Shown here one piece after another: positions 1 to 40,018 of a DNA stretch of 40,018 bases. Numbering within the stretch: the first letter of the stretch is position 1; each line of letters begins with the position of its first letter. The stretch spans positions 1 through 40,018 of the forward strand of contig JAFUYM010000006.1 of the NCBI GenBank assembly GCA_017470525.1. The letters are read 5' to 3'. This stretch comes from Bacteroidaceae bacterium. Lineage in GTDB: Bacteria > Bacteroidota > Bacteroidia > Bacteroidales > Bacteroidaceae. The notes beneath the pieces were generated by a model. The model was not told the DNA's origin, did not search any database, and worked only from the letters and a program-made list of their open reading frames with translations. The translations under genes and the position numbers were made by a program.

Positions 1-1313
1 CCCCTCACCTCCGACGAGAGCAGCATCCAGGTCTTCATGTTTCCCTGCTTCCCGTTCGTCATCGTCATGGCGTCCATCGCCGAGAAGGAGAGGTGCGCGT
101 CCGGCAGTGCCTGCAGCTCCACCTCCACCTTGCCGCACGGCTTCAGCCTCCCCGTCCTCTCCACGACCCGGACGCTGTCGGCGCGGTCATGCCTCGGGCA
201 GACGAAGAAGAGCCTTTCCGCCAGAATCTCCCCCTTGCTGTCGAAGACCGTGAGTTGGTTCACTCCCTCCTCCTGCCGCCGCCTGTCCAGCGCGATCTCG
301 ATGAGGGGCCGCGCCACCACCGTGTCGCAGTAGGTGATGTTCCCGTTGTGCATGAGCACATAGCCCAGCAGGTGCCCGCAGAGGCTGTCCGTGCATTGGA
401 GCGTGGCGAGCATGTCCTCGCTGACCGCGTCGAGTGTCAGTGCGCACCCCTCCCTCCGCGCCGCCGGCAGGGCGAATTCCTGCACCTTGTCCTTCAGGTT
501 CCTGATCTGTAAGGAAATCCCCCTGCCGTCAGGGACCACCTCAAAGAGTCCCCTCCCCAGGGAGTCCGTCTTCACCGGGGAGATCACGTCCCCGTCCCGC
601 ACAAATCCCTCCGCCTCATACGGTCTTCCGTTGTCGTCCACCGCCAGCATCGCGACCCTGCACCTCTTCCCGACAACGAGGCTTCCCCCCTCGGGATAGA
701 ACTGCACGCTGACCGTCTTCATCAGTTCGCTCGTGTAGATGCCCTCGTCGATGGCTTTCAGGTAGAGTGAGTCCGTCCGGTCGCGGTTGTTCGGGTCCCG
801 GTGCTTGTAGAGCCGTGTCTGGATGGTCAGGTCAGAATAGTCCCCCTCCTCTTTGGGTGCCCTGAAGACGGGGAAGACCCTTGAGAAGACGGCGTTCACG
901 CCCCAGTTGGTCATGTAGCGTGTGTAGGCGCGTACCTCGTAGAATCCCGATCCGAAGAGCGTGTCGAGTTTCATGTCCCCGTGCGCCTGCCCCAGGGAGT
1001 CAATCGGGTATTTCTGAGTCTTGAGCACATCCCCGCTCGGGTTGAGCAGTTCCACGTAGAGCACCTTGCTCAGGTCCGTCGCCCGCCCGTTGTCCGTCCT
1101 TGTCACGTAAGCCTTGAACCACAGGGTCTCGTTCTCGAAGTACCCCGTGTTGTCAAAGTGGAGATAGACCTTCTCCTGCGGCACGACCCTGTTGAAGTTC
1201 ATCGCCTTCTGGATGTAGGACAGCACACTCGCCGCCTCATCGCTCTGCTGGGCATGGAGCGGCAGGACAGTCGCGAGGAAAAGTAATAGGATGCGGACGA
1301 ACTTGTTCATCAT
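1..1313 (-). CDS. exported MG2-domain-like protein, 3' part outside window
   Basis: Only the first 437 codons are present; the frame runs open off the left edge. The protein starts MMNKFVRILLLFLATVLP and has a signal peptide ending near HAQQ. It continues with a motif (VPQEKVYLHFDNTGYFENET) typical of large Bacteroidetes exported proteins with an alpha-2-macroglobulin MG2-like beta-sandwich, some of which continue into a TonB plug-like domain. Residues about 25-130 are the MG2-like part; the rest looks like repeated beta-sandwich segments. Two adjacent ATGs (1313 and 1310) are possible starts. A TAnnTTTG element lies 40 nt upstream inside a 67-bp block shared with the TPR regulator gene at 12058, so the two may be co-regulated. 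The gene is visibly GC-richer than the YD-repeat gene upstream. A role at the outer membrane or periplasm is inferred; the family is known but I cannot name a substrate. Confidence 0.75.
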   Translation of the reverse strand, partial: MMNKFVRILLLFLATVLPLHAQQSDEAASVLSYIQKAMNFNRVVPQEKVYLHFDNTGYFENETLWFKAYVTRTDNGRATDLSKVLYVELLNPSGDVLKTQKYPIDSLGQAHGDMKLDTLFGSGFYEVRAYTRYMTNWGVNAVFSRVFPVFRAPKEEGDYSDLTIQTRLYKHRDPNNRDRTDSLYLKAIDEGIYTSELMKTVSVQFYPEGGSLVVGKRCRVAMLAVDDNGRPYEAEGFVRDGDVISPVKTDSLGRGLFEVVPDGRGISLQIRNLKDKVQEFALPAARREGCALTLDAVSEDMLATLQCTDSLCGHLLGYVLMHNGNITYCDTVVARPLIEIALDRRRQEEGVNQLTVFDSKGEILAERLFFVCPRHDRADSVRVVERTGRLKPCGKVEVELQALPDAHLSFSAMDAMTMTNGKQGNMKTWMLLSSEVR

Positions 1314-1349
1314 GCGATTCAGGTTTGTTGAGGGGCATTTTGAAATCGA

Positions 1350-1416
1350 CGGCAAAGTTATGCATTTTCTGCGTATCCTGCAAGAGTGTGTTACAGGGTG
1401 AAAATGCAAACCTCTG
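1350..1416 (-). promoter_or_regulatory. promoter of MG2-like gene, copy 1 of a 67-bp duplicated block
   Basis: On the minus strand TAACTTTG (1360-1353) matches the Bacteroidetes -7 element, placing the transcription start near 1348 and leaving a leader of about 35 nt. The 67 bp from 1350 to 1416 match 12079-12145 at 58 of 67 positions by my count, while flanking sequence differs. Confidence 0.7.
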
Positions 1417-1699
1417 ATAGTCAGCATGAAAAAAGTTTGTGACAGGGCAAATTGTAACAAAATCATGCCTGTAACACACTTTTGATTTTGAAACATACTT
1501 TCAATTTTGAAACATTTGGGCTGTTTTCAGCACTTCCGATAGCGTTGTGTTATTCTTTGCGGATGGTGTCTTTTTCGTGCCATATTTTTTGTTTTATACA
1601 TCATGGGGAATACTCCATTCCAGATTTCCTCATCGTCAATATCAAGTCTTTCCAAAATTACACATTTTTCTCATTTACTAATACTTTTCCTTCAGCATG
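1417..1699. other. intergenic stretch without a supported gene
   Basis: This is AT-rich sequence between the YD-repeat gene and the MG2 promoter. The only structure seen is a 12-bp inverted repeat, GTGTGTTACAGG at 1386-1397 against CCTGTAACACAC at 1468-1479. Short open frames here lack coding character. Confidence 0.5.
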
Positions 1700-2728
1700 T
1701 TATCTTACCAAAGTGGAATAATAATATTGCGTCTTTTCTGGCTGAGACCGTTGACTTCCTTCTTCCACGGTCACGCTGAGAGGTTGGGATGTCAGGTTCA
1801 GGTTCTCTCGTAAAGCCCAATCTGTAGAGAGCACCTCAGAACAGTTCAATCCCATTACAGAGGAGACGGGAGTGTCGGGAATGCACACGAAAGATGTTCT
1901 TTTCTCATATTCCACCACTCCTCCGCTACGAAATCTGCCAATTATCTGAGTCAAATTGCCACGAATGTCATAATGGTATTCCTCCTCTATTGTGTTACCA
2001 CATCTCTTATTACCTTTCCTAATAGATAAGAAACTAATCCGTCCTGATTTGTCGTAGTTCCTTTCTTCAGTCCTCCTTCTTCTCCATGCGTTCTTTCCAT
2101 TGGGAGCATACTCATCTTTTTTAGAGAGAAGACCCTTTTTGTTGTAGGAGTAGCAGTACTTCCTCCATGGTTTCTTTTCCCCTTCATAATACTCGTATTC
2201 ATAAGAAGCCCTCATTCTTCCCTTCCTGTTGTATTCTTTTTCGCTCATGAACTTTTCTCTCCGTTCACCCTCCCTGTAGTCATAGTCAGTCCTTTTCACC
2301 AGAAATCCCTCCTCGTTATACCGAAATTCGCGAAGGGATTTCTCTTTCCATTCTCCATCTTCACCTTCTTTTGCCGTGAAGATGACGGAAAGAAGGTTCC
2401 CTCTTGTATCATAGGTGTATTCTTCACGGAAAAGACCAAAATCACTTTTGCTTTGAGGGGGCACTATCGATACAAAAGAAATCCTGCCTTTGTCATCATA
2501 GGTGTATATCCTTTTTTCGGGGTCACTCCATCTTCTATCCTTTTCAATGTATTCTATTCTTTCTGATAGATGACCAGTGGAATCATAGCGGAACGCATAT
2601 TTCTTTGTGCCATAGTTGTTCACATCGGTGATGATGCTGTCCATTCGCTCTGTATACGTCATGCCATCCTGAGAGTAGATGTGTATCGGGGCAAACAATA
2701 GCAAAATGAAGTATAATGAAAATCTCAT
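1700..2728 (-). CDS. exported YD-repeat-like protein (copy 1 of cassette)
   Basis: This 342-residue protein has a signal peptide (MRFSLYFILLLFAPIHIYSQ) followed by at least seven degenerate repeats of the form Y-x-Y-D-x-x-G-x-L/I, such as YTYDDKGRISF, YTYDTRGNLLS, FRYNEEGFLV and YHYDIRGNLTQ. These resemble RHS/YD repeats, but the protein is far shorter than true RHS toxins and shows no toxin tip. It starts 11 bp after the short C39-like gene, so the two are probably co-transcribed. It is a paralogue of the gene at 4862-5878: both have ERxDSI just after the signal peptide and the same repeat style. An exported, possibly surface or periplasmic carbohydrate- or protein-binding role is a guess. 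Base composition is much more AT-rich than in the flanking ligase and MG2 genes. Confidence 0.75.
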   Translation of the reverse strand: MRFSLYFILLLFAPIHIYSQDGMTYTERMDSIITDVNNYGTKKYAFRYDSTGHLSERIEYIEKDRRWSDPEKRIYTYDDKGRISFVSIVPPQSKSDFGLFREEYTYDTRGNLLSVIFTAKEGEDGEWKEKSLREFRYNEEGFLVKRTDYDYREGERREKFMSEKEYNRKGRMRASYEYEYYEGEKKPWRKYCYSYNKKGLLSKKDEYAPNGKNAWRRRRTEERNYDKSGRISFLSIRKGNKRCGNTIEEEYHYDIRGNLTQIIGRFRSGGVVEYEKRTSFVCIPDTPVSSVMGLNCSEVLSTDWALRENLNLTSQPLSVTVEEGSQRSQPEKTQYYYSTLVR

Positions 2729-2739
2729 ATTTCCTGATT

Positions 2740-3081
2740 CTAATATAAGACACCCAAGACATCATCGAATGATACGGTAGAAAAATAGTTCCCTATAGAA
2801 GATCCATTTGCATTCACATCATAAACCTCAATCTTCTTCGTCTTTTGATTATATCTCTTGACAACCACATAATGAGGGAAAACTTTTCCGTCTCTTCGAA
2901 CCTTGATACTGATTATGACATTTTTCATTTTTCCTTTATCATCATATCTTTCACTATCCTCAAAGAGTTTCACCAGCGTGTTATTTGCACAATTCGTAGT
3001 TTCTCCTGAAGGATCCTCGTTACTTTTCCATCCTTGGAATTCGATGCCGAACATATTCCCCAAACATACATTTGTTCTCAT
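2740..3081 (-). CDS. shortened paralogue of the C39-like lipoprotein
   Basis: This is 113 residues from ATG at 3081; a TTG one codon earlier is less likely. The upstream sequence and the first codons (MRTN) closely match those of the 202-residue gene at 5944-6552. The C-terminal half also matches it: PHYVVVK corresponds to PSHSVVGK, YDVNANG to YVADVNG, and FDDVLGVLY to FNDVTGVVW. The lipoprotein signal, the acidic leader and the candidate catalytic Cys motif (ECGIWC) are missing. This looks like an internally deleted copy, either a remnant or a gene reduced to the His/Asp half of the fold. A separate Cys (TTNCANNTL) is present in the middle. It lies 11 bp ahead of the YD-repeat gene, the same order as in the full-length cassette. 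Enzyme activity is unlikely. Confidence 0.55.
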   Translation of the reverse strand: MRTNVCLGNMFGIEFQGWKSNEDPSGETTNCANNTLVKLFEDSERYDDKGKMKNVIISIKVRRDGKVFPHYVVVKRYNQKTKKIEVYDVNANGSSIGNYFSTVSFDDVLGVLY

Positions 3082-3165
3082 CAATGTTTATTTTTTTGTT
3101 TGTTAATAGTTATTTCTTTTATAAACAGATAGTTTATTCAACTTTTGAAAGTGGGTTCAATTCGT

Positions 3166-4725
3166 TTATTTGCAGTTCTCCTTGATTCTCATGACATCCC
3201 ACGAATGCACCTTCACCTTCTTTTCCGCAATCAGTTTGGCAACCCATTTGCGGCGGGCGGTGTCGCCCTTGGCTTCATAGACCTTGTAAAGCCCTTCAAG
3301 GGGAGCGAAGCGGACGGGACACATGCAGTTTGCCATCTCGTAGTGGGTGGCGGCATCGGCATACTCATGTCGGTAGAGGCAGATGTCGCCTGCCAGCAGT
3401 TCGCGGTTGTAGCCGTTTCTGTATTTGCCGCACTCCCCAATCAGGCGGTCAGCCCTGTCAAGGTCGCCACGCTTGAAGGCAGCCATGGCATAGTTGTAGA
3501 GGAAATAAGGGTCTCGGCTGAAGTAGCCGTGCAGTTCCTCATATTCCTCCAGCGCCTCCATCTCCTTGAACGAATGGTGGTACGCCTGGTTCCACCGGTA
3601 CTCCTGCACCGCGTCATTCACCGTGAGGACGATGAGCGCAAGGCTTGCCGCCAAGGTGATGGATGACACCATCCTTTCTTGCCTTCGGGACGGTCGCCAC
3701 ATCCTCACAACAGAGAGGACCGTTGTGGCGCCCACCACCAGCCATGCCACAGGAAAAAGGAAAGGATAAGAAAAGCAGGAGAACAGAAAAACCGCCACCA
3801 GCGGAAGCCCCAACACCCTCAACTCCGCATTCCTTTCCCTGAAAGCAATCCAAAGAGGCAGCGTCAGCAAGACAAGCAGCAAGACAGGCGCAGCCATTCC
3901 GCCATCCACCCACAGACGGACAAACTCATTCAGCGGATGGTGAATCTCGTCGGCAAGCACGGCAAGTTCACTGTCGGGATGTTCCCTGAAGTAGGCAGCC
4001 TGCCGCAACATATATTCCCTCTCGAAGCCCCCGCGCCCATGCCCCACAAGGGGATGCTCCTTCACCAGTTCCCACGACCGCATGAGGATGAATGTCCGTC
4101 CCGAAGTCGATTCCGTCTTGTGGGAACCCACGTAAGCAATCATGCCCACTGCCACTGCTGCCACCAGCACCGCATACAGTCCCCGACGAACCACCCTCTT
4201 CCCGACAAAATGGTGTATGCCCATGCCAGCATACACCACTCCATAGAACGATAAACAAATCAGCCCTGTGCGTGAACGGGTGGACAGCAGCGCCGCGACC
4301 AGCAGTCCCACAGCCAAAGCCGACAGCACCTGCATCCATTGCTCCTTTCCTGTCCGCAGCAGGTGCATGGCAGGCGGAATGGCAACACACAGGTTCAGTG
4401 CCAACCCCGCAGGATTCTCAAACGTGCCACATTCCCCACTCGGGCGGAATCCCACAGCCACGATGTCTCCTGCCACATACAGACATTCGAGGACAGACAC
4501 CACCACAAACGCAACGGAAGCCATTGGGAAAACCACCTCGAAAGAGGGCAATTGTTTACCCTTCAATTTCGCCATCGCCCCCAATAGTCCCCCGCAAGCC
4601 ACGCCCAATAGGCACAGGTAGAACTTCGGCAGCATCTTTGTGTCGGTGAACAGATAGACGGGAGGCAGGTAGCAGGAAAAAGCGAGGCTGATTGCAAAGA
4701 ATGTCAGTAGTAGAATCTTTTGCAT
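3166..4725 (-). CDS. O-antigen-ligase-like (Wzy_C) membrane protein with C-terminal helical repeats
   Basis: This is a 519-residue polytopic membrane protein. The first 400 residues contain about ten hydrophobic segments. Family hallmarks of the Wzy/WaaL/PglL group are visible: GTFENPAGLA near 100-109, STRSRTGL at 148-155, and a long periplasmic loop from about 205 to 268 with GRTFILMRSWELVKEHP, GHGRGGF and HHPLNEF. Arg and His in this loop are the usual functional residues. Residues 405-519 are soluble, helical and TPR-like (EALEEYEELHGYF, YNYAMAAFKRGDLDRADRL), as in many Bacteroidetes members. These proteins move lipid-linked glycan to lipid A or protein. No other glycan-assembly genes are adjacent, and it sits between the two C39-like/YD cassettes, so its acceptor is unknown. 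Confidence 0.8.
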   Translation of the reverse strand: MQKILLLTFFAISLAFSCYLPPVYLFTDTKMLPKFYLCLLGVACGGLLGAMAKLKGKQLPSFEVVFPMASVAFVVVSVLECLYVAGDIVAVGFRPSGECGTFENPAGLALNLCVAIPPAMHLLRTGKEQWMQVLSALAVGLLVAALLSTRSRTGLICLSFYGVVYAGMGIHHFVGKRVVRRGLYAVLVAAVAVGMIAYVGSHKTESTSGRTFILMRSWELVKEHPLVGHGRGGFEREYMLRQAAYFREHPDSELAVLADEIHHPLNEFVRLWVDGGMAAPVLLLVLLTLPLWIAFRERNAELRVLGLPLVAVFLFSCFSYPFLFPVAWLVVGATTVLSVVRMWRPSRRQERMVSSITLAASLALIVLTVNDAVQEYRWNQAYHHSFKEMEALEEYEELHGYFSRDPYFLYNYAMAAFKRGDLDRADRLIGECGKYRNGYNRELLAGDICLYRHEYADAATHYEMANCMCPVRFAPLEGLYKVYEAKGDTARRKWVAKLIAEKKVKVHSWDVMRIKENCK

Positions 4726-4861
4726 GGTGTTGTTGTGTTACAATGCAATATTGAAGAGCCAATGTCGGATCATTCTCACAAAAGGTTGGCAGATGTAAGA
4801 AACTTTTGGATTACTTACGTTTTTCCTCATCCTTTACAACATACCTGGTGTTATCGATAGT

Positions 4862-5878
4862 TCAATTTGTTTTTTTTATGCCCGAGTAATGATATGAAAT
4901 TACGCTTGTTTTCCCATTGTTGCCGATAATTCTCTTCTCCAATAATTTATACTTATGTGGTGGCAACGTGTCTTCACCATATATTTTGTCATAAGGAACG
5001 ATGTATGAATTCCCCTGAATACGTGTGCTGGGCATGGTAGTGTCGTACAGATATTCTTCCGTGGATAAATCTTCTACAACATTCTTGCGAAGAACCTCAT
5101 GTTTTTCCATCAAGAGGTTCCCTAAAGAATCATAGAAAAAGAGGGTTTTTCTTTTCATGTCGATTTCACTATCGTCTATGTAAACCGCCTCCACCAAAAA
5201 TCCTTTTTTATCATATTTGTACTCTATGTTCCCCTTCCAGATGGGTTTCCCTTCCCTGTACTTAAACACTTGCATCAGTTTTTGTCGCCCTTTTCTGTCA
5301 TATTCCCATTGATGCTTTGAGTGTATCGCTTTTTCCCCTTCTTTCCATACTTTCTCCATCCGAGATGTTGCATTGCCATGAGAATCGTACTCCGTGGTGG
5401 TTTCCCATAGTGGAAGAGGAATACTGCCCGAGACATTGTAGTTGAGGGATTGGAGCAGGTGCCCCTTTTCATCAAACACTCTTTTGCAGTATCCGTTTTC
5501 CATGTACTGTTGGTTGTCACTCCCGTTCCACGTTGTTTCCGTGTTGAAACCTTGTGAATTATAAATGTGATGAATACAGATTCTTTCTGTAGATACATGA
5601 TCCATATAAGTTTCAATGTCCGAATGTGTGGTTCTCCCCTTCTCATCAAGACTACGTTCCTCTTTCTTTGCGAGAGTCCATATTCCATCTGAAAAATGTA
5701 GAGTGTTTATCTCAATATTGGGAACTTCTTTTGTATAATGAAAAATAGTTTTTTCCCCATCATACTCTCCCATTTGAACGATACTGTCTAACCGTTCGAC
5801 AAACAGAGTGTCCTGTGCAACTGCAATCGGACAGATGCATGTATAAATAATGCTGGCCAGCATGAAGTTTCTGTTCAT
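4862..5878 (-). CDS. exported YD-repeat-like protein (copy 2 of cassette)
   Basis: This is 338 residues from ATG at 5878; an in-frame TTG 27 nt upstream is less likely because it would give a long polar extension before the signal peptide. The signal peptide ends near PIAVAQD, followed by FVERLDSIV, which matches ERMDSII in the copy at 1700-2728. The body holds degenerate YD-like repeats: YDSHGNATSRMEKV, YDRKGRQKLMQVF, YKYDKKGFLVEA and FYDSLGNLLME. It follows the full-length C39-like lipoprotein by 65 bp on the same strand, repeating the gene order of copy 1. No catalytic motif, toxin domain or anchor is seen. Export to the periplasm or surface is inferred from the signal peptide; the function is unknown. 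Confidence 0.75.
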   Translation of the reverse strand: MNRNFMLASIIYTCICPIAVAQDTLFVERLDSIVQMGEYDGEKTIFHYTKEVPNIEINTLHFSDGIWTLAKKEERSLDEKGRTTHSDIETYMDHVSTERICIHHIYNSQGFNTETTWNGSDNQQYMENGYCKRVFDEKGHLLQSLNYNVSGSIPLPLWETTTEYDSHGNATSRMEKVWKEGEKAIHSKHQWEYDRKGRQKLMQVFKYREGKPIWKGNIEYKYDKKGFLVEAVYIDDSEIDMKRKTLFFYDSLGNLLMEKHEVLRKNVVEDLSTEEYLYDTTMPSTRIQGNSYIVPYDKIYGEDTLPPHKYKLLEKRIIGNNGKTSVISYHYSGIKKTN

Positions 5879-5943
5879 GAAGTTTTTTATATTTGATTTG
5901 AACAAAGTTTTTGTTTTTTCTCCATAGACTTATGTTATAGGAT

Positions 5944-6552
5944 TTACCAGACAACCCCAGTAACGTCATTGAAACTAATATAAGTTCTACCATTTACATC
6001 TGCAACATAGATGCGCGACTCACTTATGGAAACACTTTTCCCTACCACGGAATGAGACGGGATTTGGATAATCATTGTAGGCAATGAGCCCGATTTACCT
6101 CTTGTAAATGTCAGAATCTTCTGTAGTGCTCTTCCTTTCTCTGTTATTATAGTATCGTGACCTGTATCAGAACTTTTGGTGGCATATGTATCATTCATGT
6201 AATAGCTTAGACCTAATCCAATGGAATCGCTGATTAAAATCATATCTTTCTGCTGTAAACCATTTGAAATGTCAATGTTATTCCTATTAATGATGCCCAA
6301 AATTTTCCCTGCTGTGAGATATCCACCTTTTAAATGAACGAGACACCAGATACCGCATTCATTTGCTTGAGGTTGATACCCCCAATCATCCCCTCCAGGC
6401 TCTCCTCCCGACCTTGTTGTCATTTCTTCCGCTAAAGTGTACATGTCGCTGTCGTAAAAATCATCATCTTGACTGCAAGATGAAATCAAGGCAATGGTAG
6501 TTGCCAAGAATGTGGTGGCAAAGATACCACAAAAATTCAGTTTTGTTCTCAT
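5944..6552 (-). CDS. papain/C39-like lipoprotein with GGEPGG leader module
   Basis: This 202-residue protein begins with a lipoprotein signal (lipobox ISSC, Cys26). Residues 26-54 are an acidic module reading CSQDDDFYDSDMYTLAEE, then TTR and SGGEPGG. The same module opens the lipoprotein at 9671-10138. The remainder has the layout of a C39-like or papain-like cysteine peptidase: NECGIWC with candidate nucleophile Cys66, SHSVVGK with His167, and YVADVNG with Asp185/Asn187. The usual oxyanion Gln could be Gln62. The protein may be an active peptidase or a catalytically weak relative. It is followed by the YD-repeat gene and lies 79 bp downstream of the transglutaminase-like lipoprotein gene. 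The family assignment rests on motif order only. Confidence 0.65.
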   Translation of the reverse strand: MRTKLNFCGIFATTFLATTIALISSCSQDDDFYDSDMYTLAEEMTTRSGGEPGGDDWGYQPQANECGIWCLVHLKGGYLTAGKILGIINRNNIDISNGLQQKDMILISDSIGLGLSYYMNDTYATKSSDTGHDTIITEKGRALQKILTFTRGKSGSLPTMIIQIPSHSVVGKSVSISESRIYVADVNGRTYISFNDVTGVVW

Positions 6553-6631
6553 AAATGTTTATTTTTTGATAGTTAAAAGATAAAATAATTGATTTTTATA
6601 TGAATTTTTTGAAATCTGTGAATGGGCTTCT

Positions 6632-9421
6632 TCACCACCACACCTGTTCCCCCTTCTCATACGTGAAGATGCGTTCCTCAACACCCTTGGTCTTGTCGCG
6701 GAGTATGTACAGCCCTCCACTTGGCATGTTCTTGAAGGTGAGCACATTGCTCTGTGCCACCTGAGTGCCCAACTGCACCCAGTCGCCATCCTTCCAATAG
6801 ACAAGTTCGTATTCATCGCCAATTTCCACACAATTGCCATCATTGCGAGGGATGAACTTGAACTTGCTGATTTGCTTTGGGGTTGAGAGTTTCAAACCCA
6901 CCCAGTGTCCATCGGGACTGACGGCACTGAAGCCCGTGAGGATGTCACCGTCGAAGACTTTCTCTTTGGTTGCCCAAGGGTCGCCCTCTGTGCCGATGAT
7001 GGTGCCTGACAGTTTTGTGCCATCAGTGCCATAAAATTCCAGTTCGTTGATGTTGCAGTGGGAACCCATCGGACCGATGTAGCGCAGGTAGCGGTACTGC
7101 CCGGTGTCTGTGACAGGTATTTCATACCAGTTGCCGTTGGTCAGTCCCTCAAACTTGTAGAAGGTCACGGCATCGGAGAAGTCGGGAAGGTTTGCCCCTT
7201 GGAACCGTCCGCCTGACATGCGGGCATTGAAGAAGTCCTCCTTGCCCATGAAGGGGTACTTACGCAGCAGTTTCAGGGTGGTGGGCTTCTGTTCGTTGCT
7301 GCAGATGTCTTCCACCGTGCCGTCACTTTTGACGAGGAAGGGGTTGCCGAAAGGCACCATCTGCCCTTGGTCGTAGAAGGCTGCCATATAGACGATGTTG
7401 CGTCCCATGGATTTGAAGGTGACTTTCCCCTCGCGAATATTGCCGTAGAAGACGGGCACCCAATTGCGGTTGTCGAACACGCAGATGTAGGCAACATGCC
7501 TGTCAGCCTGTTCGGCAGGCACGTCTCTCACCACGTCGGTGGTTTCATAATATTCATCTGTCACATCCGTGAATGTGAGTGCTTGGAAGAGAGACGGCAC
7601 TTCCTCCTCATGGCTGAGGTCTTGGGCATACCGCTCATTCAGTTGGAAACGGTGTCGGAAGATCTTGGGTTTTCGGTAACTGTGGTAGTAGTGCGCGGTG
7701 TCGGCAGGGGCGCAGCCCATGTAGAAGGGAGTCGCCTTGCCGTCGGGCAAGACGATGACGCTCCACGCATGAGAGTTGCTTCGGTTGCCCCAATGGGGTG
7801 TGAAATCAACGGTGGCGGGGATGCCGAGACTGCGGCAGAGATAGACGGTGTAGTCGGCTTCGTCGCGGCAATTGCCCGTCTTGCCCTGAAGCAGGGATGT
7901 GGCGCGGGGCGGCAGCGGACTCTCGTAGCTTATCCACTCATATTGTCCTGTGATGTCGAACAGCCGCAATGCTTCCGACAAAGCGCTGCCTGGCTGGAAG
8001 AGCCTATTGGCGGAAGGGTTCTTTCCTTTGCGTTCTATCTTCCAGAGTTGGGAGTCTTTGCCTCTATAGGGATTTTGGGCAAGAGTGTCGGTCTTGCCGA
8101 TGGATTTGGCTTCGAGAAAGAGACCGCTGTCCTTGTTCATGAGTCGGTAGTAACCATTGCCTGCGGGCAGGAGCACCCACTTCTGGTTGCTGCCATTGAG
8201 AGTGTGATAAAGTCCTATGGGCGAATTGTGCTTGACGCTGCAATATTCAGTCTCCAGACAGAAATCGGAATCGGGGTCACAGACGGAGATGCCCCAACAG
8301 GCATAGCCTTTGTAGTCGAAGCGCAGTTGCTGGGTGAGGTCATTTTCAGTGTAGGGGGTGAGGGCGGCAACACAAGGCAGGGAATCCTGCTGAGTGCCGA
8401 TGCTGAGGTAACGTCCTGTCTTTTTGTTGCTGAGTTGGCAGTAGGTGTCGGAGAAGTCCTCGGCTCCAGCGGCATCGTAAGGCTCGGCAGCCGTCACTTG
8501 CAGGTAGTCCAGTCCGATGGTGTCGCCAGCAAAGGCGAAGATGAGGGTGTTGGTGCCCTTTTGCAGGGTGACCTCAGTGGCATTGCGGCTGGTCAGGAAC
8601 GTGCCGAAGGTGTTGGTGGGGTGGAGAGGTGCAGGATGAAGGGAATCGCCGTTGAGGAGGATGGACACCTTCGCTCTCCGTGCCGTGGTCGTGTATCGGA
8701 GGAAAAGCACCTTCTTGGTTTCGTCAGGGACGAAGTAGGTGTAAGTGACCTGTGCCCCCTTATGGTCGAGCAGTGCCATTCTTCCTTCTGACGCGCTCTC
8801 CGTCTCCGTCACTTGGGCATGGACATCGGCATCTTCGGCTTCGAGTTGTTCGCCCCGCTTGCTCCACACGGTGGATGCTGCCAGATGGGGGTATGCCTTG
8901 GCAAGTAATGGTCGCCAATCGCTGAGAGGTTCATTGAGGATGCGGTAAGGAAGTGCATAGTTGAAGAAAAGGTTCTCGTCGTAGTCCATCCGCCACGAGG
9001 CACGATGCCATGCGTCACAAGCCTCATCGATGGCACGGATGAGGTAGTCTGCCTTCACGTGCTGGATGTCGTTGACAAACCTTTTGTCGGCATAGTTGAT
9101 GAGTTGAGTCTGTTTCTTGAAGAACTCGCCCCGTGCCTGTATGGCTTCGTCCGCCATCTTGAGGTAAGCACTGTCATAGGCATCAATGGCATTGCCCTCG
9201 TAGGTGTAGTGGTAGGGCATGTTTTCGATGAGGAACTTGGCAGCCCGATACTTCAGAGGGTCGGGGTCTTCCTTGAAGTGTGCCAGCACCTTTTCCAACT
9301 CTGCACGGTTGTCGCCAGCCTGCTGCAGGGCTTTCTCTGGGATGCGGTCACACGACAACAGACATCCTGCCCATAGGAGGATGCCCATTGCCATGATGTA
9401 AATAGGGCTTTTTATCTTCAT
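6632..9421 (-). CDS. multidomain lipoprotein with transglutaminase-like core
   Basis: This is 929 residues from ATG at 9421, chosen because it places a lipoprotein signal (MKIKSPIYIMAMGILLWAG, lipobox LLSC, Cys24) at the N-terminus; the open frame extends 28 codons further upstream. Modules in order are: a helical region (25-185); a CBM6/35-like beta-sandwich (about 190-310, ending GLDYLQV); a ricin-type trefoil-like segment (about 325-465, with QKWVLLPAGNGYYRLMNK); a transglutaminase-like core with GNCRDEA (Cys518) and SHAWS (His551); a beta-rich region; and a discoidin-like C-terminus with YRYLRYIGP and NELEFYGTDG. The core could be a peptidase, amidase or cross-linking enzyme. The lectin-like modules suggest action on glycoprotein or cell-wall material outside the cell. 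No -7 element is obvious immediately upstream. Confidence 0.75.
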   Translation of the reverse strand: MKIKSPIYIMAMGILLWAGCLLSCDRIPEKALQQAGDNRAELEKVLAHFKEDPDPLKYRAAKFLIENMPYHYTYEGNAIDAYDSAYLKMADEAIQARGEFFKKQTQLINYADKRFVNDIQHVKADYLIRAIDEACDAWHRASWRMDYDENLFFNYALPYRILNEPLSDWRPLLAKAYPHLAASTVWSKRGEQLEAEDADVHAQVTETESASEGRMALLDHKGAQVTYTYFVPDETKKVLFLRYTTTARRAKVSILLNGDSLHPAPLHPTNTFGTFLTSRNATEVTLQKGTNTLIFAFAGDTIGLDYLQVTAAEPYDAAGAEDFSDTYCQLSNKKTGRYLSIGTQQDSLPCVAALTPYTENDLTQQLRFDYKGYACWGISVCDPDSDFCLETEYCSVKHNSPIGLYHTLNGSNQKWVLLPAGNGYYRLMNKDSGLFLEAKSIGKTDTLAQNPYRGKDSQLWKIERKGKNPSANRLFQPGSALSEALRLFDITGQYEWISYESPLPPRATSLLQGKTGNCRDEADYTVYLCRSLGIPATVDFTPHWGNRSNSHAWSVIVLPDGKATPFYMGCAPADTAHYYHSYRKPKIFRHRFQLNERYAQDLSHEEEVPSLFQALTFTDVTDEYYETTDVVRDVPAEQADRHVAYICVFDNRNWVPVFYGNIREGKVTFKSMGRNIVYMAAFYDQGQMVPFGNPFLVKSDGTVEDICSNEQKPTTLKLLRKYPFMGKEDFFNARMSGGRFQGANLPDFSDAVTFYKFEGLTNGNWYEIPVTDTGQYRYLRYIGPMGSHCNINELEFYGTDGTKLSGTIIGTEGDPWATKEKVFDGDILTGFSAVSPDGHWVGLKLSTPKQISKFKFIPRNDGNCVEIGDEYELVYWKDGDWVQLGTQVAQSNVLTFKNMPSGGLYILRDKTKGVEERIFTYEKGEQVWW

Positions 9422-9449
9422 TTTCCTGCGATGAATTCTTATAGATTTT

Positions 9450-9667
9450 AAGTTTCGGGAGTTCTTTTCGCCTTCAGCGGACGAAGAAAAAACAAATAAA
9501 AACAAGTAAAAACAGAGAAAAACATGTTCTTCGTTAAACAGAAATGAAACAAGAAAGACTTGTTTTTATTTGTTTTTACTTGTTTTTTTCTTAACATAGT
9601 TCTTGGGAGCGTTGCCCCAAGTGTTTTTCTTTCGTCACGCGAAGCGTAATAAACACATCCGAAACTT
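9450..9667. repeat. palindromic intergenic element E1 built from 10-bp words
   Basis: The ends are the 9-bp inverted pair AAGTTTCGG (9450-9458) and CCGAAACTT (9659-9667). Inside are four 10-bp units beginning AAAAACA at 9488, 9498, 9508 and 9518, and on the other side TGTTTTT words at 9561, 9571 and 9581 in inverted orientation. GC hairpins follow: CTTGGG/CCCAAG at 9602-9621 and ACGCGAAGCGT at 9637-9647. E2 at 12246-12420 has the same plan. Confidence 0.7.
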
Positions 9668-9670
9668 GAG

Positions 9671-10138
9671 TTATAGATTAAATTCGCCCCAGTATGCATC
9701 GCCATTGTCTAAGGTGATGAATATTTGGTAGGTTCTTCCATGCGTGTAACTGGTGAGGGAGAAGTCTATTTGGACTCCAGACTCTATCATTTCTTCTGCA
9801 TACCCCATCAAGTGATGCCCTAAAACAGAAAGAACGCTAACTTGGGCACTGCCCGAATACCCATTGATGAAGATGGATAGGGTGGTGTCATCGTATTCAC
9901 CATATAAAGTGGGGGTAGTAGGTGAGGGAATGTCGGTAGGTCTAATGTCTTGTGGGCAGTGAGGATTAATGTAAATCCTTTTCTTTCCTTGTCCTCCAGG
10001 TTCTCCGCCTCTTGTTTCCAACTGTTCAGCCATTGTGTACATGTCGCTGTTATAGTATTCATCATCTTGGCTACAGCCCAAGAATGTGAACAATAAGGTG
10101 GTGAATGCCACCATTATAATCCCATTGATTATCTTCAT
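9671..10138 (-). CDS. small DUF3244-like lipoprotein with GGEPGG leader module
   Basis: This 155-residue protein has a lipoprotein signal with Cys22 (TFLGC). Residues 22-49 read CSQDDEYYNSDMYTMAEQ, LETR, GGEPGG and are nearly the same as residues 26-54 of the C39-like lipoprotein at 5944-6552, also at the DNA level. From about residue 80 the protein looks like an Ig-fold domain of the DUF3244 type common in Bacteroidetes: TLSIFINGYSGSAQVSVLS, then a hydrophobic turn, ending RTYQIFITLDNGDAYWGEFN. DUF3244 proteins are often exported and found near peptidase or regulator genes. A TACCTTTG promoter lies 27 nt upstream. The gene sits directly after the TPR regulator gene but has its own promoter. 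A function as ligand or inhibitor for a neighbour is speculation. Confidence 0.7.
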   Translation of the reverse strand: MKIINGIIMVAFTTLLFTFLGCSQDDEYYNSDMYTMAEQLETRGGEPGGQGKKRIYINPHCPQDIRPTDIPSPTTPTLYGEYDDTTLSIFINGYSGSAQVSVLSVLGHHLMGYAEEMIESGVQIDFSLTSYTHGRTYQIFITLDNGDAYWGEFNL

Positions 10139-10164
10139 AATTTGATACTTTTAGAAATTTGGGG

Positions 10165-10172
10165 CAAAGGTA
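10165..10172 (-). promoter_or_regulatory. -7 element of DUF3244-like lipoprotein gene
   Basis: TACCTTTG on the minus strand matches TAnnTTTG and predicts a leader of about 23 nt before the ATG at 10138. Confidence 0.65.
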
Positions 10173-10286
10173 CAGGGATTTGGGAAAGTGACAATGGTTT
10201 GGGTGTGGAAAAGTTTTGTGAGAAAAATCGTATTTTAAGTTAAAGATAATCAGTGGATTGCAAAGAAAATGTTACAAAATCTAAAG

Positions 10287-10327
10287 AAAATGTGGGTAGA
10301 AAAGTTTCTTTCCTGCCCACATTTTTT
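10287..10327 (-). terminator. hairpin after TPR regulator gene
   Basis: A near-perfect stem joins AAAATGTGGG and CCCACATTTT with pairing continuing inward. T-rich sequence follows on both strands, strongest on plus. It lies about 35 bp after the TPR gene stop and before the next promoter, as expected for a terminator. Confidence 0.6.
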
Positions 10328-10360
10328 GTTTTAGATTCCGTTTTGAGTGCCCTAAATTTG

Positions 10361-12058
10361 TTATAAATTCTCAATAACCTGTTCGATTGAAATATTGGGG
10401 TCTGTGATGTTGAACCTCATCTTTTTGAGGTTCATTTTCCTTTTCTTCACAGCAGGTACTCCAATATGGTAGATGTTGGAAATGATGGTGTTGGACATTT
10501 TTAGACGGATAAGCATACAGAGTTGAATGTCTTCTTCCTTGAAATTCTTATGTTGGTTGCGGAGTTCCTGTACAAAATGATTGTCGGTGTCGTTAAGCAG
10601 TTGTTCTATTTCTGCCCATGCTTCTTCTGTCATCTTGACTTTCTCGTTTTCAGATAAGGATTGAGAAATATGCTCCAATTTTTCCAACAAATGTTTCTGA
10701 AGCAGGGATATGGTCAGAACTTTTTGGTGGATGATTTCTTTTTGGTATTGAATTTCCTTTTCACGGGTTGCAATCACCCGTTCTTTCTCTTGTTGTTCCT
10801 GAAGAAGCCTTGCATGTTCGTATCGTTGTGTCAGTACATGGTTCAGGTGTTTCTGACGTTCCAACACATATCTATTTCTTAACACATTATATATATATAA
10901 GGCAAGCAATATGATAAAGAATATGATGAATCCTAATATCCACTTGCTGCGTTCGGCTTCTCGTTGAATTTTCTCTTTCTGTATTTCTTTCGCGATGTTG
11001 GATTTATAATATTCGTCCTTGATTCGTTGAGATTGTAGGAATCGATCTTCCAAACTCTCATGAACAGAATCCGTGAATGACGTAAGGGACTCCATGTCCT
11101 TTTGTTGAATAGCAATTTCAGATAGACCTTTGAAGACAAGGTACTTAGTCATTGAATGGGAATCATCGTATTCTATTGAAGTATATAACTTCTTGGCTTC
11201 TTCCAAAGAATCACATGCTTGATAGCATCGGGCTAACGTCAGCGGTGATAGAATGGTGGAAGAATCATTTGTTGCCACAAATCCCAGTTTTGCATATTGA
11301 AGTGCTTTCTCATACTCTTCCATGTATAGATAGGTTTCAGCGATTCCCATACATGTCACATTATATGATTCAAGAAGGTTGTTTTTCTTGGCTAATAAAT
11401 TTCCCTTTAAAAAATACTTCAAAGCACTATCTGGTTCTGTATATGTTAAATATGCACTTCCGATGTGATCCAATATCAGCACTTCGTTATTAACATCATC
11501 GTTGATTTTGTAATATGTTCCTAAAGCCTTCTGTGCCTGTTGGATGGCATATTCAGGATTACTCCAACAAGTTGATTTGCTGAGCATGGTATATGCCAAG
11601 TAGCAAGTGTGCCAATCCTCACACTTTTCGCTCGACTTGATGGCTTGGTGGAGCAAGTCCTCGCATTGCTTGGTGCTGTCGCAGGAGGAATAGAAGAGGC
11701 TCATGTAGTAGCAACTTTGGGCATAGCGGCGAAGCAATGCAGGGTCGTCGGTTTGCCCTGCATGGGAGGCTTTACGGTAGTATTCATGGCTGTCTCGGAT
11801 GAGGGTGTCGCTGCCGACTCCCTTTCCCAGTCGGTCATCCGTCATGGAGCGCAACAGTCCATAACGTGCCCCATTGGCTTCGCTCAACCGCACCGGGTTC
11901 GGGATGCGGTTCAGGCAGACTTCCGCACTGTCGGGCTGTGCGGGCAGCAAAGCCTCGGCGCGGTCGAGCAAAGGCTGAGCAATCCTGTCGTCCGTACAGG
12001 CGGACAACAGGAAAAGGGCTAAAAGTGCCAGACAGAAGATGCTCCAAACTTGTTTCAT
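10361..12058 (-). CDS. membrane-anchored TPR protein with C-terminal HTH-like domain
   Basis: This is 565 residues from ATG at 12058. The frame is open to 12112, but the -7 element (12089-12082) puts the transcription start near 12077, so the first two ATGs are excluded or nearly so. The N-terminus is a lipoprotein or signal sequence (MKQVWSIFCLALLALFLLSA, Cys21). Residues 30-330 are TPR repeats (for example ALKYFLKGNLLAKKNN, ALQYAKLGFVA). A single transmembrane helix (WILGFIIFFIILLALYIYNV) is at about 373-393, then a long coiled coil (395-480) and a basic C-terminal domain with HTH-like character (VPAVKKRKMNLKKMRF). Bacteroidetes have many such TPR-TM-coiled-coil regulators that sense envelope signals. 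It shares its promoter block with the MG2-like gene, suggesting that it may control both. DNA binding is inferred. Confidence 0.75.
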   Translation of the reverse strand: MKQVWSIFCLALLALFLLSACTDDRIAQPLLDRAEALLPAQPDSAEVCLNRIPNPVRLSEANGARYGLLRSMTDDRLGKGVGSDTLIRDSHEYYRKASHAGQTDDPALLRRYAQSCYYMSLFYSSCDSTKQCEDLLHQAIKSSEKCEDWHTCYLAYTMLSKSTCWSNPEYAIQQAQKALGTYYKINDDVNNEVLILDHIGSAYLTYTEPDSALKYFLKGNLLAKKNNLLESYNVTCMGIAETYLYMEEYEKALQYAKLGFVATNDSSTILSPLTLARCYQACDSLEEAKKLYTSIEYDDSHSMTKYLVFKGLSEIAIQQKDMESLTSFTDSVHESLEDRFLQSQRIKDEYYKSNIAKEIQKEKIQREAERSKWILGFIIFFIILLALYIYNVLRNRYVLERQKHLNHVLTQRYEHARLLQEQQEKERVIATREKEIQYQKEIIHQKVLTISLLQKHLLEKLEHISQSLSENEKVKMTEEAWAEIEQLLNDTDNHFVQELRNQHKNFKEEDIQLCMLIRLKMSNTIISNIYHIGVPAVKKRKMNLKKMRFNITDPNISIEQVIENL

Positions 12059-12078
12059 CAGTGTTTTCAACATTTCGT

Positions 12079-12145
12079 CGGCAAAGATACGCATTTTCTG
12101 TGTATTCTGCAAGAGTATGTTACAGGTTAAAATTGCAAACCTTTG
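12079..12145 (-). promoter_or_regulatory. promoter of TPR regulator gene, copy 2 of the 67-bp block
   Basis: TATCTTTG at 12089-12082 (minus) is the -7 element, and the predicted start near 12077 leaves a leader of about 20 nt. The block matches 1350-1416 (58/67), including the conserved stretch CTCTTGCAG and TTTGCA upstream. Confidence 0.7.
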
Positions 12146-12245
12146 TCTTTTTCGTGCTCATGTTTCTTTGCCTTACAAGCATTTCGTGTTTAAATGAACT
12201 GGCGTTTTGTCATTGGTGGTGCGATTGCGGATAATCATATTTACT

Positions 12246-12420
12246 GAAGTTTCGGATGTAATTATACCGCAAGCGGTCTTTGAAAAACCAATAAAAACAA
12301 GAAAAAAACATAAAAAACAATAGGAGGTTTCAAGTTCTTTATGATGAAAATGATTGGTTTTTTGAGGTTTTCTTTGGTTTTTTAGAGACGCGAAGCGTTA
12401 AGAAGAACTTGCGAAACTTC
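12246..12420. repeat. palindromic intergenic element E2 built from 10-bp words
   Basis: The ends are GAAGTTTCG (12246-12254) and CGAAACTTC (12412-12420), a perfect 9-bp inverted pair. An ACCGC/GCGGT hairpin sits at 12266-12277. A-rich words of about 10 bp (for example AAAAACAAGA) start at 12283. GGTTT words recur every 10 bp at 12356, 12366 and 12376 in inverted orientation. ACGCGAAGCGT at 12388-12398 is identical to that in E1. Confidence 0.7.
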
Positions 12421-12437
12421 AAATATATATTTTTTAT

Positions 12438-12453
12438 AGGACAAAATTGTCCT
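12438..12453. repeat. 7-bp dyad AGGACAA/TTGTCCT
   Basis: A tight dyad (two-base loop) lies between element E2 and the toxin-antitoxin terminator. It could be an operator, but no promoter is seen beside it. Confidence 0.35.
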
Positions 12454-12546
12454 GCTTTTGAAAGGTTTCCATGAAAGTTGGTGAAAAACAATTTTTCCCA
12501 TATTTTCTTTGCAAGTGATGTAATTGTTTTAATCAGAGGTGATTGC

Positions 12547-12590
12547 AAAAAAATGAGCACCCAGCGCGAAATGATAGGCGCTGGGTGCTC
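12547..12590 (-). terminator. terminator of toxin-antitoxin operon
   Basis: A perfect 13-bp stem (12555-12567 with 12578-12590, 10-nt loop) is followed on the minus strand by ATTTTTTT. It is 125 bp downstream of the antitoxin stop. The hairpin is made from two cores of repeat array B. Confidence 0.75.
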
Positions 12591-12646
12591 GTGATTTTAT
12601 GCGCTGGGTGCGGGAAAAGAAGTCCGCTGAGTGCGCGTATAGGAGA
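12555..12646. repeat. 23-bp-period repeat array B (GCGCTGGGTGC core)
   Basis: GC-rich cores start at 12578 (GCGCTGGGTGCTC), 12601 (GCGCTGGGTGCGG) and 12624 (CCGCTGAGTGCGC), exactly 23 bp apart, with AT-rich unrelated sequence between. An inverted core, GAGCACCCAGCGC, begins another 23 bp to the left at 12555. Confidence 0.7.
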
Positions 12647-12715
12647 ATATTGACATGGAAGATTTGCGGCAACTATTGTTGCGATGATGTGCCTATTGTT
12701 TATTTGAACAAAATT

Positions 12716-13027
12716 CTACCCCACCACTAAAGAGAACTTCAAACCTAATGCATTTGCCATGAGCATGAATGTGCTGAGTTGCATATCTGTCTTCCCTTTT
12801 TCCAAAGAAGAAATATATTCACGTTTCTTGCCAATCCGTTCACCTAATTGCTGCTGTGTCAGTTTCTGACGCTTGCGCTCGTCGCGCAACAATTCGGCGT
12901 AATACCATGCCTCGGCTTTTGCCTGAAATTCCTTGCGGGCTGCAGAACCAATGGGTCCATGTGCTTCTGCCAGCCGGTTTTCGATCTTAGGCAATTTTGC
13001 CCACTTTTCATCACTAATTTTTATCAT
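12716..13027 (-). CDS. XRE/HigA-type antitoxin
   Basis: This is 103 residues from the ATG at 13027, which overlaps the toxin stop as ATGA; the open frame extends five codons upstream but the overlap decides the start. The C-terminal half is a Cro/C1 helix-turn-helix (LTQQQLGERIGKKREYISSL, then EKGK). The N-terminal half is helical and charged and would bind the toxin. HigA-type antitoxins neutralise the partner toxin and repress the operon through the HTH. Toxin-first order is typical for HigBA. The operon ends at the strong hairpin at 12547-12590. Confidence 0.85.
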   Translation of the reverse strand: MIKISDEKWAKLPKIENRLAEAHGPIGSAARKEFQAKAEAWYYAELLRDERKRQKLTQQQLGERIGKKREYISSLEKGKTDMQLSTFMLMANALGLKFSLVVG

Positions 13028-13377
13028 AAACTGTCCTCCCATTCTTTTAAGATTCTTTCTGCTTTCTTGATTTCTGCATGATACTGTTTTGAACTTTTTT
13101 CTATAAACGAATTGAGCATCACCATTCGTTTACATTCCATAAAGTTGTCGGCATCAATCGTGAAAAGTACTGTCCGATGTTCATTGTTTCCCACCGATAC
13201 ACGCATTTCGTAAAAGTCCGTCTTCTCCAATCGCTTCACGAATTTTGTGCTTACCACATATTTGGTGAACATGATTTCGAACACGTAATCATACTTGTCC
13301 CTCACTTTTTGAGGAAGGTTCTGGTAATATTCGTCAAACTCTTTCGTGTATGTTGCTTCTCTGATTCTGTCGTTCAT
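13024..13377 (-). CDS. RelE/HigB-type toxin (Gp49-like, DUF891)
   Basis: This 117-residue protein has features of the phage-derived Gp49-like/HigB family: a helical N-terminus (EFDEYYQNLPQKVRDKYDYV), then strands with KRLEKTDFYEMRVSVGNNEHR and TVLFTIDADNFM, and a helical C-terminus. Such toxins are ribosome-dependent mRNA interferases of the RelE fold. The antitoxin gene overlaps its stop by 4 bp. The -7 element TACATTTG ends only 4 nt before the ATG, so the mRNA may start at the first codon without a leader. Confidence 0.85.
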   Translation of the reverse strand: MNDRIREATYTKEFDEYYQNLPQKVRDKYDYVFEIMFTKYVVSTKFVKRLEKTDFYEMRVSVGNNEHRTVLFTIDADNFMECKRMVMLNSFIEKSSKQYHAEIKKAERILKEWEDSL

Positions 13378-13381
13378 GCTG

Positions 13382-13389
13382 CAAATGTA
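13382..13389 (-). promoter_or_regulatory. -7 element of toxin-antitoxin operon
   Basis: TACATTTG on minus, separated from the toxin ATG by CAGC only. With the usual spacing the start site falls on or next to the A of the start codon. Confidence 0.6.
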
Positions 13390-13522
13390 ATGTATTTATT
13401 CCATATTTTTACGTTTTTAGGAAAAAAACATATTATTTTCATTTTTTCTTTTTGTTCTATCCTTCCTTTTTGCAAAATAAGTCGACAAAATTGCGGATTG
13501 CTTTCAGGGGGAGCAATGATGA

Positions 13523-15709
13523 TTAGCTTTTTTTCTTCTGAAGCCGTTCTTGGTTTCGGTTCTTGGATGTTTTTGCTTTGTCTGGCTTCTGTTTGGTGAT
13601 TCTCTCTGGCTTCTGCTTGGGAAGGGTCAGGAGAGTGGGATTCCAGTTTTGTGTGATTTCCCATTGTGCCTTGAGAGCAAGTCCGTCGGGATAGTAATAG
13701 ACGGGTTCGGGCTGGAGTTGCTGGTCGTAGTCGCCTGTGTCCCATTCACCGTTGCCGTTGAGGTCGAGAATGAGGCGCATGTAGTAGGTGCCGGGGTTGA
13801 TGAAGTAGAAGTCGGCTTTGTTGTTTTCCACTTTGATAGTCTTGACCACTTTGTCGGAGCCGTCGAGGAGTTGTACCAGGGAGCCGTCCCAGTTGGAGCC
13901 TCCTCCGACTCCCCTGTTCTGGGGAGAGAGACCAGGCTGTCCGCCTAACACCACGAAGAGGGTGGCGAAGGAGTTGAGCGGTTTCATGCGGATGGTGCGT
14001 TTGGTCGCCTCATTGCGTTTGCCGTAGATGGTGACGAAAGCGGCTGTGTCGATTTCCAACTGGTAGATGGTGTCGGGTTCCCATTCGGCATAAAGGCGGT
14101 AGGTCTTGATGTCGTTGGGCAGTTGACGGAACAGGAATTTGGTGGGTTGGAAGAGGGTGTCGACTTTGATGCTGAAGTGTATCTTGGAGAGGTCAACGCT
14201 GTCAAGAGGTTCGGGGAACTCGAAATCGATGTTCTTGTCGGGCACCATTGCCTGCATATTGCTGGTCTTGTATTCGATGAACTCTTCGGGCATCGGGGGA
14301 ATTTCGATGTCCTCGTCCTCTTCCTTTTTCTTCTTTTTGCTTTTCTTCTCGTTGGTCTTCTTGCTGGCTTCTTCTTTCTCTTCGGTTTCTGTCCCTTCCT
14401 CATCCGTTTCAGGGCTGTCTCCAGTCTCTGTGGATTCTGCATTTTCGGCGGCTTCTTTTTCGGCTCGTTTGGCGGCACGGCGCTCTTCCTTCACTTGCTG
14501 CTTGTAGTCTTTCACCCATTGTTCGTATTTCTCTTTCTGGTCTTTGGCGATTTTCTCTTTGGTGAGTTTGGAAACGAGCCAAAGGGTGTCGGTGGTGAGA
14601 GCGAGGTTGCCAAGGGTGTCGGTGGCGAAGAAGTCTATCTTGATGTTGAGGGTGTCGAGGTTGTAGATGAGGGAGTCCTTCACCCAGTAGTTGATGGTGT
14701 CGTTGTGGGGGGTGGCATCGACGATGAAAGCATCGTCGGCATTGAAGTTGAGTCCTGTGAGACGGGGCAGGGTGTCGCTGGGTGCCGTGAAGTAGATGGA
14801 GAACATCTGAGGGGTGAGACGTTCATTCTTCAGGAGATATCGGTTCTGTTGGGCTGACTCGAAGGCAAGCAGCGTGATGTCGTCGGGGTAGTAGTGGATG
14901 TAGGGGGTCATGATGATGGAGTCGTAGTGGATGCTGTCGTGCCACACGGTGTCGGGGCGAAGGTCGGGACGGCTGGAGGTGGACAGGATGCGCTCGGAAA
15001 ATGCCACCATTTCGGCTCGTTGGTCATAGACATAGTTCTGGTTTTGGTCTTTGAGGGCAAAAGCACGGTATTTGCCTGGCGAAAGTCCCTTGACGACGAA
15101 GTGTCCCCTGCTGTCGGTGCGGGAAATGCGCTCGAAGGGGATGGTCTTGAAGGTGGAGTCGGGGAGGGTGGTGACGGTGTCTCCGTCCTCGTTGCCGCCT
15201 ACTTTGTAAAGTCCGACAAGGATGCCCTTGATGGGTTCGAGGTTGCTGGCATCGAGTACGTGACCCGACATCTGGAAGGTATCGACCTGCTCGCCTGTGG
15301 AGAAGGTGAAGGCATAATCACCGTAGGGGTTGCCTTCATTGTTATCGACGATGGCATCTGCAAAGTCGATGGTGTAGGTCATGTCGGGCTTGAGGGAATC
15401 GAGCAGGGTGACGGTGACTTTCCTGCCTACCGCTTCGATTTCGGGCTGCTCGATTTGTGGGGGTGAGATGACCACTTTCTCCATCGCGTTGTCAATCTTC
15501 ACGATTTCATCGAACTCGATGGTGATTTTCTTGGCGTTCTTCACATGGGCGCTGCCGAATTTGGGCGAGGTGCTCACCACTTTCGGAGGTGTCTCGTCGT
15601 AGGGACCTCCATCGGGGGTGCCCATGCGAGCGCAGGAGAGCACGAACAGAAAAATAAGAAGGAAGGGAAGAGAGGTTAAAAGGAGGTCGAGGGGACGATG
15701 GCTGGTCAT
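13523..15709 (-). CDS. Big_5 Ig-like domain lipoprotein
   Basis: This is 728 residues from ATG at 15709, chosen to put the signal peptide at the N-terminus with lipobox VLSC (Cys26); an ATG 42 nt upstream (15751) adds only charged residues and remains possible. Residues about 35-135 are a Big_5 Ig-like domain (PPKVVSTSPKFGSAHVKN, KKITIEFDEIVKIDN, FTFSTGEQ). A carboxypeptidase-regulatory-like segment follows (VLDASNLEPIKGILVGLYK, GHFVVKGLSPGKYRAFALKD). Residues about 415-480 are a Lys/Glu-rich low-complexity linker. The C-terminus is strongly basic. The family is widespread in Bacteroidetes next to GH3-family genes, as here (48 bp downstream of it). It is probably an envelope protein; its role is unknown. 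Confidence 0.8.
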   Translation of the reverse strand: MTSHRPLDLLLTSLPFLLIFLFVLSCARMGTPDGGPYDETPPKVVSTSPKFGSAHVKNAKKITIEFDEIVKIDNAMEKVVISPPQIEQPEIEAVGRKVTVTLLDSLKPDMTYTIDFADAIVDNNEGNPYGDYAFTFSTGEQVDTFQMSGHVLDASNLEPIKGILVGLYKVGGNEDGDTVTTLPDSTFKTIPFERISRTDSRGHFVVKGLSPGKYRAFALKDQNQNYVYDQRAEMVAFSERILSTSSRPDLRPDTVWHDSIHYDSIIMTPYIHYYPDDITLLAFESAQQNRYLLKNERLTPQMFSIYFTAPSDTLPRLTGLNFNADDAFIVDATPHNDTINYWVKDSLIYNLDTLNIKIDFFATDTLGNLALTTDTLWLVSKLTKEKIAKDQKEKYEQWVKDYKQQVKEERRAAKRAEKEAAENAESTETGDSPETDEEGTETEEKEEASKKTNEKKSKKKKKEEDEDIEIPPMPEEFIEYKTSNMQAMVPDKNIDFEFPEPLDSVDLSKIHFSIKVDTLFQPTKFLFRQLPNDIKTYRLYAEWEPDTIYQLEIDTAAFVTIYGKRNEATKRTIRMKPLNSFATLFVVLGGQPGLSPQNRGVGGGSNWDGSLVQLLDGSDKVVKTIKVENNKADFYFINPGTYYMRLILDLNGNGEWDTGDYDQQLQPEPVYYYPDGLALKAQWEITQNWNPTLLTLPKQKPERITKQKPDKAKTSKNRNQERLQKKKS

Positions 15710-15757
15710 GTCCCTTTCCTTCTTTTTAACGTCTCTTCCCTTCTGTTCCATTCCTTT

Positions 15758-17299
15758 TTATGTGTTGCTGTTTTGTCCGTTCAAGGCAATCAACTCTTCG
15801 ATGTATTGGCGCGAATTGCTCAGACGGGGTATCTTGTGCTGACCTCCGAGTTTGCCTTTGCTCTTGAGCCACTCTTCGAAAAGTCCTGGTTGGGCAACGA
15901 TGATTTCGAGGGGCTGGAGGGTGATGTCCTTGTGCCGCTTTGCTTCGTAGTCGGAGTTGATGGCTTGGAGCGAACGGTCGAGGATGGTGGCAAACTCGCT
16001 GAGGGATGCGGGCTGTTTGGCAAACTCTATCATCCACTGGTGGCGGCACTTGGCATTGCTGTCCATGAAGATGGGGGCTGCCGTGTAGTCCTTGATTTGT
16101 GCGCCTGTGGCAACGCATGCCTGAAGGAGCCCTTTCTCGGCATTATCGACGATGAGTTCTTCGCCGAAGGCATTGATGAAGTGCTTGGTGCGTCCTGTGA
16201 TGCTGAATTTGTAGGGGTCGCGCTGGGAGAACTTGACGGTGTCGCCAATGAGGTAACGCCAAAGTCCGCAACTGGTGCTGATGAGCATGGCGTAGTTGGT
16301 GCCGATTTCCACCTCCCAGAGAGGCACGATTTTGCTTTCGTCGAGGGGGTAGCCGTTGGGGGTGAGATTGTCCATCGGGCAGAACTCGTAGAAGATGCCG
16401 TAGTCAATCATCAAGAGCATGTTGGGGTCGCTGAGGTCGTTCTGCAAGCCGAAGAAGCCTTCGCTGGCATTGTAGGTCTCCATGTAGTGCATGTTAGGCA
16501 GACCGATGATGTTCTTGTATTGTTCGCGGTAGGGGGTGAAAGCCACACCTCCGTGGAAGAAGACTTCGAGGTTGGGCCACACTTCGTCGAGACGGTCAAC
16601 GCCTTTCAGTTCCATGACACGGTTGAGCACACTGAGCATCCAGGATGGCACACCGCTGAGGTTGGTGATGTTCATGTCCATCGCGGCACGGGCAATCTTG
16701 TCGCGCTTCTCTTCGAAGTCGCTCAGCAAGGCGATGCGCTTTTTAGGCACACGGATGATTTTGGCTGCCGTGGGGATGTTCTCGATGAGAATGGCGCTGA
16801 GGTCGCCCACCAGACTGTTGGGAGTGTTGAGATTGGGGGCATGGCTGCCACCGAGGATGAGGCTCTTGCCTGAGAATAACTTGCTGTGCGGGTTGATGTG
16901 CAGGTAACTGACCACGCAATCGGTGCCTCCACGGTAGTGAATGTTCTTCAGTCCTTCACCACTGACGGGGATGAACTTGCTCTTGTCGTTGGTGGTGCCG
17001 GATGATTTGGCATACCAACGCACCACGCCTGGCCAGAGGATGTCTTCCTTCCCTTCACGCATCTTGTGGATATAGCCTTTCAGTTCTTCGTAAGTGTTCA
17101 CGGGAACATTCTTGCGAAATTGCTCGTAAGAGTTAATCTGGTCGTAGTGGTGTTCTTTGCCCCATTCGGTATTTTTGCCTTGACGAATGAGGTGGCGGAA
17201 GATTTTCAATTGTATGTCTTTCGCTCGAGTGGCGTATTTCTCCAGTTGTTTCTGTCGCTTGGAGAAATATATCTTGTTCAGAAAACCTGTCGTATTCAT
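15758..17299 (-). CDS. GH3 auxin-responsive-promoter family protein
   Basis: This 513-residue protein is full length for the bacterial GH3 family, adenylate-forming enzymes related to plant auxin-amino acid synthetases. It shows the N-terminal GKNTEWGKEHHYDQINSYEQ, the ATP-site-like AKSSGTTNDKSKFIPVSG, and the C-terminal FSITGRTKHFINAFGEEL typical of the family. The bacterial substrate is not known; it probably activates an acyl group and transfers it to an amine or thiol. A TACCTTTG promoter lies 20 nt upstream. The Big_5 lipoprotein gene follows on the same strand. Confidence 0.9.
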   Translation of the reverse strand: MNTTGFLNKIYFSKRQKQLEKYATRAKDIQLKIFRHLIRQGKNTEWGKEHHYDQINSYEQFRKNVPVNTYEELKGYIHKMREGKEDILWPGVVRWYAKSSGTTNDKSKFIPVSGEGLKNIHYRGGTDCVVSYLHINPHSKLFSGKSLILGGSHAPNLNTPNSLVGDLSAILIENIPTAAKIIRVPKKRIALLSDFEEKRDKIARAAMDMNITNLSGVPSWMLSVLNRVMELKGVDRLDEVWPNLEVFFHGGVAFTPYREQYKNIIGLPNMHYMETYNASEGFFGLQNDLSDPNMLLMIDYGIFYEFCPMDNLTPNGYPLDESKIVPLWEVEIGTNYAMLISTSCGLWRYLIGDTVKFSQRDPYKFSITGRTKHFINAFGEELIVDNAEKGLLQACVATGAQIKDYTAAPIFMDSNAKCRHQWMIEFAKQPASLSEFATILDRSLQAINSDYEAKRHKDITLQPLEIIVAQPGLFEEWLKSKGKLGGQHKIPRLSNSRQYIEELIALNGQNSNT

Positions 17300-17318
17300 T
17301 GCAATGCGAATTTGAGTA

Positions 17319-17326
17319 CAAAGGTA
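17319..17326 (-). promoter_or_regulatory. -7 element of GH3-family gene
   Basis: TACCTTTG on minus, predicting a leader of about 16 nt before the ATG at 17299. Confidence 0.65.
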
Positions 17327-17377
17327 CGGATTTTCGGTGAATAGTGAAGAGAGAACGGTTAAAAATCTGACGATGAT

Positions 17378-17405
17378 GTGAAAAGTGAAAAGTGAAAAGC
17401 GAAAA
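17378..17405. repeat. heptamer repeat (GTGAAAA)3 plus GCGAAAA
   Basis: Four 7-bp units lie in the gap between rnc and the GH3-family promoter, and looser heptamers (GTGAATA, GTGAAGA) precede them near 17337. The array ends against the rnc stop codon. Confidence 0.7.
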
Positions 17406-17407
17406 AA

Positions 17408-18298
17408 CTATATCTCCGCTGTACTTTTCATGCCCGACGCATTCTTGATGCCATTGAGCAGTTCCTTGTCTTGCTTGATGCGTTTGAGTGTCTGTTTGGC
17501 AGCGTTCTGGTCACTCTCTTTCTTGCTGTAGCCGTCGCCTGTTCCGCAGGGGATGCCTTCGATGAGGGCGGAGGAGTGGAACATGGGGGCGTTGTTGTGT
17601 TGCTTGTCGCGCAGTTCCCGTTGCTTGAATGCGACTTTGTATTGCCGCTTCTGGCACCATTCGATAAGGGCACTCTTGTAGTTCTTGTCTTGCTTGGCTA
17701 CTTTGTCGATGTCGATGTAGTATTTGAAAACCTTCTGTTCGAGGAATCGGTAACAGTAGTTGTACCCTCTGTCTAAATAGATGGCACCCACGAAGGCTTC
17801 GAAGGCATTTCCGCTCATGAAACTGTTGTAGCCCGTCGTGATGGCACCGACATGGCGAATGAGTTTGTCCAGTCCTAAGTCTGTGGCAAGTTTGTTGAGC
17901 GAGTTGCGACAGACAATCTTGCTGCGCAGCGTGGTGAGAAACCCTTCTTGTTTTCTGCCGAAATGCTTGTAGAGGATGTCGGCAACAATGGCTCCCAGCA
18001 CGGCATCGCCTAAAAACTCAAGGCGTTCATTGTTGATGTGGGGAGGGGAATCCTGAGGGGAGTCTTTGCCAGAAGTTTGTTTGTCGGAGGCGCGTCGATG
18101 CCTTGCTTTTCTCTGTAGGGCAACTTCGTGCTTCTCCTTTTCGTATTCGTGGTAGGCTACAGACTTGTGCATCAGTGCTAATTGGTAGAGCCTGATGTTG
18201 TGGGGATAGAACCCAAGTATGGACTTGAGTCGTAAAAAAGGCTTCTTTTCGGAAACGAAAAGAAGCCTAATTGTATCTATTAAATCCGAAATCACCAT
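17408..18298 (-). CDS. rnc: ribonuclease III
   Basis: This 296-residue protein processes double-stranded RNA, including rRNA precursors. The signature NERLEFLGDAVLG is at 90-102 with catalytic Glu94 and Asp98. The second acidic site is in GNAFEAFVGAIYLD (Glu167). A dsRNA-binding domain covers about 225-285. Between the first helices and the signature is a Lys/Arg/Ser-rich insertion (about 53-86) that looks disordered. The N-terminus (IRLLFVSEKKPFLRLKSILG) matches what I recall of Bacteroides RNase III, supporting this start. It begins 3 bp after the fabF stop. A terminator-like hairpin lies inside its first 20 codons. Confidence 0.93.
   Translation of the reverse strand: MVISDLIDTIRLLFVSEKKPFLRLKSILGFYPHNIRLYQLALMHKSVAYHEYEKEKHEVALQRKARHRRASDKQTSGKDSPQDSPPHINNERLEFLGDAVLGAIVADILYKHFGRKQEGFLTTLRSKIVCRNSLNKLATDLGLDKLIRHVGAITTGYNSFMSGNAFEAFVGAIYLDRGYNYCYRFLEQKVFKYYIDIDKVAKQDKNYKSALIEWCQKRQYKVAFKQRELRDKQHNNAPMFHSSALIEGIPCGTGDGYSKKESDQNAAKQTLKRIKQDKELLNGIKNASGMKSTAEI
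18234..18268 (-). terminator. terminator-like hairpin inside the 5' end of rnc
   Basis: A 13-bp perfect stem (18268-18256 with 18251-18239, 4-nt loop) is followed on the minus strand by six T. It lies 34 nt after the fabF stop and covers rnc codons 11-20. It may end part of the acpP-fabF transcripts, or be an RNase III target for autocontrol. Confidence 0.6.
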
Positions 18299-18301
18299 TA
18301 A

Positions 18302-19564
18302 TTATTGGTATTTCTTAAAGATTACACTTGCATTGTGACCACCGAAGCCGAAGGTGTTGCTGAGTGCAGCGCGAACAGTGCGCTCTTGAGCCTTGTTGAA
18401 GGTGAAGTTGAGGTTGTAGTCAATCTCTGGGTCTTCGTCGCCTTCTGCATGGTTGATGGTGGGAGGAACAATGTCGTTCTTAACAGCGAGGATGCTAATC
18501 ATGGCTTCCACAGCGCCGGCAGCACCGAGAAGGTGACCTGTCATGGACTTGGTGGAACTGATGTTGAGTTTGTAAGCAGCGTCGCCAAACACTTCCTTGA
18601 TGGCTTTTGCCTCAGAGATGTCACCCACGTGGGTAGAGGTGCCGTGAACGTTGATGTAGTCAATGTCTTCGGGCTTCAGACCTGCATCTTTGAGTGTGCG
18701 CTCCATCACGAGTTTTGCACCGAGACCTTCTGGGTGGGTGGCTGTGATGTGGTATGCATCAGCAGACATGCCTGCGCCAACCATCTCGGCATAAATCTTG
18801 GCACCGCGCGCTTTTGCATGCTCAAGTTCCTCAAGAATCAGAATGCCTGCACCTTCGCCCATCACGAAACCGTCGCGGCTTGCGCTGAATGGACGGCTTG
18901 CCTTTTCTGGTTCGTCGTTGCGAGTGGAGAGTGCCTTCATGGCATTGAAACCACCGACACCTGATGCCCAAATGGCTGCCTCGGCACCACCTGCAACAAT
19001 GGCGTTTGCCTTGCCCAAGCGGATGAGGTTGAATGCATCGGCGAGTGCGCTTGACGATGAAGCGCAAGCGGATGTTGTTGTGTAGTTGGGTCCACGGAAT
19101 CCATACTGAATGGAGATATGGCCAGAGGCGATATCTGCAATCATCTTGGGGATGAAGAATGGATTGAACTTAGGACCGAGTTGAGGACCGTTGATGGCAT
19201 AGTTGCCTGCCTCTTCCTCGAAGGTCTTGATACCTCCGATACCTACACCGAGCACAACTCCGATTTCGTTCTTGTCAACTGTCTCGAGATCCATGCCTGA
19301 ATCCTCAATAGCCATCTTGGCAGCGGCAAGTGCATACTGAGTGTAAAGGTCCATCTTGCGGGCTTCCTTACGGTCGATGTAAGCAGCCGAGTCAAAACCT
19401 TTCACTTCGCATGCAAACTGAGTCTTGAACTGTGAAGCATCGAAATGAGTAATAGGACCAGCGCCGCTCTTTCCTGCCTTGAGGTTTTCCCAAGATTCCT
19501 CTGCCGTGTTGCCGAGGGGAGTGAGGGCACCGATGCCTGTTACAACAACTCGTTTTAATTCCAT
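18302..19564 (-). CDS. fabF: 3-oxoacyl-[ACP] synthase II
   Basis: This is 420 residues from ATG at 19564, which gives the conserved start MELKRVVVTGIGALTPLG; the open frame extends 15 codons upstream into the intercistronic hairpin. It condenses malonyl-ACP with acyl-ACP in fatty-acid elongation in the cytoplasm. The catalytic triad is visible: Cys167 in TTSACASSS, His307 in NVHGTSTHVGD and His344 in MTGHLLGAAGA. It follows acpP on the same strand and precedes rnc, the usual order in Bacteroidales and many other bacteria. Confidence 0.96.
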   Translation of the reverse strand: MELKRVVVTGIGALTPLGNTAEESWENLKAGKSGAGPITHFDASQFKTQFACEVKGFDSAAYIDRKEARKMDLYTQYALAAAKMAIEDSGMDLETVDKNEIGVVLGVGIGGIKTFEEEAGNYAINGPQLGPKFNPFFIPKMIADIASGHISIQYGFRGPNYTTTSACASSSSALADAFNLIRLGKANAIVAGGAEAAIWASGVGGFNAMKALSTRNDEPEKASRPFSASRDGFVMGEGAGILILEELEHAKARGAKIYAEMVGAGMSADAYHITATHPEGLGAKLVMERTLKDAGLKPEDIDYINVHGTSTHVGDISEAKAIKEVFGDAAYKLNISSTKSMTGHLLGAAGAVEAMISILAVKNDIVPPTINHAEGDEDPEIDYNLNFTFNKAQERTVRAALSNTFGFGGHNASVIFKKYQ

Positions 19565-19583
19565 AACAAAATAAAATAAGAAT

Positions 19584-19629
19584 AGGATTGAAAAATTGAA
19601 GTTTCTCAATCCTTCAATTTTTCAATCCT
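19584..19629 (-). promoter_or_regulatory. 18-bp intercistronic hairpin between acpP and fabF
   Basis: AGGATTGAAAAATTGAAG (19584-19601) and its exact complement (19612-19629) form an 18-bp stem with a 10-nt loop. AAAATAAAAT and ATTTTATTTT outside it can extend the pairing. No T-run directly follows, so it is more likely an mRNA-processing or stabilising structure than a terminator. Confidence 0.65.
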
Positions 19630-19643
19630 TCAATTGTTTAATT

Positions 19644-19880
19644 TTATTTTGCGTTAGCCTCAATGTAAGCGATAGCGTCACCTACAGTAGCAATCTTTTC
19701 AGCCTGATCGTCAGGAATATTGATACCGAAAGCCTTCTCGAACTCCATGATGAGTTCTACAGTGTCCAATGAGTCAGCACCGAGGTCGTTTGTGAAACTT
19801 GCTTCTGGCTTTACTTCTGCTTCGTCAACGTTGAGTTTCTCAACGATGATTGATTTTACTCTTGATTCAATTTCAGACAT
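19644..19880 (-). CDS. acpP: acyl carrier protein
   Basis: This 78-residue acidic protein has the phosphopantetheine site in [14 protein letters not shown] (Ser37). It carries growing acyl chains for fatty-acid and lipid A synthesis. It is the first gene of the acpP-fabF-rnc run, with a TACCTTTG promoter 66 nt upstream. Confidence 0.97.
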
Positions 19881-19946
19881 AATCTTAAATGTTTAAAATG
19901 TTAATTGATTATTTTCTATTTAGTCGCTATGATACGTTTTGCGCTG

Positions 19947-19954
19947 CAAAGGTA
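19947..19954 (-). promoter_or_regulatory. -7 element of acpP-fabF-rnc
   Basis: TACCTTTG on minus predicts a leader of about 62 nt before acpP. Confidence 0.65.
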
Positions 19955-20031
19955 GGAATAATTCTTCGATTTCTGCAAGAATATTTCTATAAAAAGCACT
20001 TTTGTTGCACAAATAATTTAATTGTGTGCAT

Positions 20032-20065
20032 AAAAAGAGGCAAAATGCTCTCTTTTTGTGCCTCT
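20032..20065 (-). terminator. typA terminator
   Basis: AGAGGCA/TGCCTCT stem (20065-20059 with 20042-20036), followed by TTTTTAT on minus, 13 bp past the typA stop. Confidence 0.65.
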
Positions 20066-20077
20066 GCTTTGCAAATT

Positions 20078-21883
20078 TTATTCGTCACGGTTGGCACGTT
20101 TACGCTCCAAGTGGTCAAGAATGATTTTGCGGATGCGCATGCTCTTGGGGGTCACCTCCACGTATTCGTCGGCTTTGATATATTCAAGTGCTTCTTCCAG
20201 CGAGAGTTGGACAGGAGGAATGATGTGAGCCTTCTCGTCGGTACCGCTCGCGCGTACATTAGTTAATTGCTTTGCCTTGGTCACATTGATGACCAGGTCG
20301 ATTTCATGCACGTGCTCACCCACTACCTGACCGGCATACACCGTGTCTTGCGGGAAGATGAAGAATTTGCCTCGGTCTTGCAGGTGGTCGATAGCGTAGG
20401 CAAACGCCGTGCCCGACTCCATAGCGATGAGGGAACCATTGGTGCGGCGTATCAGTTCGCCTTTGAAGGGTTGATAACTCTTGAAGCGGTGTGCCATGAT
20501 GGCTTCGCCTTGGCTGGCGGTGAGCACGTTGGTGCGCAAGCCAATGATGCCGCGTGAAGGAATTTCAAATTCGATGTTCACGCGTTCGCCTTGTGCTTCC
20601 ATGCTGACCATGTCGCCTTTGCGGCGGGTCACCATATCTATCATCTTGCTGGCAAACTCTTCAGGCACATTGATGGTCAACTCTTCAATTGGTTCGCATT
20701 TCACTCCGTTGATTTCCTTGTAAATCACCTGGGGCTGACCCACTTGCAGTTCATAGCCCTCACGACGCATGGTCTCGATGAGCACGGAGAGGTGCAGCAC
20801 ACCGCGTCCGCTCACAATCCACTGGTCGGTGGTGCCTTCCTTTGCCTCCACCCTGAGGGCAAGGTTCTTTTCCAGTTCCTTGTAAAGGCGGTCACCAATG
20901 TGGCGGCTAGTGCAGAACTTGCCTTCCTTGCCGAAGAAGGGGGAGTTGTTGATGGTGAAGAGCATCGACATGGTCGGTTCGTCGATGGAGATGGTGGGCA
21001 ATGCCTCTGGCTCCTCGAAGTCGCAGATGGTGTCGCCAATCTCGAAGTTCGACAGGCCAATCACGGCACAGATGTCACCCGAACTGACCGCTTCGGTGGC
21101 ACGGTGCCCCATACCTTCAAACGTGTGCAGTTCTTTGATTTTTGTCTTCTCCATGCTGCCGTTGCGATGAACGATGGTGATGTTCTGCCCAGCCTTCAGG
21201 GTGCCTCGGTGTACACGTCCCACAGCGATACGTCCCGTGTAGGTGGAGTAATCGAGCGACGTGATGAGCATCTGGGGAGAACCTTCCAGTTGTTCGGGGG
21301 CAGGGATGGTGTTGAGAATCACATCTAACAGGTAGGTGATGTCATTCGTTGGTGTTTTATAGTCGGGACCCATCCAGCCTTGCTTGGCTGAACCATACAC
21401 GACGGGAAAATCCAACTGGTCTTCGGTGGCATTGAGTGAGAACATGAGGTCGAACACCATCTCGTACACTTCCTCTGGACGGCAGTTGGGCTTATCCACC
21501 TTGTTCACCACCACCACAGGCTTCAAACCAATCTCCAAAGCCTTCTGCAACACGAAGCGTGTCTGTGGCATCGGACCCTCGAAGGCATCGACCAGCAGGA
21601 TGCAGCCGTCTGCCATGTTCAGCACACGTTCCACCTCGCCGCCAAAGTCCGAGTGTCCCGGCGTGTCAATCACATTAATCTTTGTACCCTTATAATTGAT
21701 GGAGACATTTTTGGAAAGAATCGTGATTCCGCGCTCACGTTCCAGTTCGTTGTTATCCAGTATCAAGTCGCCTGTTTGCTGATTCTCGCGAAAGAGATTC
21801 CCGGCGAGCAACATCTTATCGACCAGCGTCGTCTTTCCGTGGTCAACGTGCGCAATAATTGCAATGTTTCTAATGTCCTGCAT
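20078..21883 (-). CDS. typA: ribosome-associated GTPase TypA/BipA
   Basis: This is 601 residues from ATG at 21883 (MQDIRNIAIIAHVDHGKT); the open frame extends nine codons upstream across the inferred transcript start. It is a translational GTPase of the EF-G/LepA group that helps ribosome assembly and stress growth. Visible motifs are the P-loop AHVDHGKT (11-18), DTPGHSDFGGE, and NKVDKP. The C-terminal BipA-specific part includes GRGVLHLSVLIETMRREGYE. Length is usual. It is divergent from rpsO, and the two promoters face each other inside an 18-bp inverted repeat. Confidence 0.96.
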   Translation of the reverse strand: MQDIRNIAIIAHVDHGKTTLVDKMLLAGNLFRENQQTGDLILDNNELERERGITILSKNVSINYKGTKINVIDTPGHSDFGGEVERVLNMADGCILLVDAFEGPMPQTRFVLQKALEIGLKPVVVVNKVDKPNCRPEEVYEMVFDLMFSLNATEDQLDFPVVYGSAKQGWMGPDYKTPTNDITYLLDVILNTIPAPEQLEGSPQMLITSLDYSTYTGRIAVGRVHRGTLKAGQNITIVHRNGSMEKTKIKELHTFEGMGHRATEAVSSGDICAVIGLSNFEIGDTICDFEEPEALPTISIDEPTMSMLFTINNSPFFGKEGKFCTSRHIGDRLYKELEKNLALRVEAKEGTTDQWIVSGRGVLHLSVLIETMRREGYELQVGQPQVIYKEINGVKCEPIEELTINVPEEFASKMIDMVTRRKGDMVSMEAQGERVNIEFEIPSRGIIGLRTNVLTASQGEAIMAHRFKSYQPFKGELIRRTNGSLIAMESGTAFAYAIDHLQDRGKFFIFPQDTVYAGQVVGEHVHEIDLVINVTKAKQLTNVRASGTDEKAHIIPPVQLSLEEALEYIKADEYVEVTPKSMRIRKIILDHLERKRANRDE

Positions 21884-21907
21884 AAGTGTTTTTTCGAAAA
21901 TCGGGTG

Positions 21908-21915
21908 CAAAGTTA
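21908..21915 (-). promoter_or_regulatory. -7 element of typA
   Basis: TAACTTTG on minus with a leader of about 20 nt. It lies in the left arm of the 21895-21968 inverted repeat. Confidence 0.7.
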
Positions 21916-21947
21916 CGGAATAATTTGCACACTAACAATTTTTTCCT

Positions 21948-21955
21948 TACCTTTG
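21948..21955 (+). promoter_or_regulatory. -7 element of rpsO
   Basis: TACCTTTG on plus, predicting a leader of about 85 nt before rpsO. S15 genes are often autoregulated through their leader, but no known fold was recognised here. Confidence 0.7.
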
Positions 21956-22044
21956 CACCCGATTTTCGACGAGTTGGTTATTCGGCTGAAAGAATTCCTG
22001 CTTGTCGAACAACACATTATTAATTAATATATACATTAAATTTT

Positions 22045-22314
22045 ATGTACTTAGATTCAGCAAAGAAGGCAGAGATTTTTGCCGAGTATGGCGCATCTGC
22101 CACTGACACAGGTTCTTGCGAGAGCCAGATTGCACTCCTCACTTTCCGTATTCAGCACCTCACAGAGCACGTGAAGGCTAATCACAAAGATTATGTCACC
22201 AACCGTTCTCTCGTGAAACTCGTAGGTCAGCGTCGTCGTTTCCTCTCTTACCTCAAGAGAAAGGACATTGAGCGCTATCGTGCCATCGTGAAGAAACTGG
22301 GTCTCCGTAAGTAA
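22045..22314 (+). CDS. rpsO: 30S ribosomal protein S15
   Basis: This 89-residue protein binds the central domain of 16S rRNA early in 30S assembly. Family motifs include GASATDTGSCESQIALLT, RIQHLTEHVKANHKD and LVGQRRRFLSYLKRKD. It is a single-gene unit with its own promoter and a strong terminator 25 bp after the stop. Confidence 0.97.
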   Translation: MYLDSAKKAEIFAEYGASATDTGSCESQIALLTFRIQHLTEHVKANHKDYVTNRSLVKLVGQRRRFLSYLKRKDIERYRAIVKKLGLRK

Positions 22315-22338
22315 GACTTCGGATTTTCTAAAACAAGT

Positions 22339-22378
22339 AACCGCAACATCTCTCTCGGAGACGTTGCGGTTTTTTTTG
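22339..22378 (+). terminator. rpsO terminator
   Basis: AACCGCAAC and GTTGCGGTT pair around a short loop with extra TCTC/GAGA pairing, followed by eight T. It also separates rpsO from the converging acyltransferase gene. Confidence 0.9.
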
Positions 22379-22384
22379 TTTTAC

Positions 22385-23299
22385 TTATTCCTTCTCCTCT
22401 TTCTCTCCTTGCCGTTTCAGCCACTCCTCTTTAGTGCGGCTCCAGCGTTTGTGGCTCCAGAGCCACATTTCGGGGTGTTCTCTGATGTCGGCTTCGAGGA
22501 GTTGGAAGTAGCGGTCGGTGAGGGTGTTTTCGGGAAGGGTGGCAGGGTGGTCTTCCATGGGGATGATGTCGAGATGGTAATAGCCGCGTTTAGGGCGGCT
22601 CATCCTGCCGTACATCATGAAAGCATTCACCTTGCGGGCGATGTGTTCGGCACCGATGAAGACAGCGGTGTCGTGGTTGAGGAAGGGGATGAAGTGATGG
22701 ATAGCGTTCCACTTGGGTTGCTGGTCGCTGATGAAACCAATGGTGTAGTTCTTGTTCTCTTTGCGCAGTTGGAGGATGCGACGGAAGGTGTCTCTCATCT
22801 TGATGTTCACTCCGCCGTATTGTCCGCGCAGGTCGAAGAAGAGTTGGTCCATCACTTTGTTGCTGAGTTTGTGGTAGATTTGTCCAGATGTACACCACGG
22901 TTGCAGTCGGTAGTTGATGGACGAAATCCATTCCCAGTTGCCAAAGTGGCTCAGATAGAGGAAGTGCATAGGCTGTCCTGCCTCATGGCGTTTTTTGATT
23001 TCATCCAGCCCGCTGAAGGTCATGCGCCGCATGGTTTCCTCCTTGCTCATGGAGAGCATCTTGATGTCTTCCACGAAGTTGTCGCAGAACTGGTGATAGA
23101 ATTTTCGTTCAATCATCTTTCGTTCTTGTTCCGACTTTTCTGGGAAAGCACTCCGCAGGTTCTCTCTCACCACTTTTGTGCGGTAGAACCTTCTCACAAT
23201 GAGATAACAAAAGTCAGAAAAGGCATAAAGTACGGGAAATGGCAGCAAACTGATGAGCCATAAGCATCCTTTGATGAATTTATATTTTATATTCTCCAT
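22385..23299 (-). CDS. LpxL/HtrB-like lysophospholipid acyltransferase
   Basis: This 304-residue protein has an N-terminal membrane helix (GCLWLISLLPFPVLYAFSDF) and the acyltransferase motif HFGNWE (His118, Glu123), followed by SDQQPKW and EHPEMWLWSHKRW typical of lipid A late acyltransferases. It would add a secondary acyl chain to lipid A at the inner membrane. It starts 18 bp after a GT9 glycosyltransferase gene, consistent with an LPS-related operon. Bacteroidales have one or two such genes; which acyl position it serves is not clear. Confidence 0.9.
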   Translation of the reverse strand: MENIKYKFIKGCLWLISLLPFPVLYAFSDFCYLIVRRFYRTKVVRENLRSAFPEKSEQERKMIERKFYHQFCDNFVEDIKMLSMSKEETMRRMTFSGLDEIKKRHEAGQPMHFLYLSHFGNWEWISSINYRLQPWCTSGQIYHKLSNKVMDQLFFDLRGQYGGVNIKMRDTFRRILQLRKENKNYTIGFISDQQPKWNAIHHFIPFLNHDTAVFIGAEHIARKVNAFMMYGRMSRPKRGYYHLDIIPMEDHPATLPENTLTDRYFQLLEADIREHPEMWLWSHKRWSRTKEEWLKRQGEKEEKE

Positions 23300-23317
23300 T
23301 TTTCAATTTTCAATAGG

Positions 23318-24412
23318 CTATGTCTTTTTCAATGGGCTACGCTGGGTTAAAAGTTCTTCTATTTTTTCTACAATGGCGTCGGGCGAAATGTTCATGCAAC
23401 GGAGGTCACCAAAGGCACAAGGCTTTTTCCCGTAGATGGAGCAGGGGCGGCAAGGCAGGTCGAGTTGCATTTCACTGTCAGGTGTTTGTCCGTAACCTGA
23501 GAAGCCCGCCTTCGGATGGGTGGCTCCCCAGATGGATAGCACTCTTGTGCCCAGCATTGATGCCATGTGCATATTGGCAGAATCCATCGAAATCATTAGG
23601 TCGAGTTGCGACATCAGCAGCAGTTCATTTTTCAGTCCTCCTAACTTTCCGCAGATGCTTTGGATGCAGCCTTTTCCTTCATGGTCCTTTTCCCATGTGG
23701 CAAGGATTTCTGCTTCCTTCTTGCCTGCACCGAAAAGAAGTATCTTGTACCCCTTGCCTGCCAACATGTTCACTACGCGTTGCATCTGTTCCAAAGGGTA
23801 TATCTTTTGTGCATGAGCGGCAAAAGGGGCCACACCAATCCACGTGTCTTCTTTTTGCTTTCTGCCCACCACGCTTCTGACAATAGCGAAACTTTCCAGC
23901 CGGAGGTTGAGGTGTATGGGTTGGGATAGGTCGATGTCCAATCCCAATGAGCGGAACACATCAGCATATCGTTCCATCATGGGTTGCAATGCTTCGTGAT
24001 GCTGTCCGTCGGCAACCAGAGCCTTTTTCTCTTTCCTCCCCTTGTCAACCACTGCCACCTTGGTGCCAGCCACAACAAAACAGGTGCGGAGATATTTCGA
24101 CCTCAGCACATCGTGCAGGTCAGCCACTGCGTCGTAGTGTCCTTCTTTCAGTTGGTTGTACAACTTGGTCAACCCGATGATTCCGTCCTGTTCTGCAAAG
24201 TCCACCCCTTTCACTTGCACATTGGCAGGCAGCCACTCAAACAACGGCATAAATCGTGTGCGTGTCAGCATTGTGATACGCAAGTCGGGGTGCTGAGAGG
24301 CAAGTGCATACAGCACGGGCACAGTCATGGCAGCATCGCCCATGGCACTGAAACGCATTGCCAACAACCGTTTGATGCTCTTGTCGTGATGGTGTGTCCT
24401 TGCTTTCGTCAT
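23318..24412 (-). CDS. GT9-family glycosyltransferase (heptosyltransferase-like)
   Basis: This 364-residue protein shows the GT9/WaaF-like layout: N-terminal LLAMRFSAMGDAAMTVPVLY (nucleotide-sugar transferase loop), central WIGVAPFAAHAQKIYPLEQM and GYKILLFGAGKKE, and C-terminal SQLDLMISMDSANMHMASML with WGATHPKAGFSGYGQ. Such enzymes add heptose or a related sugar to the LPS inner core. It is co-directional with the LpxL-like gene 18 bp away. A TACCTTTG promoter lies 25 nt upstream. The exact sugar cannot be told from sequence. Confidence 0.88.
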   Translation of the reverse strand: MTKARTHHHDKSIKRLLAMRFSAMGDAAMTVPVLYALASQHPDLRITMLTRTRFMPLFEWLPANVQVKGVDFAEQDGIIGLTKLYNQLKEGHYDAVADLHDVLRSKYLRTCFVVAGTKVAVVDKGRKEKKALVADGQHHEALQPMMERYADVFRSLGLDIDLSQPIHLNLRLESFAIVRSVVGRKQKEDTWIGVAPFAAHAQKIYPLEQMQRVVNMLAGKGYKILLFGAGKKEAEILATWEKDHEGKGCIQSICGKLGGLKNELLLMSQLDLMISMDSANMHMASMLGTRVLSIWGATHPKAGFSGYGQTPDSEMQLDLPCRPCSIYGKKPCAFGDLRCMNISPDAIVEKIEELLTQRSPLKKT

Positions 24413-24437
24413 CCTGTTTCGCGCGAAGATTCTACTG

Positions 24438-24445
24438 CAAAGGTA
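24438..24445 (-). promoter_or_regulatory. -7 element of GT9-LpxL operon
   Basis: TACCTTTG on minus, predicting a leader of about 22 nt. Confidence 0.65.
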
Positions 24446-24452
24446 AGAAAAA

Positions 24453-24480
24453 GTTAGGAGTTAGAAGTTAGGAGTTAGAA
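24453..24480. repeat. heptamer repeat GTTAGGA/GTTAGAA, four units
   Basis: The two heptamers alternate twice just upstream of the GT9 promoter. A weak inverted match, ACTCCTATCTCC, follows near 24525. Confidence 0.7.
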
Positions 24481-24547
24481 GTTTTTTACCATTCTGAATG
24501 TTTTTTCATCCGATGGGAACATTTTACTCCTATCTCCGAACTGTTTC

Positions 24548-25690
24548 TCATCTTTGTGCCTGCTTAAATCTTAGCCAATTGCGATGGAAGGAGGAATAAC
24601 TGGCAAAGCCACACTTGTGCATGATGTCGTTGACGGACATGTCGGGATGTTCGGCTTTCAGTTGCTCGCCCCATGCGATGCGTCGGCTGTTGATGAAGTC
24701 GCTGAATGACAGATGGGTGACCTCATTGATAGCCTGTGACAAGTAGGTTCGGTTGGTGCCCAACTGTCGTGCCAATTCGTCAAGTTTCAGGTCGGGACGC
24801 AGGAAGAGTTGCTCGTCAACGATTCGGTTGACAATGCGTTGCTGCCATGTCGTAGTGCCATCATCCTTCGTCTTTTCTGCAACCGCTGTTTTTTCTTCCT
24901 CGGGCGCGGCGGTTTTTTGTTCCTCCTCTTGAAGATCCAAAATGGAAAAGTTTTGTCGCAACCCTGTTCGTCCAATGCAAAAGAGCAACACCGTGAATGC
25001 TACCGAAGGGATGGCAAGCAGCCAGAGAGAGGTGCCGAACCATTGTCTGCCCACTACGTTGCTGGCAAAGGAGGTAAGGGAAGTGAGCAGGAATAGCCAC
25101 AGCAGTGTGCCCAACGTGCGGAGCGAACGCCCTTCCGTATCAGCATAATTCTCTTCCACGGCATGGTTGAACCTCCGAATATGGCGAAGCCCGACCATCA
25201 CCACGGGCAGTATTTGCAGAGCGAACACCACTTTGGCTGCATCGTGTGCCACGGCTTGCCACCATGCAAGTCCGTCCAGGGGTGCATGATGGGCACCATA
25301 AAGGTAAGTTTCAAGAAACTGTTCCGTTTCCTTGTGCGACATGAGCAGGTAGAGCACGCCGATGGCGGTTCCACATACGAATGTTGGTAACAAAGGGAAC
25401 CATAAACGGGGAGCACGGAGCGTCGGTTGAGAAGTGGTGAGCGATGCAATATAAATATAGTAAAGAGGATAAACAGCCACATTGCAATAGGCATAAATGG
25501 TATCACTCAATGGAATGAACAGTGTCGCATGGTTAAAGAAAATGCAATGCCCCAGATAGAGCAGGGTGGTGACACTGAAAAATACCGCTAACAGGTATCG
25601 TTCTGGGCGATGCCGAAGGTCTAACCACAACAGTGCGGTGAACACGGCACACACGAACATGGGCATGGATGTAATGATGGCTTGTAGCAT
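24548..25690 (-). CDS. membrane-bound AraC-family transcriptional regulator
   Basis: This 380-residue protein has about seven hydrophobic helices in residues 1-245 (for example MFVCAVFTALLWL, YLLAVFFSVTTLLYLGHCIF), a charged linker (255-280, Glu/Lys/Ala-rich), and an AraC-type double HTH in 285-380 (LKLDELARQLGTNRTYLSQA, SFSDFINSRRIAWGEQL, DIMHKCGFASYSSFHRNWLR). Bacteroidetes have many such regulators. It is divergent from the exported protein at 26247 and may control that carbohydrate locus. The -7 element ends only 8 nt before the ATG, so the leader is very short, or translation starts at Met9 (25666). Confidence 0.88.
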   Translation of the reverse strand: MLQAIITSMPMFVCAVFTALLWLDLRHRPERYLLAVFFSVTTLLYLGHCIFFNHATLFIPLSDTIYAYCNVAVYPLYYIYIASLTTSQPTLRAPRLWFPLLPTFVCGTAIGVLYLLMSHKETEQFLETYLYGAHHAPLDGLAWWQAVAHDAAKVVFALQILPVVMVGLRHIRRFNHAVEENYADTEGRSLRTLGTLLWLFLLTSLTSFASNVVGRQWFGTSLWLLAIPSVAFTVLLFCIGRTGLRQNFSILDLQEEEQKTAAPEEEKTAVAEKTKDDGTTTWQQRIVNRIVDEQLFLRPDLKLDELARQLGTNRTYLSQAINEVTHLSFSDFINSRRIAWGEQLKAEHPDMSVNDIMHKCGFASYSSFHRNWLRFKQAQR

Positions 25691-25698
25691 AATGTTTG

Positions 25699-25706
25699 CA
25701 AAGATA
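25699..25706 (-). promoter_or_regulatory. -7 element of AraC-family gene
   Basis: TATCTTTG on minus, eight bases before the first ATG, implying a leader of only about 4 nt. Confidence 0.6.
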
Positions 25707-25856
25707 GGGAAAAATGGGACATGATGATGGGCAAAGAATGAAAATTTGTGAAAATGGAAGATTTTTTGTAAATATGAAATATTGGAAAGAGGGCAATTTT
25801 TGCTGATGTAAGAAAAAGTTTTGTGAATGTGGAAGGTCGAAGTCGTGAAAAGTGCC

Positions 25857-25864
25857 TAACTTTG
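25857..25864 (+). promoter_or_regulatory. additional plus-strand -7 element in the long intergenic gap
   Basis: TAACTTTG on plus, about 390 bp ahead of the gene at 26247. It would give a long leader or a separate small RNA crossing the 42-bp repeats. Confidence 0.4.
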
Positions 25865-25935
25865 CCACCGAATCAGTAAACTCAAGAATCTATAGTTGTG
25901 CGCCACTTCTTTTAGTGACCGTTCGCAACCTCCGA

Positions 25936-26019
25936 TTCATACCATGAATTGTAAAATTCAAATAAGGAATTATGAAATTCATAGTATGAATTGTACAATC
26001 CAAAGAATGGATTAGAGGT
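25936..26019. repeat. two 42-bp imperfect direct repeats with internal dyads
   Basis: Units 25936-25977 and 25978-26019 agree at about 30 of their first 37 bases. Each contains ATGAATTGTA followed by a near-complement, so each can act as a dyad. A further pair, CACT/AGTG, lies just upstream near 25908. They are candidate operators for the divergent AraC-family regulator. Confidence 0.5.
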
Positions 26020-26178
26020 GGAGCAGGGTGCTTCCTACTAATAGATGATAAATTAAAAAAATACGTTTGTTGTTCTTTTTCCGGTTGTCATTCGGGTGGA
26101 TTTCTCCTTTTTTCTGTCTGAATGGCAACTTTTTTTATTCTATTCGTCGGATTTTTTGTTATTTCTGTGAGAATTTCA

Positions 26179-26186
26179 TATCTTTG
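26179..26186 (+). promoter_or_regulatory. -7 element of the exported two-module protein gene
   Basis: TATCTTTG on plus with a TTG box about 20 bp upstream. The leader would be about 57 nt. Confidence 0.7.
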
Positions 26187-26246
26187 CACCCATATTACAT
26201 ATCAACCAACTAATTCATTAATTTCTAACTTCTTAATTACTACCTT

Positions 26247-29216
26247 ATGAAGAGACTATTTCTACTTTCTTCACTTTTGGTGTCAGTATTGAGTACACAA
26301 GCACAGGTGACTCCAAAGGTACAGCCTGAGACGTTGGTCAATGGCAATCAGTATGTACTGGTGAACAAGGCACAAACGGCAACACAGTACACGAGCCGCA
26401 CCTCATGGGATGGCGCGTTTTATTTCTTGAGCGAATCAGAATCCAACTACGCGAATCATGCGCTTACCGCTGTGGATAATGGTGATGGCACATGGTCGTT
26501 CACGCTGGCGGGAGGAGATGCGGAATCCCCCACCACCTATTATTTTGGACTTCCAGACGGTAGCCCTAACGCAAATGCCAACATGGTGGATGTCGTAAAA
26601 TGGATTCCTGTGCCCAAAGATGGCAACTTCTACCAACTCATCTTGGGCGAAGGTAATAATGCCAATGCACTGGCACAGGCTGAAAACACACCTACTGGCG
26701 ACCTCCGTCTGCACTTGAATAATGGCAGCCAATATTTTGTAGCCACTTATTATTCTGGTCCTTGGTACCCTGATTGTGTAGGCGGTATTAACGAAGTGGA
26801 GAATGAGGCAGAAGGAACAGTTTCTTTTGCTGCCAATGACTCAACTTCATTTCATTGGGGCTTCGTCAGTGTGGAGAAAATCCCTGCTTATATGGCTGAC
26901 ATTCAGTATTCTGCCACTATCAATAAGTACTATGCAGACTATTGTGATATAGACGAATACAAGGATGGTTTTCTTGCCACTTATAATGCTGTAGCCAAGG
27001 CTTACAATGAGGCTACTGATGCTGATGCGCTTTTGGAGGCGAACATACCAGAGCAGATTAATGCCAAGGTGGCTCTCTACAAGGAGATTGAGGCTGCCAT
27101 CGCTCTCAATGAAGAAGGTGATGCTGCGCTGACGGCTGCCATTGCTGCTGCCCAGAAGGCTTTCAATGAGAAGACGGCGTTGTCGGAAGTGGAGGCTGCC
27201 ACCACGACTTTGAAGAATGCCGAGACCGCTTATTCAATGGGTTCGGGTGACATCTCTTCATTGGGAACCAACATGTCGTTTGAAGATCTCTCGGCACAGG
27301 GCGGCAGTCAGACGACAAGTGGAAGCCCCGCTCCATACGGTTGGAATGTTTATATCAATGGTTCTCAATTGGCTGCGGGCACAAATGCACCTTTCGGTTG
27401 GCATGGCGTAAACGATGATGCAGAAGGTGAAATCATGGATGGTGCTGTAGCATTTGGTATCTGGAATGCTTCTATCCCAACATACGAGATTTCTCAGACC
27501 ATCACAGGTTTGGAGAATGGTACCTATGAAATCACTGCAGGTCTGATGGCTGGTAGCAACGGCAGCGGTTCACGTCTGACCACTCAGCGCATCTTTGGTA
27601 ACTTGAACTCTACTTACTATGCCAGTGACTATGAGTATGCACAGGATGCACTGGACAAGTCTGAGGTGTATGATTTCGCGGGCAACGAGATTCTTCAGAC
27701 AGACCGCGAGATGCGTCCTGTGACAGTGCAGGCTTTTGTTTATGATGGAACGCTGACGTTTGGTGTGCGCACTGATGGCAACATCGCTGCTACAGGTCGT
27801 ACGGATGTCAATGGTGCTGGTGGTGACGGCTGGTTCAAGACAGATAATTTCACCATCAAGAAGTTAGGTTATGTGGCAGAAGACGCAATTAAAATCTATG
27901 AGCACTATGTGGAGTTGCTGAAGGATTTTGATGGCGAACCGATGGCTGCCAAGGTGGCAGACAAGATGAGTGACAGTGCTTTGGGCAATCTGACCGCTGA
28001 CAGCAAGCAGGAAGACATTATTGCTGGCATCCTCAGTGCCAAGGACTTAGTGGTAGAGGTGGATGCATCAGTGAAGGCATACGAGAAACTCATTGCAGCC
28101 ATTGAGCAGCATTGGACTTATTTGGACCAGTATGACAATAAGTTGGGTGCTGGTGAATATGGCGATGCAATTGGCGAGGCACAGGAGGCTTATGAAAGCG
28201 GAAGTGCAGAGGATGAGGCTGCTGTGGATGCCATCATCGCAGGTCTCAATGAGGCATTGCAGGCATGCATTCAGAGTGATGAAATCAACGAAGGTGATGA
28301 TTTGACAGAATATATCAAGAATGCGTCCTTCGAAGACCTCTCTGCTCAGGGTGGCAGTAATTCAAATGGTGTATCAAATGCTCCTGCAGGTTGGGATCTT
28401 TATGTAGAAGGTGAGAAAGTTGCCTCTGCAGCAGATGCTGGTGTTTCTGGTTGGTGTGCTATCAATAGTGGTGACAATCTGGACATCGAGAATATCTACG
28501 GCGAACCTGTGTCAGTGCAATATACTGATGGCGATCACCTTTGGGGTATTTGGTCGAATGCTATTCCAGTGATTGAACTTTCTCAGACTATCAAGGGACT
28601 TCCTGCTGGTCAATATACACTCACTGTTGATGCTGTCGTACAGAATGACTGGGCTGGTGATAACCTTGGTATGCAGCGTCTTTTCGCAAACGAATACGTA
28701 ACGATGTATGGTGCAGAAGAGGATTATGTTCAGAATGCAGATGAGGAACTTTACGCTACATTCCCAGAGGATGTGCTGGTTGCTGCTGAGATTGACAAAA
28801 TTGCTGCAGATGCAGAGGTGAAGCACCTGAACTATGCAGGTAATTATGTACATGAGGGCTATGGTGCATCGGGTGCTCCTTACACCACGACACTTGTCTT
28901 CGGATTGGCAGAGAAGGGTGATGTGACTTTCGGTTTCCGTTCAAGCCGCATCAGTGCTGTGGATGGTCAACTCTCCAGCCAGGCTTCTCTTGGTTGGTTC
29001 AAACTTGACAACTTCACACTCACTTACGACTCTGCTGAAGTTCCTGCTGGAGCCGAGACAAAAGGTGAGGCTACGGCTATTGACAAAGTGCAGACAGCCG
29101 AGCAAGGTGCAGTTGAATTCTATTCCATCAACGGTATTCGCCTTGCTGCACCTCAGAAGGGTATCAACCTTGTGAAGATGCCTAATGGTAAGGTGAATAA
29201 GGTGTTGGTGAAGTAA
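26247..29216 (+). CDS. large exported protein with two carbohydrate-binding-like modules
   Basis: This 989-residue protein has a signal peptide (MKRLFLLSSLLVSVLSTQAQ). An N-terminal beta-rich part (20-215) precedes a helical FIVAR-like segment (about 230-330, Ala/Glu-rich). Two related beta-sandwich modules follow, starting NMSFEDLSAQGG (near 347) and NASFEDLSAQGG (near 692); each has a Gly-Trp-Asn/Asp turn, an ISQTITGL or LSQTIKGL strand, an ATTQR/GMQR-type strand and a final GWFKTDNFTIK or GWFKLDNFTLT strand, as in CBM4/9-like folds. Another helical segment separates them. The C-terminus (EFYSINGIRL, PQKGINLVK, KVLVK) resembles the sorting-like tails of Prevotella secreted proteins. It precedes the alpha-galactosidase gene, so glycan capture at the surface is likely. 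Confidence 0.75.
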   Translation: MKRLFLLSSLLVSVLSTQAQVTPKVQPETLVNGNQYVLVNKAQTATQYTSRTSWDGAFYFLSESESNYANHALTAVDNGDGTWSFTLAGGDAESPTTYYFGLPDGSPNANANMVDVVKWIPVPKDGNFYQLILGEGNNANALAQAENTPTGDLRLHLNNGSQYFVATYYSGPWYPDCVGGINEVENEAEGTVSFAANDSTSFHWGFVSVEKIPAYMADIQYSATINKYYADYCDIDEYKDGFLATYNAVAKAYNEATDADALLEANIPEQINAKVALYKEIEAAIALNEEGDAALTAAIAAAQKAFNEKTALSEVEAATTTLKNAETAYSMGSGDISSLGTNMSFEDLSAQGGSQTTSGSPAPYGWNVYINGSQLAAGTNAPFGWHGVNDDAEGEIMDGAVAFGIWNASIPTYEISQTITGLENGTYEITAGLMAGSNGSGSRLTTQRIFGNLNSTYYASDYEYAQDALDKSEVYDFAGNEILQTDREMRPVTVQAFVYDGTLTFGVRTDGNIAATGRTDVNGAGGDGWFKTDNFTIKKLGYVAEDAIKIYEHYVELLKDFDGEPMAAKVADKMSDSALGNLTADSKQEDIIAGILSAKDLVVEVDASVKAYEKLIAAIEQHWTYLDQYDNKLGAGEYGDAIGEAQEAYESGSAEDEAAVDAIIAGLNEALQACIQSDEINEGDDLTEYIKNASFEDLSAQGGSNSNGVSNAPAGWDLYVEGEKVASAADAGVSGWCAINSGDNLDIENIYGEPVSVQYTDGDHLWGIWSNAIPVIELSQTIKGLPAGQYTLTVDAVVQNDWAGDNLGMQRLFANEYVTMYGAEEDYVQNADEELYATFPEDVLVAAEIDKIAADAEVKHLNYAGNYVHEGYGASGAPYTTTLVFGLAEKGDVTFGFRSSRISAVDGQLSSQASLGWFKLDNFTLTYDSAEVPAGAETKGEATAIDKVQTAEQGAVEFYSINGIRLAAPQKGINLVKMPNGKVNKVLVK

Positions 29217-29240
29217 AAAGATACCTTAGCATTATAAAAA

Positions 29241-29274
29241 ATGGAGGCACGTATGTTGTGTCTCCGTTTTTTTT
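29241..29274 (+). terminator. terminator after the exported two-module protein gene
   Basis: GGAGGCAC (29243-29250) pairs with GTGTCTCC (29258-29265) with one wobble pair, followed by G and eight T. Confidence 0.8.
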
Positions 29275-29276
29275 CG

Positions 29277-29284
29277 TACTTTTG
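29277..29284 (+). promoter_or_regulatory. -7 element of GH27 gene
   Basis: TACTTTTG on plus directly after the preceding terminator. The start site falls near 29288, so the ATG at 29309 gives a leader of about 20 nt. Confidence 0.65.
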
Positions 29285-29308
29285 CAAATGAAAATCAATG
29301 AGACACAA

Positions 29309-31312
29309 ATGAAAAGATTAACATTGACTCTCCTTGTCGCCTTTTTGTCGCTTTGCACTGCGATGGCACAGGATGATATTGCCACGTTCCGCACGTGGGC
29401 AATGACTCCACCGATGGGATGGAACTCATGGGATTGTTATTACTCTTCCGTCACCGAGAGGGAGGTGTTGCAAAATGCACAATATTTAGTGGATCACGAC
29501 CTTGTGAAGCATGGGTGGGAATATGTTGTGGTGGACATTCGCTGGTATTGCAACCATCCCTCGTTGGGAGGTGGCAACTACAACCAGCGGGGTACACAGG
29601 ATTATGTGCTCGATGCATACGGACGTTATCTGCCTTCGCCCTCACGCTTTCCTTCTGCAATGGTGAATGGCGAGAATCAAGGCTTCAAGGCTTTGGCAGA
29701 CAAAATCCACAGCATGGGCTTGAAGTTTGGCATTCACATCATGAGAGGTGTGCCCAAGTCGGTGGTGGGTTCTTCTTATCAACTGAAAGGCAGTGAAGGA
29801 ACGGCATGGAACCAAGTCTATAGCGGCACTTCGTCTGCTTGCACGTGGCTAAAGGATAATCTGACTGTACGCAACAATGAATATGGTCAACTTTACTATA
29901 ACAGCATCTTCGACCTCTATGCCGAGTGGGGTGTGGATTTTGTGAAGGTGGACGACCTTTCTCGCCCTTTCTATACCAATGAGATTCGCATGATTCGCAA
30001 GGCGATAGACCAGACGGGACGTCCCATCGTGTTGTCGCTTAGCCCAGGCAAGACACAATATTCGTATGCCCAACAGTGTCTGGAGAATGCCAACATGTGG
30101 CGCATGATGGATGACCTGTGGGACAGTTGGAGTGCCGTCGATGCCGTGTTTGCAGAAGCCCATGCTTGGAGCAAGTATGCTCAACCAGGCAATTATGCCG
30201 ACTGCGACATGTTGCCTCTTGGTCAGATTGCCATGACCATCGCCGACCAGGGCTATACTGCTGCCGACTATGGCAGATGGACGAATTTGACACAGAACGA
30301 ACAACTCACGATGATGACGCTGTGGGGCATCTGCCATTCGCCCCTTTTCTTTGGAGGCGAAATGACGAAGAATGATGCCTTCACTTTGTCGCTCCTGACC
30401 AATGAAGAATATCATCGGATGCACAAATATGGGGAGGATGCCCATCAAGTGCTCAACGACACGAAGACAGGGCAGACCGTATGGACCTCCACCGACCCCA
30501 CTTCGGGCGACCGCTATTTGGCAATATTCCAACGTGACCCTTCTGTCGAGTCTGGTGAGATTGCAGCACGTTCTGGACTCATCTCTCGTCGTGGCACTAA
30601 GTCCTATCAGTTGGAGGCAGACATTACAGGAGCCGAACAACTGAAAATCGTGGTGAGCGACTGGAACGACGGTTTCTCCTACGACCGCGCCGACCTCATC
30701 AATCCTGTGCTCATTGATGCCGAGGGTAACGAAACTTCGCTCACCACCCTGACGGCTGCCTCTTATAGTTCGGATTGGGGTACACTCCACATCAACAAGA
30801 ACGTGGAAAACGGCACGTTGAGAGTCGATGGTCAAACCTACTCCACAGGTCTTGGTTTGAATGCCCAGTGTACCCTTATCTACGACCTGCCACAAGGTCA
30901 CAACTACACCACATTCCGTGCCCTGTGCGGTTATGATTCTTCGTGCGACAGCGACAATCCTTCCACATCAGGCACAACGATGGAGTTCATCGTCTATACG
31001 TCCTCGGACAAGGATGCAGCATGTGACTTTGACCTGACTCTTTTGGGTTATGCGCCTGATGAAGAAGTGGAGGTTTACAATGTGTGGACTATGGAAAAGA
31101 ACCTTATGATAGCCTCTGGTACACTCCACACAACTGTGCCCCACCATGGCGTGAAACTTTTCAAGTTACACAGCAATGCGGCAAATGCAATCGTAGTTCC
31201 TCAGAGCAAACCTTCCACGGCGGGCTCATGGTATGACTTGCAAGGTCATCCCGTTCAGTCTCCCGCCAAAGGACTCTACATCAAAGATGGTAAAAAGATT
31301 CTTATTCAATAA
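29309..31312 (+). CDS. exported GH27 alpha-galactosidase with NPCBM-like module
   Basis: This is 667 residues from ATG at 29309, chosen because it starts the signal peptide (MKRLTLTLLVAFLSLCTAMA) and lies after the promoter; an ATG at 29288 is the alternative. The GH27 barrel covers about 25-400: TPPMGWNSWDCYYSSV, nucleophile Asp215 in FVKVDD, and acid/base Asp269 in RMMDDLWD, by analogy with human GLA. An NPCBM/NEW2-like module follows at about 440-600 (ENGTLRVDGQTYSTGLG). The C-terminus has a sorting-like tail (SWYDLQGHPVQSP, KGLYIKDGKKILIQ). It would release terminal alpha-galactose from glycans outside the cytoplasm. Its stop overlaps the BASS transporter start (TAATG). Confidence 0.9.
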   Translation: MKRLTLTLLVAFLSLCTAMAQDDIATFRTWAMTPPMGWNSWDCYYSSVTEREVLQNAQYLVDHDLVKHGWEYVVVDIRWYCNHPSLGGGNYNQRGTQDYVLDAYGRYLPSPSRFPSAMVNGENQGFKALADKIHSMGLKFGIHIMRGVPKSVVGSSYQLKGSEGTAWNQVYSGTSSACTWLKDNLTVRNNEYGQLYYNSIFDLYAEWGVDFVKVDDLSRPFYTNEIRMIRKAIDQTGRPIVLSLSPGKTQYSYAQQCLENANMWRMMDDLWDSWSAVDAVFAEAHAWSKYAQPGNYADCDMLPLGQIAMTIADQGYTAADYGRWTNLTQNEQLTMMTLWGICHSPLFFGGEMTKNDAFTLSLLTNEEYHRMHKYGEDAHQVLNDTKTGQTVWTSTDPTSGDRYLAIFQRDPSVESGEIAARSGLISRRGTKSYQLEADITGAEQLKIVVSDWNDGFSYDRADLINPVLIDAEGNETSLTTLTAASYSSDWGTLHINKNVENGTLRVDGQTYSTGLGLNAQCTLIYDLPQGHNYTTFRALCGYDSSCDSDNPSTSGTTMEFIVYTSSDKDAACDFDLTLLGYAPDEEVEVYNVWTMEKNLMIASGTLHTTVPHHGVKLFKLHSNAANAIVVPQSKPSTAGSWYDLQGHPVQSPAKGLYIKDGKKILIQ

Positions 31313-32301
31313 TGTACAAATTTCTCAAGACACTCAGTGACACCTTGAGCGGCAAGGCGAGCCTCTTCATCATCTTGACCGCTCTCGTCACATTTTTCTT
31401 CCCACAACTTTTTGTGTGGGTGAAAGGCGACACACAAACCATCATCCTCGGCATCATCATGCTGACGATGGGACTGACGCTCACTCCCGACGATTTCAAA
31501 CTGCTTGCCAAGCGACCTCTGGACATCCTCATCGGCGCGGCTGCACAATTCACGATTATGCCGTTGGTGGCATTCATCCTTTCGTGGCTCTTCAGTCAAG
31601 TGCCAGCCTTTGCACCCTACAGCACGGCGATGGCAATTGGCATCATCCTTGTGGGGTGCTGCCCAGGTGGTGTGTCAAGCAATATCATGTCATTCCTTTG
31701 CAAGGGTGATGTGGCATACTCCGTAGGCATGACATGTGCCTCCACACTCCTTGCCCCGGTGCTGACTCCACTGTTGGTGCTTTGGTTGGCAGGGGAGCGG
31801 GTCGATGTCGATGCGATGGGCATGTTTCAGCAAATCCTTATCGTGACCATCATCCCCATTGCCATCGGCTTTTTCCTCAATGTATGGTTGGGGCACAAGG
31901 ATGTGTTCAAGAAAATCCAAGGCTGCATGCCCGGACTCTCGGTGACTTGCCTTGCTTGCATCGTGGGTGGTGTGGTCACCACGGTGCACGACCCTTTGGT
32001 GGAGAACGGGCTTCTGCTCTTCCTGCTCACCTTCGGTATGGTTTTCTGCCACAATACCATCGGCTATCTGCTTGGTTACGGGGTCGGCTCTCTTTGCCAT
32101 TTCTCCGTGGCTAAAAAACGCACCCTTTCCATCGAGGTGGGTATGCAGAATGCAGGACTTGGCACCAATCTCGCCATGACCTTCTTTGTGGCAACAAACC
32201 CGATGGCTGTCGTGCCCTGCGCCATCAGTTGTGCATGGCACAGCATCAGCGGCACCATCTTGGCAAATATCTTTGCAAATAAAAGTAAAAAGGAAAAGTG
32301 A
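31312..32301 (+). CDS. BASS-family (bile acid:sodium symporter-like) transporter
   Basis: This 329-residue protein has about ten membrane helices. Family motifs are MLTMGLTLTPDDFK, the crossover-helix VGCCPGGVSSNIMSFL, and SIEVGMQNAGLGTNLA. Members import organic anions such as bile acids, pantoate or keto acids with sodium. The start codon overlaps the alpha-galactosidase stop, so the two are translationally coupled, an unusual pairing since galactose is not a known BASS substrate. The gene ends in an A-rich heptamer repeat. Confidence 0.88.
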   Translation: MYKFLKTLSDTLSGKASLFIILTALVTFFFPQLFVWVKGDTQTIILGIIMLTMGLTLTPDDFKLLAKRPLDILIGAAAQFTIMPLVAFILSWLFSQVPAFAPYSTAMAIGIILVGCCPGGVSSNIMSFLCKGDVAYSVGMTCASTLLAPVLTPLLVLWLAGERVDVDAMGMFQQILIVTIIPIAIGFFLNVWLGHKDVFKKIQGCMPGLSVTCLACIVGGVVTTVHDPLVENGLLLFLLTFGMVFCHNTIGYLLGYGVGSLCHFSVAKKRTLSIEVGMQNAGLGTNLAMTFFVATNPMAVVPCAISCAWHSISGTILANIFANKSKKEK

Positions 32302-32398
32302 AAAATGAAAAATTTGATGCCGCACTTGCACGTTGACAGATTGCGAACTGCTGCGGCAGCAAATTTTTCACTTTTCACTTATCACTTAACAATTAAAC
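32283..32398. repeat. palindromic intergenic element E4 built from 7-bp words
   Basis: A-rich heptamer-like words (AAAAGTG, AAAAATG) from 32288 to 32311 are mirrored by TTTTCAC, TTTTCAC, TTATCAC words at 32366-32388. GC-rich hairpin sequence (CTGCGGCAG, 32349-32357) lies between. The element overlaps the last codons of the BASS gene. Confidence 0.6.
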
Positions 32399-32399
32399 T

Positions 32400-33689
32400 A
32401 TGGTACTTAACTACATTTGGATAGCATTCTTCTTCTTGGCAGCCTTGTGTGCCATTGTTCAGTGCTTCACTGGCAATACGGGCGTGTTTGCCGACATCAT
32501 CAATTCTACCTTCGACAACGCCAAGACAGCCTTCGAGATTTCTCTTGGGCTCACAGGGGTGCTTTCCCTTTGGATGGGTGTGATGAAAATAGGGGAGAAA
32601 GGCGGTATGGTCAGTGTGCTTTCTAAAATGCTCAGCCCCCTCTTCACCCGTCTCTTCCCCGACATCCCCAAGGGACATCCTGCCACAGGACACATCTTCA
32701 TGAATATTGCAGCCAACATGCTTGGACTCGACAACGCTGCCACTCCCTTGGGCTTGAAAGCGATGGAGAGCATGCAGGAACTGAACACCGAACGGAACAA
32801 AGAATTAGGCGAATTAAACAAATGGTCGAAAGAGCAGGTGGCAGAACGGAATGAGACTGCCACCAACCCTATGATTATGTTCTTGGTGCTCAACACATCA
32901 GGACTGACCCTCATTCCTGTCTCCATCATGGTGTATCGTGCCCAAATGGGTGCGGCACAACCCACCGATGTCTTTGTGCCTATTCTTCTTGCCACATTCG
33001 TTGCCACTTTGGCTGGCATCATTGTCACGAGCCTGTATCAGCGCATCAACCTGCTCAAGCCCGTTTTGCTGGGCACCCTCGGTGGACTTTGTGTCCTCGT
33101 TGCAGCCGTCATTTGGGGCTTCAGCAAGATGGACAAGGACACGATGGACATGGTGAGCACCCTTTCTGCCAACATCATCCTCTTCGGCATCATCCTGCTG
33201 TTCATCATTGCAGGTGTGGTCAAGAAGGTGAATGTCTATGAAGCCTTCATCGAAGGAGCTAAAGATGGTTTCACCACAGCGGTGCGAGTGATTCCTTATC
33301 TCGTTGCCATTCTTGTTGCCATCGGCGTTTTCCGTGCCAGTGGCGGCATGGACATCCTCATTCGTTGTATTGATTGGCTGGTTGAACTTTGTGGTGGCAA
33401 CACCGACTTTGTCGAGGCCCTTCCCACGGCTTTGATGAAGCCCCTCTCTGGCTCAGGTGCCCGTGGCATGATGGTCGATACCATGACCACCTATGGTGCC
33501 GACTCCTTTGCTGGTCGCCTTGCATGTATTTTCCAAGGCTCCACCGACACCACCTTCTACATCCTTGCTGTTTATTTCGGTTCAGTCGGCATCCGCCACA
33601 CCCGCCATGCGGTCACATGCGGTCTCCTTGCCGACCTTGCTGGTATTCTCGCCGCTATCGCGGTGGCTTATTTCTTTTTTCAGGTATGA
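32400..33689 (+). CDS. nucleoside-recognition (Gate) domain membrane protein, SpmA/SpmB-like fusion
   Basis: This 429-residue polytopic protein has two Gate-type halves. The first is SpmA-like (FEISLGLTGVLSLWMGVMKI, GHIFMNIAANMLGLDNAATP), the second SpmB-like (FIEGAKDGFTTAVRVIPYLV, KPLSGSGARGMM, GSTDTTFYILAVYFG). Fused forms are usual in Bacteroidetes, in contrast to the separate spmA and spmB of Bacillus. The transported compound is unknown. Its TGA overlaps the ribF ATG by 4 bp. Confidence 0.88.
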   Translation: MVLNYIWIAFFFLAALCAIVQCFTGNTGVFADIINSTFDNAKTAFEISLGLTGVLSLWMGVMKIGEKGGMVSVLSKMLSPLFTRLFPDIPKGHPATGHIFMNIAANMLGLDNAATPLGLKAMESMQELNTERNKELGELNKWSKEQVAERNETATNPMIMFLVLNTSGLTLIPVSIMVYRAQMGAAQPTDVFVPILLATFVATLAGIIVTSLYQRINLLKPVLLGTLGGLCVLVAAVIWGFSKMDKDTMDMVSTLSANIILFGIILLFIIAGVVKKVNVYEAFIEGAKDGFTTAVRVIPYLVAILVAIGVFRASGGMDILIRCIDWLVELCGGNTDFVEALPTALMKPLSGSGARGMMVDTMTTYGADSFAGRLACIFQGSTDTTFYILAVYFGSVGIRHTRHAVTCGLLADLAGILAAIAVAYFFFQV

Positions 33690-34627
33690 CCCTCATGGCT
33701 AAAGAGACAACCATACAACCCTGTGTCGCGACCATCGGCTCCTTCGACGGTGTCCATCAAGGGCATCAGTTCGTCCTTCGGCAAGTGGTCAGTCAAGCCC
33801 GACAGCGAGGACTTGATGCCGTGGCTGTCACCTTCTCCAACCACCCTTTGCAAGTATTGCGTCCTGGTTTCACCCCCCAATTGCTCACCCTCCCCGACGA
33901 GAAAGTTAGGCTCTTGCAGCAAACAGACATCGCGAAGGTCGTCCTCCTCGATTTCACCCCGGCGATGGCTCAGATGACAGCCCGTGACTTTATGTCTCAG
34001 GTGTTGAAAGAGCAACTCCACGTGCAGGTGCTTCTGATAGGTTACGACAACCACTTTGGTCACGACGGTAAAGGTTTCCACGACTATGTGCAATATGGCA
34101 ACGACCTCGGCATCGAAGTCCTTCCTGCTGGCGAACTGGAAGGTGGCTATTCATCCACAGCCATCCGACAAGCCATCCTCGAAGGCGACATCACCACAGC
34201 CAACACTCTGCTCGGTCATCCCTATACCCTGCAGGGCACCGTTGTGCAAGGTTTCCAAAATGGCAGGAAACTCGGTTTCCCTACTGCCAACTTGCAAATC
34301 GACCCTCTGAAACTCATTCCTGAGAATGGAGCCTATCTCGTCAGAACCAGCCTTGCTCACCCCCTGTCGAAAGAAGCCGCTCCGCAACCTCCCCTCTGCT
34401 TCGGTATGCTCAATATTGGCACTCGTCCCACCCTTCACAACGGCAAGCAGCGCAGCATCGAAGTCCACCTCTTCGATTTCGAAGGCGACCTTTATGGTCA
34501 ATCCCTCCAAATCGACCTCCTCCACCATCTTCGCAAAGAAATCGAGTTCCGTTCCCTTGACGAACTGAAAGCCCAACTCTTGCAAGACGAACAGGCTTGC
34601 CGTCACCTCATCCCCCATTGCTCCTGA
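33686..34627 (+). CDS. ribF: bifunctional riboflavin kinase/FAD synthetase
   Basis: This is 313 residues from ATG at 33686, which overlaps the upstream stop (ATGA); an ATG at 33695 is also possible, and a long upstream open extension is antiparallel to nothing real. It converts riboflavin to FMN and FAD in the cytoplasm. The N-terminal nucleotidyltransferase domain has IGSFDGVHQGH (17-27), and STAIRQAI. The C-terminal flavokinase domain has GRKLGFPTANL and GMLNIGTRPT. Length is normal for the family. Confidence 0.94.
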   Translation: MTLMAKETTIQPCVATIGSFDGVHQGHQFVLRQVVSQARQRGLDAVAVTFSNHPLQVLRPGFTPQLLTLPDEKVRLLQQTDIAKVVLLDFTPAMAQMTARDFMSQVLKEQLHVQVLLIGYDNHFGHDGKGFHDYVQYGNDLGIEVLPAGELEGGYSSTAIRQAILEGDITTANTLLGHPYTLQGTVVQGFQNGRKLGFPTANLQIDPLKLIPENGAYLVRTSLAHPLSKEAAPQPPLCFGMLNIGTRPTLHNGKQRSIEVHLFDFEGDLYGQSLQIDLLHHLRKEIEFRSLDELKAQLLQDEQACRHLIPHCS

Positions 34628-34680
34628 GTTCCCGTCAGCCCCTGATTTCCTCATCATTTTCCAATTTTCATCCATTCCTC

Positions 34681-35304
34681 ATGATTGAAATCCTCAACAC
34701 TCTCGTCTCTCTCGACCTTTTCAAGACCTTCTTCTGTTGCGACCTCTCTCAGTGTCATGGCATCTGCTGCATCGAAGGTGATGCTGGCGCACCTGTTACC
34801 ATCGATGAGGTGGAACTGCTTGAAGAAGCCACTGAAACTGCTGCCATTTGGGATGACCTCACCCCCGAAGCCCGTCAGCAGATTGACTGCGAGGGTGTCG
34901 TATATCCAGACAAGGATGGTGAACTCGTCACCCAAATCGTCAATGACAGAGACTGCGTTTTTGTGAAGCACGGCTTCTTCACGGAGCCCTCTTCCCCTTC
35001 CACCCAACCGGTTCCTTGTGCCTTCTGTGCCATCGATTCTGCCTATCGTTGCGGCAAATTTCATTGGCAGAAACCCATCTCCTGTGCTCTCTATCCCGTC
35101 CGCCTCTCCACCGTAGGGGGGATGACAGCCGTCAATGTGCATCGTTGGGACATCTGCCAGCCAGCGCGTGAACTTGGAAAAAAACTCCAGTTGCCCCTTT
35201 ATCAGTTCCTTAAGGAACCTCTCATCCGTCGCTTCGGACAAGCATGGTGGGATGAATGTGACCTTGCAGCCAAAGAACTCAAAAAAGCGGGCTATCTTGA
35301 CTAA
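34681..35304 (+). CDS. DUF3109 family cysteine-rich protein
   Basis: This is 207 residues from ATG at 34681; the frame is open upstream but the conserved start is MIEILNTLVSLDLFKTFF. The DUF3109 pattern is clear: CCDLSQCHGICCIEGDAGAP near the N-terminus and CAFCAIDSAYRCGKFHWQKP with CALYPVRL in the middle, suggesting a metal or iron-sulfur cluster bound by about eight Cys. Function is unknown; the family is common and conserved in Bacteroidetes. It lies 53 bp after ribF and is probably co-transcribed with it. Confidence 0.9.
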   Translation: MIEILNTLVSLDLFKTFFCCDLSQCHGICCIEGDAGAPVTIDEVELLEEATETAAIWDDLTPEARQQIDCEGVVYPDKDGELVTQIVNDRDCVFVKHGFFTEPSSPSTQPVPCAFCAIDSAYRCGKFHWQKPISCALYPVRLSTVGGMTAVNVHRWDICQPARELGKKLQLPLYQFLKEPLIRRFGQAWWDECDLAAKELKKAGYLD

Positions 35305-35394
35305 ACAGAGCATCAAACATACCCGAAAAAGCACAAAAATTTCTTTTTTGCTAAAAAAAATCCTGTAAAAGTGATTTTTTAGAAAAATTTATTA

Positions 35395-35402
35395 TAAATT
35401 TG
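35395..35402 (+). promoter_or_regulatory. -7 element of zinc-ribbon protein/receiver operon
   Basis: TAAATTTG on plus, giving a leader of about 88 nt before the ATG at 35496. Confidence 0.55.
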
Positions 35403-35495
35403 CAACCTAACTGGCGTGATGTGTGCAATTCATACTTGTCACATCATCCTCCAAAGTCGTATCGACCAGTGTAATCTATTTGATAAAAAACAGAT

Positions 35496-36998
35496 ATGAT
35501 AACCATTCAAAATAATGACGGTGACAGACGAGTGCTCCTGCTCGACAGTCCTTTCGCTCTCGACGAGAGTCCGGACTTCCCAGAGTATCTCTTCGATGTG
35601 GTGTTCATTGCCAACCACTCAGTTGAGGAAACCAAGACCATCCTCAACAGCATCAACCCTGTGACCTCTACCAAGTGCTGCTACAAGCCCCTCTTCGTGT
35701 CCAAGTCACTCGAAGGCAAGATGGGCAACTACAACGAAATCATCGACGGTTATGCCGACGATTGGAACAGCATGGACGTGCTCACCCTTGTCGAAAACAT
35801 TATCAATTATAATACACTGATAGGCTTAAGTGCCACGGAAGACCCCATTCTTTCGTCCAACCAGTTCTTCATCCGACTCACGCGCTACCTCATTTCGCGC
35901 AAGAAGACCATCCTCGAGCCCCAACTTGACGTTTCTGCCTCCACTGGCTACGTCATCCCTGTGTTCGACCTCTTCTACCGACTCGGAGCCTACGAACTCA
36001 GCGACTACTTCGTTTTCATGCAGTCCATGACCGAAAAAGGTCTCTTCCGCGCCTCTAAGTTCGTCAATAAGGTCTATCTTTGCCCCAAGTGCTTGCACTC
36101 ACATCTGCTCTACATACAGACGTGTCCCAAGTGCCGTCAGTCATCCATTCAGACCGAAGAAGTTATCCACCACTTCCGTTGCGCCAACGTTTCGCCCGAG
36201 CATACCTACAACTTCGGCGGACAGTTGCGTTGCCCCAAGTGTCACAAGGTGCTTCAGCACATCGGAATGGACTACGACCGACCCGCTATCATTTATACCT
36301 GCAACACCTGCGGCAACACCTTCATCGAACCCAAAACCAAGACACTTTGCACCAGTTGTCACAACCTCTTCGATGCTGACGAACTCATTCCTCAGGATTT
36401 CAACATCTACGAAGTCACATCCGAAGGCAAGCAATCCATCATTTCGCCCAACATCGGATTCACCATCTATACAGAGTTCTACGACAACTACATCGAGTTC
36501 AACCGCTTCCTCAGCCGCATCCGTCTCCTTGCCGAACAGAAATTCTCTGGCAACATACAAGGCGACCTGCTCGTCGGAAAAATCTGGGTGCTCGATGCCG
36601 AAGGTCTCACCACCTCCATCCGTCCCGAACTCATCGAACTGGTTTGCCAGTACTTCCCCAACAACAAAGTGTCTGTTGCCAACAACATTGCCTACGTGGG
36701 CTCCGTCGTGCGTGACTACGTCAATGGTGGCGACACAGAAGAAGACATTATCAACTTCCAGGTGCTTCTCTCCGAGACCATCCGTGCTGCTGCCGGCATC
36801 ATCAAGCCGCAAGAGAGAATCTGCTACACCTACATGAAGTTGCAGGGCAACCAATCCACCATCGACGACTTTGTCAAGGAGATGGAATTCATCTCTCCGA
36901 CACCCGACGACAGTTACAGCCCTGCCACCGACGACCCGTCGCAGAAGCCCAAACCCGCCGCTGCACCATCCTTGCAGGATGAGCCAGACATAGAATAA
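35496..36998 (+). CDS. zinc-ribbon (TackOD1-like) signalling protein
   Basis: This 500-residue cytoplasmic protein has no signal peptide or membrane helix. Residues 10-95 look like a degenerate receiver fold (RRVLLLDSPFAL, LFDVVFIANHSVEE, KPLFVSK, EIIDGYADDW). Residues 190-290 hold a multi-zinc-ribbon region with Cys196/199, 210/213, 229, 246/249, 269/272 and 285/288, plus VIHHFRCANVSPEHTYNFGG and KVLQHIGMDYDRPAIIYTCN. This matches my recollection of the TackOD1 (thaumarchaeal output domain 1) pattern. Residues 310-455 form an unrecognised alpha/beta domain, and the C-terminus is Pro/Asp-rich and disordered. It is followed 42 bp later by a stand-alone receiver protein, so it is probably a signalling output or adaptor. 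The GC-rich coding style is typical of the neighbourhood. Confidence 0.75.
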   Translation: MITIQNNDGDRRVLLLDSPFALDESPDFPEYLFDVVFIANHSVEETKTILNSINPVTSTKCCYKPLFVSKSLEGKMGNYNEIIDGYADDWNSMDVLTLVENIINYNTLIGLSATEDPILSSNQFFIRLTRYLISRKKTILEPQLDVSASTGYVIPVFDLFYRLGAYELSDYFVFMQSMTEKGLFRASKFVNKVYLCPKCLHSHLLYIQTCPKCRQSSIQTEEVIHHFRCANVSPEHTYNFGGQLRCPKCHKVLQHIGMDYDRPAIIYTCNTCGNTFIEPKTKTLCTSCHNLFDADELIPQDFNIYEVTSEGKQSIISPNIGFTIYTEFYDNYIEFNRFLSRIRLLAEQKFSGNIQGDLLVGKIWVLDAEGLTTSIRPELIELVCQYFPNNKVSVANNIAYVGSVVRDYVNGGDTEEDIINFQVLLSETIRAAAGIIKPQERICYTYMKLQGNQSTIDDFVKEMEFISPTPDDSYSPATDDPSQKPKPAAAPSLQDEPDIE

Positions 36999-37040
36999 CA
37001 TTCCATTAAAAATTACAAATAAAAAACCAAAATATAGAAT

Positions 37041-37463
37041 ATGAATAATCTGATTGACCCCGGAATCAACGTTGAAAGCCTTTCCGTTCTCGTCGTGGAC
37101 GACGTTCCATTGAACATCCTCCTCATCAAGAAGATGCTCTCTCAGTACACGTTTGAAATCCGAACCGCCAATGGCGGTCAGGCAGCACTTGATGCCATTG
37201 CACAAAAAATGCCAAACCTTGTGCTTCTTGACCTCATGATGCCAGGCATTGATGGTTTCGAAGTTATCCGTCGCCTCCGTGCCGACGAGAAGACCAAGAG
37301 TCTGCCTATCATCATCCTCTCCGCGCTCAACTCCGAGCAGGACATCTCCAAGGGCTTCCAATTGGGTGCCAACGACTTCATCAACAAGCCCATCATCATG
37401 GAGAAACTGCTCAGCAGTGTCACTACGCAAATCAACCTGCAAGCATCTAAGTTGAGAGGTTAA
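37041..37463 (+). CDS. stand-alone response-regulator receiver protein
   Basis: This 140-residue CheY-like protein is nearly all receiver domain. Key residues are Asp20/Asp21 in LVVDDVP, phosphoacceptor Asp64 in VLLDLMMPG, Ser94 in IILSALN and Lys116 in INKPI. It has no output domain, so it must act through a partner, most simply the zinc-ribbon protein encoded 42 bp upstream. No histidine kinase gene is in the window. Confidence 0.92.
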   Translation: MNNLIDPGINVESLSVLVVDDVPLNILLIKKMLSQYTFEIRTANGGQAALDAIAQKMPNLVLLDLMMPGIDGFEVIRRLRADEKTKSLPIIILSALNSEQDISKGFQLGANDFINKPIIMEKLLSSVTTQINLQASKLRG

Positions 37464-37487
37464 GCAGCCTGCACAGGCATAAATACA

Positions 37488-37544
37488 TAAAAAAATCAAG
37501 AACAGAAAGCATGTCTCATTCAGATGTGCTTATCTGTTCTTGAT
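37488..37544 (-). terminator. hisS terminator (bidirectional hairpin)
   Basis: ATCAAGAACAGA and TCTGTTCTTGAT form a 12-bp stem, extended by AAGCA/TGCTT. On minus it is followed by TTTTTTATG. It lies between the converging receiver and hisS genes. Confidence 0.8.
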
Positions 37545-37565
37545 GCGTTTTAGAAAATGAAGAAT

Positions 37566-38933
37566 TTATGACCGTTTGGGGTTAAAAAGTCCAACCAATT
37601 CCTCTGCCGTCACCATTTGCTGTTCGCCCGTCGTCATGTTCTTCAGGTTAATCTTCTGCTCAGCCAATTCGTTCTCGCCCACGATGGCAACAAACGGAAT
37701 CCCCTTCGCGTTTGCATAACTCATCTGCTTCTTCATCTTTGCCGCATCAGGATAAATCTCCGCGCGGACACCTGCAGCACGTACCTTCTTCAGTACTTGC
37801 AGGCAGAAATCAGCCTCTGCCTCGCCAAAGTTCACAAACAGCAACTGAGTGGCGTTCACTGCCTCCTTCGGATAGAGGTCGAGTTGGTTCAACACGTCGA
37901 AAATGCGGTCAGCGCCAAACGAAATGCCCACACCGCTCAGCCCTGGCATGCCGAAGATGCCCGTCAAGTTGTCGTAGCGACCACCACCCGTGATGGAGCC
38001 AATCTGCACGTCCAGTGCCTTCACCTCGAAGATGGCACCCGTATAATAGTTCAAGCCACGAGCCAGTGTCAAATCCAGTTCGATTTCGTTGTTCAAGTCC
38101 GTCAGTTTCGAGAGGATATACTCCGTTTCCTCCACACCCTTCAAGCCCACTTCACTCCCCTTCAGCACCTCCTTCATCGTTGCCAACTTTTCAGCATTCG
38201 TGCCGCTCAGGTTGATAATCGGCTGCAACTTCTCAATCGCCTCCGCAGGGATGCCATCCTCTGCCAGTTCAGCGTTCACAGCCTCCAAGCCAATCTTGTC
38301 CAGTTTGTCAATTGTCACGGTGATATCGACAATCTTGTCCGCCTGACCAATCATCTCCGCAATGCCCGTGAGAATCTTGCGGTTGTTGATTTTGATGCAC
38401 ACACGCACCCCGAACCTCGTGAATACCGTATCGACAATCTGCATCAACTCCACCTCGTTCAGCAGTGAGTCACTGCCCACCACATCGGCATCACATTGGT
38501 AGAACTCCCTGTATCTGCCCTTCTGTGGACGGTCAGCCCTCCACACAGGCTGAATCTGGTAACGCTTGAACGGCAATGCCAGTTCCTCTCGGTGCTGCAC
38601 CACATATCTGGCAAACGGCACCGTCAGGTCATACCTCAAGCCCTTCTCGCAGAACTTTGCTGCCAACTTCAGGGTGCTCGTGTTCGCCACCTCGTCCGCC
38701 GTCATGCCGTGCAGGAAGTCGCCTGAGTTCAGAATCTTGAAGAGCAACTTGTCGCCCTCCTCACCATACTTGCCCATCAGTGTCGAAAGATTCTCCATTG
38801 CAGGAGTCTCAATCTGCTGGAAACCATACAAGGCATACACTCCCTTGATGGTGCCAAAAATATAGTTACGCTTCGCCATCTCCACAGGCGAAAAGTCACG
38901 TGTTCCCTTTGGAATGCTTGGTTTCTGTGCCAT
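37566..38933 (-). CDS. hisS: histidyl-tRNA synthetase
   Basis: This is 455 residues from ATG at 38933 ([16 protein letters not shown]); the frame is open 53 codons further but those lie upstream of the promoter. It charges tRNA-His. Class II motifs are visible: KGTRDF at the N-terminus, motif 2 near [20 protein letters not shown], the histidine motif [14 protein letters not shown], and [10 protein letters not shown]. The C-terminal anticodon-binding domain follows. Length is normal for the family. Confidence 0.95.
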
Positions 38934-38963
38934 ATCCTTCTTATATCCTTTTGAATTTTTATG

Positions 38964-38971
38964 CAAATGTA
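38964..38971 (-). promoter_or_regulatory. -7 element of hisS
   Basis: TACATTTG on minus, predicting a leader of about 26 nt. Confidence 0.65.
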
Positions 38972-39049
38972 CATAAAAATCAGGATTTATAAACCAGTCT
39001 CCATAAAAAACATCAATTCTTCGCTCATATTTTTCTTTTTTCAAGGTGC

Positions 39050-39240
39050 TCAGGCGAACGGAGTTCGGAGTCTCGGAACAAATTATCGTCAATTATTGGT
39101 AATTATCGTTTATCTTGCGCCGCAGCGCAAGAGCCACCAGAACTTTTTGCTCCTTCGCCGCCAAGGCGACTTGGAAAAACGATAATTGGCTACGCCGAGC
39201 TAAAGGTTGCCGATAATTGCCGATAATTATTCTTACGATA
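39050..39240. repeat. palindromic intergenic element E3 built from 10-bp words
   Basis: Units AATTATCGTC, AATTATTGGT and AATTATCGTT begin at 39081, 39091 and 39101. Inverted units CGATAATTGG (39180), CGATAATTGC (39211) and CGATAATTAT (39221) mirror them. Between are GC hairpins CTTGCG/CGCAAG (39114-39131) and CGCCGCCAAGGCG near 39156-39168. The plan is that of E1 and E2 with different words. Confidence 0.65.
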
Positions 39241-39308
39241 GTTGAGTAAATCAATGGAATGAAGCAGTTTCCAGTTCTGTTGATGATAGACAACATCACA
39301 CAAAATCT

Positions 39309-39321
39309 GTTTACAGTAAAC
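39309..39321. promoter_or_regulatory. dyad GTTTAC-A-GTAAAC, possible operator
   Basis: A perfect 6-bp dyad with one central base. A second weaker dyad, GTTTA/TAAAC, follows at about 39338-39351. No gene start is close, so a regulatory role is uncertain. Confidence 0.3.
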
Positions 39322-39365
39322 AAAAACATGCGCATTGTGTTTAAAACTAAACATACAGAACAGAC

Positions 39366-39503
39366 TGCACGTCGTGGACTGCAATGACTGCACGTCGTGA
39401 ATGTGAAAGACTGCACGTCGTCGTCTTGTTGCTGTGCACGTCGTGGATCTTTCATCATGTGTGCCGTATTATTTCCGTTGTGCACGTCAGCACCAGTATG
39501 CCC
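39366..39503. repeat. 23-bp-period repeat array A (TGCACGTCGT core), six units
   Basis: Exact TGCACGTCGT cores start at 39366, 39389, 39412 and 39435; a degraded core (TGTGTGCCGT) is at 39458 and TGCACGTCAG at 39481. All steps are exactly 23 bp. The 13 bases between cores are unrelated. The core holds the dyad CACG-T-CGTG. Confidence 0.85.
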
Positions 39504-39575
39504 ATATAATCGTAGATGTTCACCTTCTTGCTCATAGTGGTAACAGATGTTTCTTATTGATAGTCAGAGTTGTTT

Positions 39576-40018
39576 TTATTTGAGTACTTCATCGAATATA
39601 AGTCCATTGTCGAGCCATGCCTTGATGCTGTCACCGGCTACGGTCAGTTTTACGTCATACCACTTTCCTGTTTCCACGCTGCCAGAATGTGTGGTCAACC
39701 GCTTCCTTTTGTCACCACGGATCTGCTCGATGGCGTGCTGCGTGTTGCCATTACAGCCGAAGTTCAGTTGGCAGTAGTGCTGCGCATCCACGTAGTTGAA
39801 TACAATGATGAAACCATCAGACCCGTTGTCCTTGCGGGCGGTACACTGAATGGTGTAGTGGTTGGAGGGGATGACGTAGTTGCAGATGGCCAGCGGAGCC
39901 TCTTCGTATGCCGTGTGTTGCAAGATGCCGTCGTTCATCTCCCACGAGCCGCTGACAAGTTCGGGCTTCCCCGTCTTGGGCAGCGGGTCGCAATGGGTGT
40001 AGCTGACCTGCGTGTTCC
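39576..40018 (-). CDS. C-terminal part of an exported glycoside hydrolase, probably GH51 arabinofuranosidase-like
   Basis: The frame enters from the right edge and gives about 147 residues to the stop at 39576. The fragment reads VSYTHCDPLPKTGKPELVSG, then SWEMNDGILQHTAYEEAP, DGFIIVFNYVDAQHYCQLNF and ETGKWYDVKLTVAGDSIKAW, ending DNGLIFDEVLK. This is a concanavalin/laminin-G-like sandwich similar to DUF1080-type domains. I recall such a domain at the C-terminus of Bacteroidetes alpha-L-arabinofuranosidases, but the catalytic part is outside the window, so the enzyme name is tentative. Confidence 0.55.
   Translation of the reverse strand, partial: NTQVSYTHCDPLPKTGKPELVSGSWEMNDGILQHTAYEEAPLAICNYVIPSNHYTIQCTARKDNGSDGFIIVFNYVDAQHYCQLNFGCNGNTQHAIEQIRGDKRKRLTTHSGSVETGKWYDVKLTVAGDSIKAWLDNGLIFDEVLK

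Follow-up and report, generated by a model that had tools for sequence, protein, structure and literature searches.

What is the nature of a row of short, evenly spaced, symmetrical motifs that lies between two genes in the genome of a member of the Bacteroidaceae (GenBank assembly GCA_017470525.1), and how did this row come to be where it is? The row is located near the end of the window, as we denote the whole stretch of DNA that was analysed here (40,018 nucleotides; contig JAFUYM010000006.1, positions 1 to 40,018, forward strand). A previous sequence-only reading of this window described the row as six 23-bp steps with a conserved dyad core and unrelated spacers, reminiscent of protein-binding sites and possibly of an iteron, a partition site or a recombination site. 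Here we ask which parts of this description hold and what kind of element would account for them.

The array in the window

The motif TGCACGTCGT is found exactly at positions 39366, 39389, 39412 and 39435 and is followed by degraded cores at 39458 and 39481 (6 and 8 of the 10 letters matching, respectively, compared to all 10 in each of the first four), with every step equal to 23 bp. The four exact cores in 40 kb are to be compared with a mean of 0.06 and a maximum of 2 in 100 dinucleotide shuffles. When the match is summed over six steps of 23 bp, 54 of the 60 core letters agree, against a maximum of 33 in 200 shuffles of 2-bp blocks and 30 of 60 at the next-best position of the window. The evenly spaced motifs are real, far beyond chance, and the six steps with a dyad core are present as originally described (Table 1).

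Table 1. Coordinates of the array, its leader and the adjacent genes in the window, and positions of palindrome triplets in related genomes
Feature	Position	Strand	Remark
hisS, histidyl-tRNA synthetase	37566..38933	-	Pfam tRNA-synt_His, 117 bits; oriented with its 5' end to the leader
Leader, two TGTTTA-n-TAAACA dyads (39308-39322 and 39338-39353), 30 bp apart	39304..39358	+	common to eight copies in the own genome
Unit 1, GACTGCACGTCGTG + spacer GACTGCAAT	39363..39385	+	identical in C16 and C82, including the spacer
Unit 2, spacer AATGTGAAA	39386..39408	+	spacer homologues AATATGAAA (C16), GATGTGAAA (C82)
Unit 3, spacer GTCTTGTTG	39409..39431	+	spacer homologues GACTTGTTA (C16), GACTTGTTG (C82)
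Unit 4	39432..39454	+	core exact, left edge variable
Unit 5, core degraded (6/10)	39455..39477	+	distal counterparts: C16 unit 5, C82 unit 7
Unit 6, core partly degraded (8/10)	39478..39500	+	
C-terminal fragment, lectin/glucanase-like, cut by the contig end	39576..40016	-	weak Pfam match below cut-off; 3' end faces the array
Triplets of other letters in relatives	L100:195, L103:1287, L117:3607, L120:1284, L159:18645, L162:3131		
Triplets of other letters in relatives (continued)	L163:7862, L164:10197, L169:5871, L175:13472, L176:7403		

So which part of the unit is symmetrical? Across 27 units from four copies of the array (see below), the 23-bp unit is most symmetrical about the proposed CACG-T-CGTG dyad, with 106 of 216 pairs matching, compared to a mean of 50 pairs (sd 15.6) over the 46 possible centres. 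The centre falls on the T of CACGTCGTG, and the pairs match at distances 1-4 and 6, with 0, 2 and 9 of the 27 units matching at distances 5, 7 and 8, respectively. Folded as single-stranded DNA, the array is no better than shuffles (z -0.86), and a hairpin-forming unit, by which REP/BIME elements are recognised, was not found in it; the leader, folded in the same manner, gives z -0.31. Among six pairs considered for a conserved RNA structure of the leader, none is changed on both sides, and a search of eight sources for known RNA families at the gathering score returned only a tRNA and a 16S fragment. Given that conservation is centred on the dyad and that the array does not fold above shuffles, protein sites in double-stranded DNA fit better than hairpins. 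The likening of the array to a row of protein-binding sites is borne out in this respect, and its putative protein-binding role is likely.

Copies elsewhere in the genome

The array is not a solitary feature of the window. BLAST searches with the array region and with a 74-nt leader consensus identified six related places in the same genome, and sequence models added two more; the remaining, weaker BLAST matches are either fragments within the same six places or have E above 0.2. The leader is present in at least eight copies (all at E <= 5.8e-14; of the 15 matches at E <= 1, the remaining seven start at 0.0077), all copy numbers in this genome being lower bounds because the assembly is 83% complete. 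In five of these copies, which belong to five different contigs (C76, the contig of the window, C16, C82, C22 and C1) and are intergenic, the leader precedes an array of the window type (hereinafter array A), with 6, 7, 7, 1 and 7 units counted, respectively, the last unit being weak in C16 and C1. The copy with a single unit, in C22, has its leader within a long hairpin, between convergent genes. The leader in C58 precedes a palindrome triplet of what we denote family B (see below), and those in C46 and C23 precede a third dyad, ACTTTCAATTTTGA, repeated at a 40-bp step.

The portion common to all eight leaders spans roughly positions -10 to +42 relative to the leader anchor. From this anchor, the centre of the first dyad is 56, 56, 55, 56 and 56 bp away in the five A copies, 60 bp in the B copy, and 69.5 and 68.5 bp in the two copies with the third dyad. 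The four multi-unit A copies each keep a single unbroken 23-bp register, and the similarity to the window copy reaches 86% identity over 159 bp in C16 and 87% over 132 bp in C82. Past the last units, nothing common to the A copies was found at E 0.05. In a search for terminal inverted repeats, the best pair of 12-mers matched at 9 of 12 positions in all four copies tested, a score equalled by 46-56 of 60 shuffles, and inspection by eye of the genes next to the copies revealed no recognisable transposase. We conclude that leader and 23-bp units together make up a real element, a species-specific, non-coding, intergenic dispersed repeat that apparently has not been described.

Growth of the array

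The sequence-only reading had the spacers as unrelated. Within the window copy the claim holds, the similarity among its spacers being no greater than in shuffles (p 0.355). Across copies it does not: the units of sister copies align in order, and the spacers of the 28 units of five copies carry 2.6 bits, compared to a mean of 0.36 and a largest value of 1.09 in shuffles. Within-copy similarity of spacers is also detectable in C82 (reached by 0 of 1000 shuffles), C16 (p 0.018) and C1 (p 0.015), and in C82 the neighbouring units 2 and 3 share one and the same spacer. Because the spacers are homologous across copies, the units must have multiplied by tandem duplication. Simple slippage had been considered a poor match on account of the conserved core; the conservation of the dyad core stands, yet it was duplication of whole units that built the array.

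The seemingly unrelated spacers are accordingly parts of entire 23-bp bricks that were copied and have aged. The part centred on the dyad decays slowest: in 12 pairs of homologous units, 9 of 168 letters differ in the core and 18 of 108 in the spacer, rates that are an indication and not a test since the pairs were chosen by hand and are not independent.

Distribution among relatives

Two TGCACGTC at a distance of 23 bp were found in the own genome only among 61 genomes (this one and 60 relatives). Likewise, ACGTCGTG at the 23-bp step occurs in one of the 393 genomes of the order, again the own genome, at nine places, in a search for the exact pattern that diverged arrays elsewhere would escape; one of the nine places (C16:19632) sits in a palindrome triplet and not in an A array. 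Of the adverse outcome that had been envisaged, namely a core found only at this spot and absent or scrambled in relatives, one half did not materialise, given that the core array occurs at other places of the own genome, and the other half did, none of the 392 further genomes searched in the order having the pattern.

The leader consensus matched at E <= 1e-4 in one of the 45 genomes of the genus, the own one. With the leader model at E <= 0.1, matches were obtained in four of the 45; the three in the other 44 genomes are weak (best E 6e-4, in G018) and are probably due to chance, a judgement made because no array was seen after them with the stricter filters in force. In other species, a search of the genome_contigs set with the leader pattern gave 14 matches, which were provisionally judged to be either chance or a repeat of a Treponema MAG. 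Seven of the 14 come from this one MAG (L084, L086, L087, L091, L094, L095, L096), which suggests a dispersed repeat of its own.

The hisS gene, matched in 41 of the 45 genus genomes, offers a fixed point for comparison. At the loci from the 30 best matches, which cover 29 of 40 relatives, the similarity beside hisS stops at most 195 bases into a query starting at 38801, well short of the array, and in G020, the nearest relative with a hisS locus (96% identical), the intergenic stretch at this place is unrelated to that in the window. In the literature, a description of the array or of triple palindromes at a fixed step was not found, the leads being the BrickBuilt and REP papers considered below; in those parts of the literature that are open to text search, one of the core strings matched in three papers, all of them Drosophila work.

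Palindrome triplets of the genus

The palindrome triplets deserve consideration in their own right. The sequence GGACTGGAGCAGTCC is present in 39 exact copies in the own genome, in one copy each in two relatives (G007 and G020), and in none of the other 58 genomes searched. Family B occupies 35 loci in the own genome, 34 of them triplets of a palindrome of about 17 bp (CGGACTGGAGCAGTCCG-like) and one a pair, and all 69 steps measure 23 bp; C58:72037-72099 (L027:8038-8100) may serve as an example. The four copies of family B that were folded form a strong nested hairpin and look like REP elements or bidirectional terminators. Among six triplet sequences of three letter types, the fold z ranges from -5.1 to -11.2; in most of these folds the two outer palindromes pair and enclose the middle one. 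By a rough ORF rule, 41 triplet sites are located between tandem (16), convergent (11) or divergent (7) genes, with 7 undetermined.

Triplets of other letters occur both in the own genome (CGACCACGTCGTGGTCG in C16 and a related one in C1) and in relatives (Table 1), where 400 kb from seven genomes of the genus yielded seven, located in four of these genomes, and the 29 loci flanking hisS (123 kb) yielded four; the steps measure 21-24 bp. At 80% identity, 14 triplets fall into nine letter types, of which four are found in at least two species when the core of family B is counted; the three types recurring among the 14 are shared by the own genome and G035, by G020 and G013, and by G013 and G034, and the other types were seen in a single species each. 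With types held in common, the letters are not simply exchanged for new ones in each species. No triplet was found in 80 kb of four family members from other genera or in 233 kb of 16 members of the order, sets that are smaller than those of the genus, nor in one block-shuffled version per set; the control of the first scan consisted of letter shuffles at a single width. The array in the window does not pass the triplet scan (three similar palindromes with at most 1-2 mismatched pairs each, at an equal step), and still its unit has a dyad centre. It is conceivable, if doubtful, that the genus keeps intergenic elements of fixed geometry, typically three palindromes at a 21-24-bp step with widely varying letters, and that the window array is an elongated, leader-linked member of this class. 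If so, either some machinery reads spacing and symmetry over letters, or the letters turn over fast under a constant architecture, and the question arises of what reads a dyad step of about 23 bp despite such varied letters.

Gene neighbourhood

The array had been described as lying downstream of a glycoside hydrolase gene, an assignment that is weakly supported: the fragment in question, of 146 aa, matches lectin/glucanase and 3-keto-disaccharide hydrolase families, both below the cut-offs. In seven of the eight copies, an ORF that reads outward has its 5' end toward the leader side, the exception being C22 (p 0.035 for a fair coin, the ORFs being mechanical and the pattern noticed post hoc). 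The motif TAnnTTTG, which we take to be the -7 element of the phylum, reads outward from the leader side within 450 bp in six of the eight copies, and past the end of the array, reading away, in four of the eight, both counts being made without a control; in the window copy, 337 bp separate the leader from the nearest such motif on the hisS side. Orientation and motif positions hint at a regulatory position. Gene content and -7 motifs also suggest a Prevotella-like member of the Bacteroidales.

Other repeats are present in the same window. Beside the leader, at 39091-39218, lies a different dispersed repeat with hairpin-like stretches, of which C58 has a copy (88% identity, 139 bp) and C31 another (87%, 121 bp); positions 1323-1536 hold a cassette of ACTTTCAATTTTGAAACAT dyads at a 19-bp step, with a copy in C68 (95% over 215 bp); and at 25928-26013 there is an array of GAATTGTACAATTC-like dyads at a 21-bp step, to which stretches in C12 and, in G020, upstream of hisS are related.

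Possible explanations

How could all these observations be accommodated? We consider it probable that the element is a species-specific dispersed repeat similar to BrickBuilt, with bricks that serve as sites of a dimeric DNA-binding protein. The copies would have spread as a non-autonomous element, in a MITE-like manner as for BrickBuilt, and bricks would be gained and lost via unequal recombination. The dyad may be kept because a dimeric DNA-binding protein occupies adjacent bricks, which follow each other at slightly more than two helical turns, and the element could perhaps act as a regulatory site that the leader separates from the outward-reading gene.

The conservation centred on the dyad would equally be expected of a non-mobile regulon, that is, operator arrays for a single transcription factor or several, copied along with duplicated promoter regions. 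Such duplication is suggested by C46 and C23, in which the leader and the third-type array are alike over 225 bp (89%) with the TAnnTTTG motif in both, and by the similar cassette at 1323-1536 with its C68 copy. We nevertheless view a regulon as unlikely: the neighbours (hisS, HEPN-like, susC, recF, secreted GH-like and transporter genes, recognised by eye except for hisS) have no obvious common function, one copy lies between convergent genes, and the motif toward hisS is remote from the leader in the window copy. A neutral, functionless minisatellite spread through gene conversion or recombination would be compatible with the variable number of units, the distal decay and the absence from relatives. 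The core letters, however, change about three times less than the spacer letters in the 12 chosen homologous pairs, and the distance from the leader to the first dyad is kept in the A copies, which renders this possibility very unlikely. Least credible of all is an iteron, partition or recombination site, as originally proposed. Direct dyad repeats at about two helical turns are what one would look for in such a site, but the five A copies are dispersed over five contigs among ordinary-looking genes. Plasmid and phage searches at the default E-value gave no match, viral contigs gave 0 matches to the leader and array patterns, and inspection of the neighbours by eye revealed no gene for replication initiation.

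More intricate is the case that the array is related, in decayed form, to the REP/BIME-like palindromic elements known from the genus and was moved by a REP-associated tyrosine transposase. The step of 23 bp is equal to that of family B, the triplet palindrome in C16 has CACGTCGTG at its heart, an A-like core, GACTGTACGTCGTGGAC, directly adjoins a family B triplet at C43:5598-5640 (L134), a family B triplet comes after the leader copy in C58, and the genome has one Y1/REP-transposase-like gene. Against this, the window array neither passes the triplet scan nor folds; the transposase-like gene scores 36.6 in NCBIfam against a cut-off of 80; and within 1.0-1.2 kb on either side of it there is no array, the lone A-core match having 2 of 11 letters wrong. 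We therefore regard this origin as quite unlikely. As for the REP transposase as a driver, it was rejected as a candidate, with no array beside the gene and no second copy of the gene in the loci examined, PF01797 being the sole transposase family searched. The gene itself (G000:C72:24917-25897; L082:1027-2007) has two hairpin-like stretches, seen by eye, near its 3' end.

Comparison with known systems

Operator arrays of dimeric transcription factors also present dyad cores on a fixed helical step. Compared to these, copies of the window type are dispersed and species-specific, with neighbour genes that have no obvious common function. REP/BIME repeats are short palindromes, intergenic and regularly spaced (PMC3733652; further sources for comparison are PMC6006769 on REP and the MITE review PMC10969869). 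Unlike these, the window array has neither a strong hairpin nor an adjoining REP-transposase gene, and the family B triplets of the own genome come closer.

The nearest parallel is BrickBuilt of P. gingivalis, which consists of imperfect tandem 23-nt bricks with one half less conserved, preceded by a leader of up to 285 nt, in intergenic and species-limited copies, with a tail and IS5-like terminal inverted repeats (PMC4596501). Leader and tail parts are described in 11 of 19 copies and both inverted ends as intact in 4 of 19, and it is the tail and the inverted ends that define BrickBuilt as a MITE (PMC4596501). By that account, the window element shares with BrickBuilt the imperfect 23-nt tandem, the leader, the multiple intergenic, species-limited copies and the variable number of units. 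It differs from BrickBuilt so described in its leader of about 55 bp, in that a search for a tail and for inverted ends came up empty, and in that one leader also precedes two other dyad arrays; the likeness is one of plan. Because the tail and inverted ends by which that source characterises BrickBuilt were sought and not found, we do not file the element as a BrickBuilt member. It would instead represent, beside BrickBuilt, a second case of a leader followed by arrays of 23-bp bricks, and one in which a single leader stands before three different dyad arrays.
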